64,000 bases of DNA from Pseudofrankia coriaricola (lineage in GTDB: Bacteria; Actinomycetota; Actinomycetes; Frankiales; Frankiaceae). Location of the stretch: assembly GCF_001854805.1 (NCBI RefSeq), contig NZ_MBLO01000025.1:1-64000 (forward strand). The letters run 5' to 3'. A program made the position numbers and the translations under genes. The notes beneath the pieces are model-generated. The model made no database searches. It was not told the origin of the DNA and was given only the letters and a program-made list of their open reading frames with translations. This document shows, in pieces, positions 1-64,000 of the stretch. Numbering within the stretch: the first letter of the stretch is position 1; each line of letters begins with the position of its first letter.

Positions 1-95
1 CGGCTGGCTTTTGGCCAGCCTGCCAGCCGCTTTGGGCTGTGTTGCCCTTTGTGGCCTCCGCGGCTGGCTTTTGGCCAGCCTGCCAGCCGCTTTGG
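1..95. repeat. Tandem palindromic repeat inside the E1 alpha frame
   Basis: A 35-bp sequence at 1-35 recurs identically at 61-95, a period of 60 bp (20 codons). Each copy contains GGCTGGC-TTTTG-GCCAGCC, a 7-bp stem with a 5-nt loop (2-20 and 62-80), followed by another GCCAGCC. On the coding strand each copy encodes SGWQAGQKPA without a stop. More copies may lie outside the window. Confidence 0.9.
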
Positions 96-562
96 CTGGT
101 CTCGCGGCTGACGCCCATGGCGTAGCCGGTCGCATGCAGCGTCTGCGAGCCGACGACGATCGCGTAGAGCGCGAAGCCGTGCTCGTTCGGGTCCCAGCCG
201 CCGTGCGCCGAACCGCGGAAGAGCCCGAGGATCGCGACCGGGTCGACGCCCCGGCAGTAGGCGACCCCGTGCTCACGGTAGGACGGGAACGCCATGTCGT
301 CGGGCGCGAGTGCCCGGGCGGAGCCGACCTGGGCTGCCTCCTGACCGCGCAGCGGGGCCCACAGCCCCAGTTCACCCTGGCGCTGCAGGGCAGTGGCCTC
401 CTCGTCGAGGCGGCGGATGATGACCATGTCGGTATACATGTCCAACAGGTCCGCCAAGGTCACATCCGCGATGTGCGCCTCGATCTCCTGCGCGCTGATC
501 TCTGGTCCGGCCGCCGCCACCCTTTGTCCGCTCGGTGTGAGCAGCTGCATCAGCTCCGTCAC
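1..562 (-). CDS. pdhA: Pyruvate/2-oxoacid dehydrogenase E1 component, alpha subunit (3' end beyond the window)
   Basis: Thiamine-diphosphate-dependent decarboxylase subunit of a 2-oxoacid dehydrogenase complex, cytoplasmic. Only the N-terminal part is present; the frame is open to base 1. Translated from the minus strand, it shows the family landmarks FPSYREHGVAYCRGVDP, RGSAHGGWDPNEHGF and GSQTLHATGYAMGV in the right order, which is the E1 alpha region before the GDG ThDP motif. The start is uncertain: GTG at 562 precedes TELMQLLTPSG, ATG at 550 is the alternative, and no clear ribosome binding site is seen. After GYAMGVSRE, where relatives run quickly into the next strand, the frame carries a 20-residue-period repeat containing SGWQAGQKPA twice. 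The frame is not broken, so the gene may be functional with an inserted surface loop. Branched-chain E1 alpha is the alternative assignment. Confidence 0.85.
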   Translation of the reverse strand, partial: MTELMQLLTPSGQRVAAAGPEISAQEIEAHIADVTLADLLDMYTDMVIIRRLDEEATALQRQGELGLWAPLRGQEAAQVGSARALAPDDMAFPSYREHGVAYCRGVDPVAILGLFRGSAHGGWDPNEHGFALYAIVVGSQTLHATGYAMGVSRETSQSGWQAGQKPAAEATKGNTAQSGWQAGQKPA

Positions 563-782
563 GTTGGCCAACGATAGACCGCGTGGGCGCGTCGGCAAGC
601 CAGCAATCTGTAATCAGATCGATTCGAAAGGTAGTAGTCGTTGCTGCCGGCTCGTTTTATGCCCCGCTGGTGGGGCTTTGCCCCACGCTGGGCCAGACGC
701 TCGGTGGCTCGGCGGCGCGGCTCCGGGGGCAAAGAGGGCGACAGCGGGTTGCCGGGCGATAGGCGCCGGGCGGCTCGGTACG

Positions 783-1781
783 GTGACCGGCGTGAGCGCA
801 TCGTCGGAAGCCACCTCGCACACGTCCGCGTTCCCGCCGTCCGGCCCGCCTGGCTCCGCCGTGCCGGTGCCGCGGCCACTGGTCGACGGCGGGTCACTCG
901 GGCGGGTGGGCATCTGGAGCGGGCAGTTCGACTTTTCGCCGGCCGATGTCGTCCGCGAGGCGGTGGCCGAGCTCGACGAGCTCGGCTACCCGACGGTCTG
1001 GACCGGCGAGGTGAAGGGCCGCGAGGTGCTGGTGACGGCCGGGCTGATGCTCGCAGCCACCAGCCGGATCACCGTGGCCACCGGCATCGCGCAGATCCTC
1101 GCCCGCAACCCGCTGACCATGGCCGCCGGCCAGCTGGCGCTGGCTGAGGCGCACCCCGGCCGGTTCCTGCTCGGCCTCGGCGTCTCGCACGCCGAACTGA
1201 TGCAGATCCGCGGCGCGCCGTATACCAAACCACTCGGCCAGATGGCGGCCTATCTCGACGAGATGGACCGGATGGCCGCCGAGCAGTACCGGGCGGTGCC
1301 GCCCGATGGCACACCAGTCCGGGTGCTGGCCGCGCTCGGCCCGAAGATGTTGGAGCTCGCCCGTGACCGCGCCGATGGCGCGCACACCTATTTCGTTCCG
1401 CCCGAGCACACCGCGGCCGCCCGCAAGACGCTCGGCTCGGGCAAGGTGCTCGTTCCCGAGCAGGCGTTCGTGCTGGACACCGACACCGAGCGAGCCCGGG
1501 AGCTCGCCCGCCGGCACACCGGCTCCTACCTGCGGCTGCCGAACTACACCAACAACCTGCGCCGCTATGGGTACGGCGACGATGACTTCGCGAACGCCGG
1601 TTCCGACCGGCTGGTCGACATGATCGTGCCGCATGGCGGCCCCGAGGTGCTCGCGCGCCGGGTCACCGAGCATCTCGACGCCGGCGCCGACCAGGTCGCC
1701 GTGCAGGTGCTCGACTACGACCGCCGCGGCCTGCCGCGCCGCCAGTGGCGCGAGCTCGCCCCCGCGCTGCTCGCGCACTAG
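783..1781 (+). CDS. LLM-class F420-dependent oxidoreductase, MSMEG_4141-like
   Basis: Predicted 332-residue luciferase-like TIM-barrel oxidoreductase that would use reduced F420 or flavin; the substrate cannot be told. The barrel begins near residue 40 with LGRVGIWSGQFDF. It continues with AAAELDELGY-type helix 1, SRITVATGIAQILARNP (strand 3 and the cofactor region) and GRFLLGLGVSHA (GLGVSH is typical of the class). It ends with a helix containing GADQVAVQVL. The pattern matches my memory of the TIGR03620 group. GTG 783 is preferred because the frame upstream is low-complexity and antisense to the E1 alpha gene; about 40 residues of Pro/Ser-rich leader still precede the domain, so a start nearer the barrel is possible. 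It diverges from E1 alpha across about 220 bp that would hold both promoters. Confidence 0.8.
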   Translation: MTGVSASSEATSHTSAFPPSGPPGSAVPVPRPLVDGGSLGRVGIWSGQFDFSPADVVREAVAELDELGYPTVWTGEVKGREVLVTAGLMLAATSRITVATGIAQILARNPLTMAAGQLALAEAHPGRFLLGLGVSHAELMQIRGAPYTKPLGQMAAYLDEMDRMAAEQYRAVPPDGTPVRVLAALGPKMLELARDRADGAHTYFVPPEHTAAARKTLGSGKVLVPEQAFVLDTDTERARELARRHTGSYLRLPNYTNNLRRYGYGDDDFANAGSDRLVDMIVPHGGPEVLARRVTEHLDAGADQVAVQVLDYDRRGLPRRQWRELAPALLAH

Positions 1782-2130
1782 CAGAGACCGACTTCGGGAC
1801 GACCACTTCGGGGACGGCACGTTTCAGCACAGAGCGGGAGATTCTACCCCAGGGTGGATGACCCGGCGTGACCGGCCCGCCCGTGCGAGCCGACAGTGTG
1901 GCCCCGGTCGCATGTGGCACGTAGGTGCTGCCTACCGTGTCCCTGATGGGGGCCAGCACGGGGTGGGGTGAGCGGTGATGCCGGCACGGCGGAGCCCAGG
2001 CAGGCTGGGCAGGACCGGCGGGAGCCGGGACGAGGGCCCGAGGAGCAGAGCCGCGGCGAGCGGCCGGCGGGCGGCCAGCGTGTCCGCGGCGAGGACCCCG
2101 GCCTCCGAGGTACCGAGGGAGAAGGGCTCG
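1782..2130. other. Intergenic region before the CapA gene
   Basis: 349 bp with no supported gene. The CapA frame is open upstream to a GTG at 1975, but the stretch it adds is Arg/Ala/Gly-rich and lies before the signal peptide, so I read it as non-coding leader. No strong hairpin or promoter was recognised. Confidence 0.5.
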
Positions 2131-3366
2131 ATGGCCGTATCCAGGTACCGGTCCGCCGGCCGCCGCCGCGGGGCGCCGCGGATCGTGCTGGCGCTTGTCG
2201 CGGTGAGCGCGACGCTGATGGGCTGCGGACTCCTCGGCGGTGGCGACGACGGTTCGTCGGACGGCCAGGTGCATGCCGGCGCGCTCGGCCAGCCGAGCGC
2301 CCCCGCCACGACGGCGCCGCCCGTTCCGTCCGTGCCCCCGGGCGGAGCGCAACGAGCGCCCACGGGCGAGCCGGTGACCCTTGAGTTCGCCGGCGACGTG
2401 CACTTCGCCGGCTCGTCGGCGGCCGGGCTCACCTCTCTCGGCCCGATGATCCCGACGCTGACGGCGGCCGACCTCACCGTGCTCAACCTGGAGACGGCGA
2501 TCACCACCGGCGGCGAGCCGGCGTCGAAGGCGTTCACCTTCCGCGCGCCGCCGCAGGCGTTCACGTCGCTGCGGGCCGCGGGCGTCGACGTCGTGAACGT
2601 GGCGAACAACCACGGCATGGACTACGGCCCGACCGGTCTTCAGGACACGCTGCGCGCCGCCCAGGCGGCGAACTTCCCCGTGGTGGGGATCGGGCAGGAC
2701 GACACGCAGGCGTTCCGGCCCTACCGGACCGAGATCAAGGGCCAGCGGATCGCCGTGATCGGGGCGACCCGGGTGCTCGACGACGAGCTCGCCGCCGCGT
2801 GGACCGCGGGGCCGGGCAAGCCGGGGCTCGCCTCCGCCAAGGACCTGCCCAAGCTCCTGGCGGCGGTGCGCGCGGCGCGCGCCGACTCCGACACGGTTGT
2901 GGTGTTCCTCCACTGGGGGGTGGAGATGCGCAGCTGCGCGGGTGAGGACCAGACCGGCATCGTGCCCGCCCTGGTGGACGCGGGCGCCGACGTCGTCGTC
3001 GGCTCGCATGCGCACGTTCTCGAGGGCGGCGGCTGGCATCCGTCGGGCGCCTTCGTCGACTACGGGCTCGGCAACTTCGTCTTCTACGCCTCCGGCGTGA
3101 GCGCCACCACGGAGAGCGGCGTACTGCGGCTGACCGTCCAGGGCCGGGCGGTGACCCAGGCCCAGTGGGTACCGGCGCGCATCGTCGGCGGCCTGCCCCG
3201 GCCGGCCACCGGGTCCGACGCCCAGGCGATCCTCGCGGCCAAGGGCGCACTGCAGGGCTGTGCCGGGCTGAACCCCAACCCGCCGACGTGGGGCGCCATC
3301 CCCGTCACCAGCCAGGGCGGCGCGACCGGTGGCCCGGCGAGTGCATCTTCCCCACCGATTGGCTAG
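2131..3366 (+). CDS. CapA-family lipoprotein (poly-gamma-glutamate capsule synthesis-like metallophosphatase fold)
   Basis: Predicted 411-residue exported lipoprotein. An Arg-rich N-region (RRRGAPR) is followed by a hydrophobic segment and a lipobox ending LMGC, with Cys about residue 32. A linker rich in Ala/Pro/Thr leads to the CapA/PGA_cap domain. That domain shows LEFAGDVHFAG (metal-binding Asp and His), LNLETAI, NVANNHGMDYG, VVFLHWGVE and GSHAHVLEG, the ordered metal-ligand motifs of this family, then DYGLGNFVF near the end. ATG 2131 has GAGGGAGAAG about 7 bp upstream and gives a clean lipoprotein signal. The family is linked to poly-glutamate capsule synthesis in Bacillus. Stand-alone actinobacterial members are mostly uncharacterised, and no capB/capC partner is near. 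Confidence 0.85.
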   Translation: MAVSRYRSAGRRRGAPRIVLALVAVSATLMGCGLLGGGDDGSSDGQVHAGALGQPSAPATTAPPVPSVPPGGAQRAPTGEPVTLEFAGDVHFAGSSAAGLTSLGPMIPTLTAADLTVLNLETAITTGGEPASKAFTFRAPPQAFTSLRAAGVDVVNVANNHGMDYGPTGLQDTLRAAQAANFPVVGIGQDDTQAFRPYRTEIKGQRIAVIGATRVLDDELAAAWTAGPGKPGLASAKDLPKLLAAVRAARADSDTVVVFLHWGVEMRSCAGEDQTGIVPALVDAGADVVVGSHAHVLEGGGWHPSGAFVDYGLGNFVFYASGVSATTESGVLRLTVQGRAVTQAQWVPARIVGGLPRPATGSDAQAILAAKGALQGCAGLNPNPPTWGAIPVTSQGGATGGPASASSPPIG

Positions 3367-3417
3367 GTCGAACCGCGGCCATACCGACACGTCCGGCCCT
3401 GCGCACTCGGAGCCAAT

Positions 3418-3514
3418 CCGGACCTCCCAGCAGACCTCCCAGATCGCTTCGCGATCCGGCAGGGACCCCGGCTTCGCGATCCGGCAGGAACCCCGGGGGA
3501 CCCCGCGAGCGATC
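3418..3514. repeat. Dispersed GATCCGG/CCCCGG repeat, copy 1
   Basis: This lies between the CapA and zur stop codons. It contains GACCTCCCA blocks, CAGATCGCTTCGCGATC and two GATCCGGCAGG(G/A)A(A)CCCC units. The first 31 bases match the copy at 8873 exactly. Related blocks occur at 53531-53682, near 52130 and 51855, and inside the large element at 53897 and 54387. Confidence 0.8.
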
Positions 3515-3536
3515 AGCGCGAAAAGCGGCGCCGGGG

Positions 3537-4025
3537 TCAGGGGCAGGAGACGCAGTCGGCGCAGCGGCCGTAGATCTCCAGGGTGTGCGCGACGTCGGTG
3601 AAGCCCTCGGCGGCGGCCACCTGCTCGGTCCAGCGTTCGATCTCGGGGCCCGCGACCTCGACGGCGTGCCCACACTCGCGGCACACCAGGTGATGGTGGT
3701 GCGAGCCGGTCGCGCAGCGGCGGTAGACCGTCTCGCCGTCGTCCAGGCGTAGCACGTCGACCTCGCCACGGTCGGCGAGCACCTGCAGATGCCGGTAGAC
3801 GGTGGTGAGGCCGACCGGCTGGCCGTCGGCGCGCAGCTGGGCGTGCAACTCCTGCGCGCTGGTGAACGCGTTGGTCGCCGCGAGCGCCGCCGAGACGGCG
3901 TCGCCCTGGCGGGTGGACCGCGTCGTCGTGCCGCGGCCGGGCAGGCCGCGACCGGCCGAGACGGTCACGCGGCCGTCCGGTTCGTCGCTGGCGCGATCGC
4001 GGTTCGCGGTGGGCACGCCCTCCAC
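3537..4025 (-). CDS. zur: Fur-family zinc uptake regulator
   Basis: Predicted 162-residue Zn-responsive repressor of the Fur superfamily. The winged-helix recognition region GLTTVYRHLQVLADRGEVD is followed by the dimerisation domain. The metal sites are visible: GSHHHHLVCRECG (His cluster plus the first CxxC) and the C-terminal CADCVSC structural Zn motif. The HHHH-type segment and the second cysteine pair fit Zur/FurB better than iron Fur. GTG 4025 has GGAG 8 bp upstream. A longer TTG start at 4109 would place coding sequence through the regulatory site at 4104-4118, so I reject it. About 30 low-complexity residues precede the DNA-binding domain. The gene diverges from the 4201 gene, and the shared box suggests autoregulation. 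The zinc importer at 12.3 kb carries the same half-site. Confidence 0.88.
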   Translation of the reverse strand: MEGVPTANRDRASDEPDGRVTVSAGRGLPGRGTTTRSTRQGDAVSAALAATNAFTSAQELHAQLRADGQPVGLTTVYRHLQVLADRGEVDVLRLDDGETVYRRCATGSHHHHLVCRECGHAVEVAGPEIERWTEQVAAAEGFTDVAHTLEIYGRCADCVSCP

Positions 4026-4103
4026 TTTCTCATCTCCGGAGCTACGGGGGACCGGGCTGGACGGACTGCGGGGGACCGGCGGTCTCTCTTCTTCTAACGG
4101 TAT

Positions 4104-4118
4104 TGACAACGGTTTTCA
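4104..4118. promoter_or_regulatory. Putative Zur box in the zur / 4201 divergent promoter
   Basis: TGACAACGGTTTTCA is a 15-bp palindrome of the TGAAAAC-N-GTTTTCA type with one mismatch. The 13-mer AACGGTTTTCATT recurs exactly upstream of the znuA-like gene at 12283-12295. Both sites resemble the actinobacterial Zur/FurB operator as I remember it. Binding is inferred. Confidence 0.65.
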
Positions 4119-4200
4119 TTTCAACCACGATCCGTGGTGAGGTCGTCGCGCCTGGTGCCACGACCGCCATCAGGAACCGTCAGGAAGTGGAGGGAGCTCC

Positions 4201-4602
4201 ATGTCGCTCACCGTGACGCCGGACGTACTCGAGGCCGCCGAGGCGGGCCGGCTCTCCGACGAGGCGTTTGTCGCCTGCGTCCAGGAGTCGCTGCCTTACG
4301 CCTACGGTGTCGTCGAGCGGCTCGCCCGTCGGCTGCCGGCGGCCGTTGCCGCCGGCGCGTCCTGCGTCGTCGATGACACCGTGCCGCCGGACGACGCCGC
4401 GTTCGGCCAGTTGCTGCGCGCGTTCGCGAGCACGTCGATCCGCGGCGCGCTGGAACGGCGCTTCGGCGTCGCGCTTGCCTTCCAGAACTGCCACCGGGTG
4501 GGCGCCTTCTCACCCGGTGGGCGCGCGGGCGACGCCTACCGCCGGTTCACCTCGCCAGAGTCACAGATCCGCAACCAACGCCCTGACCTGGTCAACTGCT
4601 GA
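4201..4602 (+). CDS. SCO5389-family conserved actinobacterial protein
   Basis: 133-residue soluble protein without signal peptide or membrane segment. ATG 4201 is preceded by GTGGAGGGAG, a good ribosome binding site. Conserved-looking motifs are FVACVQESLPYAYGVVERL, GQLLRAFASTSIRGALERRFGV, LAFQNCHRVGAF and a C-terminus PESQIRNQRPDLVNC. The length and these motifs fit the small family I recall as SCO5389; its function is not known to me. The conserved Cys and His (QNCHR, final NC) and the divergent position next to zur over a shared putative Zur box suggest a role in zinc limitation. That is inference. Confidence 0.75.
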   Translation: MSLTVTPDVLEAAEAGRLSDEAFVACVQESLPYAYGVVERLARRLPAAVAAGASCVVDDTVPPDDAAFGQLLRAFASTSIRGALERRFGVALAFQNCHRVGAFSPGGRAGDAYRRFTSPESQIRNQRPDLVNC

Positions 4603-4625
4603 GGCTCACGCGCCCTTCGCCCGGC

Positions 4626-4654
4626 GGTGGGGGTGCCAACGGTGCACCCCCACC
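4626..4654 (+). terminator. Hairpin terminator after the 4201 gene
   Basis: GGTGGGGGTGC (4626-4636) pairs perfectly with GCACCCCCACC (4644-4654) over a 7-nt loop, 24 bp beyond the stop codon. There is no U tract, as is common in high-GC actinobacteria. Confidence 0.6.
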
Positions 4655-4834
4655 AAAGGCTGACCTAACTGGCGATATCGTCCAATCGAAAGCTTCCTTC
4701 ACCGAGGCGCGAACCCCGGCCCCCAAGACGCGGCGCCTGGTCGCGGCGGGGTCGGCGGGTGCGCCCGCCTGACCAGGCGTGGTGTGGCGGAGCGGCACGA
4801 TTGTGTGGCGCCAGGAGGTCAAGGAGGACGGCGG

Positions 4835-5665
4835 ATGGAACGCCCCCGGACGGGGTCGCGGGCGGGCGTGCGCGCCGATGGGGAGCCGAGCCAGATCTGG
4901 GTCCGCTTCGCCATCGCCGGCGCCGCGCTCATCGCGGTCGCCGGGGTGCTGACCACCTGCACCGACGGACGGTCGTCCGGCTCGACCAGCTCTCCCGACA
5001 GCGTGTACGCCGCCTCGACCGTGAGCGACGACGTGATCGCCCGTTGGTATGACGGGACGCACGACGTCCGTCAGCGGATCGCCGACGACGTCGCGGAGAT
5101 CCGCGCGCGCCTCTCGGCTCAGGACGGCAATGCGCTGCGCCCGGCCTGCACCACGCTTGCCGATGATGTGACCGAGGCCAGGGCACTCACGTCCGGCCCG
5201 GACACCGCCGCGCAGAACCTGTTCGATGCCGGCCTCGACGGCTACGGCGACGGCGTCACCGCCTGCGGGAACCTCTTCGACGGCACCCAGCTCAGCGTCG
5301 ACGTGCTCCAGGAGCAGATCAGGAAGGGGCTCACCACCGGCGACGAGCAGTGGGCCGCGCTCGCGGCCCGGCTCTCGCTGCCGATGGCCACCGCTGCGGC
5401 GGTTCCCCCGTCCGAGGCGGAGACGAGCACCCCGCCGGACGCGGCGACGCCCGGCGCGCCCGCCTCCACGCCCGGAGCGACCAGGCCGACGCCCGTCCGC
5501 ACGACCCCGCCGCCGACCGCGCCGAGAACCGGTCCCCCGCCCGCCACCACCACTCCGGCTCCGCCGCCCGCGACCACGGCGAGCCCCACCACGCCGACAC
5601 CACCCGTGGACGAGACCACCCCGGCTACGAAGCCACCCTTGCCCACGCTCCCCGGCGGCGGCTGA
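4835..5665 (+). CDS. Membrane-anchored or secreted protein with Pro/Thr-rich tail, unknown function
   Basis: 276 residues. ATG 4835 follows AAGGAGG at ideal spacing. A short basic N-terminus leads to one hydrophobic segment (about residues 26-45, FAIAGAALIAVAGVLTTC). The Cys after it is not in a convincing lipobox, so a signal anchor is more likely than a lipoprotein. The next 140 residues form a mostly helical region with two cysteines (RPACTT and TACGNLF). The last about 80 residues are Pro/Thr/Ala-rich low complexity (TPGAPASTPGA, TTPPPTAPRTG), typical of a wall-spanning or glycosylated tail. I do not recognise the family. It lies upstream of alaA on the same strand, 204 bp away, with no sign of functional coupling. 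Confidence 0.7.
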   Translation: MERPRTGSRAGVRADGEPSQIWVRFAIAGAALIAVAGVLTTCTDGRSSGSTSSPDSVYAASTVSDDVIARWYDGTHDVRQRIADDVAEIRARLSAQDGNALRPACTTLADDVTEARALTSGPDTAAQNLFDAGLDGYGDGVTACGNLFDGTQLSVDVLQEQIRKGLTTGDEQWAALAARLSLPMATAAAVPPSEAETSTPPDAATPGAPASTPGATRPTPVRTTPPPTAPRTGPPPATTTPAPPPATTASPTTPTPPVDETTPATKPPLPTLPGGG

Positions 5666-5869
5666 CCCGCGCCGCCGGACGGCGCCGCAACCCGATGGGC
5701 GATTACGGAAAGTAATGAGTCGTCGCGCCATGGGTTCAACGGTGGGTGAGGCGCACCGCCGCGAACGCGCAGGTACGGGTGTCTCGTCCCCCACACGGCC
5801 AGGGTGGGGGCGTCTGGCGCGGCCACCGGGCGTGCATAACCGGTGGACGACATGCCTACCCTGGATGGC

Positions 5870-7084
5870 ATGGAGTTCACCCAGTCCGACAAGCTCGCCG
5901 GCGTCTGTTACGACGTCCGAGGTCCCATCCTCGACGAGGCGACTCGGATGGAGGCCGCTGGGGAGTGGATCCTGAAGTTGAACATCGGCAACCCGGCTTC
6001 GTTTGGCTTCTCGACCCCGCCCGAGGTTCTCGCGTCCGTGACCGCGAACCTTACGAGCGCCCAGGGCTACAGCGACTCCAAGGGACTTCCGGCGGCGCGT
6101 GTCGCCGTCGCCGAGTACCACCGCCGCAAGGGCCTGGCGGGCGTCGGCCCGGACGACGTCTATCTGGGCAACGGCGTCTCCGAAATGATCATGATGTCGT
6201 TGCAGGCGCTGCTCAACAACGGCGACGAGGTGCTTCTGCCGGCCCCGGACTACCCGCTGTGGACGGCCGTGGTGAGCCTCTGCGGCGGCAAACCGGTGCA
6301 CTACCTCTGCGACGAGTCCGCGGGCTGGCTGCCCGACCTGGAACACGTCGCCGCCAGGATCACTCCGCGCACCCGGGCGATCGTGTTGATCAATCCGAAC
6401 AACCCGACCGGCGCCGTCTATGACCGCGCGACGGTCGAGGCGCTGGTGGAGCTGGCCCGCCAGCACAGCCTGATGGTCTTCTCCGACGAGATCTACGACC
6501 GGGTTCTCTACGACGGCACGGAGCACGTCTCGGCCGCGGCGCTCGCCCCCGACCTGGTCTGCGTGACGTTCAACGGCCTGTCCAAGGCCTATCTGCTCGC
6601 CGGGTTCCGCGCCGGCTGGATGGTCGTCTCCGGCCCTCGCGAGCACGCCTCCAGCTACATCGAGGGCCTGAACATCCTCGCGAACATGCGGCTGTGCGCG
6701 AACGTGCCCGGTCAGTACGCCGTCGTGGCCGCCCTGGCCAACGACGAGGGCGCCGGCGAACTCGTGCTTCCCGGCGGCCGGCTGCGTGAACAGCGCGACA
6801 CCGTGGTGAAGCTGCTGAACGACATCCCCGGGGTGTCCTGTGTGCCGCCGCGCGGCGCTCTCTACGCGTTCCCGCGGTTGGACCCCGACGTGTACGCGAT
6901 CCGCGACGACGAACGGTTCGTTCTCGACCTGCTGCGAGCGGAGAACATCCTGCTGGTCCAGGGCACCGGCTTCCATTGGGAGAAGCCTGACCACGTCCGC
7001 ATCGTCACCCTGCCAAACGTCGACGACCTCACCGCCGCGATCGGCCGCATCGACCACTTCCTGTCGACCTACCAGCAGATCTGA
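5870..7084 (+). CDS. alaA: Alanine-synthesising pyridoxal-phosphate aminotransferase, AlaA type
   Basis: Class I/II fold aminotransferase, 404 residues, probably glutamate-pyruvate transamination in the cytoplasm. It tracks Escherichia coli AlaA closely from memory: KLAGVCYDVRGPIL, LKLNIGNPASFGF, GYSDSKGLPAAR, YLGNGVSEMI, PAPDYPLWTA, INPNNPTGAVYDR, FSDEIYDRVLYD, FNGLSKAYLLAGFRAGW (Schiff-base Lys in SKAY), MRLCANVPGQYA, GALYAFPRLD and HVRIVTLPNVDDL. Starts at GTG 5843 or ATG 5852 are also in frame. ATG 5870 gives the same N-terminal length as AlaA, though with a weak ribosome binding site. No cognate regulator is nearby. Confidence 0.88.
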   Translation: MEFTQSDKLAGVCYDVRGPILDEATRMEAAGEWILKLNIGNPASFGFSTPPEVLASVTANLTSAQGYSDSKGLPAARVAVAEYHRRKGLAGVGPDDVYLGNGVSEMIMMSLQALLNNGDEVLLPAPDYPLWTAVVSLCGGKPVHYLCDESAGWLPDLEHVAARITPRTRAIVLINPNNPTGAVYDRATVEALVELARQHSLMVFSDEIYDRVLYDGTEHVSAAALAPDLVCVTFNGLSKAYLLAGFRAGWMVVSGPREHASSYIEGLNILANMRLCANVPGQYAVVAALANDEGAGELVLPGGRLREQRDTVVKLLNDIPGVSCVPPRGALYAFPRLDPDVYAIRDDERFVLDLLRAENILLVQGTGFHWEKPDHVRIVTLPNVDDLTAAIGRIDHFLSTYQQI

Positions 7085-7112
7085 GTGGTGGGCGAGGGGG
7101 CTCGCGGCGCCG

Positions 7113-7198
7113 CTGTCCACATGACCAGGCGAGATTTCCACAGTCATGAGCGCCCTGTGGACAAGAGCTGTGGATAACTCGCCCTCAGCTGTGGACGC
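7113..7198. promoter_or_regulatory. Cluster of DnaA-box-like 9-mers
   Basis: There are five matches to the TTNTCCACA type within 86 bp. CTGTCCACA (7113-7121) and ATTTCCACA (7134-7142) lie on the plus strand. TGTGGACAA (7156-7164), TGTGGATAA (7169-7177) and TGTGGACGC (7190-7198) are in the opposite orientation. The third matches the actinobacterial consensus TTGTCCACA and the fourth the E. coli consensus TTATCCACA, both as reverse complements. The cluster sits between alaA and the following membrane-protein gene, with no dnaA or dnaN in view. Confidence 0.55.
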
Positions 7199-7268
7199 CG
7201 GGGCTGACGACCGAAGCGTGTCGCTACTTGGCGTTGCCAGTACCGGCCCCGTCGAAGGTAGATCATCG

Positions 7269-9302
7269 GTGCCGATGGACGCGGATCTCGCTGAAGGCGC
7301 TGATCTCACTGAAGGTGCTGAGCCGGACACGCGGGCGGACACCAGACGGGCGCGCCGGCCCCGACGGCCGGTGGACATCGCCGTGCCGGTGGCGCTCGCC
7401 GGCGCCGTCGTCGCCGCGTTAGGCGCGCTACACGTCGTGTTGGGCCGTCCGCTCTGGTACGACGAGATCTGGCGCCCGCACTTTCTCGCCGAGCCACCGG
7501 CGACGTTCTGGCCGGAGCTCGCGCACGCGAACACCCCGTCGGCGCTGGGCTGGGCGGTGCTCACCCGGCTCGTCGGCGACCTGGCCGGCTGGCACGCCTG
7601 GGCGTTGCGCGGGCCCGAGCTGGTTGCGCTGGTCCTGCTCCCGGCCGTCGTCTATGTCTTCACCCGGCGGTTCGCCGGCGTGGTCGCGGCCGGCCTCGCG
7701 GGGGCGTCGGTCGGGCTGTCCGGGGTGATCGTCGACCTGGGTACCCAGCTCAAGCCGTACTCGGTCGAGGCGCTCGCCTCCGTCGCCATCGTCTGGCTGT
7801 GGACGGCTGGACGCCCACGGGCTGGACACCCGCGACCGGCGACGGCGTCTCGCGCTGGCGACCCGACCAGCGGGGCCGCGCCGAGCGCCCAGGGCGCCGC
7901 GACCGCGCCGGGGCGGGCCTTGCTCGCGCGCGGCGCGGCGGGGCTGGTCGCACTGTTCTCGGTGCCGGCCGCCTTCCTGGTCATTCCGCTGGCCGCCGCC
8001 GATGTGCTGACAGCCGGACGCGGGTCGCGGCGCAGGCTGACCGCGGTGCTCGTGGCGACGCCCGCGCTGGCGATCTGCGGGCTGCACACCCTGGTGTTCG
8101 TCGGCCATCAGTCCAGCCAGCGGGCCAGCCGGTTCTGGGACACCCAGTTCCTCGCGGGCCGTGGCCCGCTCGAAGCGGTCCGGTTCGTCGCGGGCGAGGT
8201 GGTCCGGATCCTCGGCGGCGCGCCGACCGGCATCGACCGCTACGACCCGAACCTGGTGCACCCGGCGACGGACACCACCTTCGCCGCCGGCTGGCTCATC
8301 GCCCCCGCCGCCGGGGTGGCCTTCGCCGTCGGGACCGTCGCGCTCGCGCGCCGTCGCGACGGGCGGCACCTGATCGCCGCGGTCGTCGGCGCGCTGGTGC
8401 TCGCGCTCGCCGCCAGCGCCGGCCGCTACTGGCCATTCGGTGCCAACCGCACCAACCTGTTCCTCGTCCCGCTGCTGGTCGTCGTCGTCGCCACCGGCGC
8501 CGACCGCCTCGCCCGCCGCCTTGCTCGCCCCGTTGTCCGCCGCCCCGCGGCCACCTACCGGCACGGCCGCCCCGCGGCCACCTACCGGCACGGCCGTCCC
8601 GTTGCCGCGGCGGCGGTGCTGGCCGGTCGGGTGCTCGTGGCGGGTGGGCTCGCCGTGCTCGCCGTGATGCCGGTGGCGTCCGCGAGCGCGTTGGCGCCGT
8701 TGTGGCGGGAGCGCGCCGAGATCCGGCCGGTGGCGCTGATGGTCGACGCGACGGAGCAGGCCCGCCGGCTCTACCAGCCGGGTGACGTCGTCATCGTTGG
8801 TGGCCGGCTGGCCCGTTCCGGCTGGCTGTACGCGATGAGCGTCAGCGACGACCGTGCCTACCAGCCACCGCCCCGGACCTCCCAGCAGACCTCCCAGATC
8901 GCTAACCTCCCAGATCGGCTCCCAGACCTCCCCGATCGGCTTCGCCAATCGGGCAGGGACCCCGGATCCGGCAGGGACCCTGTAGCCGATCCGGCAGGAA
9001 CCCCGGGCAACGCAAGCCCCACCAATCCGGCGGGAAGCCCAAACGCGCCGTCCCGCGTCGGCCCTCGCCTGCCTCAGGGCTCGACGGTCTTCCTCACCGA
9101 GGTCGGCGCCGGCGAGGGGCGCGTGGCGTTGGCGGCGCGCCAGGGCCCGCCCCCGAGCCGCGTCCTGCTGTTCGTCCTCGTCTACGACCGCTCGGGCACA
9201 CGGGCGGAGCTCGCCGACCTGCGCGCCGCGGGCTGGTGCCCATCGGAGGCCTTCGACTTCCCGAACACGGGAACCTTGAACGTCCTGACGCACTGCCTGT
9301 AG
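7269..9302 (+). CDS. Polytopic membrane protein, glycosyltransferase-39/ArnT-like
   Basis: About 677 residues with many hydrophobic segments. After the first membrane segment (VDIAVPVALAGAVVAALGALH) comes LWYDEIWRPHF, which resembles the acidic first-loop motif (DE) of GT39/GT83 lipid-linked sugar transferases. Further membrane segments occupy roughly residues 100-450 and a soluble tail follows. GTG 7269 has GAAGGTAGA upstream. The frame continues to ATG 7146, but that extension runs through the DnaA-box cluster, so I prefer the shorter form. Two oddities are visible: a perfect 27-bp tandem duplication encoding PAATYRHGR twice, and a dispersed repeat giving the Pro/Asp/Arg-rich insert TSQQTSQIANLPDRLPDL...DPAGTPGN before the final domain. 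The substrate is unknown. Confidence 0.65.
   Translation: MPMDADLAEGADLTEGAEPDTRADTRRARRPRRPVDIAVPVALAGAVVAALGALHVVLGRPLWYDEIWRPHFLAEPPATFWPELAHANTPSALGWAVLTRLVGDLAGWHAWALRGPELVALVLLPAVVYVFTRRFAGVVAAGLAGASVGLSGVIVDLGTQLKPYSVEALASVAIVWLWTAGRPRAGHPRPATASRAGDPTSGAAPSAQGAATAPGRALLARGAAGLVALFSVPAAFLVIPLAAADVLTAGRGSRRRLTAVLVATPALAICGLHTLVFVGHQSSQRASRFWDTQFLAGRGPLEAVRFVAGEVVRILGGAPTGIDRYDPNLVHPATDTTFAAGWLIAPAAGVAFAVGTVALARRRDGRHLIAAVVGALVLALAASAGRYWPFGANRTNLFLVPLLVVVVATGADRLARRLARPVVRRPAATYRHGRPAATYRHGRPVAAAAVLAGRVLVAGGLAVLAVMPVASASALAPLWRERAEIRPVALMVDATEQARRLYQPGDVVIVGGRLARSGWLYAMSVSDDRAYQPPPRTSQQTSQIANLPDRLPDLPDRLRQSGRDPGSGRDPVADPAGTPGNASPTNPAGSPNAPSRVGPRLPQGSTVFLTEVGAGEGRVALAARQGPPPSRVLLFVLVYDRSGTRAELADLRAAGWCPSEAFDFPNTGTLNVLTHCL
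8541..8594 (+). repeat. Perfect 27-bp tandem duplication in the membrane-protein gene
   Basis: CGCCCCGCGGCCACCTACC... at 8541-8567 is repeated exactly at 8568-8594. It adds nine residues in frame (PAATYRHGR) in a loop between membrane segments. Confidence 0.9.
8873..9008 (+). repeat. Dispersed GATCCGG/CCCCGG repeat, copy 2, in frame inside the membrane-protein gene
   Basis: It starts with the same 31 bases as copy 1 at 3418. It then has GATCGGCT and GATCGGCTTCGCCAATCG blocks and GATCCGGCAGGGACCC / GATCCGGCAGGAACCCC units. It adds about 45 codons of low-complexity sequence without a stop. Confidence 0.85.
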
Positions 9303-9455
9303 CACCTGGAGGACGCTCCGCGGCGGGCTGGGCAGTACGGTCAGGCCGCGGGCCGTCTCGTCTACGTCCGCGCGACGGCGAGGCGCCCCGCGCCTCGCCG
9401 CATCGGGGGGGGCATGCCCCAAAATCTGCTGCGATGCCCGTAGGCTCCCGGTCTT

Positions 9456-9815
9456 GTGAGCCCCGTTCTCGCCTCGTCCCGAGCGGGGAACTTCGTCCGT
9501 TCGCTGTTGATCATTGGGCTGATGGTGATCATTTTCCGGGAGCTCTACCTACTGTGGATCTTCCATACCCCAGCCTGGACGTCGCGGCCCCCGGAGATCA
9601 AGTATTGCGGCTCCTACTACCAGCAGCGTGAAAATCCGCCGGACGTCTCCACTGCCGAGATGAACAGGATCGCTGGTGGCCGAGTGAAGCAGATCATGCG
9701 TTCGCCGGTATTGCGCCCGGTCGCCGCCTACCGCCCCGCGAAGGCCTGCCCGCGCTACGTCTTCGCCAAGGTCGACGACGACCGTTTCGTCGTCTACACC
9801 TTCCCGACCAAGTAA
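9456..9815 (+). CDS. Small single-pass membrane protein, unknown function
   Basis: 119 residues from GTG 9456. One membrane segment spans about residues 15-35 (SLLIIGLMVIIFRELYLLWIF). A hydrophilic domain follows with two Cys (KYCGSYY and KACPRYVF), several aromatics and a C-terminus VDDDRFVVYTFPTK. This composition is unlike a random antisense frame at 72 percent GC, which supports a real gene. No clear ribosome binding site precedes the start. I do not recognise the family. It stands alone, followed 60 bp later by the first large repeat element. Confidence 0.6.
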   Translation: MSPVLASSRAGNFVRSLLIIGLMVIIFRELYLLWIFHTPAWTSRPPEIKYCGSYYQQRENPPDVSTAEMNRIAGGRVKQIMRSPVLRPVAAYRPAKACPRYVFAKVDDDRFVVYTFPTK

Positions 9816-9873
9816 GCCGTCCGGGCGCTGGACGCGCCGGGCCGCCTCGGGGCCGGGTTTGGGCGGGAAGGTT

Positions 9874-10475
9874 GTTGCTGGTTCGCTCCGTGCGGGCGGC
9901 GCGCTCCGGCCCCGTACTCGCTTCGCTCCCACGGGACCTCCGCGCGCCGTCCTCCTGCGCTCACGGGCGCTGCGGCGACCTCGCTGCGGCCCCCCTACGT
10001 CGCTTCGCTCGTAGGAGGGCCTCCGCGAGGCGCGCCTCCGCGCCCAGCCCGGTTGCGTTTCGCTGGAACGTCACGAGTCCAGGGTCCGGCCTGATCTGAA
10101 GCCAGATTCCTGCGGGGAACCACCGACCAGACGCGAAGCCCACCTCACGAGCGCAGCGAAGTGCTTCCCGGTACCAGCCCTGGCCTAGTCCGGCGGGAGG
10201 TGACCGTGCTGGGTGCGGAGGCCCGGCCGCGAGCGAAGCGACGTGGCCCTGCCGAGATGGCGGCTTCGGGTTGGCGACGTACAGCGTGACGCAACCGTGC
10301 TGGGCGCGGAGGCGCGCCTCCGCGGAGGCCTGCCTACGAGCGAAGCGACGTAGGCGGGCCGCAGCGGAGGTCGCCGCAGCGCCCGTGAGCGCAGGAGGAC
10401 GCGGCGCGGAGGTCCCGTGGGAGCGAAGCGAGTACGGGGCCGGAGCGCCGCGCCCGGACGGAGCGAACCAGCAAC
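9874..10475. repeat. Large inverted-arm repeat element, copy A
   Basis: GTTGCTGGTTCGCTCCG (9874-9890) is matched by its exact reverse complement at 10459-10475. The flanking arms are imperfect inverted repeats for about 195 bp each (about 9874-10065 and 10285-10475), with roughly a dozen differences. They include CCGTACTCGCTTCGCTCCC, the short palindromes TACG-TCGCTTCGCTCG-TA and GCCTCCGCGGAGGC, and many GCGAAGCGA words. The middle of about 220 bp has no credible gene. No transposase frame is present, so if mobile it would need help in trans. Confidence 0.8.
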
Positions 10476-10480
10476 CAATG

Positions 10481-10834
10481 TCACAGCATCGGGCGGGAGG
10501 TGCCGCCGGGGTCGGCCGGAGAGTGGGGCGCCTCGCGTGCTGGGGTGACGGTGTAGACGCGGGCGTGGATGGACGTGCGCTGCTGCAGGGCGGCTCGTAC
10601 CGCGCGGTGCAGGCCGTCCTCAAGGTAGAGGGTTCCCTCCCACTCGACGACGTGCGGGAACAGGTCGCCGTAGAAGGTGGAGGCCTCATCCAGCAGCAGG
10701 TCCAACGCGAGGACCCGCTTCGTGGTCACCAGTTGGTCGAGCCGGACCTGGCGGGGCGGGATCTTTGCCCAGTCGCGCTGGCCGAGCCCGTGGTCGGGGT
10801 ACGGGCGACTGTCCCCGACCAGCTTGAAGATCAC
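10481..10834 (-). CDS. Conserved actinobacterial protein with a ParB-like DGLHR motif
   Basis: 117 residues, ATG 10834. The sequence begins MIFKLVGDSRPYPDHG and continues with WAKIPPRQVRLDQLVTTKRVLALDLLLDE, STFYGDLFPHVVEW and GTLYLEDGLHRAVRAALQQR. RLDQL...LEDGLHRAVRAAL resembles the ParB/sulfiredoxin N-terminal fold, where a DGxHR motif binds nucleotide. Related Streptomyces proteins are, as I recall, annotated as VapB-family antitoxins, but I see no toxin partner and no antitoxin DNA-binding motif, so I do not adopt that name. The stop codon lies 6 bp from repeat element A, and the last 18 residues are low-complexity Pro/Ser/Ala. Confidence 0.7.
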   Translation of the reverse strand: MIFKLVGDSRPYPDHGLGQRDWAKIPPRQVRLDQLVTTKRVLALDLLLDEASTFYGDLFPHVVEWEGTLYLEDGLHRAVRAALQQRTSIHARVYTVTPAREAPHSPADPGGTSRPML

Positions 10835-11195
10835 CTGAACCTCCTCGCCGTGCCGTCAGCCTTCACGCCACGGACCTACTCCCAACACCTCACCACCCGG
10901 ACGGCACCGGACCGCGTGGCCGCTCGCCAGCCCCCGGATCGGCCGGCCGTTCCAGCCTAGAATCCTCCGTCCGCGCCCCGAAGCACTACCAGTGTCCGGC
11001 CCGTAGTTGCCCGGACCTTGAGACACGCGGGCCTTGTTGGCGTCGGGTAGTTGTCAACGTGCCCCGCCGTCGCCGCGGCGATCCGCGCGAGACGCCTGTC
11101 ACACTCTCCTCCCATCGATTGTCCGGTAGGGGCCCGGTGTCGCCGTCCGTCCGACTGGCAGGGGGCCTTTGCTTGACGGGGAGGCCGCTGGCTAC
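10835..11195. other. Divergent intergenic region
   Basis: 361 bp between the DGLHR gene and the DUF2470 gene, presumably holding both promoters. The right part contains TTGACG (11174-11179) as a possible -35 for the iron-box promoter. I see no gene or RNA. Confidence 0.5.
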
Positions 11196-11214
11196 TTAAG
11201 TAAGGCTTACCTGA
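11196..11214. promoter_or_regulatory. Putative IdeR/DtxR iron box
   Basis: TTAAGTAAGGCTTACCTGA matches the 19-bp DtxR/IdeR consensus TWAGGTWAGSCTWACCTWA at 17 of 19 positions. It lies 17 bp upstream of the DUF2470 start codon, where repressor binding would block transcription or initiation. The palindrome GTAAGGCTTAC is perfect at its core. Confidence 0.7.
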
Positions 11215-11230
11215 TGACAGGAGGAACTCG

Positions 11231-12238
11231 ATGCCAGCGGAGGAACCGGACGAGGCGATGGCCCGCGACGCGGTCCGTGCGCGCACCGTCCTGGCCGGCG
11301 CCCGGCACGCGCTGCTGACCGTGCTGGGACCGCGGGTGCGAGGCTGGACCGGCCTGATCGACGATGGCGGCGAACCGGTTCTGCTGGTCGGTGCCGACAG
11401 CCCGCCCACGCGCGCGGCCGCCGCTGGCTCGGCGCGCCGCTGCCGCCTCGATATCCCCGGCGCCGCGGGCGAGCGGCTCGTGCTCGCCGGGCAGCTGCGG
11501 ACGGTGCCGGGCAGCGCCGAGCAGGTGGCCCGCAGGATCGCCGGGCCCGGCCTGACGGTCGAGGTGCCGCAGTGCGGCGGCGACGAACTCGCGGCGGTGG
11601 CGCTGTCGGTCGACGAGGTACTGCTGTGCCTGCCCAGCGTGGCCGAGCCGGGGGCGCGCCGGGGATGGCTCCACCGTGTCGCCGGAGGTGCCGCGAGCGC
11701 CGCGGAGGGCGGTGCCCTCGGCCAGGGCACCGAGCCGCGGTGGCCGTCGACGGCGAACGGCCAACGGATCGATCTGGCCGCCTACGCGCTCGCCGAGCCG
11801 GACCTGATCGCCGCGTACGCGCCGGACCTCGTGGAGCACCTGAACATCGCGCACGGCGACCAGCTGCGCCGGATCGCCGCTCATGGCCAGCCCGTCGCGG
11901 CGCCCGTGCCGAGGCCGTCACGGACGGCCGGCGCGCTCGGGAGCACGGCGACGGCGGACGGCGCGGGTTCGGCCGCGGGCACGGCCGGCGCCCTCGGACT
12001 GGGCGGCGTCGCGAGCGGAAGCGACTCGGGCGAGCCGGCGTGGACCAGACGGCTCGCGGACCCGACGGATCTGTCCGCCGTCGCCGCGGTCGCGATCGGT
12101 GACCTCGACCGCACCGGCCTGACGCTGTGGCAGGTCGGCCAGGACGGCGCGGACGAACTGCGCGTCACCTTCCGTCAGCCGCTCACCGAGCCGCGCTCGC
12201 TGGGCCTGGAGCTTCGCCGTCTGCTCTCCAACGACTAG
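11231..12238 (+). CDS. HugZ-like split-barrel plus DUF2470 protein, probable heme/iron utilisation
   Basis: 335 residues, ATG 11231 with AGGAGG 6 bp upstream. The N-terminal about 150 residues (RTVLAGARHALLTVLG, GEPVLLVGADSP, CRLDIPG, ERLVLAGQLRTVPG) have the pattern of a pyridoxamine-phosphate-oxidase-like flavin or heme-binding split barrel. Residues about 190-220 (DLAAYALAEPDLIAAYAPDLVEHLNIAHGDQLRRIAAH) open the DUF2470 domain with its helix and His. That domain is interrupted by an Ala/Gly-rich stretch of about 55 residues and resumes with VAIGDLDRTGLTLW and VTFRQPLTEPRSLGLELRRLL. The family is linked to heme degradation (HugZ). The 19-bp iron box upstream supports iron control. The linker inside the domain is unusual. 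Confidence 0.78.
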   Translation: MPAEEPDEAMARDAVRARTVLAGARHALLTVLGPRVRGWTGLIDDGGEPVLLVGADSPPTRAAAAGSARRCRLDIPGAAGERLVLAGQLRTVPGSAEQVARRIAGPGLTVEVPQCGGDELAAVALSVDEVLLCLPSVAEPGARRGWLHRVAGGAASAAEGGALGQGTEPRWPSTANGQRIDLAAYALAEPDLIAAYAPDLVEHLNIAHGDQLRRIAAHGQPVAAPVPRPSRTAGALGSTATADGAGSAAGTAGALGLGGVASGSDSGEPAWTRRLADPTDLSAVAAVAIGDLDRTGLTLWQVGQDGADELRVTFRQPLTEPRSLGLELRRLLSND

Positions 12239-12278
12239 CGGAGGCGGAGGCGCCGGGTACCGCGTTTGACAGCGGTAT

Positions 12279-12293
12279 CCGAAACGGTTTTCA
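12279..12293. promoter_or_regulatory. Putative Zur half-site box before the metal importer
   Basis: CCGAAACGGTTTTCA has an intact right half GTTTTCA and a degenerate left half. AACGGTTTTCATT (12283-12295) is identical to the zur upstream site. It ends 9 bp before the znuA start codon. Confidence 0.6.
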
Positions 12294-12301
12294 TTACGGG
12301 C

Positions 12302-13306
12302 ATGCGCCCTCATGAGGACCGGACGCCCGCGCGCCGGTCCGCCGTGCCCTGGAAGTACCGTCCGAGGGCCCTGGCGGCGGTCGGCGCGCTTGTCGCGCTT
12401 GGCTTCGCCACCTCGGCGCTGCTTGCCGGCTGCGCCTCGGCGGACGACGGCGGCAGCACCGGCGATGCCCACGACGGAAGGCTGCGTGTGGTCGCCACGA
12501 CCACCCAGGCCGGCGACTTCAGCCGGGCGATCGGCGGTGACCTCGTCGAGGTCACCCAGCTGGTCAAGCCGAACGTCGACCCGCACGACTACGAGCCGTC
12601 GCCGGCCGACCTGGACGCCATCGCCACCGCCGGCGTCCTGGTCACCAACGGCGTCGGGCTGGAGCACTGGCTCGACGACGCGGTCTCGGCGGCCGGGTTC
12701 GAGGGCACCCGGGTGGTGATGGCCGACGGCGTGACCCTGCGCACCGGCACCGGTGGCGAGGCCGGCGAGCACGACCCGCACATCTGGCACGACCCGCGCA
12801 ACGCCAAGATCATGGTTGCCGATGTCGAGCGGGGCCTCGCGCGGGCCGATCCGGCGCACGCCGGGACCTACCAGGCGAATCTGGCCACCTACTCGGCGTC
12901 GCTCGACGCGCTCGACCGCCGCCAGGCCGCCGCGTTCGCGACGATCCCGCCCGAGCGCCGGCTGCTGGTCACGAACCACGACGCGTTCGGCTATTACACG
13001 GCCCGCTATGGGATCACCTACGTCGGCTCGATCATCCCGAGCTTCGACACCTCGGCGGAGCTTTCCGGGCGAGCCATCCAGGAGATCGTCGCGAAGATCC
13101 GGGCGACCGGGGTCAGGGCGGTGTTCTCGGAGTCGTCGCTGCCACCGAAGACCGCCGAGACGATCGGACGCGAGGCCGGTGTCACGGTGGTCGCCGGCGA
13201 GGACTCGCTGTACGCCGACTCACTTGGCCCCGTCGGGTCCGCCGGCGAGACGTACCTGAAGGCCGAACAGCACAACACCGACGTCATCATCGGAGCGCTT
13301 CGGTGA
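12302..13306 (+). CDS. znuA: Metal ABC transporter substrate-binding lipoprotein, ZnuA type
   Basis: 334-residue cluster A-I solute-binding lipoprotein that would capture Zn(II) or Mn(II) outside the membrane. The signal peptide ends in a lipobox LLAGC (Cys about residue 44). Metal-ligand positions are visible: DPHDYEPSPAD (first His), GEHDPHIWHDPRNAKIM (second His), TNHDAFGYYTARYG (third His) and VFSESSLPPKT plus AGEDSLYADSLG (terminal acidic ligand region). The His-rich loop of many Zn-specific ZnuA proteins is reduced to GEHDPH, so manganese cannot be excluded. ATG 12302 is chosen because the frame upstream crosses the Zur box; no ribosome binding site is evident, so a leaderless transcript is possible. 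It is first in a four-gene operon. Confidence 0.85.
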   Translation: MRPHEDRTPARRSAVPWKYRPRALAAVGALVALGFATSALLAGCASADDGGSTGDAHDGRLRVVATTTQAGDFSRAIGGDLVEVTQLVKPNVDPHDYEPSPADLDAIATAGVLVTNGVGLEHWLDDAVSAAGFEGTRVVMADGVTLRTGTGGEAGEHDPHIWHDPRNAKIMVADVERGLARADPAHAGTYQANLATYSASLDALDRRQAAAFATIPPERRLLVTNHDAFGYYTARYGITYVGSIIPSFDTSAELSGRAIQEIVAKIRATGVRAVFSESSLPPKTAETIGREAGVTVVAGEDSLYADSLGPVGSAGETYLKAEQHNTDVIIGALR

Positions 13307-14409
13307 GGCGGGGTGGTCTGGGGGCGGACCGGGCGCTGTCACCTGGTGGTCGACCGCATACCGTGGCCGTCATGAGTTCCGACGCTCGGGCCACCTCGGT
13401 ATCCCCGTTGGGCCCGTCGCTCGTGACGCCCCGGTTCGGGCTGGCCGCGCTCGCTGACCGCGAGGCGCCGCCGGCTGTCGCCGGGCATGTGACCATGGCC
13501 GCGTCGGCCGCTGTGGCGGGGCCGGTCGCCGTGGCGGGGCCGGTCGCGGACGGCGGCCGCTCCGCGCCGCGCCGGGAGCCGGCCGCGCGGACCGGGCCAG
13601 CCGGGGGGGCACGGGCCGCCGAGGCGGCTCTGCCCGTCGAGCCGGCCGCCGCGGGAGTGCCGGACGCGCTGGTGCTCGCGGAGGCGACCGTCGCCTATGG
13701 CCGCACCCCGGCGCTGGAGCGCGTGAGCGGCCGGGTGCCGGCCGGGCGCACGGTCGCGTTGATCGGCCCGAACGGCGCCGGCAAGTCGACGCTGATCAAG
13801 GCGGTGCTCGGCCTGGTCCCCGTGGTGTCCGGCTCGGTGACCGTGCTGGGCCAGACGCCGGCGCGGGCCCGCCGCGAGGTCGGCTACGTCCCCCAGGCGG
13901 ACACCCTGGACGCCGACTTCCCGGTCTCCGCCGCGCAGGTGGTGTTGATGGGCCGCTACCGGCGGATCGGCTGGGTGCGCCGGCCGGGCGCCGACGACCG
14001 GGCTGCCGCCCAGGAGGCGCTCGCGGCGGTCGGGCTCGAGCACCGCGCCCGCGACCGGTTCGGAACGTTGTCCGGCGGGCAGCGTCAGCGGGTTCTGCTG
14101 GCCAGGGCGATCTCGGCGCGACCGCGGTTGCTGCTGCTCGACGAGCCGTTCAACGGCGTCGATACCGTCTCCCAGGACGCGCTGCTCGCGACGCTCGCGC
14201 GCCTGACCGCCGCGGGGACCGCCGTGGTGATCTCGACCCATGACCTGGCGCTGGCGCACCTGGCCTGCGATGACGTCTGCCTGCTCAACAGGCATCAGTT
14301 CGCGTTCGGGCCGCCGGCGGCGACCCTGACTCCCGAGCTGCTGCGCGCGACCTACGGCGGTGCCGCGGTGGAGCTGGGCGCCCACGGCGTCATCGTGGCC
14401 CGCCCATGA
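13303..14409 (+). CDS. znuC: Metal ABC transporter ATPase
   Basis: ATP-binding subunit that energises the importer. The ABC domain begins about residue 123 (LVLAEATVAYGRTPALERVSG). It has Walker A GPNGAGKST about residue 157, Q-loop VGYVPQADTLD, signature LSGGQRQRVLLARA, Walker B LLLLDEPFNGVD and the switch His in STHDLALAHL. GTG 13303 overlaps the znuA stop by 4 bp, suggesting translational coupling. The resulting N-terminal extension of about 120 residues is Ala/Pro-rich and not part of the fold. ATG 13372 is the other candidate start and would still leave about 100 extra residues. Typical ATPases of this class are about 250 residues, so the extension is odd. Confidence 0.85.
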   Translation: MRRGGLGADRALSPGGRPHTVAVMSSDARATSVSPLGPSLVTPRFGLAALADREAPPAVAGHVTMAASAAVAGPVAVAGPVADGGRSAPRREPAARTGPAGGARAAEAALPVEPAAAGVPDALVLAEATVAYGRTPALERVSGRVPAGRTVALIGPNGAGKSTLIKAVLGLVPVVSGSVTVLGQTPARARREVGYVPQADTLDADFPVSAAQVVLMGRYRRIGWVRRPGADDRAAAQEALAAVGLEHRARDRFGTLSGGQRQRVLLARAISARPRLLLLDEPFNGVDTVSQDALLATLARLTAAGTAVVISTHDLALAHLACDDVCLLNRHQFAFGPPAATLTPELLRATYGGAAVELGAHGVIVARP

Positions 14410-14476
14410 CCTCGACCCGCCGCCGCCTCGCGGCCCGGGCCGCGAGGCGGGAAGGCGTCGGGACGGGCGCGGCACG

Positions 14477-15532
14477 GTGACACAGCTGCTGGTGGCACCG
14501 TTCGAGCGGCCCTACCTCACCCGGGCGCTCGTCGAGCTGTTGCTGCTCGGCGGGGTCGCGGCCGTCGTGGGGGTGTTCGTGCTGCTGCGTCGGCTCGCCT
14601 TCCTGACCGACGCACTCACCCACACCGTTTTCCCTGGCGTCGTCGTCGGCTTCCTGCTCGGCGGGCAGTCGGGGATCTTTCCGGGCGCCCTGGTGGTCGC
14701 CTGCGTCGCCGCCGGGCTGTTCACTCTGCTCGCGGCCACCCGCCGGGTCGGGGAGGACGCGGCGCTCGCGATCCTGCTCACCGGGTTCTTCGCGATCGGC
14801 GTCGTGCTGGTCTCGCGTCGCTCGTCGTACACGGCCGACCTGACGGCGTTTCTGTTCGGCCGGGTGCTGACCGTGCGTGTCTCCGACATCGTCGCGACGG
14901 CCGTCGTCGCGGCGTTCGTGCTCGTGATCCTGGCCGTTCTGCGTAAGGAACTGCTGCTGGTCGCGTTCGACCCTGAATCGGCCCGGGCTGCGGGGTACCG
15001 GGTGGCCGCACTCGACCTGGCGCTCAACCTGGCGATCGCACTCGTTGTCGTCGCCGCGGTGCGCGCAGTCGGCACGGTCCTCGTGATCGCGCTGGTCGTG
15101 GTCCCGGCGGCGGCCGCGCGGCTGCTCTCCGACCGCCTCATCGTGATCGTCACCGTCGCCGCGGCCCTGGGGATGGCGAGCGGCTGGCTCGGCCTGCTGG
15201 TCAGCTACCGGATCTCGGTGGACCACGGCATCCGGCTCGCGACCGGCGCGACCGTCGTGCTCGTCCTCGTCGCCGCCTACCTGCTCGCGCTCGCGGCCGC
15301 CGCCGTGCGCGCTCGCCTGCGCCCGCGATACCAAGGAGGAACTCGAGGCAGCCGGCGGGCCGTGGCCGCCACGCCCTCGCCCGACGACCCTCAGGCCGAC
15401 GACCCTCAGTCCATGGCGACCACCCCGGGCGAACGGCCGGGCATGGGCACCCGCCATGGACTGACGAAGAACTCTGACGGCCGTCCCGGCGCGGCGGGTC
15501 CGGGCACCGAGATCGGGCTGGGCACGCGATGA
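14477..15532 (+). CDS. znuB: Metal ABC transporter permease, first copy
   Basis: 351-residue ABC-3 family permease with eight to nine membrane segments. Recognisable parts are VVGVFVLLRRLAFLTDALTHTVFPGVVVGFLLGG (the conserved early AHTVFPG-type region), RKELLLVAFDPESARAAGYRVAALD (the cytoplasmic coupling loop contacting the ATPase) and GTVLVIALVVVPAAAARLL. GTG 14477 is 67 bp after the ATPase stop. About 75 hydrophilic residues after the last membrane segment are non-conserved and rich in Asp/Pro/Gly. The stop overlaps the next start in ATGA. Confidence 0.85.
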   Translation: MTQLLVAPFERPYLTRALVELLLLGGVAAVVGVFVLLRRLAFLTDALTHTVFPGVVVGFLLGGQSGIFPGALVVACVAAGLFTLLAATRRVGEDAALAILLTGFFAIGVVLVSRRSSYTADLTAFLFGRVLTVRVSDIVATAVVAAFVLVILAVLRKELLLVAFDPESARAAGYRVAALDLALNLAIALVVVAAVRAVGTVLVIALVVVPAAAARLLSDRLIVIVTVAAALGMASGWLGLLVSYRISVDHGIRLATGATVVLVLVAAYLLALAAAAVRARLRPRYQGGTRGSRRAVAATPSPDDPQADDPQSMATTPGERPGMGTRHGLTKNSDGRPGAAGPGTEIGLGTR

Positions 15533-16428
15533 GGCTGTGGGAGACCCTCGGCGACGGCTACACGCGCCGGGCGCTGACCGAGGCCGTGCTGGTCGGCATC
15601 CTCTGCGGGGCCGTCGGGGTGCACGTGGTCCTGCGGCGGCTGAGCTTCCTGACCACCGCGCTCACCCACGCGACGTTTCCCGGCGTCGTCATCGCCGCGC
15701 TGCTGGGCGTGCACCTCGTCCTCGGCGCGGGACTCTTCGGCCTGCTCGTCGTCGGCGTGGTCGCGGCCGTCTCGGGGGCGCGCGGCGGGGGCGGCACCCT
15801 GCCCTCGGCCGCTCCGGCTGGCCGCGGCGGGCGTGACCTGTCCAGCGTCACGGGCGTTGTCCTGTCCGGCGGGTTCGCCTTCGGCGTCGCCCTGATGTCC
15901 GCCCAGGATGGCTTCACCAAGGATCTGACGGCCTTCCTGGTCGGCTCCATCCTCACCGTCGGCACGACGGACCTCGCCATCACCGCCGGCGCGGCCGCCG
16001 TCGTCCTCACGGTGCTCGTCGCGCTGCGCAAGGAGCTGCTGCTCGGCGCGTTCGACCCGACCGCGCTCTGGGCCGCCGGCTACCCGGCGCGGCTGCTCGA
16101 CCTGGTCGTGCTGCTCGTGGTCGAGGTGACGGTCGTGACCACGGTGCCCGCCGTTGGCACGATCATGGCGATCGCGCTGGTCGTCGGCCCGGCGGCGACC
16201 GCGCGGCTGTGGTGCGCGCGTATCGGCCCGATGACCGCCCTCTCGATGGCCTTCGGCGTCGCCGCGAGCGTCATCGGCCTCGCGGTGAGCGCCCAGTGGG
16301 ACGTCGCCGCCGGCGGCGCCATCGTGCTCACCATTGCCGCCCTCTTCGCCTTCTCGCTGCTTCTCGCCCCCCGCGCCCATCTCGCCACCCCTCGCTCCCC
16401 GGCCGCGGAGCCCGCCACGGCCGGCTGA
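15529..16428 (+). CDS. Metal ABC transporter permease, second copy
   Basis: 299-residue ABC-3 permease, a paralogue of the preceding protein: VVLRRLSFLTTALTHATFPGVVIAALLG, RKELLLGAFDPTALWAAGYPARLLDLVVL and GTIMAIALVVGPAATARLW. It starts at ATG 15529 within ATGA, overlapping the first permease by 4 bp, so the pair should be co-translated. Two non-identical permeases with one ATPase and one binding protein is the SitABCD/MntABCD-type layout rather than the single-permease ZnuABC one. A heterodimeric channel is likely. A Gly-rich cytoplasmic loop (SGARGGGGTLPS) is an extra insertion. Confidence 0.85.
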   Translation: MRLWETLGDGYTRRALTEAVLVGILCGAVGVHVVLRRLSFLTTALTHATFPGVVIAALLGVHLVLGAGLFGLLVVGVVAAVSGARGGGGTLPSAAPAGRGGRDLSSVTGVVLSGGFAFGVALMSAQDGFTKDLTAFLVGSILTVGTTDLAITAGAAAVVLTVLVALRKELLLGAFDPTALWAAGYPARLLDLVVLLVVEVTVVTTVPAVGTIMAIALVVGPAATARLWCARIGPMTALSMAFGVAASVIGLAVSAQWDVAAGGAIVLTIAALFAFSLLLAPRAHLATPRSPAAEPATAG

Positions 16429-16530
16429 GACGTGATCCGGCGCGGCCTCCCAGCCCGGCGGGACATCTGACGCTCAGCTGACTGCGTGGGCAATAGTGAT
16501 GAACGTTGGGGATATGGCAGAGTCACGGTC

Positions 16531-17430
16531 GTGACGACCGGTCGGAGCCGCCCGCGCCGGCCACCCGGCGCGACCGGCCCGGGGCGGCGCGAGCCGCTCG
16601 CCGCCCGCCGGTCCTCCGTGATGTTCACCGTGCGAGGCGGCCTGTCCGGTGTTCCGAGCCTGCCAAGGCTCCCGAGCTTCCCGACGCCGCGTCTCGCGTC
16701 GCCCGCCGGACAGCACGCCCCCGCCGGCCATCAGCTCGGTTCCCTGGGCTCCTCGGACTCCCTGGCCGGGCATCCCGCGGCGCCGGGCGTCCGGCTCGCC
16801 AGGGCGGTCGTCGCCGGCGGGGCCTCGACGAGCCTCGCGATCGCCGCGCACGCCGCCGCCGGTGGTGCCCCACCCTCCGCCGCGTTGGTCGCCGCCGCGG
16901 GCGCGCTGTTGATCCGGCTGGCCTACGGCCTGGCCGGGCGTCACCGCGGCCTGCCGACGGTGCTCGCCGCCCTGGCCGGCTCCCAGTTCGGGCTGCACAT
17001 CGCCTTCGTCCTGAGCGGCCACCGGGCCGCGAACCCGGAGCATCACCATGTGGTAGCCCCGGCGGAGCTGCTCGCCTACGGCGGGGAGCACTACGGCGCG
17101 GGCGCAGGGTTCATGATCCTGGCCCACCTGGCCGCGGTCGTCGTCACCGGCGCGCTGCTGCACCGGGCCGAGGAGCTGTTGTGGGCCGCGGCCGCGCTGC
17201 GGGCCACGTTGCGCCACCTGACGGCGCGCGTCTTCGGACCACTGGCCGACGCCGTGTCCCGGCTGCGGCGCCTGCTCGCGTCGGTGATCGTGGGCCTTCC
17301 GCCGGCGATGAGCGCCGGGGTGACCGCCGTGGCGGCCACGCCACCGGTGCCGCCACGGGACATCCCGGTCGGACGTGCGGCCCGGCGGCGCGGCCCGCCG
17401 GCGCCACGCCACGCCCTGACACCCGCCTGA
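16531..17430 (+). CDS. Membrane protein at the head of the copper cluster, unknown function
   Basis: About 299 residues from GTG 16531; GTG 16486 and ATG 16621 are in frame. The first 90 residues are Arg/Pro-rich and poorly ordered. Four or five hydrophobic segments follow (ASTSLAIAAHAAAGG, SAALVAAAGALLIRLAYGLAG, LAALAGSQFGLHIAFVLSG, GFMILAHLAAVVVTGALL). His residues cluster on the outside-facing loops: NPEHHHVVAPAE, GGEHYGAG, AHAAAG and LHRAEELLW. The pattern of small membrane proteins next to YcnI and CopC-CopD genes suggests a copper-related role, but I do not recognise a named family. The C-terminus runs into a 24-bp tandem repeat. Confidence 0.65.
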   Translation: MTTGRSRPRRPPGATGPGRREPLAARRSSVMFTVRGGLSGVPSLPRLPSFPTPRLASPAGQHAPAGHQLGSLGSSDSLAGHPAAPGVRLARAVVAGGASTSLAIAAHAAAGGAPPSAALVAAAGALLIRLAYGLAGRHRGLPTVLAALAGSQFGLHIAFVLSGHRAANPEHHHVVAPAELLAYGGEHYGAGAGFMILAHLAAVVVTGALLHRAEELLWAAAALRATLRHLTARVFGPLADAVSRLRRLLASVIVGLPPAMSAGVTAVAATPPVPPRDIPVGRAARRRGPPAPRHALTPA

Positions 17431-17462
17431 CCTCCCTGCCTGACACCCGCCTGACCTCCCTG
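17415..17462 (+). repeat. Two perfect 24-bp tandem copies spanning a stop codon
   Basis: The unit starting CCTGACACCCGCCTGACC occupies 17415-17438 and 17439-17462. The stop codon of the membrane-protein gene (17428-17430) lies inside the first copy. Confidence 0.85.
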
Positions 17463-17964
17463 TACGTGTCCAGCTCACGCATGTCCAGCTCCGACACTTG
17501 AGCGGCCTCTGACCGTGCGAGCGGCATTTCCGCGTCGGTCCCCCCTCAGGGCCCCCGCCGACTGGCTGCCAAGTGGCGGGGAGCCCTGGACGTGCCGGTG
17601 CGTGCTGAGTCCCCACCTGGCCAATCGGTGGGGAGGAGCTACCGGACGACGCCACCCACCCCGCGGCTGACGCTGGGGTGAGGTCGGAGCCGGCCGGTCG
17701 CGTGGCCGTCCCCCCTGTGGACCAGGAGACGACGGCCGGGTGCTGGGCGGCGCGCGTCACGACGAGGCACATTCCACGACCGGGGGCCGAGCCCGCCGCC
17801 ACCGCGCGGCGGAGTGGGCCGACCGGCGGCGCCTCGCCACCACCCGTGAGCCCCGTGGGCGACGGGCCCATGAGCGACCGTCCAGGGCGGGACCGCCGCG
17901 ACGGTCCCGGGCGCCGGGTGGCATCCCCTCCCAACTTCTCGTCCACCTGTGTGGAAGGACCACC
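17463..17964. other. Intergenic region before ycnI
   Basis: About 500 bp with no supported gene. Short frames here have shadow-like composition. It probably carries the promoter of the copper genes. I did not recognise a copper-responsive (CsoR) operator. Confidence 0.5.
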
Positions 17965-18726
17965 ATGTCCCAAACCGTGTCCCGAACCATGTCCCGGGTC
18001 GCCCGGGCCGGCGGCGTGCTCGCCGCCGGAACCATCGCCCTCGTCGCGACGGCCCTGCCCGCCTGGGCGCACGTCAGCGTCGCCCCGACGAGTGCGCCCG
18101 CCGGCGGCTACACCACGCTGGCGTTCAAGGTGCCGACCGAGAGCGACACCGCGTCGACCACCAAGCTCGACGTCGCGTTCCCCACCGACGCGCCCATCGG
18201 CTCGGTGAGCGTGCAGCCGAAGGCGGGCTGGACCTACGAGGTCCACAAGGGCAAGCCACCCAAGCCGGTGGTGACCGACGACGGTGACCAGATCAACGAG
18301 GTGGTCACCGAGATCATCTGGACCGCCGCCGGCTCGCCGGGGATCAAGCCTGGCGAGTTCGACACCTTCGTCGTCTCGGCCGGCCCGCTGCCCGAGGGCG
18401 TCGCGTCGATCTCCTTCAAGGCGCTGCAGACCTACTCGGACGGCGAGGTCGTGCGCTGGATCGAGACGAGCACGGCTGGGCAGCCCGAGCCGGAGCACCC
18501 GGCCCCGACGCTGACGCTGACCAAGGCGTCGGCGGACGACGCGGACGACGGCGCCACGACGGCCGCCACGCCGGTGGCGGCCGCGTCGTCGGAGTCGTCG
18601 GGGTCGTTGTCGGATGGCACGGCTCGTGGGCTTGGGATCGCCGGGCTGGTCGTCGGCGTTCTCGGGCTCGCGGCGGCGGGCTTCGCCCTCGCCACGTCCC
18701 GGCGTCGCGCCGGTACGGGAGGCTGA
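17965..18726 (+). CDS. YcnI-family copper-binding membrane-anchored protein
   Basis: 253 residues. The signal peptide ends PAWA, leaving His (about residue 36) as the mature N-terminus in HVSVAPTSAPAGGYTTLAFKVPTES. That N-terminal His is the Cu(II)-coordinating residue known for Bacillus YcnI (DUF1775). The domain continues with TTKLDVAFPTDAPIGSVSVQPKAGW, IIWTAAGSPGIKPGEFDTF and LPEGVASISFKALQTYSDGEVVRW. A Ser/Ala linker and a C-terminal membrane helix (GLGIAGLVVGVLGLAAAGFALA) with a basic tail anchor it outside the cell. ATG 17965 has GGAAGGA upstream. It pairs with the CopC-CopD fusion that follows, which could receive the copper. Confidence 0.85.
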   Translation: MSQTVSRTMSRVARAGGVLAAGTIALVATALPAWAHVSVAPTSAPAGGYTTLAFKVPTESDTASTTKLDVAFPTDAPIGSVSVQPKAGWTYEVHKGKPPKPVVTDDGDQINEVVTEIIWTAAGSPGIKPGEFDTFVVSAGPLPEGVASISFKALQTYSDGEVVRWIETSTAGQPEPEHPAPTLTLTKASADDADDGATTAATPVAAASSESSGSLSDGTARGLGIAGLVVGVLGLAAAGFALATSRRRAGTGG

Positions 18727-18737
18727 CGCACGCGCGT

Positions 18738-18778
18738 GGCCTGTCCGCCCGGTGGAACGGTCCTCGGGCGGACAGGCC
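18738..18778 (+). terminator. Strong hairpin between ycnI and copCD
   Basis: GGCCTGTCCGCCCG (18738-18751) pairs perfectly with CGGGCGGACAGGCC (18765-18778) over a 13-nt loop, 11 bp after the ycnI stop. It may end or attenuate transcription before copCD. Confidence 0.6.
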
Positions 18779-18921
18779 CAGGCTTGTCCGCGGCCGCTTC
18801 ACCTCGGGTTGCTCGGGGATGGCTCATCGGCGCTATGCGCCGCACCGCCGACGAGATCGGGACCAACCCGTGCTTTGGCGAGAACACCGCTGGGCGCGGT
18901 GACAGGAAGAGACTGAACGTT

Positions 18922-21063
18922 ATGAGCGGTAAGACCGGCATCAAGGCGGACTCGCCGGGCCTCTCCCGGGGGTCGGCGGCGGGCGTGGCGGCCGATGAGC
19001 CCACGACGCCCTCGGGGAGCTCCGGTGCCGCGGCGGTCCGCCGGCCTCGGCGCCGGATCGCGGCGGCGGGGCACCGTCGGCGTCGGGCCGGGACGTTGCT
19101 GGTGCTGACGCTGGCCACCGCACTGGCCGTCGTCGGTGGCGCGGCCTCGCCAGCGTGGGCGCACGCCATCCTGGAACGGGCCACCCCGGCCGGCGGCACC
19201 GCCGTCGCCACCGCACCGACGAACATCACACTGGGCTTCAGTGAGGCCGTCCGCACCGACGCGAACGCGATCCGTGTGATCGACACCCATGGCACCCGGG
19301 TGGACACCGGCGGCGCGCACAGCGGCGCACACGCCTCCGACGTGACCGTGGCCCTCAAGCCGGGGCTGCCGAAGGGGACGTACCTCGTCAGCTGGCGCGT
19401 CATCTCCGCCGACAGCCATCCGATCGCGGGTGGCTACGCCTTCGGGATCGGCGAGGCGCCGGCTGCCGGCGCCGCGGCGGCGGCGAGCGCCACCCCGAAG
19501 GGGTCGGCCCTCACCGGGTTCACCTTCGGCCTCGCGCGGCTGGTCGCGTTCGCCGGAATGGCGCTGCTGCTCGGCGCCGTGTTCCTCCTGGTGGCGCTCT
19601 GGCCGGGCGGGCTACGCCGCCGCGCGCCGCGGCTGCTGATCGTCGGCGGCTGGGTGGCGGTGTTCGTCGGGTCCGTCGCCTGTCTGCTCCTGCAGGGCGT
19701 CTACGCCTCGGGACTGGGGCTTTCGGCGCTGGCACGCTGGGATCCGCTCGGGGCCACGCTCGGGGACCGGTACGGCCGGCTCACCCTGATTCGCCTGCTG
19801 GCCCTGCTGCTCGCTCTTCCGCTGCTCCGAGGACTGGTCTGGACCCTCGCCGAGGGAGCCGCCGACAGCCCGCCGCCCGCCGGCGCGGTGCGGCCCTCGC
19901 GCTGGGTGATGGCCGAGCTCGGCGGCCTCGCCGTCGCGGTCGCCGCGACGACGGCGCTCGTCGGGCACGCGGGCGCGGGCTCGTGGTCCTGGCTCGCCGC
20001 CAGCAGCCTGACGGTGCACCTGCTCGCCATGTCGATCTGGCTGGGAGGCCTGGCCGTGCTCGCCGCCGGGCTCCTCGACCGGCGTGCCTCGGCGGCCGTG
20101 ACGACGGGCGGCCAGGGCGTATCGGCCGGCTGGGCCTCCGCTGTCGAGCGGGGGAACGCCGGTGAGACGGACGAGGAGGCCGACCTCGCCGCCGCTCGTG
20201 CCTACCTGGACGAGCAGGGCGCCGAGGCCGTACCGGTGCCGGCGGCCCGGGCCGCGGAGCTTGCCTCGGTGCTCCCGCGCTGGTCACGCACGGCGATGGC
20301 CGCGGTCGCCGCGATCGTGGTCAGCGGCACCTACCAGACCTGGCGCGAGGTCGGCACGCTGCCAGCCCTGTTCGACACCGACTACGGGCGGTTGCTGCTC
20401 TACAAGCTCTGGTTCGTGCTGGCGATGCTCGGGATCGGCTACATCTCCCAGCGTTGGATCAGGCACCACTATCGGCCGGTCGCGCTGGCCATGACAGCCG
20501 AGACGGATCCGGTGGGCCGCGGCGTGGCCCACCGGCGCGCCGCGGGTGGCGGCCTGGACGGCGCCAAGGCGGCCGCCGCGCCCGCCACACCCGACGCGGA
20601 CGGCTCCGGGCGGGAGGTCACCGTCGGAGCGCTCGCCGCGCTGCGGCGTGGGGTGATCGCCGAGGCGGTGATCGCGATCGCGGTGCTGGCCGTGACCGCC
20701 GTACTGATCAACCGTGTCCCCGGCCGGTCCTCGTACGCTCCGCCGTTCCACACGACAACCGTCGCCGGACCCCTCACCGTCGACGTGCGGGTGTCGCCCA
20801 CCCGGATCGGCCTGGAGGGCATCGAGGTCACGGTGCGCGACCCGCAGGGACAGCCGCAACGGCTGGTCGAGGCGTCGGTGACGCTGTCGCTACCGGCGGC
20901 CCAGGTCGGCCCGCTCGAGGTACCGGTGGTCGCGGCCGGCACCGGGGCCCTGGTCACCCAGGACGCTCAGGTCCCGCTCCCCGGGGACTGGCGCATGACG
21001 ATCACCCTGCGGATCAATGACTTCGACCAGTACTCGACCACCGTCACCTACCGCGTCCGCTGA
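18922..21063 (+). CDS. CopC-CopD fusion protein (YcnJ-like) for copper uptake or handling
   Basis: 713 residues. After a long basic N-terminus (RRPRRRIAAAGHRRRR) a signal sequence ends PAWA with mature His81 in HAILERATPAGGTAV. The CopC cupredoxin-like domain (about residues 81-180) includes ITLGFSEAVRT, GTYLVSWRVISADSHPIAGGYAFGIG, where DSHP carries the second Cu-binding His. A CopD-type membrane domain with about eight helices follows (FGLARLVAFAGMALLLGAVFLLVALW, GHAGAGSWSWLAASSLTVHLLAMSIWLGGLAVLAAGLL, YKLWFVLAMLGIGYISQRW). The C-terminal about 110 residues form an extracellular beta-rich domain (TVAGPLTVDVRVSPTRIGLEG). ATG 18922 has AGGAAGAG upstream. An acidic cytoplasmic loop (ETDEEADLAAARAYLDE) interrupts the membrane domain. 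Confidence 0.85.
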   Translation: MSGKTGIKADSPGLSRGSAAGVAADEPTTPSGSSGAAAVRRPRRRIAAAGHRRRRAGTLLVLTLATALAVVGGAASPAWAHAILERATPAGGTAVATAPTNITLGFSEAVRTDANAIRVIDTHGTRVDTGGAHSGAHASDVTVALKPGLPKGTYLVSWRVISADSHPIAGGYAFGIGEAPAAGAAAAASATPKGSALTGFTFGLARLVAFAGMALLLGAVFLLVALWPGGLRRRAPRLLIVGGWVAVFVGSVACLLLQGVYASGLGLSALARWDPLGATLGDRYGRLTLIRLLALLLALPLLRGLVWTLAEGAADSPPPAGAVRPSRWVMAELGGLAVAVAATTALVGHAGAGSWSWLAASSLTVHLLAMSIWLGGLAVLAAGLLDRRASAAVTTGGQGVSAGWASAVERGNAGETDEEADLAAARAYLDEQGAEAVPVPAARAAELASVLPRWSRTAMAAVAAIVVSGTYQTWREVGTLPALFDTDYGRLLLYKLWFVLAMLGIGYISQRWIRHHYRPVALAMTAETDPVGRGVAHRRAAGGGLDGAKAAAAPATPDADGSGREVTVGALAALRRGVIAEAVIAIAVLAVTAVLINRVPGRSSYAPPFHTTTVAGPLTVDVRVSPTRIGLEGIEVTVRDPQGQPQRLVEASVTLSLPAAQVGPLEVPVVAAGTGALVTQDAQVPLPGDWRMTITLRINDFDQYSTTVTYRVR

Positions 21064-21357
21064 CCCGTGAGCGCGGCCTTCGGCCCGTCGGCCGACGGGC
21101 TGTCCGGGGGGCGAGACGGCGAAGAGGGCCGAATGCTGGAGACCGACCGAGAGCCATGGTGAAGAAGCCGCCGAGTGCCCGGTAGCGTCGGCATGCGCGC
21201 CGCCGGCCGAGTCGCCTCCCGCTGTGTGGGGCCGCGCCGTCGTCACGAGGCATGGGGCTCGTGCCGGCTGGCCGCTTCTCGTCGTGTGAGGCCGGCCGTC
21301 GCCGCGGCGGGTGGCCGGAGGACGGAGACGGCGGTGGACAGACGAGGGAGCGGATAG

Positions 21358-22224
21358 ATGGGTGTTTCGGCTGGTCCGCTGGTAGCCGAGCTCTACCGGT
21401 ACCCGGTGAAGGGGCTGTCCGCCGAGCCGATCGGCGAGGTCGCGCTGAGCGCCGACGAGGGCGTCCCCGGTGATCGGATGTTCGCACTCGCGCTGCCCGA
21501 CACCGAGTTCGACGAGGACCATCCGGAGGCGCTGCACAAGACGCGGTTCCTGATGCTGCAGCGCGACGAGGCGCTCGCCAGGGTCCGCACCGGCTACGAC
21601 CCGGTCACCGGCCAGCTCCGCGTCGACGACGGCATGCGCCGCTGGTCGGCCGACCTCGGCACCGCGGCCGGACGGCGCGCCGTCGAGGAGTACTTCGGCG
21701 CGCTCGCCACCCCGACCGCCGGCACATCCGGCGCCGCCCCGGGCCACGGCACGGACGGCACGGGCATGACGGACGTGACGGACACGGTCCACGGGCTGCC
21801 CCGACTGGTCGAGGCCCGTGGCGGCCACCGGTTCACCGACGCGGGGCCGGCCGGGCCGGACCTGATGCGCGCGGTCTCCGTCGTCAACCTGGCATCCGTG
21901 CGCGACCTCGCCGCGCGGGTCGGCCAACCGGTCCACCCGCTGCGGTTCCGGGCGAACGTCTACGTCGACGGCATCCCGGCCTGGGCCGAGCGTGACTGGA
22001 TCGGTAAGGAGATCACCCTGGGCCCGGTGCGGGCCCAGGTGCTCTCCGTCACCCGGCGCTGCGCCGCGACCACCGTCAATCCGGATACCGCCGAGCGTGA
22101 CCTCAAGGTCGTCAAGGAGCTTTCCGCCCACTACGGTCATACCGAATGCGGCATCTACGTCCAGGTGCGCGGCGCGGGCACGGTGCGCCCGGGCGATGCG
22201 GTGACGCCGCCCGCGCCCGCGTAA
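21358..22224 (+). CDS. MOSC domain protein (molybdenum-cofactor sulfurase C-terminal-like)
   Basis: 288 residues, ATG 21358 with GAGGGAGCGG upstream. MOSC_N features open the protein (VAELYRYPVKGLSAEPIGEVALSADEGVPGDRMFAL). A middle domain contains LMRAVSVVNLASVRDLAARVG and the MOSC core shows FRANVYVDGIPAWAERDWIGKEI, then VTRRCAATTVNPDTAERD with the conserved Cys that would carry or transfer sulfur near molybdenum. A Gly/Thr-rich insertion of about 30 residues (TAGTSGAAPGHGTDGTGMTD) separates the domains. Family members modify the Mo cofactor or reduce N-hydroxylated compounds. No Mo enzyme is encoded nearby, so the partner is unknown. Confidence 0.82.
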   Translation: MGVSAGPLVAELYRYPVKGLSAEPIGEVALSADEGVPGDRMFALALPDTEFDEDHPEALHKTRFLMLQRDEALARVRTGYDPVTGQLRVDDGMRRWSADLGTAAGRRAVEEYFGALATPTAGTSGAAPGHGTDGTGMTDVTDTVHGLPRLVEARGGHRFTDAGPAGPDLMRAVSVVNLASVRDLAARVGQPVHPLRFRANVYVDGIPAWAERDWIGKEITLGPVRAQVLSVTRRCAATTVNPDTAERDLKVVKELSAHYGHTECGIYVQVRGAGTVRPGDAVTPPAPA

Positions 22225-22357
22225 CGCCGCTCACGCCGGACCACCGAGAACGACCCGCTGAAAGGCCGCGCGACAATGGCCGAGTCTTGCGCGGCCGGAG
22301 GTGCGCCGGTACCGCGCCGTGAAGGTTGCCGACGATGGACCAGGACCGGGAGGACTC

Positions 22358-23005
22358 GTGCGGGTCGTGATCGCCGAGGACTCGGTGCTGCTGAGGGAAG
22401 GGCTGTCCCGCCTGCTGACCGACGCGGGCTGTGAGATTGTGGCAGCGGTCGGTGACGGTCCTGCCCTGGTTGAGGCGATCGCCGCCCACCGACCGGACGT
22501 CTCGGTTGTCGACGTGCGAATGCCGCCGTCGCATCGCGACGAGGGGCTGCGGGCCGCGATCACGGCCCGCTCCACCGTGCCGGGCTCGCCGGTGCTGGTG
22601 CTCAGCCAGTACGTCGAGAAACAGTACGCGGCCGAGCTGCTCGCCGACGGCGCCGGCAGCATCGGCTACCTGCTCAAGGACCGTGTCGCCGATGTCCGGG
22701 AGTTCGTCGAGGCCGTCCGGCGGGTGGCCTCGGGCGGCACCGTGATGGATCCCGAGGTGGTCGCGCAGCTCCTCGTCCGCACACGGCGCGACGACCCGAT
22801 GGCCTCTCTGACCCCGCGTGAGCGCGAAGTGCTGCGGCTGATGGCCGAGGGCCGCTCGAACGCGGCGATCGCCGGCGAGCTGGTGGTGAGCGCCGGCGCC
22901 GTCGAGAAACACATCTCCAACGTCTTCTCCAAGCTGGGCCTGGAGGCATCCGGCAGCGACCACCGCCGCGTGCTCGCCGTCCTCACCTACCTCCGCGAGT
23001 CCTAG
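22358..23005 (+). CDS. NarL/LuxR-family response regulator, orphan
   Basis: 215 residues. The receiver domain has the acidic pocket in VIAEDSVLLREGL, phospho-acceptor Asp about residue 52 in VSVVDVRMPP, the Ser/Thr position in VLVLSQYVE and the Lys in GYLLKDRV. The C-terminal LuxR helix-turn-helix is SLTPREREVLRLMAEGRSNAAIAGELVVSAGAVEKHISNVFSKLGL. GTG 22358 follows GGGAGGACTC. No histidine kinase is adjacent, unlike the pair at 41.5-43.7 kb whose regulator is clearly similar. The gene is followed by a strong hairpin. Confidence 0.88.
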   Translation: MRVVIAEDSVLLREGLSRLLTDAGCEIVAAVGDGPALVEAIAAHRPDVSVVDVRMPPSHRDEGLRAAITARSTVPGSPVLVLSQYVEKQYAAELLADGAGSIGYLLKDRVADVREFVEAVRRVASGGTVMDPEVVAQLLVRTRRDDPMASLTPREREVLRLMAEGRSNAAIAGELVVSAGAVEKHISNVFSKLGLEASGSDHRRVLAVLTYLRES

Positions 23006-23018
23006 GCCGAAGTCGCGC

Positions 23019-23052
23019 CCCCGGAGGATCGGCTAGCGCCGATCCTCCGGGG
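23019..23052. terminator. Bidirectional hairpin terminator
   Basis: CCCCGGAGGATCGGC (23019-23033) and its exact reverse complement (23038-23052) enclose the loop TAGC. The 15-bp perfect stem lies between the convergent response regulator and sigma-like genes. Confidence 0.8.
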
Positions 23053-23161
23053 ACCCCTGCGGCGATGATGGCGAAGCCTCGCGTCCGGGAGGCCGACAGA
23101 CACGGCATAGCCCCGAGGCGGCACGGCCGCGTTCAGACCGGGGCCGTCGTTCGAGCGAGGA

Positions 23162-25072
23162 CTAGATGTTGGCCGTGTTTCCGGAGCCGACGGTGCCGGG
23201 AAGCGACGACGTGCCGCTGTTCGACTCGATGGTCGGAGGGTTCGTCGTCTTGGGCGCCGCGGGCGGCGTGCTCGGTGTGGACGACGTCGGCTGCGCGGGG
23301 GTGGTGGGAGCGCCGCCGTCGCCTGGCGTGGGCGAGGTCGTCGTACGGGTCGGTGACGGCGTGGGCGAGGTCGTCGTGCGCGTCGGTGACGGCGTGGGCG
23401 AGCTCGTGGTGCGCGTCGGTGACGGGCCGGAGCTGGTGCCCTTGGTGGTGGTCTCCGGCGGCGGTGGGGTCACGGGCGCCGACGAGGCGCCCGCCCGCGT
23501 CGGCGGCGCTGGTGTCGTCGTGGCGATCGGGCGGTCGTCGCTGACGAGCCGCGGCTGGCCTCCCGGGCCCGGGAGGCTGGAGACGCCGACGGTCGGGGCG
23601 GCCGTCGGCCCGGGCGGGGTCGGCCGGCCGGTCGCCCCCGTGCCGGCCGTCTTGCCCACCTCCAGCGAGGGAGCCACGATCGCGACGTCGGGAAAGTCCT
23701 GAGCGGACAGCTGGGCGGTCGGCGCCGGCCAGTTGAGCGCGGCGGTGATGCCCGCGACAGCGACGACCAGCGACGCCGCCACCGCGATCGCAGGACGGGT
23801 GCGCCAGTCCGGCCCGTGGCGGCGGCGCCCCTCGACGCCGTCGATCGGCACCAGCGGCGCGCCCTGGCCGTCGGCGTAGTAGTGGCCGTCGGCGTCGTAC
23901 CGGTGGGCCGGGAACGGCACCACGTTCGGCTCGGCGAGCTCGCTCAGGTCGACGTCGACGGTCGGGGGGTCGACGTCGACGGCGGGGAGGTGCCCTGGGC
24001 TGGTGGCCGCGTCGGCTGCGCCCTGCCACTGGGCCGACTGCGCCTGCTGGGCGGCGTTCGCCGCATTGCCGTGGCCGGCCGCGGCGTGGCTGGTTGCCGC
24101 GGAGTCGCCGCCGGAGGCCTTCGCGACGCCGACGGCGTGGCCGTGCGCCTCGGCGGCGTGGCCGTGCAGCCCGGCGGCGCCAGCCGGGTCGTGCCCGGCG
24201 GCCTTGGTCAGGTGGTCGGCGGCTGCCTGGGCGGCGTTTCCGCCGTCGGCGTGCGCCGCGCCGGCACTCTTTGTCGTCCCTTGGGCGGCCTTGGTCAGAT
24301 GGTCGGCGGCTGCCTGGGCGAGGTTTCCGCCGTCGGCTTGCGCCGCGGCGGTCCCCTTGTCGGCCGCGGCCGCGGCGAGGTTCGACCCGGCCGATCCCGC
24401 GCCTCCGGCCGCGGCGGCGCCCGTGCCTCCGGTCGCGCCGGAGACGATGGTCGGGGCGTCGGCGAGGCCGGCCACGGCCACGGCCCCAAGGCCGATCGCG
24501 CCCGCGACGTCGCGCCGGGTGGCGTCGACCTCGGTGTCGGTGTCGGGGTCCGAGTCGGCGAACGCGGCGGCGCCGGCCATCGCGATGGCGGCGCCGGTGG
24601 TGCGGACCGGCAGCCCGGACGACTCCATGCCGTAGTCCGTCCGGGCGGCGAGGCGCTCCTGGGCGGCTCGCTCGTGCGCGGCGGCGCTGGCGGCCCGGTC
24701 GAAGGTGCGCGCGAGGCCCGCGCGCAGGCTGGCCGGCGCGGGCACCACGGCTCCGTCGATCATGTCCTCGGCGCTGATGCCATGCGGCACGGGCGCGCTA
24801 CGCGCCTGCGGCGACCCGGACCAGGCGAGGGCGCTGCCGCGGGCAAGCTCGAGCAGCCACGACCGCAGCCGGGCCGGCTCGCTCAGCGGGTTCATCCGGG
24901 TGCGGGCCACGAGGGCGAACGCCGTGCCGGCGGCGGCGCGGGCGACCGTCGGGTCCCCCAGAACGACAACGCACATCGAGAAGACGTCGTCCGCGTACCG
25001 ATCGTAGAGATCGTCAAATGCCTGACGGTCACCGCGGCGTACTCGTGCCACCAGGTCCGCGTCGCCGTCCAT
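23162..25072 (-). CDS. Membrane-anchored protein with N-terminal sigma-70 region-2 domain
   Basis: 636 residues, ATG 25072. Residues 1-85 read as an ECF sigma region 2: DADLVARVRRGDRQAFDDLYDRYADDVFSMCVVVLGD, then a helix ending LRSWLLELARG. No region 4 helix-turn-helix follows. Instead there is a long Ala/Gly-rich segment with repeated AQAAADHLTKAA units and His-rich HGHAAEAHGHAVG. A single membrane helix (about residue 430, AIAVAASLVVAVAGITAALNW) comes next. The C-terminus, about 180 residues, is Pro/Ser/Thr-rich and includes three 11-residue repeats of the PTRTTTSPTPS type. The layout suggests a cytoplasmic sigma-like domain tethered to a wall-exposed stalk. Whether it binds RNA polymerase is unknown. 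A longer frame to 25213 adds only non-homologous residues. It converges with the orphan response regulator. Confidence 0.75.
   Translation of the reverse strand: MDGDADLVARVRRGDRQAFDDLYDRYADDVFSMCVVVLGDPTVARAAAGTAFALVARTRMNPLSEPARLRSWLLELARGSALAWSGSPQARSAPVPHGISAEDMIDGAVVPAPASLRAGLARTFDRAASAAAHERAAQERLAARTDYGMESSGLPVRTTGAAIAMAGAAAFADSDPDTDTEVDATRRDVAGAIGLGAVAVAGLADAPTIVSGATGGTGAAAAGGAGSAGSNLAAAAADKGTAAAQADGGNLAQAAADHLTKAAQGTTKSAGAAHADGGNAAQAAADHLTKAAGHDPAGAAGLHGHAAEAHGHAVGVAKASGGDSAATSHAAAGHGNAANAAQQAQSAQWQGAADAATSPGHLPAVDVDPPTVDVDLSELAEPNVVPFPAHRYDADGHYYADGQGAPLVPIDGVEGRRRHGPDWRTRPAIAVAASLVVAVAGITAALNWPAPTAQLSAQDFPDVAIVAPSLEVGKTAGTGATGRPTPPGPTAAPTVGVSSLPGPGGQPRLVSDDRPIATTTPAPPTRAGASSAPVTPPPPETTTKGTSSGPSPTRTTSSPTPSPTRTTTSPTPSPTRTTTSPTPGDGGAPTTPAQPTSSTPSTPPAAPKTTNPPTIESNSGTSSLPGTVGSGNTANI
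23328..23426. repeat. Three 33-bp tandem repeats in the stalk of the sigma-like protein
   Basis: Units at 23328-23360, 23361-23393 and 23394-23426 begin GTGGGCGAGGTCGTCGT on the plus strand and differ at a few bases. They encode the Thr/Pro-rich 11-residue repeat. Confidence 0.85.
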
Positions 25073-25763
25073 ATCGCCCGCCGCTCCTGTCGCTCTGTCG
25101 GACGCACCAATACTAGAAGCCAGGCCTTCGTTGGGCGTGAAGCTTGCAAAGATCGCCGTGTCGCGCGTTCGACAGCCCATCGGACTTGACGGCGATGGCC
25201 GTACTCGGCCCACGGGGTGCCGATCCGTGACACCTTCTCCGCGAACATGTTCTCATCTGGGGGGACCGGACGTACAGCAGGTTCTAGGGCGGATCACGTC
25301 CGTTATGGGACAACTTGCCTCCGCGCGGCGCCGCCGCGGACGGTCCGTCGGACCGCGCCAGGCCGCCGCCGGGCGTTGCCCCGCACAATCTGCGCCGCAT
25401 GGTTGCGCCGGACCTGGAATCGTTTTCTGGGCGTCCGTGGTGTATCTGATGGGAAAATCCGAATGAACACCCGCGATTCCGTCAGGTATTCGCGGCGCGG
25501 CCACCATTGATGGCCGCCCACCCGCGGAACATCCGCGCCGAGCATTGGCCCGGCCTCAGCGTCAGTCCATCGTCGGAGGGGGCCGTCCATGACGAGGCGC
25601 TGCCCCGTACGGCGGGAGGCGTTCGACAGCTCTCCGGGTGCTGGCCCCGAACAGTGACGAGCCCGGCCGGTGGCTGCCACCGGCCGGGCTCGGGTGCCCG
25701 TCCGCGGCCGTGGGCGGCTGTCGGGCCACGCACGGGCGCTGGGGTACTGCGCAGCCTGGTTTA
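25073..25763. other. Intergenic region between the htrA 3' end and the sigma-like gene
   Basis: 691 bp. The right end, 25073 onward, should contain the promoter of the minus-strand sigma-like gene. The left end holds the htrA terminator. Frames here are short and of shadow composition, and I see no gene. Confidence 0.5.
25659..25691 (-). terminator. Perfect hairpin terminator downstream of htrA
   Basis: GAGCCCGGCCGGTGG (25659-25673) pairs with its exact reverse complement (25677-25691) over a CTG loop. It lies 72 bp beyond the htrA stop. Confidence 0.7.
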
Positions 25764-27401
25764 CTACGGCTGCTGGGCCAGCTTGACCTGGACGGTCCGG
25801 GTCTGGCCGTCACGGCTGTAGGTGACCGTGACGTTGTTATTGACCTCGTGTGCCCGTACCGCCGCGATCAGCGAGTCGGTGTCAGTCACCGTCCGGTCGT
25901 CGAGCTTGGTGATGATGTCGCCGACCTGCAGACCGGCCTGCTCAGCCGGGCCACCGCCGACGAGGGACCGGATCTGGGCGCCCTCGCTGCTGGTGCTGGG
26001 CTGGTTGTTGTTGCCGTTGCCCACGTCCGACGCGCTGACGCCGAGATACGGGTGGGTGGCGTGGCCAGTCGCGATCAGTTGCTCGGCGATCTTCTGCGCG
26101 TAGTTGCTGCCGATCGCGAAGCCGACGCCGATGTTGCCGGACTGCTGCTGTTGCCCGAGCCCACTGCCGCTGTCGACAGTCGCGATCGCGCTGTTGATGC
26201 CAACGATCTGGCCCTTGCTGTTGACCAGCGGCCCGCCCGAGTTGCCCGGGTTGATCGCGGTGTCGGTCTGGATCGCGTCGAGCACCGCGTTCTGGTCCTG
26301 CACCTGGCTGTCGCCGGTGCGCACCGGCCGGTGCACGGCGCTGACGATGCCGGAGGTGACCGTCCCGGACAGGCCGAGCGGGCTGCCGACCGCGACCACC
26401 AGCTCCCCGATCTGCAGCGCGTCGGAGTCGCCGAACGTCGCCGCCGTGAGGCCGGTCTTATTGATCTTGACGACGGCGAGGTCCGAGCTGGGGTCGGTAC
26501 CCACGACGGTGGCGTCGAGCTGCTCGCCGGTTTGCAGCGTCACGGTAAGCGATCCGCCGGACGAGGCGCCCGACACGACGTGGTTGTTGGTCAGGATGTA
26601 TCCGTCCGCGCGGATGATCACGCCGGACCCGGTGCCGGCCTCGCTGCTCGACACCTCGGAGATCGTGACCACGCTCGGCAGGATGACCTGCGCGGCCTTG
26701 CTGACGGTGCCGTCGGCGGCCGGCGCCACGGGGGAGTTGTCGGTGTCACGGGTCAGCCCCGAGCCGGTGACGACCTGGGAGGAGCCGCTGTTGTCGGCCA
26801 CCAGGGCTCCGACGCCGCCGCCGATGCCCCCACTGACGAGCACCAGCGCGACCGCCGCGGCGACCAGCCGGCGCCGGCCGCCCAGCGGGCCCGAGCGCGC
26901 GGGGCCCGGGCCCGGCCCGCCCGGCCCGACAGGACCGCCGGGGATACCACCGGCGGGTGAGCCATACCCGCCGGTGGGTGGCGGATACTGCGGGGCCGCC
27001 CATGGCTGGCCGGAAGGCGGGCCCGCGGACCAGGGTGGGGACGGTGGGGACGGCGGTGGGCCCCAAGGGGAGCCCTGGCCGGGACCAGTCGGCGGGTTGG
27101 GGCCCGGCGTGCCCTCGGTGTTGAACACCGTGTTCGTCGGGACCCCACCGGTCGCCGGACCGACGAGGACGGGGCCCGTGGCCGGGTTCATGCCGCCGGC
27201 ATATGGCGTATGCCCGAACTCGCCGGGCGGCCCCTGTGGGGCCGCGCCGGGTCCGGTGTTCTCGGCCGAGCCCGTTACAGGCGGAGCCCAGGGCGAGCGG
27301 TACTCGGACGCGGCGTCAGGCACCTCCCGGGCATCGATTGGCCGGCCGGCCGCGTCGCTGTTGCCGAACGCGGTGGTGTTGAAGGTGGGACGCGTTGTCA
27401 T
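25764..27401 (-). CDS. HtrA/DegP-type S1C serine protease with PDZ domain, membrane-anchored
   Basis: 545 residues. The cytoplasmic N-terminus (about 175 residues) is Pro/Gly-rich (PTGPGQGSPWGPPPSPPSPPW). A membrane helix follows (about 178-200, LVAAAVALVLVSGGIGGGVGAL). The protease domain has a complete catalytic triad: His about 274 in ILTNNHVVSG, Asp about 306 in DPSSDLAVVK and Ser about 388 in INPGNSGGPLVN. One PDZ domain ends the protein (GAQIRSLVGGGPAEQAGLQVGDIITKLDDRTV). It should degrade or refold misfolded proteins outside the membrane. ATG 27401 (MTTRPTFN) is preferred to an upstream in-frame start at 27446. Actinobacterial HtrA genes often respond to envelope-stress sigma factors. 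The nearest sigma-like gene is just downstream, but a functional link is unproven. Confidence 0.9.
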   Translation of the reverse strand: MTTRPTFNTTAFGNSDAAGRPIDAREVPDAASEYRSPWAPPVTGSAENTGPGAAPQGPPGEFGHTPYAGGMNPATGPVLVGPATGGVPTNTVFNTEGTPGPNPPTGPGQGSPWGPPPSPPSPPWSAGPPSGQPWAAPQYPPPTGGYGSPAGGIPGGPVGPGGPGPGPARSGPLGGRRRLVAAAVALVLVSGGIGGGVGALVADNSGSSQVVTGSGLTRDTDNSPVAPAADGTVSKAAQVILPSVVTISEVSSSEAGTGSGVIIRADGYILTNNHVVSGASSGGSLTVTLQTGEQLDATVVGTDPSSDLAVVKINKTGLTAATFGDSDALQIGELVVAVGSPLGLSGTVTSGIVSAVHRPVRTGDSQVQDQNAVLDAIQTDTAINPGNSGGPLVNSKGQIVGINSAIATVDSGSGLGQQQQSGNIGVGFAIGSNYAQKIAEQLIATGHATHPYLGVSASDVGNGNNNQPSTSSEGAQIRSLVGGGPAEQAGLQVGDIITKLDDRTVTDTDSLIAAVRAHEVNNNVTVTYSRDGQTRTVQVKLAQQP

Positions 27402-27861
27402 GAGATGCACTTTCCCGGCGGACCCTGAGTGATTCCTGAAATCCATCCAACGTTTCCGCTAAGCGGTCTGCACAGGCTATCGGTTATCGGACTGACGGGT
27501 CCGGCGCGGGTCGGTCGGCCGACACACCCCTCCGCCGTCCTCGCGTGTCGTCCGTCGTCCGTCGTCCGCGGGCCGTGCCGGTGGCTGTGACGGCGGCCGC
27601 GTTGGCCGCGTCGGTCGCTGCGGGCCGGGCACGCGGGCCGACCGGCATGCCCTCCGCCGGGGCAGGAGATCACGTCGCCGCCGGGGCGGCGGGCGGCGTT
27701 CGCCGGCCGACCTCCGCGCGCGGTGTCGCGGATGTCGGGACGTCGGGTCCTGGGCGCCGTCGACGACGACCGGTACAGACGACGACCGGTACAAGGGCAC
27801 ACGGCGCATGGTTCCGCCAGCCGGCCAGGCCAGAGCAAGCCAGACCGGTGTGGCCAGGCCG
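27402..27861. other. Intergenic region upstream of htrA
   Basis: 460 bp between the mscL stop and the htrA start, both on the minus strand. It contains a short run of GTCCGTC trinucleotide-type repeats near 27548-27570. I see no gene; it should hold the htrA promoter. Confidence 0.5.
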
Positions 27862-28317
27862 TCAGAGGCTCGACTTCGTCCTGTTCGTGCCGGAGCCGGG
27901 CTCGCGGGTGGCGAGCAGGTCGCGGATCTCGATCAGCAGCCGGGCCTCGTCGGACAGCACGGGCTCCTCTTCGACGGGCACCTGATCATGCGCGCGCCGC
28001 TCGTTGAGCTTGGCCAGCGGCAACACGACCAGGAAGTAGATCACCGCGGCGACGGTCAGGAAGGTGATCGCACTGTTGATGAACCTCCCGTACAGGAACA
28101 CGCTGTTGTGGATCTTGAAGTGCAGGGCGGAGAAGTCCTGCTTGCCGCCGATCGCCGCGATGAGCGGCGTGAAGATGTTCTCCACCAGCGACGTGACCAG
28201 CGCGGTGAACGCGAGGCCGACCACGACCGCCACGGCCAGGTCGATGATGTTGCCGCGCAGAATGAACTGCTTGAACCCCTTGAGCAGGTCCTGCATCGCT
28301 TTGAGCGTGTTCTGCAT
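27862..28317 (-). CDS. mscL: Large-conductance mechanosensitive channel
   Basis: 151 residues, homopentameric channel that releases solutes on hypo-osmotic shock. The family layout is complete: an amphipathic N-terminal helix (LLKGFKQFILRGN), TM1 IIDLAVAVVVGLAFTALVTSLVENIFTPLIAAIGG with the Gly/Ala pore lining, and a periplasmic-type loop (FSALHFKIHNSVFLYG). TM2 is INSAITFLTVAAVIYFLVVLPLAKLNERR, followed by a cytoplasmic helix SDEARLLIEIRDLLA. ATG 28317 is used; ATG 28296 (MQDLLKG) is equally close to the family start. Its length is normal for actinobacteria. Confidence 0.93.
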   Translation of the reverse strand: MQNTLKAMQDLLKGFKQFILRGNIIDLAVAVVVGLAFTALVTSLVENIFTPLIAAIGGKQDFSALHFKIHNSVFLYGRFINSAITFLTVAAVIYFLVVLPLAKLNERRAHDQVPVEEEPVLSDEARLLIEIRDLLATREPGSGTNRTKSSL

Positions 28318-28772
28318 CGCTCCCCCTCGGTCTGTTCTTTCAGGCGCCGGTCCGCGTACCGCGCGCGGGCGCGGGACGCCTGCGCGGGCGCCCGCCCTGC
28401 TCCTCGCGGGTGCCGGGGTGGGGCGTCGTCCGACTGGTCACCGTAGACGAATGTCCCGAACGCCCGATTGGACGGTCCTGAATCGAACGAATCCGGAGGG
28501 GCGCCAGGGTGGCGCCGGATCGGTCTGACAGCGTTGCGTGACTGCCCTGTCTCCGCAGCGTGCCCAGCGGGCGGCATTCTGTCATGATTCCGCCATCTCA
28601 TCCGCGTTAGTGCTCGGTCGACGGCTATGCGATCGAAATGCTCGGTGGCATGCTCAATGCCCTGTGGGCGACGAAGGTCCGGTTGATCAGGACCTGCCGC
28701 AATAGGGAACCAACAGCGGTGGTACACCGGTGTTGGGCAAATCTGGCATGAGTTCCGGATGGAGGCTGCCTG
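28318..28772. other. Divergent intergenic region between mscL and the 28773 gene
   Basis: 455 bp, comparatively AT-richer around 28590-28750. It presumably contains both promoters. No gene, hairpin or repeat was recognised. Confidence 0.5.
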
Positions 28773-30296
28773 GTGACGGACGGTGCTCGCCGGCCCGGCC
28801 CGGTCGACCCGCGTCGGTCCGCGGTGACCGGACGTCGCGCCGACGAGTCCGACGGGTACCGGCAGGACAGCGACGGGCGTGCGCCGTACCCGCGCGACGA
28901 CTACTACCGCGAGGAGCCGGAAGGCCGGCGTCCCGCTGGCGGGCGCGGCACCGGGCGCGAGGACATCGCAGACCGGTCGGGGGGCACCAGGCCAAGTTAT
29001 GAGGGCGGCCGGACTCGCGCCGGCGGTGAACGAGGGAACGTCGGGCGCGGCGGCGACCGCGACGGATCCGGGTCTTGGCACCGCGATGAGCCCGCTGGGC
29101 GAGGCACCGGGCCAGCCCGTGACTACCGGAGCGATGGCGACGGCTCACCACGCCGGGGCGGCTACCAGGGCACGGGCGCCCGCCCGGCCGTCAGCCCGGG
29201 CCGTCAGGACGGCTGGGGCGACCGGAGACCGGCCGGGCGGACGAGCCCCGACGACGACCAGGATCCAGCTACCGACGGGCTGCCGGTTGGCATGGATCCG
29301 TCGGCCAGGGCCGGCGGCGGAACCGGCCGGTTCGCGTCAGCGCCCAGCCCGGCCGCCGGGGAGCGGGCCAGGGCCGACGGCCCCGACCGTGCCGGCGAGC
29401 GCCCCTGGCGTACCGGAGGGCGGGGCGGCGCGCCCAGGGATGACGACGCCGATGAGGATGGTTTCCAGCCTGGCCGCGGGACCGGCCCGCGCCGGACAGC
29501 CGCCGGAGCGACGTCCTCCAGGTTCGCCGCGTCGCCCGAGGGCTCCGGCCGCTTCGCCAAGATCAACGATTCCGACGATCCCGGCGACGGCCCCGAGAGC
29601 GGCCCCAGTTCCTCCGCCAAAGCGGCGCCCGATCCAAGCATGAGCCTGTTCCTGCGCCGGCTGGTGATCGCGCTGGTCTGGCTTGGGTTCGCGCTCGGCC
29701 TCGGTGTTGGCGCGGGTGTCGTCTGGGAGAAGATCCGCCCCAGCGGAGAGAGCGCCGTGGCGGCGACGTCAAGCGCCACCCCGACGGCTGTCACGTCCGC
29801 CCCGACCGGAGGGACGCCGGCACCCTCGCCAGGCGCGTCGGCGACCCCGGCCGTGCCATCGGACTGGGTTTCGTACACCACGACGGCCAGCAAGGCGAAG
29901 TCCACCTTCTCTCATCCCAGCAGCTGGGCGGTGCGAGAGGACTCCACCGGGGTGTTCTTCGGAGAGCCGTCCGGGCCGAGGATGATCGGCGTCGCTCGGC
30001 GGACCGGGGTCGACGGGGCCGGCGCGCTGTCCAAGGTGCAGGCACTCGAGTTCGGCGGGCAGCCGGGTCTCGCCGTCACCGGCTCCGGCGACGTCACCGA
30101 CCCGGTGTCCGGCGCCAAGGTGCGTGAGCTGACCGGTACCTACACCAGGCAGGGGCAGAAGGTCTCGTATCTGATGCGCTCGGTCGACGCGCCCGGCGCC
30201 GTCTACATCCTGATCGTCCGGGTGCCCGCCGACTCCGACGCCGAACTCGACACCCTGATGACCTCGCTGCGTGCGTCCTTCCAACCCGCTGCCTGA
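28773..30296 (+). CDS. Single-pass membrane protein with disordered Arg/Asp/Gly-rich cytoplasmic region
   Basis: 507 residues from GTG 28773. Residues 1-285 are hydrophilic and repetitive in composition (GYRQDSDGRAPYPRDDYYREEPEGRR, GERGNVGRGGDRDGSG), with no fold that I recognise. A membrane helix lies at about 291-312 (LFLRRLVIALVWLGFALGLGVGAGVVW). Outside, a Thr/Ala/Pro linker precedes a domain of about 140 residues: DWVSYTTTASKAKSTFSHPSSWAVRE, GVFFGEPSGPRMIGVARR and ELTGTYTRQGQKVSYLMRSVDAPGAVYILIVRVPA. This resembles extracellular sensor-like domains attached to actinobacterial Ser/Thr kinases and LpqN-like lipoproteins, but no kinase is present. It converges with the following hydrolase gene. 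Confidence 0.7.
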   Translation: MTDGARRPGPVDPRRSAVTGRRADESDGYRQDSDGRAPYPRDDYYREEPEGRRPAGGRGTGREDIADRSGGTRPSYEGGRTRAGGERGNVGRGGDRDGSGSWHRDEPAGRGTGPARDYRSDGDGSPRRGGYQGTGARPAVSPGRQDGWGDRRPAGRTSPDDDQDPATDGLPVGMDPSARAGGGTGRFASAPSPAAGERARADGPDRAGERPWRTGGRGGAPRDDDADEDGFQPGRGTGPRRTAAGATSSRFAASPEGSGRFAKINDSDDPGDGPESGPSSSAKAAPDPSMSLFLRRLVIALVWLGFALGLGVGAGVVWEKIRPSGESAVAATSSATPTAVTSAPTGGTPAPSPGASATPAVPSDWVSYTTTASKAKSTFSHPSSWAVREDSTGVFFGEPSGPRMIGVARRTGVDGAGALSKVQALEFGGQPGLAVTGSGDVTDPVSGAKVRELTGTYTRQGQKVSYLMRSVDAPGAVYILIVRVPADSDAELDTLMTSLRASFQPAA

Positions 30297-30306
30297 GGCT
30301 GGCCGT

Positions 30307-30328
30307 GCCTGAGGCTGGCGCCTCGGGC
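30307..30328. terminator. Short hairpin between convergent genes
   Basis: GCCTGAGGC (30307-30315) and GCCTCGGGC (30320-30328) form a 9-bp stem with one G-T pair and a TGGC loop. The hairpin fills most of the 38-bp gap between two convergent stop codons. Confidence 0.5.
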
Positions 30329-30334
30329 GTCGCG

Positions 30335-31552
30335 TCAGCGGGCGACGGAGGCCGCGTGGGCGCGCGCCGTGCTCAACAGCTGCCAGAGCACTGACGCGGT
30401 GTCGAAGGCACTGGGGCCGGTGGCGGGCGGCCAGCCATGGTCGACGTCCGGCAGGTAGTAGTCGACCACCCGGGCTCCGGTGGCGCACGTCGACTCGGTG
30501 CGTACCACGGGTGCCGGGCTCGCCACCGGGTCGACCGTCACCAGCGTGAACGAGGGCGTCGTGGGCGCCGCGGTGGTCGAGGAAGGCGTCGGCGCGGCGG
30601 TGCCGCCCGCCGCGGGTCCGGATGCTGGGCCCCCGGAAGCGGCTGTCGGTTGGGCCTGAGGCGCGACCGCCGCGAGCACGGCTCGGATCTGGGCGGGGGT
30701 CACCGCCGCGCTGCTCGTGCTGAGGGCCGGCGACAGCCGGGGCGCGCCGTCCTGGCCGGTGGCCGTGACGTCGCCCGGGCGGGTCGGCGCCTCGCAGCGG
30801 TCGGCCGCCCGGAACGGGGCAAGGCTCTGCTCGGTCGAGGTGATCGGTGTGCCGAGCGCGGGCTGCCAGGGCGTCCCGGCGCCGGGCACGTGCCCGTCCT
30901 TGCCGCCGTGTACCGAGACGACCGTGACCGGCGCATTCGGGCGGCAACCCAGCTGCTGCAGGCTGCCGGCGACAACCGCGATCCCCGCGACGTCCTCGGG
31001 ATGATCGCAGGCGTACCGGTAGGCCATCATTCCGCCGTTGGAGAGGCCGATGATGACCACCCGCGCCGGATCGATCGGGTAGTTGCTCTCCAGGTGCTGG
31101 ATCAGCGCGTGCAGCCAGCCGACGTCATCGACGGAGGCGTTGGCCGCCTCGTCGCAGCAGGTGCCCGCGTTCCAGGACCCGTCGATGCCGTCCGGACTGA
31201 CCAGCGCGAAGCCAGCCGTCTTGGCCAGCTTGTCCAGGCCCCACCCGGCCGCCTCGCTGCCGTCGTGGAAGAGGCTGTGCAGCGCGATGACCAGCGGGTA
31301 CGGCCCCGCGGTGTCGGCGCCCGGCAGCACCAGCCGTAGGTTGCCGGGCCGGCCGGAGCGTTCGTATGCGTCCGGGCCGGCCGTGTGCGTCACGACGGCG
31401 GCCGCGGCTGGCGTGGGACCGGCTCCGGCCTGGGTGGCGGGTCGGTCGTCGGCGAGGATTCCGCATCCGGCAGTGGCGGGCACCGCGAGCGTGAGGCTGA
31501 GAAGCCAGACCGTGGCGGCCCGGCGGCAACGGACGGCCGACACAATGCCCAT
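30335..31552 (-). CDS. Secreted lipoprotein alpha/beta hydrolase, PHB-depolymerase/LpqC type
   Basis: 405 residues. A lipoprotein signal ends ATAGC (Cys about residue 30). The esterase-depolymerase fold shows LRLVLPGADTAGPYPLVIALHSLFHDG (oxyanion region), LVSPDGIDGSWNAGTCCDEAANASVDDVGWLHALIQHL, the nucleophile elbow IGLSNGGMMAYRYAC and a C-terminal VDYYLPDVDHGWP with the catalytic His. About 60 residues of Ala/Pro/Thr-rich sequence (PTAASGGPASGPAAGGT) are inserted before the last strands, as an internal linker. ATG 31552 gives the cleanest signal; ATG 31597 is possible. The substrate may be polyhydroxybutyrate, feruloyl or acetyl esters and cannot be fixed from sequence. Confidence 0.82.
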   Translation of the reverse strand: MGIVSAVRCRRAATVWLLSLTLAVPATAGCGILADDRPATQAGAGPTPAAAAVVTHTAGPDAYERSGRPGNLRLVLPGADTAGPYPLVIALHSLFHDGSEAAGWGLDKLAKTAGFALVSPDGIDGSWNAGTCCDEAANASVDDVGWLHALIQHLESNYPIDPARVVIIGLSNGGMMAYRYACDHPEDVAGIAVVAGSLQQLGCRPNAPVTVVSVHGGKDGHVPGAGTPWQPALGTPITSTEQSLAPFRAADRCEAPTRPGDVTATGQDGAPRLSPALSTSSAAVTPAQIRAVLAAVAPQAQPTAASGGPASGPAAGGTAAPTPSSTTAAPTTPSFTLVTVDPVASPAPVVRTESTCATGARVVDYYLPDVDHGWPPATGPSAFDTASVLWQLLSTARAHAASVAR

Positions 31553-32428
31553 TCTGTCCGGTAACGCCCAGGCACTCGACCTCTGGTTGCCCGTCATGGC
31601 CGTCGGTACTCGCTTTGCCACATCTTGCCGAGGCTCGCGAAGTTCCACCCGCCACCGGCCGCTGGCGGCGCCGGTGGCCTGGCCGGGTCTCGTGCGGCCG
31701 AGCCTGCACGAGAGGATGCCGAGACATGTGCGTCAGTGAGCCGGCAGGTCGACGGCGCGCCACAATTCGCTCGCGGAGTGTCACCTCAGGGTGGTCCGTG
31801 GCGGCCTCGTGTCGTGAATTTCCGCGGGAGCGGACCTGCCAGCGCTCGCTGCCGCGGCGGAAACCCGCGAAGGCGGTGAGCCGGCCTCGCCGGGCCGTCG
31901 CCGCGCTCTGGCGGCGTCCCACCAGTCCGCCCGCTGACCGACGAGAATCCTCCCGATCGCCGTGCTCGGGAGCCCCGCCGGCCGTGGCACCCGCTGTGTC
32001 GATGGGTGCGTACCGCGCTGTGCCGACGGGTGCGTACCGCTTACTGGCGCGGGGCGGTTGGTGGTCGGTCGGCGCCGAGCCTCGTCGATCCGGCGGTCCG
32101 CCCGCGTGGTGCTGGGCATGCTGACCAACGGCGGGTTCAGGCTGACGAACGGCGGGGTTCGGCTGACGGATCAGTGTGCCCGGCTCTTCGTCGATCCTCC
32201 GGCCTGCCCGGATGGCGCCGGTGCGCTGACCAGCGGCAAGGCCGGGTTGGCAGATCGACGGGGCGGGCGGTTTCGGCGAACCATTGGGCGTCGCCGGCCT
32301 AACTGCGGCACTCTGGGAGTGGGCACCAGCGCGGGCGCTGAGGACGGCGCCGACACACGTCGCACCGCCAGGCGAGGCAGGAGACGCGACCGGAGCGAGC
32401 AATCAGCAATCCGGAGGGATAACTCTCG
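31553..32428. other. Gene-poor region with short direct repeats
   Basis: 876 bp. Open frames on both strands are low-complexity and show no recognisable fold. Short direct repeats include GGGTGCGTACCGC near 32004 and 32027, and GCTGACNAACGGCGGG-type units near 32120-32160. It may hold the hydrolase promoter at its left end. I see no RNA gene. Confidence 0.45.
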
Positions 32429-32701
32429 GTGGACGAGGTATCGGACATGGACCGTTCCCGCCTGCTCCTTGGGTGGCTGGCGGCACGGCGGGCGGTGGAC
32501 CACTGCCTCTCGGACCTGCTGGCCGCCGGACCGGCGGGTGAGCGGCGGGTCCGCGCTCAGCTCGCGCTCGTCGACGACCTGGAAAGCCGGGCTCAGGCCG
32601 CCTTCGACCGCTACCGTTCGGCCGCCGTGAAGACCGGCCCCACCCCCATGCAGGACTCCCACCGTCCACATCTCAACATCGTCCGCGGTGACCGAGCCTA
32701 G
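32429..32701 (+). CDS. Small hypothetical helical protein
   Basis: 90 residues from GTG 32429, preceded by GGAGGG at 10-bp spacing; ATG 32447 is the alternative. The sequence LLLGWLAARRAVDHCLSDLLAAGPAGERRVRAQLALVDDLESRAQAAFDRYRS predicts two amphipathic helices. Its third-codon-position GC is high like that of its neighbours. I recognise no family. It is isolated between two gene-poor stretches. Confidence 0.45.
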   Translation: MDEVSDMDRSRLLLGWLAARRAVDHCLSDLLAAGPAGERRVRAQLALVDDLESRAQAAFDRYRSAAVKTGPTPMQDSHRPHLNIVRGDRA

Positions 32702-33261
32702 AGCCTTTGGGATCCTGACCCCGTACATGTGAGTGAGGTCCTCAGGCAGCAAGCCGGATGCGCGCTCGGGCGCCACTTTCCGACCGATTCGCGAACAGAC
32801 CGGGCCGGGCCGGGCCTGTGTTTCGTCGGTCCGGGACGCGGCCTCGGAGCGACATGACGGGCTCTGCCGAAACTGCCAACACTCAGCGAACGGGGACAAG
32901 CCACCCGGCGTCCCGATCCGCGAGTACCCCGATCGCGGTCGCGCCTCCGTACGCCCCCCTCCGAGCGTAGGGTCGGCGCGACCGCGGCCGGGCGGGACCG
33001 TCCTAGACGAGTGGAACCCTCCTAGTCCACACGTCCGTGGTCCCAGCGGCGGAGGGATCCCCATCGCCTCCGCCTAGCCTGGACATTCCGTACCCACCTG
33101 CCGCCGACCCAAGCCGCGACTTCGGGCCTGACCAGCGACGTTATGGCCACCTACCCAGCTGAGCCGGGCTTACGCACCCAATATGAGTCGGCTGAAGCTG
33201 GGAGCGTCCAGCCAAGGTTCGGGCATCCAACGGGCGACTGACCACCGCATCCCGACTTCCG

Positions 33262-33285
33262 GGGCTGTCGGATGACCGACAGCCC
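33262..33285. terminator. Perfect 10-bp hairpin
   Basis: GGGCTGTCGG (33262-33271), loop ATGA, CCGACAGCCC (33276-33285). It stands alone in the intergenic region. It is 448 bp beyond the L,D-transpeptidase stop and so may or may not terminate that operon. Confidence 0.45.
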
Positions 33286-33409
33286 GCGTGTCTTGCGCTA
33301 GCCCCGACCCGGCACCCGACGAACCGCACAAGTCGCCCCCCTCGGGCGCCACCGGCCCCCCGGCGGAGTGGCGCCGTTCCAGCGACCAGCAAGCGCACCT
33401 CAACCACAA

Positions 33410-33704
33410 CTGGTGACAGCGCATCGGCGCAGTGCCAACCCGACCACGTCGTCAGTCTGGTCCCAGCCCCACCACCGCCAAATGCCAGGACCCGGAGCCA
33501 CGCGGGGAGGACGCTCAGCGTCCGACAGGCGGCGCCCGGCGGCGGGCGCGGACCGTCCGGCCGCGGGACCGCCTCACCCACACCTGGTGACAGCGCATCG
33601 GCGCAGCGCCAACCCGACCACCTCGTCAACCCGGTCCCAGCCCCACCACCGCCAAATGCCAGGACCCGGAGCCACGCGGGGAGGACGCTCAGCGTCCGAC
33701 AGGC
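33410..33704. repeat. 121-bp direct repeat, two copies
   Basis: Copy 1 is 33410-33530 and copy 2 is 33584-33704, an offset of 174 bp. They differ at only a handful of bases, for example AGTGCC versus AGCGCC. Both contain CCCCACCACCGCCAAATGCC and end CAGCGTCCGACAGGC. Confidence 0.9.
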
Positions 33705-33732
33705 AGGGCGGCGCGTCCAGCGCCCGCACGCC

Positions 33733-34500
33733 TTAGGCGATGATGTCGACCGGGGTGCCGGTCGGCACGGTTCCCGCGAGACGAGTGATGGCGTCGTTGC
33801 TGAGCCGGATGCACCCGTGGGAGACGTCCTGGCCGAGCAGCTGCGGCTGGTTGGTGCCGTGGAGGCCGATCACCGGATCCTGGCCTTCGAAGGAGTCGAG
33901 GGTCGTGGAGAAGCCGTTGAGACCGAATGCGTACGGACCATACGGTCCGTTCGGGTTCGGTGGCTTCAGTAGCTCCGCGAGGTAGAACCGGCCGCCCGGT
34001 GTCGGAGTGTCCGAGGTTCCGATCGCGACCTTCTCCACGGCGATCGAAGCGTCCGACTTGTAGAGCGTGAGGGTGTGCTGGCCGCGGGACACCACGATCC
34101 GGTACGGAGTGCTGCTTGCGGTCACCTGCTCGGCTTTGACCCAGCCAGTCGAGCCGTTTGGCTGGACTGGCAGCAGGACCTGCCACCAGCCCGGCATCTT
34201 GGCCGTGACGAGGAGGACGAGCTTCGCGCCGTCCTGGTTTGGGTTTGCCAGCCGTAGCTTCGGGGTCGCGGCGGCGGCGGGCGCCCCGGGCGCGGGGTAG
34301 ACCGCGACCGAGTTACCGGTCGCGGCCAGGATCGTGCTGTCCACGCCAACCCCGGCCACGGCGGCCAGCTGGGTCTTCACCGGGTCCGGCATCTGGGTGG
34401 GGGTGGCCTCCGGGGCCCCGCCGCCCCCACAGCCGGCCGCGGTGACGGCGGCGAGAGCCGCCACCACCGTGGCGCGAGCGATCTTGCCGGAGAACCTCAT
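33733..34500 (-). CDS. L,D-transpeptidase (YkuD) lipoprotein
   Basis: 255 residues. The short signal ends VTAAGC (lipobox Cys about residue 24). A middle domain of about 90 residues has an SH3-like or Ig-like look (SVAVYPAPGAPAAA, GWWQVLLPVQPNGSTGWVKAEQV). The catalytic YkuD domain begins YRIVVSRGQHTLTLYKSDASIAVEKVAIGTSDTPTPGGRFYL. The active site is the canonical HGT plus SHGCIRLSN, with His and Cys intact. It would form 3-3 cross-links or attach proteins to peptidoglycan outside the membrane. ATG 34500 is clear. It lies 2 bp downstream of the secreted Thr/Ser-rich protein on the same strand, so the two are almost certainly co-transcribed. Confidence 0.9.
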   Translation of the reverse strand: MRFSGKIARATVVAALAAVTAAGCGGGGAPEATPTQMPDPVKTQLAAVAGVGVDSTILAATGNSVAVYPAPGAPAAAATPKLRLANPNQDGAKLVLLVTAKMPGWWQVLLPVQPNGSTGWVKAEQVTASSTPYRIVVSRGQHTLTLYKSDASIAVEKVAIGTSDTPTPGGRFYLAELLKPPNPNGPYGPYAFGLNGFSTTLDSFEGQDPVIGLHGTNQPQLLGQDVSHGCIRLSNDAITRLAGTVPTGTPVDIIA

Positions 34501-34502
34501 GA

Positions 34503-35267
34503 TCAGCCGGTGAAGTGCGGGGTGCCGGGGACGGCCGCGGCGGGCGGGGCGACCGGCAGGTTGGCCGGGATGGCCGGGACGGCCGGAGCGCCGGGGCAGG
34601 TCGAGAAACCGATGGCGGGGATCGCGACCAGCAGGACGTTGGTCGCGGCGTCCCATGGCGAGGCGATCACGGCCTTCGAGTGGCTGTTGAGCTTCTGGGT
34701 CTCGCCCGGCGCGATCGTCGAGATGCCGCCGCCGAGGTTGATGTCGAACCAGCCGAAGCCGAGCGCCTTGGCGCCGGTGTTCTTGATCGTCCAGTCCGGG
34801 CCGTTCGGGCCGCAGGTGGCGGTGATGAGCAGCGGGTTGACCTCGAAGTCCTCGATGCCGTTGATCTCCTTGTCACAGGGGACCTTGATCGGCGAGAAGG
34901 AGTTGAAGGTGTCGCAGCCCTTCTTGAAGTCGATCTCACCGAAGCCCGGGACGACGATCACGCCGGGCGTGCCGGTGGCCGTCGGGCTCGCGGACGTCAC
35001 CGCGGTACTGGTGAGGCTGGCCTCGGGCGTTGGCGTCCCAGTCGAGGTGGCCGTGGCGGTGGGCAGGGTGATCGCTGGCGGGCTGACGGTCACGGCGAGG
35101 CCGTTCGTCAGAGGAGTCGCCGTGGCCGTGGGGCTCGCTGACGGGCTGGTGGTCGCTTCGGGGCTCGTGCTCGGTGAGGGGGAGGCCGCCCACGCCGGAC
35201 CACCCACGGCGATCACCGCCGCGCCGACAGCGCCGGCCATGACGGCCCGCATTCTGGATTTACGCAT
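34503..35267 (-). CDS. Secreted protein with Ser/Thr/Pro stalk and four-cysteine domain, unknown function
   Basis: 254 residues, ATG 35267 after GGGAGACGG. The signal peptide MRKSRMRAVMAGAVGAAVIAVGGPAWA is well formed. About 90 residues of Thr/Ser/Pro/Ala low complexity follow (TPEASLTSTAVTSASPTAT). Next comes a compact domain of about 110 residues with four cysteines (KKGCDTF, KVPCDKE, TATCGPN, FSTCPGA) and beta-strand-like stretches (DWTIKNTGAKALGFGWFDINLGGG). The tail is Ala/Pro-rich. I do not recognise the family. The 2-bp gap to the L,D-transpeptidase suggests a wall-associated function, possibly as its substrate. Confidence 0.75.
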   Translation of the reverse strand: MRKSRMRAVMAGAVGAAVIAVGGPAWAASPSPSTSPEATTSPSASPTATATPLTNGLAVTVSPPAITLPTATATSTGTPTPEASLTSTAVTSASPTATGTPGVIVVPGFGEIDFKKGCDTFNSFSPIKVPCDKEINGIEDFEVNPLLITATCGPNGPDWTIKNTGAKALGFGWFDINLGGGISTIAPGETQKLNSHSKAVIASPWDAATNVLLVAIPAIGFSTCPGAPAVPAIPANLPVAPPAAAVPGTPHFTG

Positions 35268-35727
35268 GAATCCGTCTCCCTCACAGGACCGGCCCGCACG
35301 GTTGCCACCCGCGGGGCTAGTTGGCCGGAGCCGACGGGGGCACTTCCCCTGCGCGCACCGATGCCGGTGAGGAACGGTACCAACGACGCATAGCGGATAC
35401 ACAGGCGGGTTGCGGTCTAGAGCTGCCGTTGGGTGTCGGTTTCTGTATAGGAAGCTTGTCCTACTACGAAGGGTGAAATTTGCCATCCAGTGACAAACCC
35501 ATGGTGGCCTCGCCAAACCCACGCTGGAGCACGCCAAGCAGATGGCAGCCAGTCCGGTCATCAGGAGGAAGAGCCGATGCGGCCCAGGAGCCGGAAGGTA
35601 ACCGCCCCCACGCGAAACGGCCGGTCCCGCTCCCGGAGGAGAACCGGACCGGCCGTTCTGTCGATCGCCGGACTCACGCGCGGATACCCGCGCTCATCGG
35701 ACACCGCGCCGTGACGGTCCGTGGCAA
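35268..35727. other. Intergenic region between serC and the secreted-protein gene
   Basis: 460 bp. The right end carries the promoter of the minus-strand secreted-protein operon, with an AT-richer stretch around 35430-35500. The left part carries the serC terminator. No gene is supported. Confidence 0.5.
35616..35657 (-). terminator. Hairpin terminator downstream of serC
   Basis: AACGGCCGGTCC (35616-35627) pairs with GGACCGGCCGTT (35646-35657) across an 18-nt loop. It lies 71 bp after the serC stop in the direction of transcription. Confidence 0.6.
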
Positions 35728-37933
<2,206 letters not shown>

Positions 37934-38258
37934 CGAGTCCGGATCTCCGCTCTATGTATCGCAGTGATTGCGGCGTCCCCCCGCGGCGAGCATCCTGCCG
38001 CCCGGGGCCCGGCGACGCCACGAACAGGCCCCACCGACCATCCAACTCCTGGGACGGGACGATCGCCCTGTCCAGGGCCACAGGGAAACCCCCAGTGACG
38101 GGGAGGTGTCGTACTTCACACCCGGCGAAGCTGTTGGGTAGGTGAAACCTCCGTGTTACGGAGAGAACGCCGTCTCGGCACCGTCTCGACGCCGCGGCGC
38201 CGCCCTCCGCGCGGGGTTCCGGTGCCCGCCCCCCGCCGCCCGATGCCAGGATCGGCCC
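37934..38258. other. Divergent citA/pdxH intergenic region
   Basis: 325 bp expected to hold both promoters. A small hairpin CTCCGT-GTT-ACGGAG lies at about 38149-38163. Nothing else was recognised. Confidence 0.5.
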
Positions 38259-39038
38259 ATGGCCGCCCCCGAGCCCGCGTCCACCCGGCCGCGGCCCATC
38301 CAGCCAACAACGCATCAGCCGCGCCCCGGCCAGGCACCGCCCGGCCATCCGCACCCGGCTCGCGTCCCGGCGGAGACCGATACCCAGCTCGGCGCCGACC
38401 TCGCCGCGGTGCGCCGCGGCTACGGCGGTGGACGGCTCGAGGAGGGCGATCTGGCACCGACCTGGATGGAGCAGTTCGCGCGATGGTTCGCTGACGCGGC
38501 CGCGGCGGGCTCCGGAATCGTCGAACCGAACGCGATGGTGTTCGGTACCGCCGACGCCGCCGGGCGCCCGAGCGCCCGCACGGTGCTGCTGAAGGGCTTC
38601 GGCGCCGAGGGCTTCTTGCTGTTCACCAACTACACCTCCCGCAAGGGCACGGAAAGCGCCGCCAACCCGCACGGGAGCCTGGTCTTTCCCTGGTACGCGC
38701 TGGAACGCCAGGTGATCGTGGTTGGCACCGTGGAACGAGTGTCCGCGCAACGTTCCGCCGAGTACTTCCACTCCCGCCCGCGGGGCAGCCAGCTGGGCGC
38801 CTGGGCCAGCCACCAGTCGGCGGTGCTCTCGTCGCGAGCCGAGCTGGAACGCCGGGACGCGGAGCTTGTCGAGCGCTGGCCGCCGGGGACGCCGATCCCG
38901 GTCCCGCCGTTCTGGGGCGGGCTGCTCGTGGTCCCGGAGACGGTCGAGTTCTGGCAGGGCCGCCCCGACCGCCTACACGACCGCCTCCGCTACCGCCGCG
39001 CCGACGACACCTGGCTGGTCGAACGCCTCGCGCCTTGA
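38259..39038 (+). CDS. pdxH: Pyridoxamine 5'-phosphate oxidase
   Basis: 259 residues, FMN enzyme that makes pyridoxal phosphate. Core motifs: LAAVRRGYGGGRLEEGDLAPTWMEQFARWFADA, RPSARTVLLKGFGAEGFLLFTNYTSRKGTE (FMN and substrate binding), LVFPWYALERQVIVVGTVERVS, YFHSRPRGSQLGAWAS (RPxGSQ signature) and FWQGRPDRLHDRLRYRR, with W-L-V-E-R-L-A-P at the terminus as in the family. About 45 Pro/His/Arg-rich N-terminal residues are extra relative to the usual about 215. ATG 38259 is the only good start. Repeat element B begins 3 bp after the stop codon. Confidence 0.92.
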   Translation: MAAPEPASTRPRPIQPTTHQPRPGQAPPGHPHPARVPAETDTQLGADLAAVRRGYGGGRLEEGDLAPTWMEQFARWFADAAAAGSGIVEPNAMVFGTADAAGRPSARTVLLKGFGAEGFLLFTNYTSRKGTESAANPHGSLVFPWYALERQVIVVGTVERVSAQRSAEYFHSRPRGSQLGAWASHQSAVLSSRAELERRDAELVERWPPGTPIPVPPFWGGLLVVPETVEFWQGRPDRLHDRLRYRRADDTWLVERLAP

Positions 39039-39041
39039 CAT

Positions 39042-39586
39042 TGGTTCGCTCCGTGCGGGCACGGCGCTCCGGCCCCTTACTCGCTTCGCTCCCAAGGGAC
39101 CTCCGCGCCGTGTCCTCCTCCGCGAACGTGCCCTCCGGCGACCTCCGCTGCGGCCCAACCACCTTCGCTTCGCTCGGTGGCCGGGCCTCCGCGGAGGCGC
39201 GCCTCCGGGCCAGCACGGTTGCTTTGCGCTCGGACAGCGCGGGACCACATAACCGTGTGCGGGGCCACTTCGCTTCGCTCGTGGGGTGGGGTTCGCTCCC
39301 GACCGACCGGTACGGGAGTGCTTGGCCCGGTACCGGTCCAGACACCCACGAGCGAAGCGAAGTGGCCTACGGATGTGCCGCTTTGGGTTGGTGACGTTCA
39401 GCGGCGGGTGACCGTGCGGGCGCGAAGGCGCGCCTCGCGGAGGCCCGGCCCCGGAGCGAAGCGAACGGGGCCGGGCCGCAGCGAGGTCGCCGTAGCGCCC
39501 GTGAGCGGAGGAGGACGGCGCGCGGAGGTCCCGTGGGAGCGAAGCGAGTACGGGGCCGGAGCGCGCCGCCCGCACGGAGCGAACCA
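39042..39586. repeat. Large inverted-arm repeat element, copy B
   Basis: TGGTTCGCTCCG (39042-39053) is mirrored by CGGAGCGAACCA (39575-39586). The arms share the element's standard order (TACTCGCTTCGCTCCC, GGGACCTCCGCG, CGACCTCCGCTGCGGCCC, GCCTCCGCGGAGGCGCGCC). It fills the gap between the pdxH and gltA stop codons, leaving 3 bp on one side and 47 bp on the other. Its sequence diverges more from copy A in the left arm. Confidence 0.8.
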
Positions 39587-39633
39587 GCAACAACCTTCCC
39601 GCCTGACCCCAGACATGTCCCGGAGCGAACCAG

Positions 39634-41001
<1,368 letters not shown>

Positions 41002-41542
41002 GCCGGGCTCCTCTCGCTGTGGCAGCGCAGTCGGTCGACGGGCTGGCACGACGCCGGCGCCATGAGTCCGGGTAACGGAAGCCCTCGCGCCGGTTTGCTG
41101 GCAGTTCGTTACTCCCAAGTCTGGCTGCTCGGGGCGCCACATGCGCGTGATCGGAGTGGTACATCCGACGTGGGTTGCGCCACCCGGTCCGTCCCGCGTA
41201 GTCGGGTTGGTCTGCTGCGTCGCTGGAGCCGTGCTCAGCGCTCTGAGCTAGCCACATCTCGTGGCGGCAACGCTTGTCGACCTTGGTTCTGGTAGCTATT
41301 ACCCATTATTGATGGGAATGCGTTGTGTATCGCGCGCCACTCAGCGTGTGCCTGCAGCACCGGGCTGCCCCGAGTGGGCCCCGCCACTCTTGACGCCGCT
41401 TCGAGAGAAGGCGAGAAGGCCAATTCAGGGATATCCGCCATTGCGTCGAGTGGCCGGGAACGGGCCAACCGGGACAGATTGGCCCGGGTGAAGTCCGGTG
41501 AACGAAGTCCGGTGAACGGCCGCGACCCCGGCGCGGGAGCCG
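41002..41542. other. Intergenic region upstream of gltA
   Basis: 541 bp on the 5' side of gltA and the 3' side of the response regulator gene. AT-rich patches occur near 41225-41330. No gene, riboswitch or clear operator was recognised. Confidence 0.5.
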
Positions 41543-42247
41543 CTACCGCGGGCCGGCGGGAGGCGGGCCGGCGGGCGGGTCGGCGGCCGGGTCGACATCG
41601 GCCTGCGCGCGCAGCCAGGCCAGCACGGCCAGCACCCGGCGGTTGTCGTCCGCCGCGATCGGAAGGTCCAGCTTCGCCAGCAGGCTCGCGACGTGGTTCT
41701 CCACGGTCTTCGGCGCCAGGTGCAGCGCGGCGCCGATGCCCTGGTTCGACCGTCCCTCGGCCATGTGACGCAGCACAGTCCGCTCACGGTCCGTCAGCCG
41801 GGCGAGCGCGCTCGCCCGGCGGCGGTGCGCGAGCAGCGGGGCGACGATCTGCTCGTCCACCACCAGTCGGCCCGACGCGACCCGGCGCAACGCGTCCAGC
41901 AGCGTGTCGACGTCGTCGACCCGGTCCTTGAGCAGGTAGCCGACGCCGCCGAAGCCGTCACCGAGCAGCCGTACGACATGCGGCGTCTCGGCGTACGTCG
42001 ACAGCACCACCACGCCGACCCCCGGGTAGGTCGCGCACAGCCTCTCGGCGGCCCGCACGCCCTCATCGGTGAAGGTCGGCGGCATCCGGATATCGAGGAT
42101 CACCGCGTCCGGGGGGTCGGCGTCGACGGCGGCCAGCAGCTCCTCGGCCGTCCCCGCGGCGACCGTCACCTCGATACCGGCGTGGCGCAGGAGGAGGACC
42201 AGACCCTCCCGGAAGAGGGCCGAATCGTCGGCGACGGCTACCCGCAT
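41543..42247 (-). CDS. NarL/LuxR-family response regulator paired with the upstream histidine kinase
   Basis: 234 residues, ATG 42247. Receiver domain: VAVADDSALFREGLVLLLRHAG (acidic pocket), phospho-acceptor Asp in DAVILDIRMPPTFTDEG, VVLSTYAETP and GYLLKDRV. LuxR DNA-binding domain: RLTDRERTVLRHMAEGRSNQGIGAALHLAPKTVENHVASLLAKLDL. The last about 20 residues are Pro-rich (DPAADPPAGPPPAGPR). It closely resembles the orphan regulator at 22.4 kb. The kinase lies 212 bp upstream on the same strand, an unusually wide gap for a two-gene operon. Confidence 0.88.
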   Translation of the reverse strand: MRVAVADDSALFREGLVLLLRHAGIEVTVAAGTAEELLAAVDADPPDAVILDIRMPPTFTDEGVRAAERLCATYPGVGVVVLSTYAETPHVVRLLGDGFGGVGYLLKDRVDDVDTLLDALRRVASGRLVVDEQIVAPLLAHRRRASALARLTDRERTVLRHMAEGRSNQGIGAALHLAPKTVENHVASLLAKLDLPIAADDNRRVLAVLAWLRAQADVDPAADPPAGPPPAGPR

Positions 42248-42459
42248 GAGAACCCCATGCTCCGCATCGGGCCGCCCGGCGACCCTGGAGGGGGCGGCCG
42301 GCCGCCGGCCGAGTGCGCCTGCGACCCCTGGGGCAACACTGAAGGTACCTTCCGTAGTTGGTCTGTCGCCCGAGAACCTCACCCTGGCCGACGCCAGCTG
42401 GCCCGCGGGGGAGAAGGAAGAAGCCCGCTCCCGCCGATCTCCGGAGCGTGACCTGAGGC

Positions 42460-43674
42460 TCAGGCGATCGGGATGACCGCGGTGAGTGTCGTGCCCCTGC
42501 CCGGCGGGCTGTTGATGGTCAGGCGGCCGCCCAGCGTGCGGAGTCGGTCGGTGAGCCCGGCGAGGCCCCCGTCGGGGGTGGTCCGCGCGCCACCCTGGCC
42601 GTCGTCGGTGACCGTGAGGACGACGGCGAGGGGGGTACGGGCGACGGTGACGGTGGCGGCGGTGGCCTGGGCGTGTTTGACGGCGTTGGTGAGGGCTTCG
42701 CAGACCGTGTAGTAAGCGCTTGCCTCGACCTCGGGGCTGAGCCGTTCGTCGGAAGCGGTGACGGTGACCGCGAGGGGGAGGGAGTCGGCGACGGCCTCGA
42801 GCGCGGGGGCGAGGCCGCCGCCCGCGAGAAGGGCGGGGTAGAGGCCACGGGCGAGGGCGCGCAGCTCGGCGAGGGCGGCGGCGAGGTCGCCGCGGGCGGC
42901 GTCCAGGGCGGCGAGAGTGTCGGGTTCCGTGGCGGTGTGGCGGGCGACGCCGAGACGAGTGCCCAGAGCGAGGAGCCGTTGCTGGGCGCCGTCGTGGAGA
43001 TCGCGTTCGAGCTGGCGCCGGGCTTCGTAGGCGGCCGCGTTGGCCCGGGCGGAGGAGGCGAGGACCTCTTCGAGGCGGGCGTCGGCCGTCGCCTTGAGGC
43101 GGACGTTCTCCAGCGCGACCGCGAGCGCCTTCACCGTCACGTGGACGGAGTCCCAGGGACCACCCCGCCCGCTGCTCAGAACGACGACAGCCAACGGGCC
43201 GCCATCACGGTCGCGCAGCGGCACCCTCACGATGCCCTTGGTGGGTGCCGGGGGATCGGCCGGTGCCCCGCTCGCGGTGATGTGACGCATGTCGTCCTCG
43301 GCCCACAGGTAGATCTCGCCCGTCGGGTCGCGCAGAGCTGTCCGCAGCACGTTCCTGACGTCCGCCAGCGATGGCGGTACCGGCAGCGACGCGAGCAGCA
43401 GCGCGGTTCGCACCCGTGCCAGCCGGCAGCGCAGCGCCGCGGCGTCGAATGAACCTGGGATCGCGAGCACCGCGAGGGCTATCGGCAGGTACACCTGGTC
43501 CTGCGCCGTCGTCCTGACCAGAGTGGTAATGAGACAGGCCGTCGCCACTACGAGTGCCGCCGGGGCCAGGACACGGCATTCGAATCTGCTTGCAGGCCTG
43601 AGTCCCGCGCGCGACGGCGAGACCAGCGACCACGCCATGTCAGCACACCCCGCGATGCTGATGAGCCATGTCAT
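42460..43674 (-). CDS. NarX/DesK-type sensor histidine kinase
   Basis: 404 residues. The N-terminal part has two or three hydrophobic segments (MTWLISIAGCADMAWSL, LAPAALVVATACLITTLV, VYLPIALAVLAIPGSF). A GAF-like cytoplasmic region follows (GEIYLWAEDDMRHITASGAP, VRVPLRDRDGGPLAVVVLSS). The HisKA_3 dimerisation helix contains RQLERDLHDGAQQRLLALGTRLG with the phospho-acceptor His in LHDGAQQ. The HATPase domain ends VCEALTNAVKHAQ, VTDDGQGG and GGLAGLTDRLRTLGGRLTINSPPGRGTTL. ATG 43674 is used; GTG 43695 is in frame. The stimulus is unknown. Confidence 0.85.
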   Translation of the reverse strand: MTWLISIAGCADMAWSLVSPSRAGLRPASRFECRVLAPAALVVATACLITTLVRTTAQDQVYLPIALAVLAIPGSFDAAALRCRLARVRTALLLASLPVPPSLADVRNVLRTALRDPTGEIYLWAEDDMRHITASGAPADPPAPTKGIVRVPLRDRDGGPLAVVVLSSGRGGPWDSVHVTVKALAVALENVRLKATADARLEEVLASSARANAAAYEARRQLERDLHDGAQQRLLALGTRLGVARHTATEPDTLAALDAARGDLAAALAELRALARGLYPALLAGGGLAPALEAVADSLPLAVTVTASDERLSPEVEASAYYTVCEALTNAVKHAQATAATVTVARTPLAVVLTVTDDGQGGARTTPDGGLAGLTDRLRTLGGRLTINSPPGRGTTLTAVIPIA

Positions 43675-43864
43675 AAGCCTGGCACGGTCCGTCACAATCC
43701 CCACGCGGGGATGGGGGGAACCACCTAACCCGCCGCCAGGGTCCGCCCGTTGGTGGTCTTGCGTCGCCCGGCGGGTGGATTTGGGAGAGGTTTCCGGGCG
43801 AGAGTCGGGCCGGTGATCCCTTCCGGCGGGCTTGTGGGTGAACCCCGGTACATCCTGAGCTTCG

Positions 43865-43881
43865 CTAACGAGTATCGTCAG
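43865..43881. promoter_or_regulatory. Candidate MarR operator
   Basis: CTAACGA-GTA-TCGTCAG is a 17-bp imperfect palindrome with 6 of 7 pairs matching. It ends 3 bp before the MarR start codon, so it would overlap the leader or ribosome binding site. Autoregulation is inferred. Confidence 0.45.
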
Positions 43882-43884
43882 ACG

Positions 43885-44310
43885 ATGGAGACCGCGGCGA
43901 TGCCCGAGCTCGCGTCGGCGTTGCGCCTGTCCGTCATGCGGCTGTCCCGGCGGATGCGCCAGGAGCGTTCCAGCAGCCTCTCGCCGACGCAGATCGCGGC
44001 GCTTGCCACGCTTGAGCGGCACGGCCCTATGACGCTCGGCGAGATCGCCGCGCACGAGCGGGTGCAGCCGCCGTCGATGACCAGGGTCATCACCTACCTC
44101 GCGGATGCCGGCCTGGCCGTGCGGTCCGCGCATCCCACCGACGGCCGGCAGGTCATCGCCGAGATCACCGTGGCCGGCCACGCCCTGCTCGAGTCCGACC
44201 GGCGCCGCCGCGACGAGTGGCTCGCCGAGCGCCTGACCCACCTGTCCGGCGACGACATCGCCGCGCTGCGCCGCGCCGCCCCCATCCTCGAAAGCCTCGC
44301 CGGCTCCTGA
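43885..44310 (+). CDS. MarR-family transcriptional regulator
   Basis: 141 residues from ATG 43885. The winged helix-turn-helix is well formed: SSSLSPTQIAALATLERHGPMTLGEIAAHERVQPPSMTRVITYLADAGLAVRSAHPTDGRQVIAEITVAGHALL, with DGR at the wing tip. Flanking helices (ASALRLSVMRLSRRMRQ and the C-terminal DDIAALRRAAPILESLAG) form the dimer interface. The longer frame to 43750 is Arg/Gly-rich and crosses the palindrome, so I reject it. It diverges from the histidine kinase over about 210 bp and converges with the oxidoreductase gene. The effector is unknown. Confidence 0.85.
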   Translation: METAAMPELASALRLSVMRLSRRMRQERSSSLSPTQIAALATLERHGPMTLGEIAAHERVQPPSMTRVITYLADAGLAVRSAHPTDGRQVIAEITVAGHALLESDRRRRDEWLAERLTHLSGDDIAALRRAAPILESLAGS

Positions 44311-44371
44311 CTCCGCCGGCGCCCTCGGTGCCGCCCTGGCTGGGCGTGGGCGCATGGACGCGCGGCGGCCG

Positions 44372-45391
44372 TCACAGCTCGACCCAGCCGCCGTCGTCCC
44401 GGGAACGGCGGGCCGCCTCCCGCAGCCTGGTGACCGTGAGCAGGTCGTGCACGGTGGCGCCGCGGACCATCGCGGGGTCGCCCAGCTCGACGGCGCGCAC
44501 CAGCTCGTAGGCAGCCTCGACCAGACCGGGGCGCTCGGAGACCGGCGCGGGCGTCCAGACGGTGCGCACCCCGTTGTGGTCGGCCAGGCGGACCCGGCGG
44601 CCCTCGACGACGATCCGCCCCTGCTCACCACACAGCGTGAACGTCGCCTCGGCGAGCTTCCCGCCCATCCGCTCGTGCACCAGGACCGTCGCGCCACTGG
44701 TGGTCAGGAGCGCCAGGGTGACGGGGGCGGCCGCCGTGAGCCGGCGCGCCGGCATGCCCTCCGGGTCGGCACACACGGCCAGCACGTCGCCGCACCAGCG
44801 GCCGGTGAGGTCAAGGATCTCCGCCCGGCCCAGCGGCCCGGACGGCGCGCCCACGACCGTCATCTGGGTGAGGCGGCCGAGCGTGGGCACGGACGCCTGC
44901 ACGTGCCGGGCGGCCGGCCACGCCCGGTCGTCGAAGGCGACGACGTGGGCGAGGTCCGCGTCCTCGGCGACGTCGGCCACGGCGCGCAGCGCGGCCGGGT
45001 CGCCCGTCGCCGCCCGCACCATCAGCACGTGCAGGCCCGCCTCGGCCACTCGCCGGGCGATCAGATCCGACCCCGGCGGCGCCAGCTCTATGCACACGGC
45101 CTCGATCTCGTCCGACAGCAGCGCGGCCAGGTCGCTGTATGCCCGCGGCGCCTCGGCGTCGGCCGCCCAGGCCAGCGACTCCAACGGCTCGGGCGCGAGC
45201 AGGCCGACCACCTCCAGCCCGGCTTCCCGCAGCACCGACGCGGTCGCGCGTTCCGAACCGTCGGTGACCAGCGCGGCGACGACCGGCGGCCGGCCGGAGT
45301 CTGCCAGGCGCCTCGCCGCGCGCCGTCGCTCCCGCCAGGCCCGGGCGACCATGGGGTCGCGCGGGCCGACAAGCTCAGGCACGGTGGTCAT
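44372..45391 (-). CDS. Gfo/Idh/MocA-like oxidoreductase-fold protein
   Basis: 339 residues, ATG 45391. The N-terminal Rossmann-like half reads PPVVAALVTDGSERATASVLREAGLEVVGLLAPEPLESLAWAADAEAPRAYSDLAALLSDEIEAVCIELAPPGSDLIARRVAEAGLHVLMVRA. This has the strand-helix rhythm of Gfo/Idh proteins, but the GxGxxG nucleotide motif is not convincing. The second half (LTQMTVVGAPSGPLGRAEILDLTGRWCGDVLAVCADP, VHERMGGKLAEATFTLCGEQGRIVVEGRRVRL) matches the C-terminal alpha/beta domain. The ending TVHDLLTVTRLREAARRSRDDGGWVEL is typical. Because the cofactor motif is weak, it may be non-catalytic. Confidence 0.65.
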   Translation of the reverse strand: MTTVPELVGPRDPMVARAWRERRRAARRLADSGRPPVVAALVTDGSERATASVLREAGLEVVGLLAPEPLESLAWAADAEAPRAYSDLAALLSDEIEAVCIELAPPGSDLIARRVAEAGLHVLMVRAATGDPAALRAVADVAEDADLAHVVAFDDRAWPAARHVQASVPTLGRLTQMTVVGAPSGPLGRAEILDLTGRWCGDVLAVCADPEGMPARRLTAAAPVTLALLTTSGATVLVHERMGGKLAEATFTLCGEQGRIVVEGRRVRLADHNGVRTVWTPAPVSERPGLVEAAYELVRAVELGDPAMVRGATVHDLLTVTRLREAARRSRDDGGWVEL

Positions 45392-45518
45392 GGCTAGAGA
45401 TAGTGCCTCTGCCGGGTGCCCACACGAAGCCCGCTTGGCACGAGTCACGCCGACGAATCCTGGGCTGGCCGAGGCGCCCCGCGCCGCTGCCGGTCCGTCC
45501 GCGATCAAGGGGGACGTG

Positions 45519-46223
45519 ATGCCCGCCGAACCGCCGGCGTCCGGCCGAGGCTTCGCCACGGGCGCGCGGCCTCCGACCGCGGTCTCCGAGGGGCGCCCGG
45601 CCGGGGCAAGGCTGTTTGTGGCCGTGACACCGCCGGCTGAGGTGATCGAGGCGCTGGTCACGGCGGTCGGGCGGGCGCGGCCAGCGGCACCGGCACTGCG
45701 CTGGGTCGACGTGGAGCGGATCCACCTGACGTTGGCGTTCCTCGGCACGGTCGACGACGTGCTGCGCGAGGACCTGTCCGATCGGCTTGGCCGCGTCGCG
45801 CGCCGTCACCCTCCGGTCGCCGTGCAGCTGGCGGGGGCAGGCCGGTTCGGGCATCGGGTGCTGTGGGTAGGCGTCACCGGCGAGCTGGCCCCCCTGGCCG
45901 CCGGGGTGCGGCGGGCGGCGGCGAAGGCCGGGGTGGCCGGCCTCGACGATCGGCCGCTGCGCGCGCATCTGACGTTGGCGCGGGCGCGCGACGACCGGCG
46001 ATCGGGATGGGAGGACGGCCCCGGCCGGGCCGGTTCCGGGCGGGGGACGAGCGGCGTCGACCTGCGGCCCGTGCTGGCGGCGCTCGGCGAGCTGCCGGCC
46101 CTGGCCTGGACGGTCGACCGGTTCGATCTCATGAGGAGCGTGCTGGGCCGGCATCCGTACTACACCGTCGAGTCGACGTGGCCTCTGGACGGGGCCCGGC
46201 CCGGCGATGCCGATGATCGTTAA
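45519..46223 (+). CDS. thpR: RNA 2',3'-cyclic phosphodiesterase, 2H superfamily
   Basis: 234 residues, ATG 45519 with AAGGGGGA upstream. The 2H phosphoesterase fold has both catalytic HxTx motifs: HLTLAFLGTVDD and HLTLARARDD. They are separated by the expected about 85 residues containing VAVQLAGAGRFGHRVLWVGV. The protein ends DRFDLMRSVLGRHPYYTVESTWPL, typical of ThpR/LigT. About 30 N-terminal residues are non-conserved, and a Gly/Arg-rich loop (GPGRAGSGRGTSG) is inserted after the second motif. The biological substrate in bacteria is uncertain. Confidence 0.88.
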   Translation: MPAEPPASGRGFATGARPPTAVSEGRPAGARLFVAVTPPAEVIEALVTAVGRARPAAPALRWVDVERIHLTLAFLGTVDDVLREDLSDRLGRVARRHPPVAVQLAGAGRFGHRVLWVGVTGELAPLAAGVRRAAAKAGVAGLDDRPLRAHLTLARARDDRRSGWEDGPGRAGSGRGTSGVDLRPVLAALGELPALAWTVDRFDLMRSVLGRHPYYTVESTWPLDGARPGDADDR

Positions 46224-46656
46224 TCTCACTTTGTTCAGTCAAGTGGTAGAAAAGTGAATCACGACACACTGTGAAAGCGTTGGCGAGCGCGCTACACGTG
46301 TGTTTCCGTTGCTTTCGTGCTGAAGCCGGCCTATCTGGTCACCCGGGGCTACATCGACCTGCTCCGGGTCGCCTCCGCGGCCTGTCCGGTCCGCTGACGA
46401 CCCCGCCGCCCTAGCCGCCAGCCACCCTCCGTTCGCCCGCCTCGCCGGTTCCCGGCGTCGCGGCTGGACCGCCTCGCGCCGCCAGACCCGGCCGCGGACC
46501 CGCCCCCCGTGCCACGTCCGTCGACAACGGCCGGCGGCGGGCACGAGGCAGCCGTCCCTGGCCGGCGCGCCCGCCCCCACTTTCGAGCAGAACCCGTCGG
46601 CGGAGCCCTGCCACGCCGCCGCTCGTCCCATGCCGCATCCGCCTGAGGAGATCCGC
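46224..46656. other. Intergenic region with an AT-rich patch
   Basis: 433 bp. Bases 46220-46330 are markedly AT-richer than the rest (CTCACTTTGTTCAGTCAAG, GAAAAGTGAATCACG) and likely contain the promoter of the winged-helix gene. The remainder is GC-rich without a credible gene. Confidence 0.5.
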
Positions 46657-47250
46657 ATGTCGCCGCAGCCCGCCGCCGCTCCTGCCCCCCAGACCTCGCC
46701 GCGCGTACCCGCGCTCGCATCCATCCATACGGTCCGCCGCCCGGCGGGCCCGCCGGTCGACTCCACCGGTTCCGGGGCGCGCGCCCGTGCCGGTGTGCAG
46801 GCCAGCGCCACCGAGCGTTTTGATCTTCACCAGCTGAACCGTGGCTCCGCGGCCCTGCGGGCGCTGGCCGGGGCGGGAGCGGTCGCGCCGGGAGCCAGCG
46901 GCGCCTCGTCCGGGCCGGCGGGGGTGCCGGGCGGGCGCCGTGGGCTGATGGTCGACCGGTCCGCCTGGGCCGCCTGGCTCGACGGCGAGTTGCTGGACCT
47001 GACCTACCTCGAGTTCGAGGTGCTCGACTTCTTGGTCCGCCACCCCGGCCGCGTGTACTCCAGGGCGGCGCTGCTGCGTCACGTCTGGGGGCACCACGTC
47101 GAGGACGACCCCGGTCAGGCCGGCCGCACCGTCGACGTGCTGGTGACCCGGCTGCGCCGCAAGCTGGGGCCCGAGCACCGGATCCGGATCGAGACCGTCC
47201 GCCGGGTCGGCTATCGCTACCGTCCCGTCGCGGCCGACCTGCTCGGCTGA
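46657..47250 (+). CDS. Winged-helix (OmpR/PhoB C-terminal type) protein lacking a receiver domain
   Basis: 197 residues, ATG 46657 after GAGGAGATC. The first about 90 residues are Ala/Pro/Gly-rich with no fold. Residues 98-190 form a complete Trans_reg_C domain: LDLTYLEFEVLDFLVRHPGRVYSRAALLRHVWGHHVEDDPGQAGRTVDVLVTRLRRKLGPEHRIRIETVRRVGYRYRP, including the recognition helix RTVDVLVTRLRRKLG and the wing GYRYRP. There is no phospho-receiver domain, so control must come from abundance or a protein partner. Similar stand-alone winged-helix proteins occur in Streptomyces and Frankia. I cannot name the family. Confidence 0.75.
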   Translation: MSPQPAAAPAPQTSPRVPALASIHTVRRPAGPPVDSTGSGARARAGVQASATERFDLHQLNRGSAALRALAGAGAVAPGASGASSGPAGVPGGRRGLMVDRSAWAAWLDGELLDLTYLEFEVLDFLVRHPGRVYSRAALLRHVWGHHVEDDPGQAGRTVDVLVTRLRRKLGPEHRIRIETVRRVGYRYRPVAADLLG

Positions 47251-47593
47251 CGGCGCGGGCCGGGGCGGCCGGCTCCGGCGACGCCGAGTCAGCCACGGCC
47301 ACGGCCACGGCAGCGGGATCCTGGTCCAAATCACCCCGGGTTCTGGCTGCGTGGTGAGGTCCGGAACTGTTGGGTAGAGGTGTGAAACCGTCGACCGAGT
47401 TCACCGAACATCCTCCGGCCACGGGAGGTTTCGCGGTCGCGCGGACGTCGGTCGGGAAGGTGCCCATGGCGCTGAGTGCCGCCGAAGGCACGCACGACCG
47501 CCTGGCGCTCCGCGCGACGGTACCGGCGGCACAGGCGTGGACGCGCCCGCTGACGCGGATGTCAGGACACATCCATGGTGGGTGGGCTGCCCG
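47251..47593. other. Intergenic region upstream of the flavin reductase
   Basis: 343 bp. A 72-codon frame from GTG 47382 ends TGA at 47595-47597, overlapping the next ATG as ATGA. It has weak coding character and I do not call it a gene. No riboswitch was recognised. Confidence 0.45.
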
Positions 47594-48232
47594 ATGACGA
47601 ACGCGGACTTCCTGGCGGATGTCAACCCCGCGTTGACCCACGTGACCGGCGCGGCGCGGGACCCACGGCCGGTGGTGCTGGCCCGCCGCGAGCCGACCGC
47701 CGCGCCCACCGTCGATCCGGGGACGCTGCGGCGGGTCTTCCGCCGGCACGCGGCCGGCGTCGCGGTCGTCACCCTGACCGGGCCCGCCGGCCCGGTCGGG
47801 TTCACCGCGACGTCGGTCGCGTCGCTGTCGGCCACGCCGCCGCTGCTGTCGTTGTCGCTGTCGAGTACGTCGTCGTCCGCGCCCGCGATGCTGGCCGCCG
47901 AGACGCTGGTGGTGCATCTGCTCTCGTCGGACCACGAGGAGATCGCCCGGCGGTTCGCGACGAGCGGCGTCGACCGGTTCGCGCCGCCGGTCCGCTGGCG
48001 CGCACTGCCGACCGGCGAGCCGGTGCTGTCCGATGTCGCTGTCTGGCTGCGGGCGAGGATCGAACATCGGATCGCCGCCGGTGAGAGCTATCTCGTCGTC
48101 GCCGAGGTGGTGGACAGCTGGGTCGACCGGGCGGACGAGCCGCTTCTCTACCACGACGGCCGTTACGGCACGATCTCCGACATGCCCGCGCCGGACGCGG
48201 CGCCAGGACCGGACCCGGCCCCCGAGGGCTAG
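47594..48232 (+). CDS. Flavin reductase-like (HpaC/split-barrel FMN) protein
   Basis: 212 residues, ATG 47594. Conserved flavin reductase motifs: LRRVFRRHAAGVAVVTLTGPAGPVGFTATSVASLSATPPLLSLSLSSTSSSAPAM (the GFTATS FMN-binding segment), LVVHLLSSDHEEIARRFATSGVDRF and a late GRYGTI. It would supply reduced FMN to a monooxygenase or act alone on flavin. A two-component monooxygenase partner is not visible in the window. About 45 N-terminal residues precede the domain. Upstream alternative starts in the same frame are poor. Confidence 0.82.
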   Translation: MTNADFLADVNPALTHVTGAARDPRPVVLARREPTAAPTVDPGTLRRVFRRHAAGVAVVTLTGPAGPVGFTATSVASLSATPPLLSLSLSSTSSSAPAMLAAETLVVHLLSSDHEEIARRFATSGVDRFAPPVRWRALPTGEPVLSDVAVWLRARIEHRIAAGESYLVVAEVVDSWVDRADEPLLYHDGRYGTISDMPAPDAAPGPDPAPEG

Positions 48233-48265
48233 CTGCTCGGACTGCCCGCGAGGCGGTCAGACGGT

Positions 48266-48307
48266 CAGACGCCGGAGGTTCAGACGCCGGAGGTTCAGAC
48301 GCCGGAG
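48266..48307. repeat. 15-bp tandem repeat at the end of the DUF2530 gene
   Basis: CAGACGCCGGAGGTT occurs at 48266-48280 and 48281-48295, and partially at 48296-48307. It spans the gap between two convergent stop codons. Confidence 0.85.
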
Positions 48308-48654
48308 TGCGGCGCGGTCTGGCCGGCGTGGCGGAGGCGGTTGCGGCGGCGGATGACGATGACCAGTCCGAGCAGGCCGAGGCCGACGCCGCAGGCCGCC
48401 GTGGCAAGCCACCACAGATGTCCGTCCGCGCGCAGGTCATCGGCGAACGGCAGCATGATGATCAGAGCAACCAGCCAGGCCACCGTGCCGACGGCGACCG
48501 AGCCGACCCCGTCATGGGACAGGGGGGCGAGTCCGCCCGCGCCGTCGTCCGGACGAGGCTCGACGCCGTCCGGCCGTGAGGGTTCCTCCGATGGGCCATC
48601 CGGCTCCCGACCCGCCGCGCCGGCACCCTGGCTCGTCGTAGCATGCGCCTCCAC
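48295..48654 (-). CDS. DUF2530 membrane protein
   Basis: About 119 residues from GTG 48654. The DUF2530 domain is clear: LAPLSHDGVGSVAVGTVAWLVALIIMLPFADDLRADGHLWWLATAACGVGLGLLGLVIVIRRRNR. It has two membrane helices separated by a short Trp-containing loop and a basic tail. The frame continues to ATG 48795, but that would overlap the sulfotransferase-like gene by 55 bp and add only Pro/Ala/Arg residues. The function of the family is unknown. It lies downstream of the sulfotransferase-like gene on the same strand. Confidence 0.75.
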   Translation of the reverse strand: MEAHATTSQGAGAAGREPDGPSEEPSRPDGVEPRPDDGAGGLAPLSHDGVGSVAVGTVAWLVALIIMLPFADDLRADGHLWWLATAACGVGLGLLGLVIVIRRRNRLRHAGQTAPHSGV

Positions 48655-48740
48655 GTCGGCGACGTTACCCGGCGGCGCGGCCGGCGGCCGCGCTGGTGGC
48701 GCGCCGGCTCCAGGCACCGGCCGCTCGGGCCGGTGCGAGG

Positions 48741-49595
48741 TCAGATGTCCGCGGCGCGTGCCACGGGGGCCGGCCCGCCGGACGGCGTGAGCCATGCGCC
48801 GAAGGAACGGTGAGTCACCGACTCCAGCAGGCGTATGTCTTCCTGGAACAGCTCCACGGCCCGCGCACGCAGGTCGGGCGGTGGGCGGTCGGCCGACTGG
48901 CCGGGCTCGTCGGCCAGCCCGGCCCCCGTTCCGGCTCCGGCGGCGAGCTCGAAACGCGGATCACGGGCCGCGCCCTTGCGGACGCCGAGGAAGCCGCAGG
49001 CCCGGTCGAAGACGGCGGCCGGTCCGGCGACCAGGTCCGGATAGTGCACGAGCAGCACCTGGCCGGGGCTGTACAGGGTGTACAGCTTTCGCAGCTGGCC
49101 GCCGTAACGGCCCAGCTCCGCGTAGCGCCACGCCCAGCCGTAGCCGGCCCTGGCACGCTCCGGCTCGGCGAGCAACGCCGCGACAAAGTCGGCCAGCGGC
49201 TCTGTCCCAGTGGTCCGCGCGCGCCGCCAGGCGGCGTACGCCCGGTCGATCGGGTCGCGTAGCGCGACTAACAGCCGCGGATAGGCCGTGCACTCGTGTA
49301 ACCGCCGCTGTGCCGCGAAATCCGCGAGCAGGTACGGCGCCACGACGCCGTGGCGGCTCCCCGCCGGTACCGCCGGCCCATCCTCGACGCCGGTGGCCCC
49401 GTCGATCCCCCACGCGTCGCCGGCGGGTGCTCCCCCCGGCTCGCTGGGCGTCCGGTGCTGGTCCGCGGGCACCGCGGCCGCCGTTGCCTGCCGCGGAGCG
49501 GTCAGCCGCAGGCCTGGATGGCGAGCGAGCGTGGCGACGAGCCGCGTTCCGCCCGTCTCGGGCGGGGCGGCGACGACGAAGTCCGGCCGCGTCAT
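48741..49595 (-). CDS. Sulfotransferase-like protein
   Basis: 284 residues, ATG 49595. The pattern is that of PAPS-dependent sulfotransferases of the HSNST/aryl type. It opens with FVVAAPPETGGTRLVATLARHPGLRL at the position of the 5'-phosphosulfate loop (here ETGGTRL, less Lys-rich than normal). VAPYLLADFAAQRRLHE follows, then the 3'-phosphate motif region YPRLLVALRDPIDRAYAAWRRAR with the Arg-Asp-Pro core. Later come YAELGRYGGQLRKLYTLYSPGQVLLVHYPDLVAGPAAVFDRACGFLGV and a C-terminal helix DIRLLESVTHRSFGAWL. The P-loop lacks the usual Lys, so activity is uncertain. The acceptor is unknown. Confidence 0.75.
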   Translation of the reverse strand: MTRPDFVVAAPPETGGTRLVATLARHPGLRLTAPRQATAAAVPADQHRTPSEPGGAPAGDAWGIDGATGVEDGPAVPAGSRHGVVAPYLLADFAAQRRLHECTAYPRLLVALRDPIDRAYAAWRRARTTGTEPLADFVAALLAEPERARAGYGWAWRYAELGRYGGQLRKLYTLYSPGQVLLVHYPDLVAGPAAVFDRACGFLGVRKGAARDPRFELAAGAGTGAGLADEPGQSADRPPPDLRARAVELFQEDIRLLESVTHRSFGAWLTPSGGPAPVARAADI

Positions 49596-49737
49596 TCTCA
49601 CCCCCCGGCCCGTCCCTGACACATGATCGTAGCCCTGCCGACGGTACTCACCGTTGTCCATCAAGAAGATAGACAATTACGTCGAAGACCCGGATCGCCG
49701 CGCGCCATCGTCAGCCATCGCCACACCCGCCGGGCGG

Positions 49738-52700
49738 TCACCCGGATGGGGCGCTCCAGAGGGGGGCGATCGCCTCGTCGTCGAGGTCGTCCTCGGCGTC
49801 GCGGAAGGCCGTGCCGTCGGGGTCCCGCAGGGCCGCGGCCAGGGCGTGCCGGCGGTGCCAGGTGCCGGCCCGCCAGGCGAGCGCGCGGGCGAGCGCGTCG
49901 GTGCCGGCCGCGGCATCGACGTGGACCTCGCCGCCGATGCCGCCGACCACACGCCAGGGCGTGTGCGCCGGTCGGCCGGCGAGGTCGGCGACCACCAGCC
50001 GGGCGTGCTCGACGTACGGCGTGCCGTCCGGCGCCTGCCGCTCTGCCGTGTTGTAAGGACCATCGAGGACGGCGCAGTCGGCGGACGCCGACGCGAGTGG
50101 CACCCCGAGCACGTGGCCGATCTCGGCCGCCCGGTCGAGCGGCACCCGCAGCGGCGCCGCGTCGCCGAGCAGGGTGAGCAGGTCCGGGGCGTCCAGGACG
50201 ACGGCGTCGCGGGTGGGGACGACTCCCCGCGGGGTGCGCACCGTCAGCGGCGGGTCCAGCCGGCCGTCGGCGAGCCCACCGCCCGGCTCCCCGTCCGGGC
50301 CGGCGGCCAGCCGGGTCGCGGCGGTCACCGCGGCGACGTAGAGCGCCCTGGCGGACGGCCACGGAACGTCCCGGTCGACGTCACCGAGCCTGTCGAGCAG
50401 GTCGAGCACACCGGCGACGTCGCCGAGGACGTCGCCCAGGGTCAGGCGGCAGCCGAGCGCGCGCAGCAGCTCGGCGTCCACCCCGGGCAGCGGTGCCGCC
50501 GGGGCGAACAGCCCCGCGAGCAGCGGGTCGGCGCCGGGCAGCCGCAGCTCCGGCGGTGGCAGCCGGACCGTCCCGCCGCGGCCGCCGGCAAAGCCGAAGC
50601 CCTCCCGGTCATACCGGTCCCGGTCGTCGTAGTCGTCCTCGCCGGTGCCGCGGTCGGCATCGGCGTCGGCATCGGCGTCGGCGGCCGCGTCGGTGTCCCG
50701 CGCGCTCGCGATCGGCAGCAGCGCGTGCCGGGCGAGCCACCAACGGGTGTATGACGGCTCGTCGTCGAGCACGATCCCGCGCAGCGGCGGCTGAGCGAGC
50801 TCGGCGAGCGCCTCCGGCCAGGCAGCCGGATCCACCAGCTCCAGGTCGCGCACGGCGGCGAAGCCTGCGAGCACCACCGGAGCGCCGCGGCCGCCGGCGC
50901 GGGCCGCCGCGGCCCTCGCCGTCGCGAGCGCCGGCGACTCGACAGCCTCCTCGACCCAGGTGTCGCTGTCGTCGAGGTCGAGCAGCACGGGTTCGTCCGG
51001 GTCGAGCGTCACGTCGCTCGCGTAGAGCACCCCGAACGTGCGCAGCACGCCGACGGCCTCCAGCACGCTCGTCGACCAGGCGTCGGTGATCTCCGGTGCC
51101 AGGATGCCGAAAGGCGTGTCACCCGCGACCAGGCGGTCCAGTGGGCCGTCCGCGATCAGCAGCTCGGCGGACGGGACGAACTCGCTCTCGGTGTCCGGCA
51201 GGAGCAGCTCGCCGAGCCAGTCGAGCCCAGCGGCTGTGTCCGCCGGGCTCAGGTCCGCGTCGCGGACCAGCGCGAGCACGGCCGCGGCCAGCGCCAGCAG
51301 CTCCTCCGGGTCGTCGTCGGGGTCGGAGTCGACGACCGCCTCGTGTACCGCCGGGTCGCGCAGCACGCCGGCCGGCGTGCCCTCCACCGCCCCGAGGGTG
51401 CGCAGCGCGTCCCTGGCCGCACCGAGGCAGGCGTCCGGATGCACGACCCGCAGCGGCAGCCCGGAGGCGGCGAGCGCCATCACGTCCAGCCCCTCGGTGG
51501 GCAGCAGCACCCCGCGCGGCCCGGTGACCATCCGCACCCGCAGGGCCGGCCGATCGCCCACGGCGCCCGCCGCGCCGTCGGGATGGTCGCCGCCGTCGGC
51601 GACCGTCGCGACCGGCACCGGCAGGGCGCCGAGGGCATCCCGGTCCGGCGCTGTGATCAGAGCCGCGTACAGCGACGACCACCAGGCCGGGGGCCTGCGC
51701 AGGCCCGCGAGCACGTCCACCAGGCCGGCGCTGTCGAGCCGGCGCACGCCGAGCGCGTCCAGCGCGCGCCGCCAGTGCCGGGCGGCGTAGCGCGCCGGGA
51801 GCAGTCCCGCGACAGGGCTCTCCCGGGAGTCCTCGGCGGCAATCTCGGGACCCGGGGTTCCTGCTGGGCTGGAGGCGACGCCCTGGTCGGACACGACGGC
51901 CCCGCCAGCGGCCGGGGAGAGCAGGGCGGTCACGGCGTCGGTGGCCGGGCCGAGGTCGCAGACGACGCATTCTCGGCCGAGCCGGCCGCCCGGCATCATC
52001 CCGACCTCGGGCAGCATCCGCGCCACGGCGTCGCGCAGCCGGCCGTCCACGGGACCGGCGGGCAGCCCGGACGGCACCAGCTCCAGTGCCGCCAGCGGGT
52101 CCGGCGGGATCACGACCTGTTCGATCGGCTCCGCCGATCGAACAGGAACCCCGGGGTCCGCGCCGATCGGTGCGGGGCTGTGCCCTTCACCGGAGGCCGG
52201 GCCCGACGCCGCGAACGCGGCGAACAGGTCCTCGCCCCGGCCTTCGCCGTCGCCGCCCGGCGCGGGCGTGCCATCGGCCGTCGCATCGACATCGGCGTCG
52301 GCGGCACCCAGGTGGACGGCGAGGGCGACGACCGCCTCGGCGAGGCGGTCGGTCAGCCAGTCGCGCAGCGGCCCCGCGACCGTGTGCCGGCGGGAGGGCT
52401 CCAGCGGCAGCTCGACGCTGGCCAGTACCGGTAGGGACAGGGGCTCGTCGGTTGGCTGCGGCGCGCGGACCACCTTCGGGACAGACGCCGGCCAGCCGCG
52501 GTCGCGCACCATCGCGCGGGCCGCGTAACCGGTCCTCGCCCGCTCCTCGACGGGCCTGTCCGCGAGCAGCGCCGCCGGGATCGTGCCCCGGCGCACGCAG
52601 CCGCGCCAGCGTTCCCCGTCGAGCAGCGCGATCTCCAGCGCGGCGTCCAGCGGCATGTCCGCGGGATCGGCCGGGTCGCCGTGGTGGGCGTCGGCGATCG

Positions 52701-53763
52701 CCGCCGGCGGCTCGCCGACCGACTCGTCGCCCGCGGTGTACTCCCAGTGGCAGGTGTGCGTCTGGACGTCGCCGTCCAGGTCGAGGACGGCCTCGACCAG
52801 GCCGGGCAGGACCAGCAGGAGCGTGGGGTCGAAGGCGGCCAGCAGCTCGCGGGCGGTCGTGGCGGCCTCGGCATCGCGCAGCGGGAGCCGGACGACGGTG
52901 TCGTAGCCGTCCGGTGGCGGCTGCTCGTCCACCACGGCGAACGGCAGCCGCAGTGTGGGCGCCGCGCCGTCGCGGCGGGCGAGCTCGGCGCGCAGCCCGG
53001 CGGCGCCGATCTCGTGGACGGCGGCGACCGTCCATTCCTTGGACCAGCGCACGCCGCGTGCGGACGCCGGCGGGGCCCCTTCGGACGGGCCTTCCGCCGG
53101 GCCTCCTGGCGTTTCTTCGCCGATCCGGGTCATGGCCGGGTTCCGCGAGACGATCGACGGCTCGTCGCTGACGGCGAGCACGGCGGCGAACCCGGCGCCG
53201 AACCGGCCGATGGCGCCGGTATCCCGCTTGGCCGAGGCGCGCAACGTGCTGAGCGCCTCCACGCCGGCGGCGGTTAGTGGCGCGCCGGTGTTCGCGACCT
53301 CCAGCTGGTCACCCGCGAGCCGGATCAGCACCCGGCCGGCGACCCCGGCGACCGCGGCCGCATCCACCGCGTTCTGCAGCAGTTCGGCGACGAGGCGGTC
53401 ACGGTAGGCGCCGAGCGCCGCGTCCTCCTCGGCGTTGGCGTCCTCTCGGAACCGGGCCGGCGACGCCGCCCAGGCGTCGAGCACCCGCCCTCGGATGGCC
53501 GCCGTCCCGAACGGATCGCCGACCTCCCGGATCCGGGGTCCCTGCCCGATTGGCGACAGGGTCCCTCCTCGATCGGCGGACGGGGTCCCTGCCGGATCGG
53601 CGAAGCCGATCGGGGAGGTCGTGATCGGGGAGGTAGGCGATCGGGGAGGTTCGGGAGCCGAGCCGGGAGGAACCCCGGGGTTCACCGGCTCGTCGGCCGG
53701 CCCAGCCGCCGCGGCGGAGCCAACCGCCGGCCCGTCGACCGCGTCCAGATGCGTCGCTTCCAC
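49738..53763 (-). CDS. Sacsin-type Hsp90-like ATP-binding protein, 1341 residues
   Basis: Very large cytoplasmic protein with an N-terminal GHKL (Bergerat) ATPase fold. The domain begins GDPFGTAAIRGRVLDAWAASPARFREDANAEEDAALGAYRDRLVAELLQNAVDAA, where ELLQNAVDA is the N-box that binds Mg-ATP. It continues with LEVANTGAPLTAAGVEALSTLRASAKRD (the G1 box, with Asn in place of Asp) and GRFGAGFAAVLAVSD (G2). The remaining about 1000 residues are alpha/beta with many Leu/Asp/Pro segments and no named domain. Relatives exist in Streptomyces with the same start (DPFGT); function is unknown to me. GTG 53763 is the only plausible start. The first about 80 residues, before DPFGT, are encoded by a dispersed repeat. 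Two smaller repeat blocks interrupt the frame near 52130 and 51855. Confidence 0.8.
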   Translation of the reverse strand: MEATHLDAVDGPAVGSAAAAGPADEPVNPGVPPGSAPEPPRSPTSPITTSPIGFADPAGTPSADRGGTLSPIGQGPRIREVGDPFGTAAIRGRVLDAWAASPARFREDANAEEDAALGAYRDRLVAELLQNAVDAAAVAGVAGRVLIRLAGDQLEVANTGAPLTAAGVEALSTLRASAKRDTGAIGRFGAGFAAVLAVSDEPSIVSRNPAMTRIGEETPGGPAEGPSEGAPPASARGVRWSKEWTVAAVHEIGAAGLRAELARRDGAAPTLRLPFAVVDEQPPPDGYDTVVRLPLRDAEAATTARELLAAFDPTLLLVLPGLVEAVLDLDGDVQTHTCHWEYTAGDESVGEPPAAIADAHHGDPADPADMPLDAALEIALLDGERWRGCVRRGTIPAALLADRPVEERARTGYAARAMVRDRGWPASVPKVVRAPQPTDEPLSLPVLASVELPLEPSRRHTVAGPLRDWLTDRLAEAVVALAVHLGAADADVDATADGTPAPGGDGEGRGEDLFAAFAASGPASGEGHSPAPIGADPGVPVRSAEPIEQVVIPPDPLAALELVPSGLPAGPVDGRLRDAVARMLPEVGMMPGGRLGRECVVCDLGPATDAVTALLSPAAGGAVVSDQGVASSPAGTPGPEIAAEDSRESPVAGLLPARYAARHWRRALDALGVRRLDSAGLVDVLAGLRRPPAWWSSLYAALITAPDRDALGALPVPVATVADGGDHPDGAAGAVGDRPALRVRMVTGPRGVLLPTEGLDVMALAASGLPLRVVHPDACLGAARDALRTLGAVEGTPAGVLRDPAVHEAVVDSDPDDDPEELLALAAAVLALVRDADLSPADTAAGLDWLGELLLPDTESEFVPSAELLIADGPLDRLVAGDTPFGILAPEITDAWSTSVLEAVGVLRTFGVLYASDVTLDPDEPVLLDLDDSDTWVEEAVESPALATARAAAARAGGRGAPVVLAGFAAVRDLELVDPAAWPEALAELAQPPLRGIVLDDEPSYTRWWLARHALLPIASARDTDAAADADADADADRGTGEDDYDDRDRYDREGFGFAGGRGGTVRLPPPELRLPGADPLLAGLFAPAAPLPGVDAELLRALGCRLTLGDVLGDVAGVLDLLDRLGDVDRDVPWPSARALYVAAVTAATRLAAGPDGEPGGGLADGRLDPPLTVRTPRGVVPTRDAVVLDAPDLLTLLGDAAPLRVPLDRAAEIGHVLGVPLASASADCAVLDGPYNTAERQAPDGTPYVEHARLVVADLAGRPAHTPWRVVGGIGGEVHVDAAAGTDALARALAWRAGTWHRRHALAAALRDPDGTAFRDAEDDLDDEAIAPLWSAPSG
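53531..53682 (-). repeat. Dispersed GATCCGG/CCCCGG repeat, copy 3, in the sacsin-like gene
   Basis: GATCCGGGGTCCCTGCC, GATTGGCGAC, GATCGGCGAAGCCGATCGGG and GGAGGAACCCCGGGG blocks occur in the opposite orientation to copies 1 and 2. They encode PPRSPTSPITTSPIGFADPAG and neighbouring low-complexity residues. Related shorter blocks lie at about 52123-52170 and 51850-51870. Confidence 0.8.
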
Positions 53764-53896
53764 TGCTCTATCTTCGCCACTGCCTCCTGCGGCTGTGACA
53801 TTGGTTCGCTCCGTGCGGGCTGTATTTCTGGTTCGCTCCGTCCGGGCGCGGCGCTCCGGCCCCGTACTCGCTTCGCTCCCACGGGACCTCCGCGCC

Positions 53897-53939
53897 CGGG
53901 GTTCCTGCCGGATCGCGCCAGCGATCTGGTAGGTCCGCC
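53897..53939. repeat. 43-bp GATC-family block nested in the left arm of element C
   Basis: It starts CGGGGTTCCTGCCGGATCGC and ends GGTAGGTCCGCC. It replaces a few bases relative to the same place in copies A and B. Confidence 0.85.
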
Positions 53940-54386
53940 TCCTCCGCGAACGTGCGCTGCGGCGACCTCCGCTGCGGCCCCCCTACGTCGCTGCGCTCGT
54001 AGGAGGGCCTCCGCGGAGGCGCGCCTCCGCGCCGCACGGTCACCTGCCGCTGTACGTGGCCAACCCGAAGCCGTCATATCGGTGGGGCCACGTCGCTTCG
54101 CTCGTGGCCGGGCTCGCGAGCGAAGCGACGTGCCCCACGGAGACGGCTGATGTGGTCTCGCATCGTTCAAGCGGACCGCAACCGAGCTGGCGCGGAGGCG
54201 CTACGAGCGAAGCGGAGTGGCTCCCGCAAGGCTCAAGCTCTGGATCGGGTCGGTCCTGGTTTGGTGACGTCACAGCGAAAGGTGACCGTGCTGGCGCGGA
54301 GGCGTGCCGCCGCGGAGGCATCCCCACGAGCGAAGCGACGTGGGGGTGCCGCAGCGGAGGTCGCCGTAGCGCACGTGAGCGGAGGA

Positions 54387-54429
54387 GGCGGACCTACCAG
54401 ATCGCTGGCGCGATCCGGCAGGAACCCCG
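54387..54429. repeat. 43-bp GATC-family block nested in the right arm of element C
   Basis: Exact reverse complement of 53897-53939, joined to arm sequence at the mirror-image position. Confidence 0.85.
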
Positions 54430-54507
54430 GGCACGGAGGTCCCGTGGGAGCGAAGCGAGTACGGGGCCGGAGTGCCGTGCCCGGACGGAGCGAACCAGAA
54501 TTACAGC

Positions 54508-55353
54508 ATGGGACGAGCGGGCGCGCGGCGGCCGGATGATCCTCGGCTGGCGGAGGCCTTCACCCGGCAGTGGGATCTGATCGTGGCCGGCGTCGATGCG
54601 TTGGATGACGCGCTTTTCGCCGCCTCCAGCGCGCTGCCCGGTTGGACGACAGCCGACCTGGTGGCGCACTGCGCCCGGTCCGGTGGGGCGCTGGCGCGTG
54701 CGCTCATCGACGCGCCGCCCACCCCGACGGCCGCCGCTGCCGGCCGGGGGGAGGCCCGTGCGAGCGACGCCGGTGTGGCAAACGCCGTCGAGTATGTGGG
54801 CGGGGTCGGTGCCCGTGCCGAGGCGATCGCGGACACCGCCCGCTCGGACGCCGCGGGCATGTCCCCGAATGACCTGCGCTCCCTGCTGCGGGCGGCGGTG
54901 GCCGCGTCGCGCGGCGCCCTCACGGCCGCGACCGTTGACCAGCCCGCCGGGCAGACAGCCTGGGACCTGGTGGCGACCTCGCCTGGCGGGCCGATCCGGC
55001 TGGGCGACTTCGTCGTGACCAGGTGCGTCGAGGGGGTCGTGCACGGCCTGGATCTCGGGCTCGCGCCGGACCGGGACGCGCTGCGTGTCGTGACGCGTCT
55101 GCTCGTCGATCTGCTGGCGGTTCGGGCACCCGGCCGGTCCGTCGAGGTCCGGGTGCCGCCGTTCGCCGCCGCGCAGGTGGTCGAGGGCCCCCGGCACACC
55201 CGTGGCACCCCGCCGAACGTCGTCGAGGCCGACCCGGTCGCCTTCGTCGCGGTGGCCGCCGGGCGGCTGGACTGGTCGGCGGCGCTGGCCGACGGCCGTG
55301 TCACGGCCAGCGGTGAGCGTTCCGACCTGCGTCCCTACCTCCCGCTCCTGTAG
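54508..55353 (+). CDS. Maleylpyruvate isomerase N-terminal domain protein (mycothiol-dependent, DinB-like)
   Basis: 281 residues, ATG 54508. The N-terminal DinB-like four-helix bundle contains LAEAFTRQWDLIVAGVDALDDALFAASSALPGWTTADLVAHCARSGGALARAL, with the metal-ligand His in VAHC and a later His in EGVVHGLDLG. The C-terminal half (VEVRVPPFAAAQVVEGPRHTRGTPPNVVEADPVAFVAVAAGRLDW) is the small SCP2-like alpha/beta domain common in this family. Members use mycothiol or act as metal-dependent transferases; the substrate is unknown. The start codon is only 10 bp from the end of element C, so its promoter must be inside the element. The ribosome binding site is poor. Confidence 0.82.
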   Translation: MGRAGARRPDDPRLAEAFTRQWDLIVAGVDALDDALFAASSALPGWTTADLVAHCARSGGALARALIDAPPTPTAAAAGRGEARASDAGVANAVEYVGGVGARAEAIADTARSDAAGMSPNDLRSLLRAAVAASRGALTAATVDQPAGQTAWDLVATSPGGPIRLGDFVVTRCVEGVVHGLDLGLAPDRDALRVVTRLLVDLLAVRAPGRSVEVRVPPFAAAQVVEGPRHTRGTPPNVVEADPVAFVAVAAGRLDWSAALADGRVTASGERSDLRPYLPLL

Positions 55354-55671
55354 TTCGTTCCTGTAGTCCATCTCACTTGTCCGGCGGCGGATGACGGTCT
55401 TCCGGCTGCTGGGTGGCCCGCGCGCCCGTGGGAGCTTGGTAGTACTGCTCACGGGTACCTCCGGAGCGAAATACCCGCTAACCCGGCTCCTGTTAGCGTG
55501 AGTGGCGGTGGCTGTCGACGGTGAGTCCGTGGTGGGACGGTCCGTCAAGATCCCAGTCAAGGCGGGTTGGCCCGTTGGCGCCCGCGTGGGCGGCCTGGCA
55601 GGGTGGCCCGTTGTGCCAGCCCGGGGGCGAGCCCGGATCCCGGACGGTGACAGGCGAGGAGAACTGGTGCC
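55354..55671. other. purF upstream region with inverted repeat
   Basis: 318 bp. CGCTAAC (55476-55482) and GTTAGCG (55492-55498) form a 7-bp stem with a 9-nt loop, a possible operator or attenuator. Ribosome binding site GAGGAG precedes purF. No gene is present. Confidence 0.5.
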
Positions 55672-57609
55672 ATGACCAAGGGGACGGCCGCCGCTTCCGG
55701 TTCGGACGACCCTCGCTCCGCCGGCCCCCGTTCGTCCACTGGCCGGGTGGCCGGCACTGGCCGGGTGGCCGGCGCCGCCGGCCGGGGCCGCGTGGACCAG
55801 AACTGGGACCTCGAGCTGCGCGACGCCGCCGGCCCTCAGGACGCCTGCGGGGTGTTCGGGGTCTGGGCGCCCGGCGAGGACGTCGCGAATCTCACCTACT
55901 ACGGCCTGTACGCCCTGCAGCACCGCGGCCAGGAGGCGGCCGGCATGGCCGTCGCCGACGGCCGCGCGATCCTGGTGTTCAAGGAGCTGGGGCTGGTCGC
56001 CCAGGTGTTCGACGAGCGGACGCTGTCGAGCCTGTCCGGGCATCTGGCCGTCGGGCACACCCGGTACTCGACCACCGGCTCGTCCACCTGGGAGAACGCC
56101 CAGCCGTCGTACCGCACCGCCCGGCTGGGCCAGGGCGTCGCGCTCGCGCACAACGGCAACCTGACCAACATCATGGAACTGGCCGAGAAGCTCGGTGACG
56201 ACCGGGACGCCGGCATGCACGCCACCACTGACTCCGACCTGATCACCGCGCTGCTGGCCAACCACCCCGGCCCGACACTGGTGGACGCGGCGCTGGACAT
56301 CCTGCCCCGCCTGTGCGGCGCGTTCTCGCTGGTCTTCTCGGACGCCTCGACGCTGTACGCCGCCCGCGACACCCACGGCATCCATCCGCTCGTGCTGGGC
56401 CGCCTCGACAGCCGCGCCGACGAACAGGCCGAGCGGTCGGCCGCCGCCGACACGGACGGCGTGGGCGCGCCGGTCGCGGCCGGCCGGGACGTCTCCGGCC
56501 ATGACGGTTTCCCACCTGTTCAGCCTGGCGGTGGCCCGGCGGTGGCGGCCGGGGCCTGGGTGGTGGCCAGCGAGACCTGCGCGCTCGACATCGTGGGCGC
56601 GACGTTCGTGCGCGAGGTGGAGCCGGGCGAGCTGGTCGTCATCGACGCGGACGGGCCGCGCTCGCTGCGCTTCGCCCCGGCCGACCGGCACGGCTGCCTG
56701 TTCGAGTTCGTCTACCTGGCTCGCCCGGACACGACGATCGCCGGTCGCTCGGTGCACGCCACCCGGGTCGAGGTCGGGCGGGCCCTTGCCCGCGAGGCCC
56801 CGGTCGACGCCGACCTGGTCATCCCGGTGCCGCAGTCCGGTGTGCCGGCCGCCGTCGGCTACGCGGAGGCGTCCGGTATCCCGTTCGGCGAGGGGCTGGT
56901 CAAGAACTCCTACGTCGGGCGGACGTTCATCCAGCCGTCCCAGACGATCCGCCAGCGGGGCATCCGGCTGAAACTGAACCCGCTGCGCGAGGTGATCGAG
57001 GGCCGCCGGCTCGTCGTCGTCGACGACTCGATCGTGCGCGGCAACACCCAGCGCGCGCTGGTGCGGATGCTGCGCGAGGCCGGCGCCGCCGAGGTCCACA
57101 TCCGTATCTCCTCGCCGCCGGTCCGCTGGCCATGCTTCTACGGCATCGATTTCGCCACCAGGGCCGAGCTGATCGCCAGCGGTGCGGGGGTGGAGGAGGT
57201 ACGGGAGTCGCTCGGCGCGGACTCGCTCGCCTACGTCTCGCTGGATGGCCTGGTCGCCGCGTCCCGCCAGCCGGCGAACGAGCTGTGCCGGGCGTGCTTC
57301 GACGGCATCTACCCAGTGCCGCTGTCCGACTCTGATCGGTTGGGTGGCAAGCACCAGCTGGAGGCGATGGGCAGCGGCGCGGCCACCGGCAAGGCGCTCG
57401 CCGAGGCGTTCCGCCGACAGGTCGTGGCCGGCATGAACGGCGCGGACCCGTCACCCGACGACCTCGACGAACTGGCCGGCATAGACACGTTCGAGGGCAT
57501 CGAGGATCTGGCCCGCCTGGACGCGTCGTCGACGGCTCCGACGATGCCGGCGGGGCGCGTGGGTGGCGCGGGCGCCGGTGTCGCGCCCGCCGGAAGCGTC
57601 CGGCCGTGA
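55672..57609 (+). CDS. purF: Amidophosphoribosyltransferase
   Basis: 645 residues; first committed step of purine synthesis (glutamine + PRPP to phosphoribosylamine). The Ntn glutaminase domain starts at Cys59 in DACGVFGVWAP after a propeptide of 58 residues, longer than usual. YYGLYALQHRGQEAAGMAV, GHTRYSTTGSSTWENAQP and ALAHNGNLTN are the glutamine-binding motifs. The phosphoribosyl domain has the PRPP loop VVVDDSIVRGNTQRALV, preceded by FIQPSQTIRQRGIRLKLNPL and QSGVPAAVGYAEASGIP. A Cys-containing end (ELCRACFDGIYP) fits a 4Fe-4S-type enzyme. About 45 low-complexity residues (SRADEQAERSAAADTDG...PGGGPAVAAG) are inserted before WVVASETCALDIVGA. ATG 55672 has GAGGAG upstream. Confidence 0.94.
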   Translation: MTKGTAAASGSDDPRSAGPRSSTGRVAGTGRVAGAAGRGRVDQNWDLELRDAAGPQDACGVFGVWAPGEDVANLTYYGLYALQHRGQEAAGMAVADGRAILVFKELGLVAQVFDERTLSSLSGHLAVGHTRYSTTGSSTWENAQPSYRTARLGQGVALAHNGNLTNIMELAEKLGDDRDAGMHATTDSDLITALLANHPGPTLVDAALDILPRLCGAFSLVFSDASTLYAARDTHGIHPLVLGRLDSRADEQAERSAAADTDGVGAPVAAGRDVSGHDGFPPVQPGGGPAVAAGAWVVASETCALDIVGATFVREVEPGELVVIDADGPRSLRFAPADRHGCLFEFVYLARPDTTIAGRSVHATRVEVGRALAREAPVDADLVIPVPQSGVPAAVGYAEASGIPFGEGLVKNSYVGRTFIQPSQTIRQRGIRLKLNPLREVIEGRRLVVVDDSIVRGNTQRALVRMLREAGAAEVHIRISSPPVRWPCFYGIDFATRAELIASGAGVEEVRESLGADSLAYVSLDGLVAASRQPANELCRACFDGIYPVPLSDSDRLGGKHQLEAMGSGAATGKALAEAFRRQVVAGMNGADPSPDDLDELAGIDTFEGIEDLARLDASSTAPTMPAGRVGGAGAGVAPAGSVRP

Positions 57610-58790
57610 CCGCGCCCGTGAGCCCCGGCGGCAGCCGTCCCGGCTCCTCCAGCGGCACCGGTTCGGGTGGTGCCACCGGCGGCGTCTCGTACCAGGCCGC
57701 CGGCGTGGATGTCGCGGCCGGCGAGCGGGCCGTCGAGGCGATGCGCGGTCATGTGGCGCGGGCGAGCCGGCCTGAGGTGGTCGGCTCGCTCGGCGGTTTC
57801 GCCGGGCTGTTCGCCCTCGACACCAGCCGTTACCGCAAGCCGCTGCTCGCCTCGTCGACCGACGGCGTGGGCACCAAGATCGCCATCGCCCGGGCGCTGG
57901 ACGTCCACGACACGGTCGGCATCGACCTGGTCGCGATGGTGGTCGACGACCTGGTGGTCTGCGGCGCCGAACCGCTGTTCCTGCTCGACTACATCGCCTG
58001 CGGCTCGCTCGACCCCCGTCGGGTGGCCCTGCTGGTCTCCGGTGTCGCGACCGGCTGCGAGCAGGCCGGTTGCGCGCTCGTCGGCGGGGAGACCGCGGAG
58101 CACCCCGGCCTGATGGGCCCGGATGACTATGACCTGGCCGCGACCGGCATCGGCGTCGTCGAGGCGGACGAGGTTCTCGGGCCCGAGCGGGTCCTGCCGG
58201 GGGACGCGCTGATCGCGATGGCGTCGTCCGGGGTGCATTCGAACGGGTTCTCGTTGGTGCGTCATCTGCTGTTCGGTCAGGCTGAGGCGGGCTTTCCCGG
58301 CGGGATCGGCCCGGACGGCCTGGCGGCGCTGCGGCGTGAGGAGCCAGCGCTCGGCACCACCCTCGGCGCCGCCCTCCTCACCCCGACCCGGATCTACGCG
58401 AAGGACTGCCTGGCACTCGCCGCCCAGACCGCGGTCCATGCGTTCGCGCACATCACCGGCGGCGGGCTGGCCGCGAACCTCGCCAGGGTGATCCCGGCGG
58501 GCCTCATGGCCACGCTCGACCGTGCCAGCTGGACACCCCCGCCGATCTTCGCGCTGCTCGCGGAGCGCGGCCCGGTGGCGCGGGAGGAGATGGAACGCAC
58601 CTTCAACCAGGGCATCGGCATGGTCGCGGTCGTCGCCCCGGCGGCGGTCGACGACGCCCTGACGTTGCTCGCGGCCCGTGGCGTCCCTGCCTGGCTCGCG
58701 GGCCACGTCACCGAGGCGTCGGCCAACGGCAAGGGCACCGAAGTCGCCGAGGACCGCCTGACCGCCCGGCTCACCGCAGACCACCCGTAG
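57606..58790 (+). CDS. purM: Phosphoribosylformylglycinamidine cyclo-ligase (AIR synthetase)
   Basis: 394 residues, ATP-dependent ring closure forming AIR. GTG 57606 overlaps the purF stop as GTGA, so translation is coupled. Motifs: VSYQAAGVDVAAGERAVEAM, GGFAGLFALD, PLLASSTDGVGTKIAIA, GIDLVAMVVDDLVVCGAEPLFLLDYIACG (conserved Asp/Asn ATP region), GCALVGGETAEHPGLM, MASSGVHSNGFSLVRHLL, HITGGGLAANLARVIP and MERTFNQGIGMVAVV. About 25 Gly/Ser/Thr-rich residues precede the conserved start. The length otherwise matches the family. Element D begins about 30 bp after the stop. Confidence 0.95.
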   Translation: MTAPVSPGGSRPGSSSGTGSGGATGGVSYQAAGVDVAAGERAVEAMRGHVARASRPEVVGSLGGFAGLFALDTSRYRKPLLASSTDGVGTKIAIARALDVHDTVGIDLVAMVVDDLVVCGAEPLFLLDYIACGSLDPRRVALLVSGVATGCEQAGCALVGGETAEHPGLMGPDDYDLAATGIGVVEADEVLGPERVLPGDALIAMASSGVHSNGFSLVRHLLFGQAEAGFPGGIGPDGLAALRREEPALGTTLGAALLTPTRIYAKDCLALAAQTAVHAFAHITGGGLAANLARVIPAGLMATLDRASWTPPPIFALLAERGPVAREEMERTFNQGIGMVAVVAPAAVDDALTLLAARGVPAWLAGHVTEASANGKGTEVAEDRLTARLTADHP

Positions 58791-58821
58791 ACGGGCGTAG
58801 ACCTACCTCGCACCGTCCAAG

Positions 58822-59114
58822 CGTGACGCACCCGTGCGGCGCGGAGGCGCGCCTCCGCGGAAGCCCGGCCACGAGCGAAGCGATGTGCCCCCGCGAACGT
58901 GGTCGTCTTCGGTTTGGTGACGTCACAGCGGCGGGCAACCGTGCTGGGCGCGGAGGCGCGCCTCCGCGGAGGCCTGCCTACGAGCGAAGCGACGTGGGCG
59001 GGCCGCAGCGGAGGTCGCCGTAGCGCACGTGAGCGGAGGAGGACGGCGCGCGGAGGTCCCGTGGGAGCGAAGCGAGTACGGGGCCGGAGCGCGCCGCCCG
59101 GACGGAGCGAACCA
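58822..59114. repeat. Single-armed repeat element, copy D
   Basis: It contains two successive right-arm segments (GGCGCGGAGGCGCGCCTCCG at about 58840 and again at about 58947) and one right terminus CGGAGCGAACCA (59103-59114). The left inverted arm is absent. It ends 5 bp before the DUF3073 stop codon. Confidence 0.8.
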
Positions 59115-59119
59115 GAGAC

Positions 59120-59332
59120 TCAGCGGTCCTGATCGTCTTCGTCCTCGTCGAGGTACGCACTGTAGTCGTAGTCGTCATCCGTGTTCGGATCGTCGTCCTC
59201 GGTGGGGTCCCGAGTGGTCGATCCAGAGCCGCCCAGATCCGCCTTGAGTCGGTCGAGATCCATCGTTGGCGAGCTGTACTTGAGCTCGCGGGCGACTTTC
59301 GTCTGCTTGGCCTTTGCTCGGCCGCGCCCCAT
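59120..59332 (-). CDS. DUF3073 protein
   Basis: 70 residues, ATG 59332. The conserved N-terminus MGRGRAKAKQTKVARELKYSS is diagnostic of this small actinobacterial family. The rest is acidic (TEDDDPNTDDDYDYSAYLDEDEDDQDR). Function is unknown to me; the basic head and acidic tail suggest nucleic-acid or ribosome contact, which is inference. The location next to purM and upstream of vdh/bldC matches the order I recall in Streptomyces. Its 3' end abuts repeat element D. Confidence 0.88.
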   Translation of the reverse strand: MGRGRAKAKQTKVARELKYSSPTMDLDRLKADLGGSGSTTRDPTEDDDPNTDDDYDYSAYLDEDEDDQDR

Positions 59333-59792
59333 GGCTCGACCCCCTCGAACATGACGACGGGGACCCGCCCCGGTGCTCTAACTGTCTCGTGCCTACCGAG
59401 ACTACAGGGATCGCGGGCCGGTCGGCACGCCAACCCGACAGTTGACTGCGGCTGCCACGCGAAGACGCGCTGAGGGCGCCGCTCGCGCCTCGCCCGCGGC
59501 GGTCGCTAGGAGGCGCGCGGGGCGCGCCGCTCGCGCCTCGCCTGTCGGACGCTCCGCACCCGACCTGCCTGATTCCGGCTTAACGTGCTCTGCCGGGCCC
59601 GGTCTTCGCGGGGCCCGAAGTGCTGGTTGGGTGTCGCTCGCGGGTCACTTGGCGGGCCACTCGTGCCTCGTATCGGTTGGACCCCGACTGCCTGGTTTCG
59701 GCTCAATAGCGTGACTCACATAACATCGGAGCGGGCGGTCGAACGTGGCCCGACGAATATCGGACGGGCGGTTGCGGCGATCGGCCGCGCGG
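59333..59792. other. Intergenic region between DUF3073 and vdh
   Basis: 460 bp. It contains direct GCGCCGCTCGCGCCTCGCC repeats near 59477 and 59525, and a GC hairpin (CGGGCCC to GGGGCCCG) around 59597-59621 that could terminate vdh. No gene is supported. Confidence 0.5.
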
Positions 59793-60914
59793 CTAGGGAA
59801 GCAGGATGCGCCGTAGGCGGCCAATCCCCGCGATCCGGCGCTCGGCGAGGGTCACGGCGGCGGCGCCCGGGGTCTGTCCCTCTGCGTCGGCCAGCTCAAA
59901 GACGTCCTGAGTCGTCGTGAAGATCCGGGATGCGGCCGCCTTGGCCCGATCGACCCGGTAGCCCCCGATCTCGTCGGCGACCTGGATTAGGCCGCCAGCG
60001 TTCACGACGAAGTCCGGCGCATAGAGGATGCCGGCCTCGGCGAGCAGCTTGTCGATGCCAGGGTGGGCCAGCTGGTTGTTGGCCCCGCCACAGACCACCC
60101 GGGCACGTAGCCACCCGACGGCCGCCTCGGTGAGCACGCCGCCGAGCGCGCACGGCGAGTAGATATCGGCTGGCGCCCCGATCAGCGCATCCGGATCGCC
60201 CACGATCTCGACCTCGGGATGCACATCGTGCAGGTGCACCAGCGCGGCCGGGTTGACGTCGGCCACGAGCACCTTCGCCCCGTCCTCCAGTAGATGCCCG
60301 ACGAGCCGGGCGCCTACCTTGCCGACGCCGCTGACCGCGACCGTCCGGCCCTCGAGGCTGGGGCTGCCCCACAGACGCGCGGCACAGGCCCGCATTCCCT
60401 CGAAGACGCCGTAGGCCGTCATCACTCCAGAGTCCCCGGACCCGCCGTGCGCCGGCGAGCGGCCGACGACCCACCTGGCCTCACGGGCCACGATGTCCAT
60501 GTCGGTCGGGTAGGTGCCGACGTCGCAGGCGGTGATGTACCGGCCGCCTAGCGAGGCGACGAACCGTCCGTAGGCGCGCAGCAGCGCCTCGGAGGAGTCT
60601 CTGGCCGGGTCGCCGATGATGACCGCCTTGCCGCCGCCGAGGTCGAGGCCGGCACAGGCGGCCTTGTAGGCCATCGCCCTGGACAGCGCCAGGGCGTCGG
60701 CGAGCGCCGCGGACTCGTCCGGATAGGTGTGGAACCTGGTGCCGCCGAGTGCGGGGCCCAGCGCGGTCGAGTAGATGGCGATGATGGCGCGCAGCCCGGA
60801 GGTGGGGTCGGAGCAGAAGACCACCTGCTCGTGCTCGGCGCCGGCGTCGAAGACCGAGGAGGTGACCCCCGTCCCCTTGACCAGGTTCGACCCGGACGCA
60901 GACACCTGTGTCAT
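59793..60914 (-). CDS. vdh: Valine (branched-chain amino acid) dehydrogenase
   Basis: 373 residues, Glu/Leu/Phe/Val dehydrogenase family; NAD-dependent oxidative deamination of valine, leucine or isoleucine. Motifs: [57 protein letters not shown] (catalytic Lys in GGGKAV and substrate Lys in YKAA), [49 protein letters not shown] (Rossmann GxGxxG), [14 protein letters not shown] and [19 protein letters not shown] 60914 gives the family length. Position two genes before bldC matches the Streptomyces vdh locus. It would feed branched-chain precursors into fatty acid and polyketide starter units. Confidence 0.9.
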
Positions 60915-61316
60915 GGCCGAACCCTACGGCGCGCCCCAACCGTCGGCGCCGTGACGCGGGATCGACCTCCCCAGCCCTCGCCGATCGCCGATCGCAGGAA
61001 TCGGCCGTCTACTGCATGTCCTCATGGTGTAACCATTAGCAACTGGCAATCTGCGCAAACTGGACAGGGGCCGCGCGACTAGCAAGCGCACCCTGGCTGC
61101 GGCAAGCGACAGCGTCTTTAGCGCAATATCGACACAACCAGGTCCCCCGGGTCGGCCCCACGCCAGCCACGGCTATACGCCTGTAGCCGGCCCCACCCTC
61201 GGAGGGCGCGAAGCGTCCGACCCGGGGCGAGCGCGTTCAGCGCCTCGCCGCCTTCGCGCCCTCGTCTGACGGGATAGCCTCGCCTCGGCGGATTGGCCGG
61301 GAGGGGGGTTGGAGCG
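60915..61316. other. Divergent intergenic region
   Basis: 402 bp between vdh and the 61317 gene. An AT-rich patch at about 61015-61060 is the best promoter candidate. No hairpin or RNA was recognised. Confidence 0.5.
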
Positions 61317-62147
61317 GTGCCTATCGTCTCTCCAGCGGCATACCTGCGCGTCTATGAGCCGCTCGCCGCTTTCTCGCCGGCCGAGCGGCTGCGCTGGCAG
61401 CGGTACGCGGCCACGGCTCCGCCGTCGCGCCGCGCGGGTGCCCGCAGGGAGCGCATGGTCGCTCTGGTCGCGATCGTGCGCCCGACGTTGGACGTCGCCG
61501 GCGAGTCCGCGTTCGTGCAGATGGTCGACGGTCTGATGTTCGTCTGCCCGTGGTCGACGCAGCTGCGGGTGTGGCAGGCGGCGATGGAGTTCCGTGGCGG
61601 GATGCCCGAGCGGATCGCCGAGGTCTTCCTGCCGCGCCGGATCGTCGACCCGGCGGAGATCGAGCTGGACCGCTGGCGCGCCCGCCGCCCGGAGCTGAAG
61701 GTCCATATCCAGACCTCGACCTGGTCGGTGCCCACGTCCTGGTTTCTGCTCTTCGACTCGGCCGAGCGAATGCTGGTCACCGGCGACACGGCCGAGCGCT
61801 CCATGGTCTACCGGACCGAGATCGGGCTCGCCCGGCGGCGGATCGCCGAGGCGGTCGAGACGCTGGCGGCGATGCGCGACACCATGCCGGATGCTTCCGC
61901 CGTCGAGGGCGTGACGGAGCTGGCCCGATGGCTGGAGATCTTCCACCCGCGCAGCAGGGTCGAGCTGGACTACGACGGCCTGGTCGAATTGCTCGATGAC
62001 GAGGTGCTGCGCGGCGACAACTCCGTCGAAGACCTCACCGAGGCGGTCCGGGCGTTACGCCAAGGGCGAACAGACCGCGCGGCAGAGGCGTACGAGCGCG
62101 TGCTGGTCAGGTGGCGGCCCTTGCAGACAAGGGAATCCGCGAGCTGA
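61317..62147 (+). CDS. Conserved hypothetical protein of the bldC locus
   Basis: 276 residues, GTG 61317 after GGGAGGGGGG. Soluble, without signal peptide. Recognisable stretches: VSPAAYLRVYEPLAAFSPAERLRWQRYA near the start and RRERMVALVAIVRP. The middle has LMFVCPWSTQLRVWQAAMEFR, AEVFLPRRIVDP, VHIQTSTWSVPTSWFLLFDSAERML and MVYRTEIGLARRRIAEAVETLAAMRDTMPD, followed by LARWLEIFHPRSRVELDYDGLVELLDDE. The length and content fit the hypothetical protein that sits upstream of bldC in Streptomyces. I cannot assign a function. It is followed by bldC after 151 bp. Confidence 0.8.
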   Translation: MPIVSPAAYLRVYEPLAAFSPAERLRWQRYAATAPPSRRAGARRERMVALVAIVRPTLDVAGESAFVQMVDGLMFVCPWSTQLRVWQAAMEFRGGMPERIAEVFLPRRIVDPAEIELDRWRARRPELKVHIQTSTWSVPTSWFLLFDSAERMLVTGDTAERSMVYRTEIGLARRRIAEAVETLAAMRDTMPDASAVEGVTELARWLEIFHPRSRVELDYDGLVELLDDEVLRGDNSVEDLTEAVRALRQGRTDRAAEAYERVLVRWRPLQTRESAS

Positions 62148-62298
62148 TCGACGCGGTTGCTAACGCTGAGTCGCCACTCGCTTCGGACGAGCTGTGACTA
62201 GTCAGCAGATGGTCCCGACGTGCCATGTCCGAAATGCCCCCGAAGGATGCACGATCTGTATGGGACGGAGCGACGCTCTGTGACGGGAGGCCAACGCA

Positions 62299-62505
62299 AT
62301 GACGACGAGAACGCCGGACGCCGAGCCCCTGCTGACTCCGGCCGAGGTGGCGACGATGTTTCGGGTTGATCCGAAGACTGTCACCCGGTGGGCCAAGGCT
62401 GGGAAGCTGACGTCGATCCGCACCCTTGGTGGCCACAGGCGCTACCGGGAGGCGGAGGTTCGGGCCTTGCTGAAGGGGGTCCCCAGTATGGGTGGTGACC
62501 TCTAG
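62299..62505 (+). CDS. bldC: Developmental regulator BldC, MerR-type helix-turn-helix
   Basis: 68 residues, ATG 62299. The core LLTPAEVATMFRVDPKTVTRWAKAGKLTSIRTLGGHRRYREAEVRALL is essentially identical to what I remember of Streptomyces coelicolor BldC; only the C-terminal tail (KGVPSMGGDL) differs. BldC binds direct repeats head-to-tail and controls entry into development in Streptomyces. It lacks the MerR effector and dimerisation domain, as expected. The gene is monocistronic here and is followed by a hairpin-rich noncoding stretch. Confidence 0.95.
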   Translation: MTTRTPDAEPLLTPAEVATMFRVDPKTVTRWAKAGKLTSIRTLGGHRRYREAEVRALLKGVPSMGGDL

Positions 62506-63096
62506 GCATCGACCAGTTCGGTACATGGTTTCCTGTTTGCCATCTTTCGGGTGGCTTCCCGCTAGCCCGCGTGACAACGGGCGCGCCATGTACCGACGGG
62601 GTGGGTGTCCGGTACGGCACGCCGACCTGCCAGCACCGACGACCCCGGTCGAAGGGCGGGGCCGTCGGGCTATCCGGCGTGCTTTACCGGCAATGTGCTC
62701 GCCCGTCCCACCGATTCGCCAGACCTCGCCAGGGTTGTCCGGCCAGGTCGACGCTGCCGCTCCAGGCAGACGGATCGGCGGGACCCCGGGGCGCCTGGCA
62801 GGCGCCCCGGTGGCCTGCGAATCTCCAGGCGTTCGAGGGGTGCCCGGCCCGGCCTTGACCGGCTGCCGGGCACCCAGCTCCCCCGCTCCTGTCCCTGCTT
62901 CTGATCGAAGCGGTCTGACCCACGCGACCCGCCGGGCCGATCATCGGCCCAGTACGGCGGGCGCGTGCCGGTCAGCTGTTCAGCAAGGCACCACATGGAC
63001 GACGGGCGGCGCGCCCCAGGCGCGCCGCCCGATCTCGTCTCCGGGCCGTTCTCGGCAGCTGCCCCCGCGGCTATGCGAGTGCTATGGCTCTGGGTT
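62506..63096. other. Noncoding region after bldC with three strong hairpins
   Basis: Three stems are visible. The first is CCGGGGCGCCT (62786-62796) with its reverse complement at 62800-62810, loop GGC. The second is GGGTGCCCGG (62838-62847) with CCGGGCACCC (62866-62875). The third is GGGCGGCGCGCC (63004-63015) with its reverse complement at 63019-63030, loop CCA. No supported gene lies in these 591 bp. Confidence 0.7.
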
Positions 63097-63292
63097 GGTG
63101 ACCTGACGCCGCGGGTGACCGTGCGGCGCGGAGGCGCGCCTCCGCGGAGGCCCGGCCACGAGCGAAGCGACGTGGTTGGGCCGCAGCGGAGGTCGCCGTA
63201 GCGCCCGTGAGCGGAGGAGGACGGCGCGCGGAGGTCCCGTGGGAGCGAAGCGAGTACGGGGCCGTAGCGCGCCGCCCGCACGGAGCGAACCA
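63097..63292. repeat. Single-armed repeat element, copy E
   Basis: It is a right arm only, running from about 63097 through GGAGGCGCGCCTCCGCGGAG, GCCGCAGCGGAGGTCGCCG and GCGAAGCGAGTACGGGGCC to CGGAGCGAACCA (63281-63292). The left inverted arm is missing. It ends 56 bp upstream of the GAF-EAL start codon. Confidence 0.8.
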
Positions 63293-63348
63293 AAGACAGA
63301 GAGGTGGCCAACCCGGGCATCGGGGGAATGCTGCTTTGGGGGTGAGCC

Positions 63349-64000
63349 GTGCCCAGGGAGCGGAGCTGGACGTTCGGGCCGATTCTCGATGTCCCGGTGC
63401 CAGACCGCACCATCGCCGACCTGCTGGAGGCAGTCCGGCTCCGGCTGCGGATGGACGTCGCCTGGCTCGCTCGTGCCGAGGAGGACCTGCTGGTCATCGA
63501 GGCGCTCGACGGCGACGGCGAGTCGTTCGGCATCATCCCCGGGGCGACCCTCCGCGGCGCCGCCAGCTACTTCGCGTTGGTGCTGGCGGGCGAATGCCCC
63601 GACATCATCCGCGACGCCCACGCGCATATGCCCGCCGAGACGCTGCCGGCCAGCGGCGAGCTGAGGGCCGGCGCGTACGCGGCGGTGCCCGTGTTCGAGC
63701 GTGACGGGTCGATCTACGGCGTGCTCGCGGCGCTGTCCCATACCCCGCGCCCCGACCTTCAGGTACGCGACGGGCGGTTCCTCCGCCTGGTCGCGGAGGT
63801 GGTCACCGACTCCGTCTCGGATCTGCACCGAGTCTGGGAGCGGCGCACCGCGTTCTGGGACCGGGTCAGCGAGCTCATCGACAGTGGCGGCCCCACCATG
63901 GTCTTCCAGCCGATCGCGGACCTTGGGGCCGGCGGCCGGATCGTGGGCGTGGAGGCGCTGGCGCGCTTCCCGTCCGACGTGACAGAGACCGCCGGCACTG
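63349..64000 (+). CDS. GAF-EAL cyclic-di-GMP phosphodiesterase (truncated by the window end)
   Basis: 217 residues are visible and the frame is open to base 64000. GTG 63349 follows GGGGGTGA. Residues about 10-165 form a GAF-like sensor domain (TIADLLEAVRLRLRMDVAWLARAEEDLLVIEALDGDGESFGIIPGATLRGAASYFALVL, AGAYAAVPVFERDGSIYGVLAALS). An EAL domain starts about residue 190 with MVFQPIADLGAGGRIVGVEALARFP, where EAL(A) is the motif that gives the first Mg ligand. It would hydrolyse c-di-GMP to pGpG under control of a small ligand or redox signal; no GGDEF domain precedes the EAL. The remaining catalytic residues cannot be checked. Confidence 0.85.
   Translation, partial: MPRERSWTFGPILDVPVPDRTIADLLEAVRLRLRMDVAWLARAEEDLLVIEALDGDGESFGIIPGATLRGAASYFALVLAGECPDIIRDAHAHMPAETLPASGELRAGAYAAVPVFERDGSIYGVLAALSHTPRPDLQVRDGRFLRLVAEVVTDSVSDLHRVWERRTAFWDRVSELIDSGGPTMVFQPIADLGAGGRIVGVEALARFPSDVTETAGT

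What the first reader, a model, noticed from the sequence alone, without database searches (positions are those of the whole stretch)
53897..54429. The same 43-bp block sits at mirror positions in both arms of element C
53897-53939 and 54387-54429 are exact reverse complements, and the flanking arm sequence shows the same junction on both sides. Copies A and B lack the block. Two independent insertions at equivalent sites are unlikely. A simpler reading is one insertion followed by arm-to-arm copying (gene conversion, or replication through a hairpin or cruciform), so the arms are kept alike by an active process.
Basis: partly seen in the sequence, partly recalled or inferred. Interest (0 to 1): 0.75.

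Follow-up and report, generated by a model that had tools for sequence, protein, structure and literature searches.

The report
Mosaic hairpin repeat with mismatched arms
The 43-base block really is present in both arms of a palindrome-like repeat, probably through a short copying event, but the repeat family as a whole does the opposite of what was proposed: the two arms of an element are less alike than two arms taken at random.

Summary
In detail: 53897-53939 and 54387-54429 are exact reverse complements (exact run 54 nt); copies A and B lack the block. Element C belongs to a modular intergenic repeat family found in 7 of 8 genomes of its Frankia-lineage genus. Each arm is a chain of local hairpins (M1, M2, inner) with strong compensatory covariation. 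The block belongs to a second, hundreds-copy hairpin family; in 7 of 7 block arms among 53 complete elements it sits at the M1/M2 junction. Near-identical partners are depleted, and arms are least alike in short elements. Orthologous arms keep no locus memory; M1 and M2 assort almost freely. The block is the exception: two elements carry it in both arms with matching loops (P=0.009), and C's core occurs nowhere else in its genome within 3 mismatches. A short arm-to-arm copy of the block alone is the likeliest reading, though an arm of another species carries nearly the same block. Best filed as a REP/BIME-like mosaic family with dissimilar arms.

The parts
53792..53827 (+). left outer end: two tandem copies of the terminal motif with TGGTTCGCTCCGT
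53828..53896 (+). left arm, module M1 (outer hairpin); 69-nt exact match to the right arm of element A (10403-10471)
53897..53939 (+). block, left copy: 13-bp hairpin, member of a second dispersed repeat family
53938..54033 (+). left arm, module M2; 96-nt exact match to the right arm of the element at G000:C259:93547 (L037)
54034..54280 (.). inner modules and centre between the arms
54281..54386 (-). right arm, module M2; its own partner M2 ranks only 45th of 105 arms
54387..54429 (-). block, right copy, exact reverse complement of the left copy
54430..54498 (-). right arm, module M1; with the flank to 54511 an 82-nt exact match to the SAME arm of G000:C259:93547
54499..54507 (-). right outer end, next to the ATG at 54508 of the rightward ORF
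9862..10475 (.). element A, no block
39026..39603 (.). element B, no block
58807..59116 (.). element D, one recognisable outer arm
63086..63293 (.). element E, one recognisable arm; absent at the orthologous site of G005

Best explanation
Element C is one of several tens of dispersed, modular, palindrome-like intergenic elements in its genome. Each arm is an independent unit of local hairpins (M1, M2, inner modules). Modules are exchanged among arms, with the M1/M2 junction as a near-free exchange point, fast enough that orthologous arms in sister species are no more alike than random arms (shown). The two arms of one element are not homogenised; near-identical partners are missing, and arms are least alike in short elements (shown). 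The likely cause is that long, closely spaced, near-perfect inverted repeats are lost or selected against (inferred). The block is an optional hairpin module of a second repeat family that sits, in all 7 block arms of the 53 elements, at the M1/M2 junction (shown). In element C one arm most likely held it first and a short templated event (polymerase template switch or short-tract conversion) copied it to the equivalent junction of the other arm without making the arms alike (inferred). The arms probably act as structured RNA or terminators at gene ends (inferred).
For: Family: 139 outer-end matches in the own genome, tandem ends included; 118 arm hits and 35 complete pairs in fetched loci; 86 ends in G006. 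Arms less alike than random: 35 elements of G000 0.8002 vs 0.8146, P=0.0004; 14 of G006 0.7999 vs 0.8234, P=0.0018; all 53 P=0.0002; conditioned on genome and flank type, 0 of 4000 shuffles reach it for the whole arm and for M1, P=0.001 for M2. M1 stem types A/G paired in 29 of 53, 18.8 expected, P=0.0007 (classes chosen). Identity of 0.88 or more: 2 of 53 within vs 10.9% between; shared exact run of 55 nt or more: 1 of 53 vs 11.0% of sampled pairs. Shorter elements have less alike arms, Spearman 0.34, P=0.012. Orthologous arms 0.803, own partner 0.806, cross 0.807 in 13 comparisons at 11 loci. M1-M2 Mantel r 0.13 (P=0.047) against 0.64-0.66 within modules. Block: core only in C in its genome; double in 2 of 53, P=0.009; the modules beside the two blocks match different arms that lack it. 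Local stems: 17 of 41 pairs with compensatory double changes, slid controls 1-7.
Against: G005 goes the other way (3 elements, within 0.8148 vs 0.7962), though only 3. The whole distribution of longest shared runs does not differ (P=0.35). In element C itself the M1 modules of the two arms rank first or second for each other (3 differences), which allows a longer copied tract. The double-block statistic rests on 2 elements. An arm of G001 carries a block with only 2 mismatches to C's core at its M1/M2 junction (L113), and G001 and G003 each have a related block just after M2 in an arm (L114, L115), so C's block type is not confined to C across the genus and could have been drawn twice from a pool. 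Copying was not seen happening; no RNA data.
Confidence: 0.65

Rival explanations
1. General arm-to-arm homogenisation: gene conversion or replication through a cruciform keeps both arms of every element alike.
For: Block identical in both arms of C and 1 nt different between the arms of the G006 element in L116.
Against: Arms of an element are less alike than random; partner is best match in 1 of 70; no concerted signature in orthologous elements: own partner 0.806, cross 0.807, orthologous 0.803. In G005 alone, 3 elements, the direction is the proposed one.
Confidence: 0.05
2. Two independent insertions: the M1/M2 junction is a preferred target of the mobile block family, and both arms of C were hit separately.
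For: 7 of 7 block arms in the 53 elements have the block at this junction in one orientation; the block family has 356 matches to an 18-nt word at up to 2 mismatches; 3 of 5 block elements carry it in one arm only.
Against: The 43 nt are identical and the core has no other copy within 3 mismatches in the genome, while block loops differ between elements.
Confidence: 0.12
3. Crossover at the block: an inversion of the centre between the arms, with conversion of the block, produced both copies at once.
For: One arm of C259:93547 is split in C exactly at the block: its M1 and flank (82 nt exact) are in the right arm, its M2 (96 nt exact) in the left arm. In the L116/L124 ortholog pair the M1b-plus-block arm lies on opposite sides.
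Against: Across the family such trans combinations are not enriched (4 observed, 13.8 expected at 97% identity; 91 vs 102.6 at 95%); free M1/M2 assortment gives the same picture.
Confidence: 0.2
4. Element C was put together from two arms or modules that already carried this block (pool sampling), with no copying inside C.
For: Arms and modules have moved between loci; an arm of G001 has nearly the same block at the same junction.
Against: No third copy of this block exists in the own genome; the modules beside the two blocks match arms that lack it.
Confidence: 0.2

Closest known systems
REP sequences and bacterial interspersed mosaic elements (BIMEs)
   Same: Palindromic units in opposite orientation, mosaic composition, high copy number, preference for gene 3' ends, preserved pairing (abstract and passages of PMC2817692 and PMC3733652).
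   Different: Arms of about 250 nt with several hairpins instead of 20-40 bp units; no Y1_Tnp (RAYT-type) transposase found in G000-G006; partner arms are significantly dissimilar.
BOX elements and similar modular bacterial repeats (recalled, no call)
   Same: Modular hairpins with optional and repeated modules in intergenic space.
   Different: Two head-to-head arms; no sequence comparison was made.
Inverted-repeat homogenisation by template switching (PMC8604942, PMC8794818, PMC7202029; abstract starts seen in the listing)
   Same: Could explain the short copy of the block and the well-kept local stems.
   Different: That process makes arms alike; here arms as a whole are less alike than random.

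Membership tests
REP/BIME | high copy number, extragenic, palindromic units in opposite orientations | tested here: met
   139 outer-end matches; 35 complete head-to-head pairs in the fetched loci
REP/BIME | preference for gene 3' ends | tested here: met
   outer end next to a gene 3' end in 66 and a 5' end in 33 of 115 arm ends examined, 16 unassigned (P=0.001); home-made gene caller
REP/BIME | cognate RAYT (Y1 tyrosine transposase) in the genome | tested here: not met
   PF01797 in 0 of the 7 genomes G000-G006; 1 in G007, which gave no element match
REP/BIME | GTAG or CGTC tag at one end of a 20-40 bp unit | not tested
   not examined
MITE | terminal inverted repeats and presence/absence at orthologous sites | tested here: met
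   C, B and E lacking in sites of relatives, E with a clean short site in G005
MITE | target-site duplication and a cognate transposon | tested here: inconclusive
   no clear duplication by eye in the sites read; no source transposon sought beyond Y1_Tnp
homogenised inverted repeat | arms of one element more alike than arms of different elements | tested here: not met
   opposite sign in the 3 elements of G005
known RNA family (Rfam 15) | match above gathering score | tested here: not met
   window 53600-54600: three matches, all far below gathering scores

The most novel reading that the evidence does not exclude
A bacterial palindrome family whose two arms are actively or selectively kept different: module shuffling across the genome erases locus memory, while a filter removes elements with matching arms, most strongly when the arms are close, so that each arm folds on its own as a structured unit. 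Against this background single modules such as the block can still jump between arms.
Probability: 0.35. Interest if true: 0.65.

Novelty: new variant of a known kind. Interest (0 to 1): 0.5.

Why it matters
Inverted repeats are usually expected to homogenise their arms. Here are over 50 natural elements in which the arms are less alike than chance while local stems are kept by compensatory changes, so the balance between arm-to-arm copying, palindrome instability and selection for local folding can be measured directly. The family also turns over fast between sister species, which may help strain typing in this Frankia-lineage genus.

Tried and rejected
Cargo idea: the 3.2 kb between two arms at C33:34010-37214 holds ordinary ORFs (NUDIX-like and CTP-synthase-like, named by eye from the translations), so it is two separate arms, not a larger transposon. 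RAYT mobilisation: no Y1_Tnp in G000-G006. Known RNA family: none in window 53600-54600. Two structurally distinct ends as the cause of dissimilar arms: flank types pair as expected by chance (24 mixed, 26.0 expected) and conditioning on them changes nothing. Frequent inversion between arms: trans combinations are not enriched. The whole distribution of longest shared runs does not differ (Mann-Whitney P=0.35); only its upper tail is depleted. Allele-by-allele concordance on 35 elements was weak: the lowest value was P=0.039 for the M1 stem, 6 concordant against 10.5 expected, among 13 features. The length-identity correlation was tried on three slices; M1 alone is not significant (P=0.37). 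Strand: G.U exceeds A.C on the inner-to-outer strand, but the fold computed on the other strand shows the same on its own pairs (338 against 30), so this count does not settle the strand. Literature: nine searches, read as listings of at most 15 papers each, showed no title or abstract start describing this family; passages of two papers were read; most subscription papers are not in the library.

Full report
What was checked. The two 43-nt stretches are exact reverse complements, inside an exact run of 54 nt and arms of 215 nt that are 93% complementary with 259 nt between them. Copies A and B carry no block.

The family. A search of the own genome (G000, 11.2 Mb, 280 contigs) with element C gave 190 matches with 40 of 397 candidates scored. 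The 16-nt outer-end motif occurs 70 times forward and 69 reverse with up to 1 mismatch, against 0 and 1 for the reversed control; some arms have two such ends in tandem. G006 has 86 matches to an 18-nt form, control 0. Of 41 genomes searched, at most 13 candidates scored in each, 11 match: 7 of 8 in the genus including G000, and 4 of 17 in other genera of the family with best E-values from 7e-4 to 2e-9. G003's contig 11 has the same length (117,411) as NODE_10 of Frankia sp. AgB1.9, whose locus was found with the window's protein at 55672-57606 (I take it for PurF by recall), so the host is a Frankia-lineage actinobacterium; the name Pseudofrankia is recalled, not tested. In the fetched G000 loci an HMM found 118 arm hits, giving 35 pairs within 1.1 kb. 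With G006 (14), G005 (3) and G002 (1) there are 53 complete elements. Single arms and pairs beyond the distance cut-offs were left out of all pair tests; not every end listed was fetched.

Anatomy. Arms begin with TGGTTCGCTCCGTSCGG and contain an outer hairpin M1, a second hairpin M2 and more variable inner modules. On 105 of the 106 arms the consensus fold of the inner-to-outer strand has 41 pairs, 17 with compensatory double changes seen in at least two arms each; sliding the partner by 1-3 columns gives 1-7. The fold of the other strand has 38 pairs, 11 with double changes. On mostly Watson-Crick pairs the inner-to-outer fold has 122 G.U and 12 A.C cells, but the other strand's own fold also favours G.U (338 against 30, all pairs). 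Single-sequence folds of element C's right arm lean to the inner-to-outer strand with RNA parameters: M2 z -4.2 against -2.1, M1 -2.6 against 0.07; with DNA parameters the difference is smaller, M2 -2.7 against -1.7, M1 -0.6 against -0.3. The word GCTTCGC occurs 117 times in the left 250 nt of the 53 elements and GCGAAGC once, so the inner-to-outer strand carries GCGAAGC; that d(GCGAAGC) is a very stable DNA mini-hairpin is recalled. The block is a 13-bp hairpin whose better strand is the opposite one (RNA z -5.2 against -3.1).

Position. Of 115 arm ends examined with a simple GC-frame gene caller, 66 lie next to a gene 3' end, 33 next to a 5' end, 16 unassigned; within 150 nt the counts are 62 and 19. 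Of the 66, 32 begin within 13 nt of the stop codon. Element C is atypical: it lies between two ORF starts (49738-53763 on the minus strand and the ORF whose ATG is at 54508).

Gain and loss. Sites were read by eye from the alignments. Element C is absent in G006, G001, G002 and G004; G005, the closest genome (97% protein identity over the best segment), keeps a short remnant with both outer ends. B is absent in G006, G001 and G002. E is absent in G005 with a clean short site. A is present in G006 and absent in G001 and G002. D is present in G005 and G006 and absent in G001, G002 and G004.

Homogenisation test. Within-element arm identity is lower than between elements in G000 (0.7997 vs 0.8142, 35 elements; on the larger alignment 0.8002 vs 0.8146, P=0.0004). 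Because near-perfect palindromes may break short-read assemblies, the test was repeated in G006, which has two contigs: 0.7999 vs 0.8234, P=0.0018, 14 elements. G005 with 3 elements goes the other way (0.8148 vs 0.7962). The effect sits in M1 and M2, not in the inner part, and survives conditioning on genome and outer-flank type. Two common M1 stem types are paired A with G in 29 of 53 elements, 18.8 expected (P=0.0007; classes chosen, where the stem gave P=0.039 on 35 elements). High-identity partners are missing: 0.88 or more in 2 of 53 against 10.9% of between-element pairs, though the longest shared runs as a whole do not differ. M1+M2 are less alike in shorter elements (Spearman 0.34, P=0.012; M2 0.39, P=0.003; M1 alone 0.13, P=0.37). 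So the arms are not kept alike; the missing tail and the distance effect fit loss of, or selection against, closely spaced near-perfect inverted repeats, or selection for each arm to fold on its own.

Turnover. In 13 ortholog comparisons at 11 loci (one of them three-way), orthologous arms are 0.803 identical, the two arms of one element 0.806, crosswise arms 0.807 (a first set of 9 at 7 loci gave 0.807, 0.820, 0.810). The between-element mean is 0.815 within G000 and 0.8135 between G000 and G006. Arms carry no measurable memory of their locus. M1 and M2 similarities hardly correlate (Mantel r 0.13, P=0.047; across the junction 0.12, P=0.10), while halves of one module do (0.66, 0.64). The M1/M2 junction, where the block sits, is therefore an exchange point.

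The block. An 18-nt word of its left end has 174 and 182 matches with up to 2 mismatches in G000, control 0: it is a second dispersed repeat family, with further copies in the window at about 3430-3497, 8889-9009 and 53523-53650. A pattern that already assumes the junction and orientation finds 11 places in 9 genomes: 5 in G000 (one, C213:66000, not read), 4 in G006, 2 in G005. A scan of the 53 elements without that assumption, both strands, up to 3 mismatches, finds 10 places: 7 perfect ones, all at the M1/M2 junction in one orientation, and 3 with 3 mismatches elsewhere that I take for chance. Outside this set, G001 has a block with 2 mismatches to C's core at an M1/M2 junction (L113), and G001 and G003 each have a related block just after M2 (L114, L115), so the place is preferred, not unique. 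Among the 53 elements both arms carry it in C and in the G006 element of L116, one arm in three others; P=0.009 for two doubles. The two blocks differ by 0 nt in C and 1 nt in L116, with identical loops. The 29-nt core of C has no other place in G000 within 3 mismatches. At the L116 locus the G005 ortholog has the block in one arm only, and that arm's M1 is identical to the G006 arm now on the other side, which suggests exchange between sides and a gain of the second block in G006, though the direction is not proven; the G000 ortholog has none.

Mosaic of C. Left M1 (69 nt) is identical to element A's right arm; left M2 (96 nt) and right M1 plus flank (82 nt) are both identical to one single arm of C259:93547, where they lie 4 nt apart; these three breakpoints fall at the edges of the block. 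M1 of the two arms of C are nevertheless close to each other (3 differences). This fits copying of a short tract around the block, or a crossover at the block; family-wide trans combinations are not enriched, so the crossover reading stays a rival.

Comparison with the literature. Abstracts and passages of PMC2817692 and PMC3733652 describe REPs and BIMEs as abundant palindromic mosaics, often downstream of genes, with preserved pairing and G.T pairs. The present family works like these but has long multi-hairpin arms, no Y1_Tnp enzyme in the genomes that carry it, and dissimilar partner arms. The abstract start of PMC8604942 (listing) says template switching homogenises inverted-repeat arms; here that is at most a local event.

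Noticed in passing
window 53523-53660: An array of block-family repeats lies inside the N-terminal part of the long ORF 49738-53763 and is missing in the G005 ortholog (7 nt there against 124).
   Followed up: partly
G000 contig ends, e.g. C24, C30, C118, C210, C238, C261: Several contigs begin or end inside or close to these elements, so the family probably breaks short-read assemblies.
   Followed up: no
G006: Outer ends are unevenly spread: only one between about 2.91 and 6.42 Mb of its main contig.
   Followed up: no
outer flanks of arms: Two kinds of outer flank: a short GCTGTRTTTC-like end and a longer GGTCGGGCGGGAAGGTTGTTGC-like spacer; element D in G005 has a further M1 outward of the spacer.
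   Followed up: partly
window 22636-23015 and 41593-41969: An inverted pair of 392 aligned nt at 71% identity, unrelated to the elements; perhaps paralogous genes.
   Followed up: no
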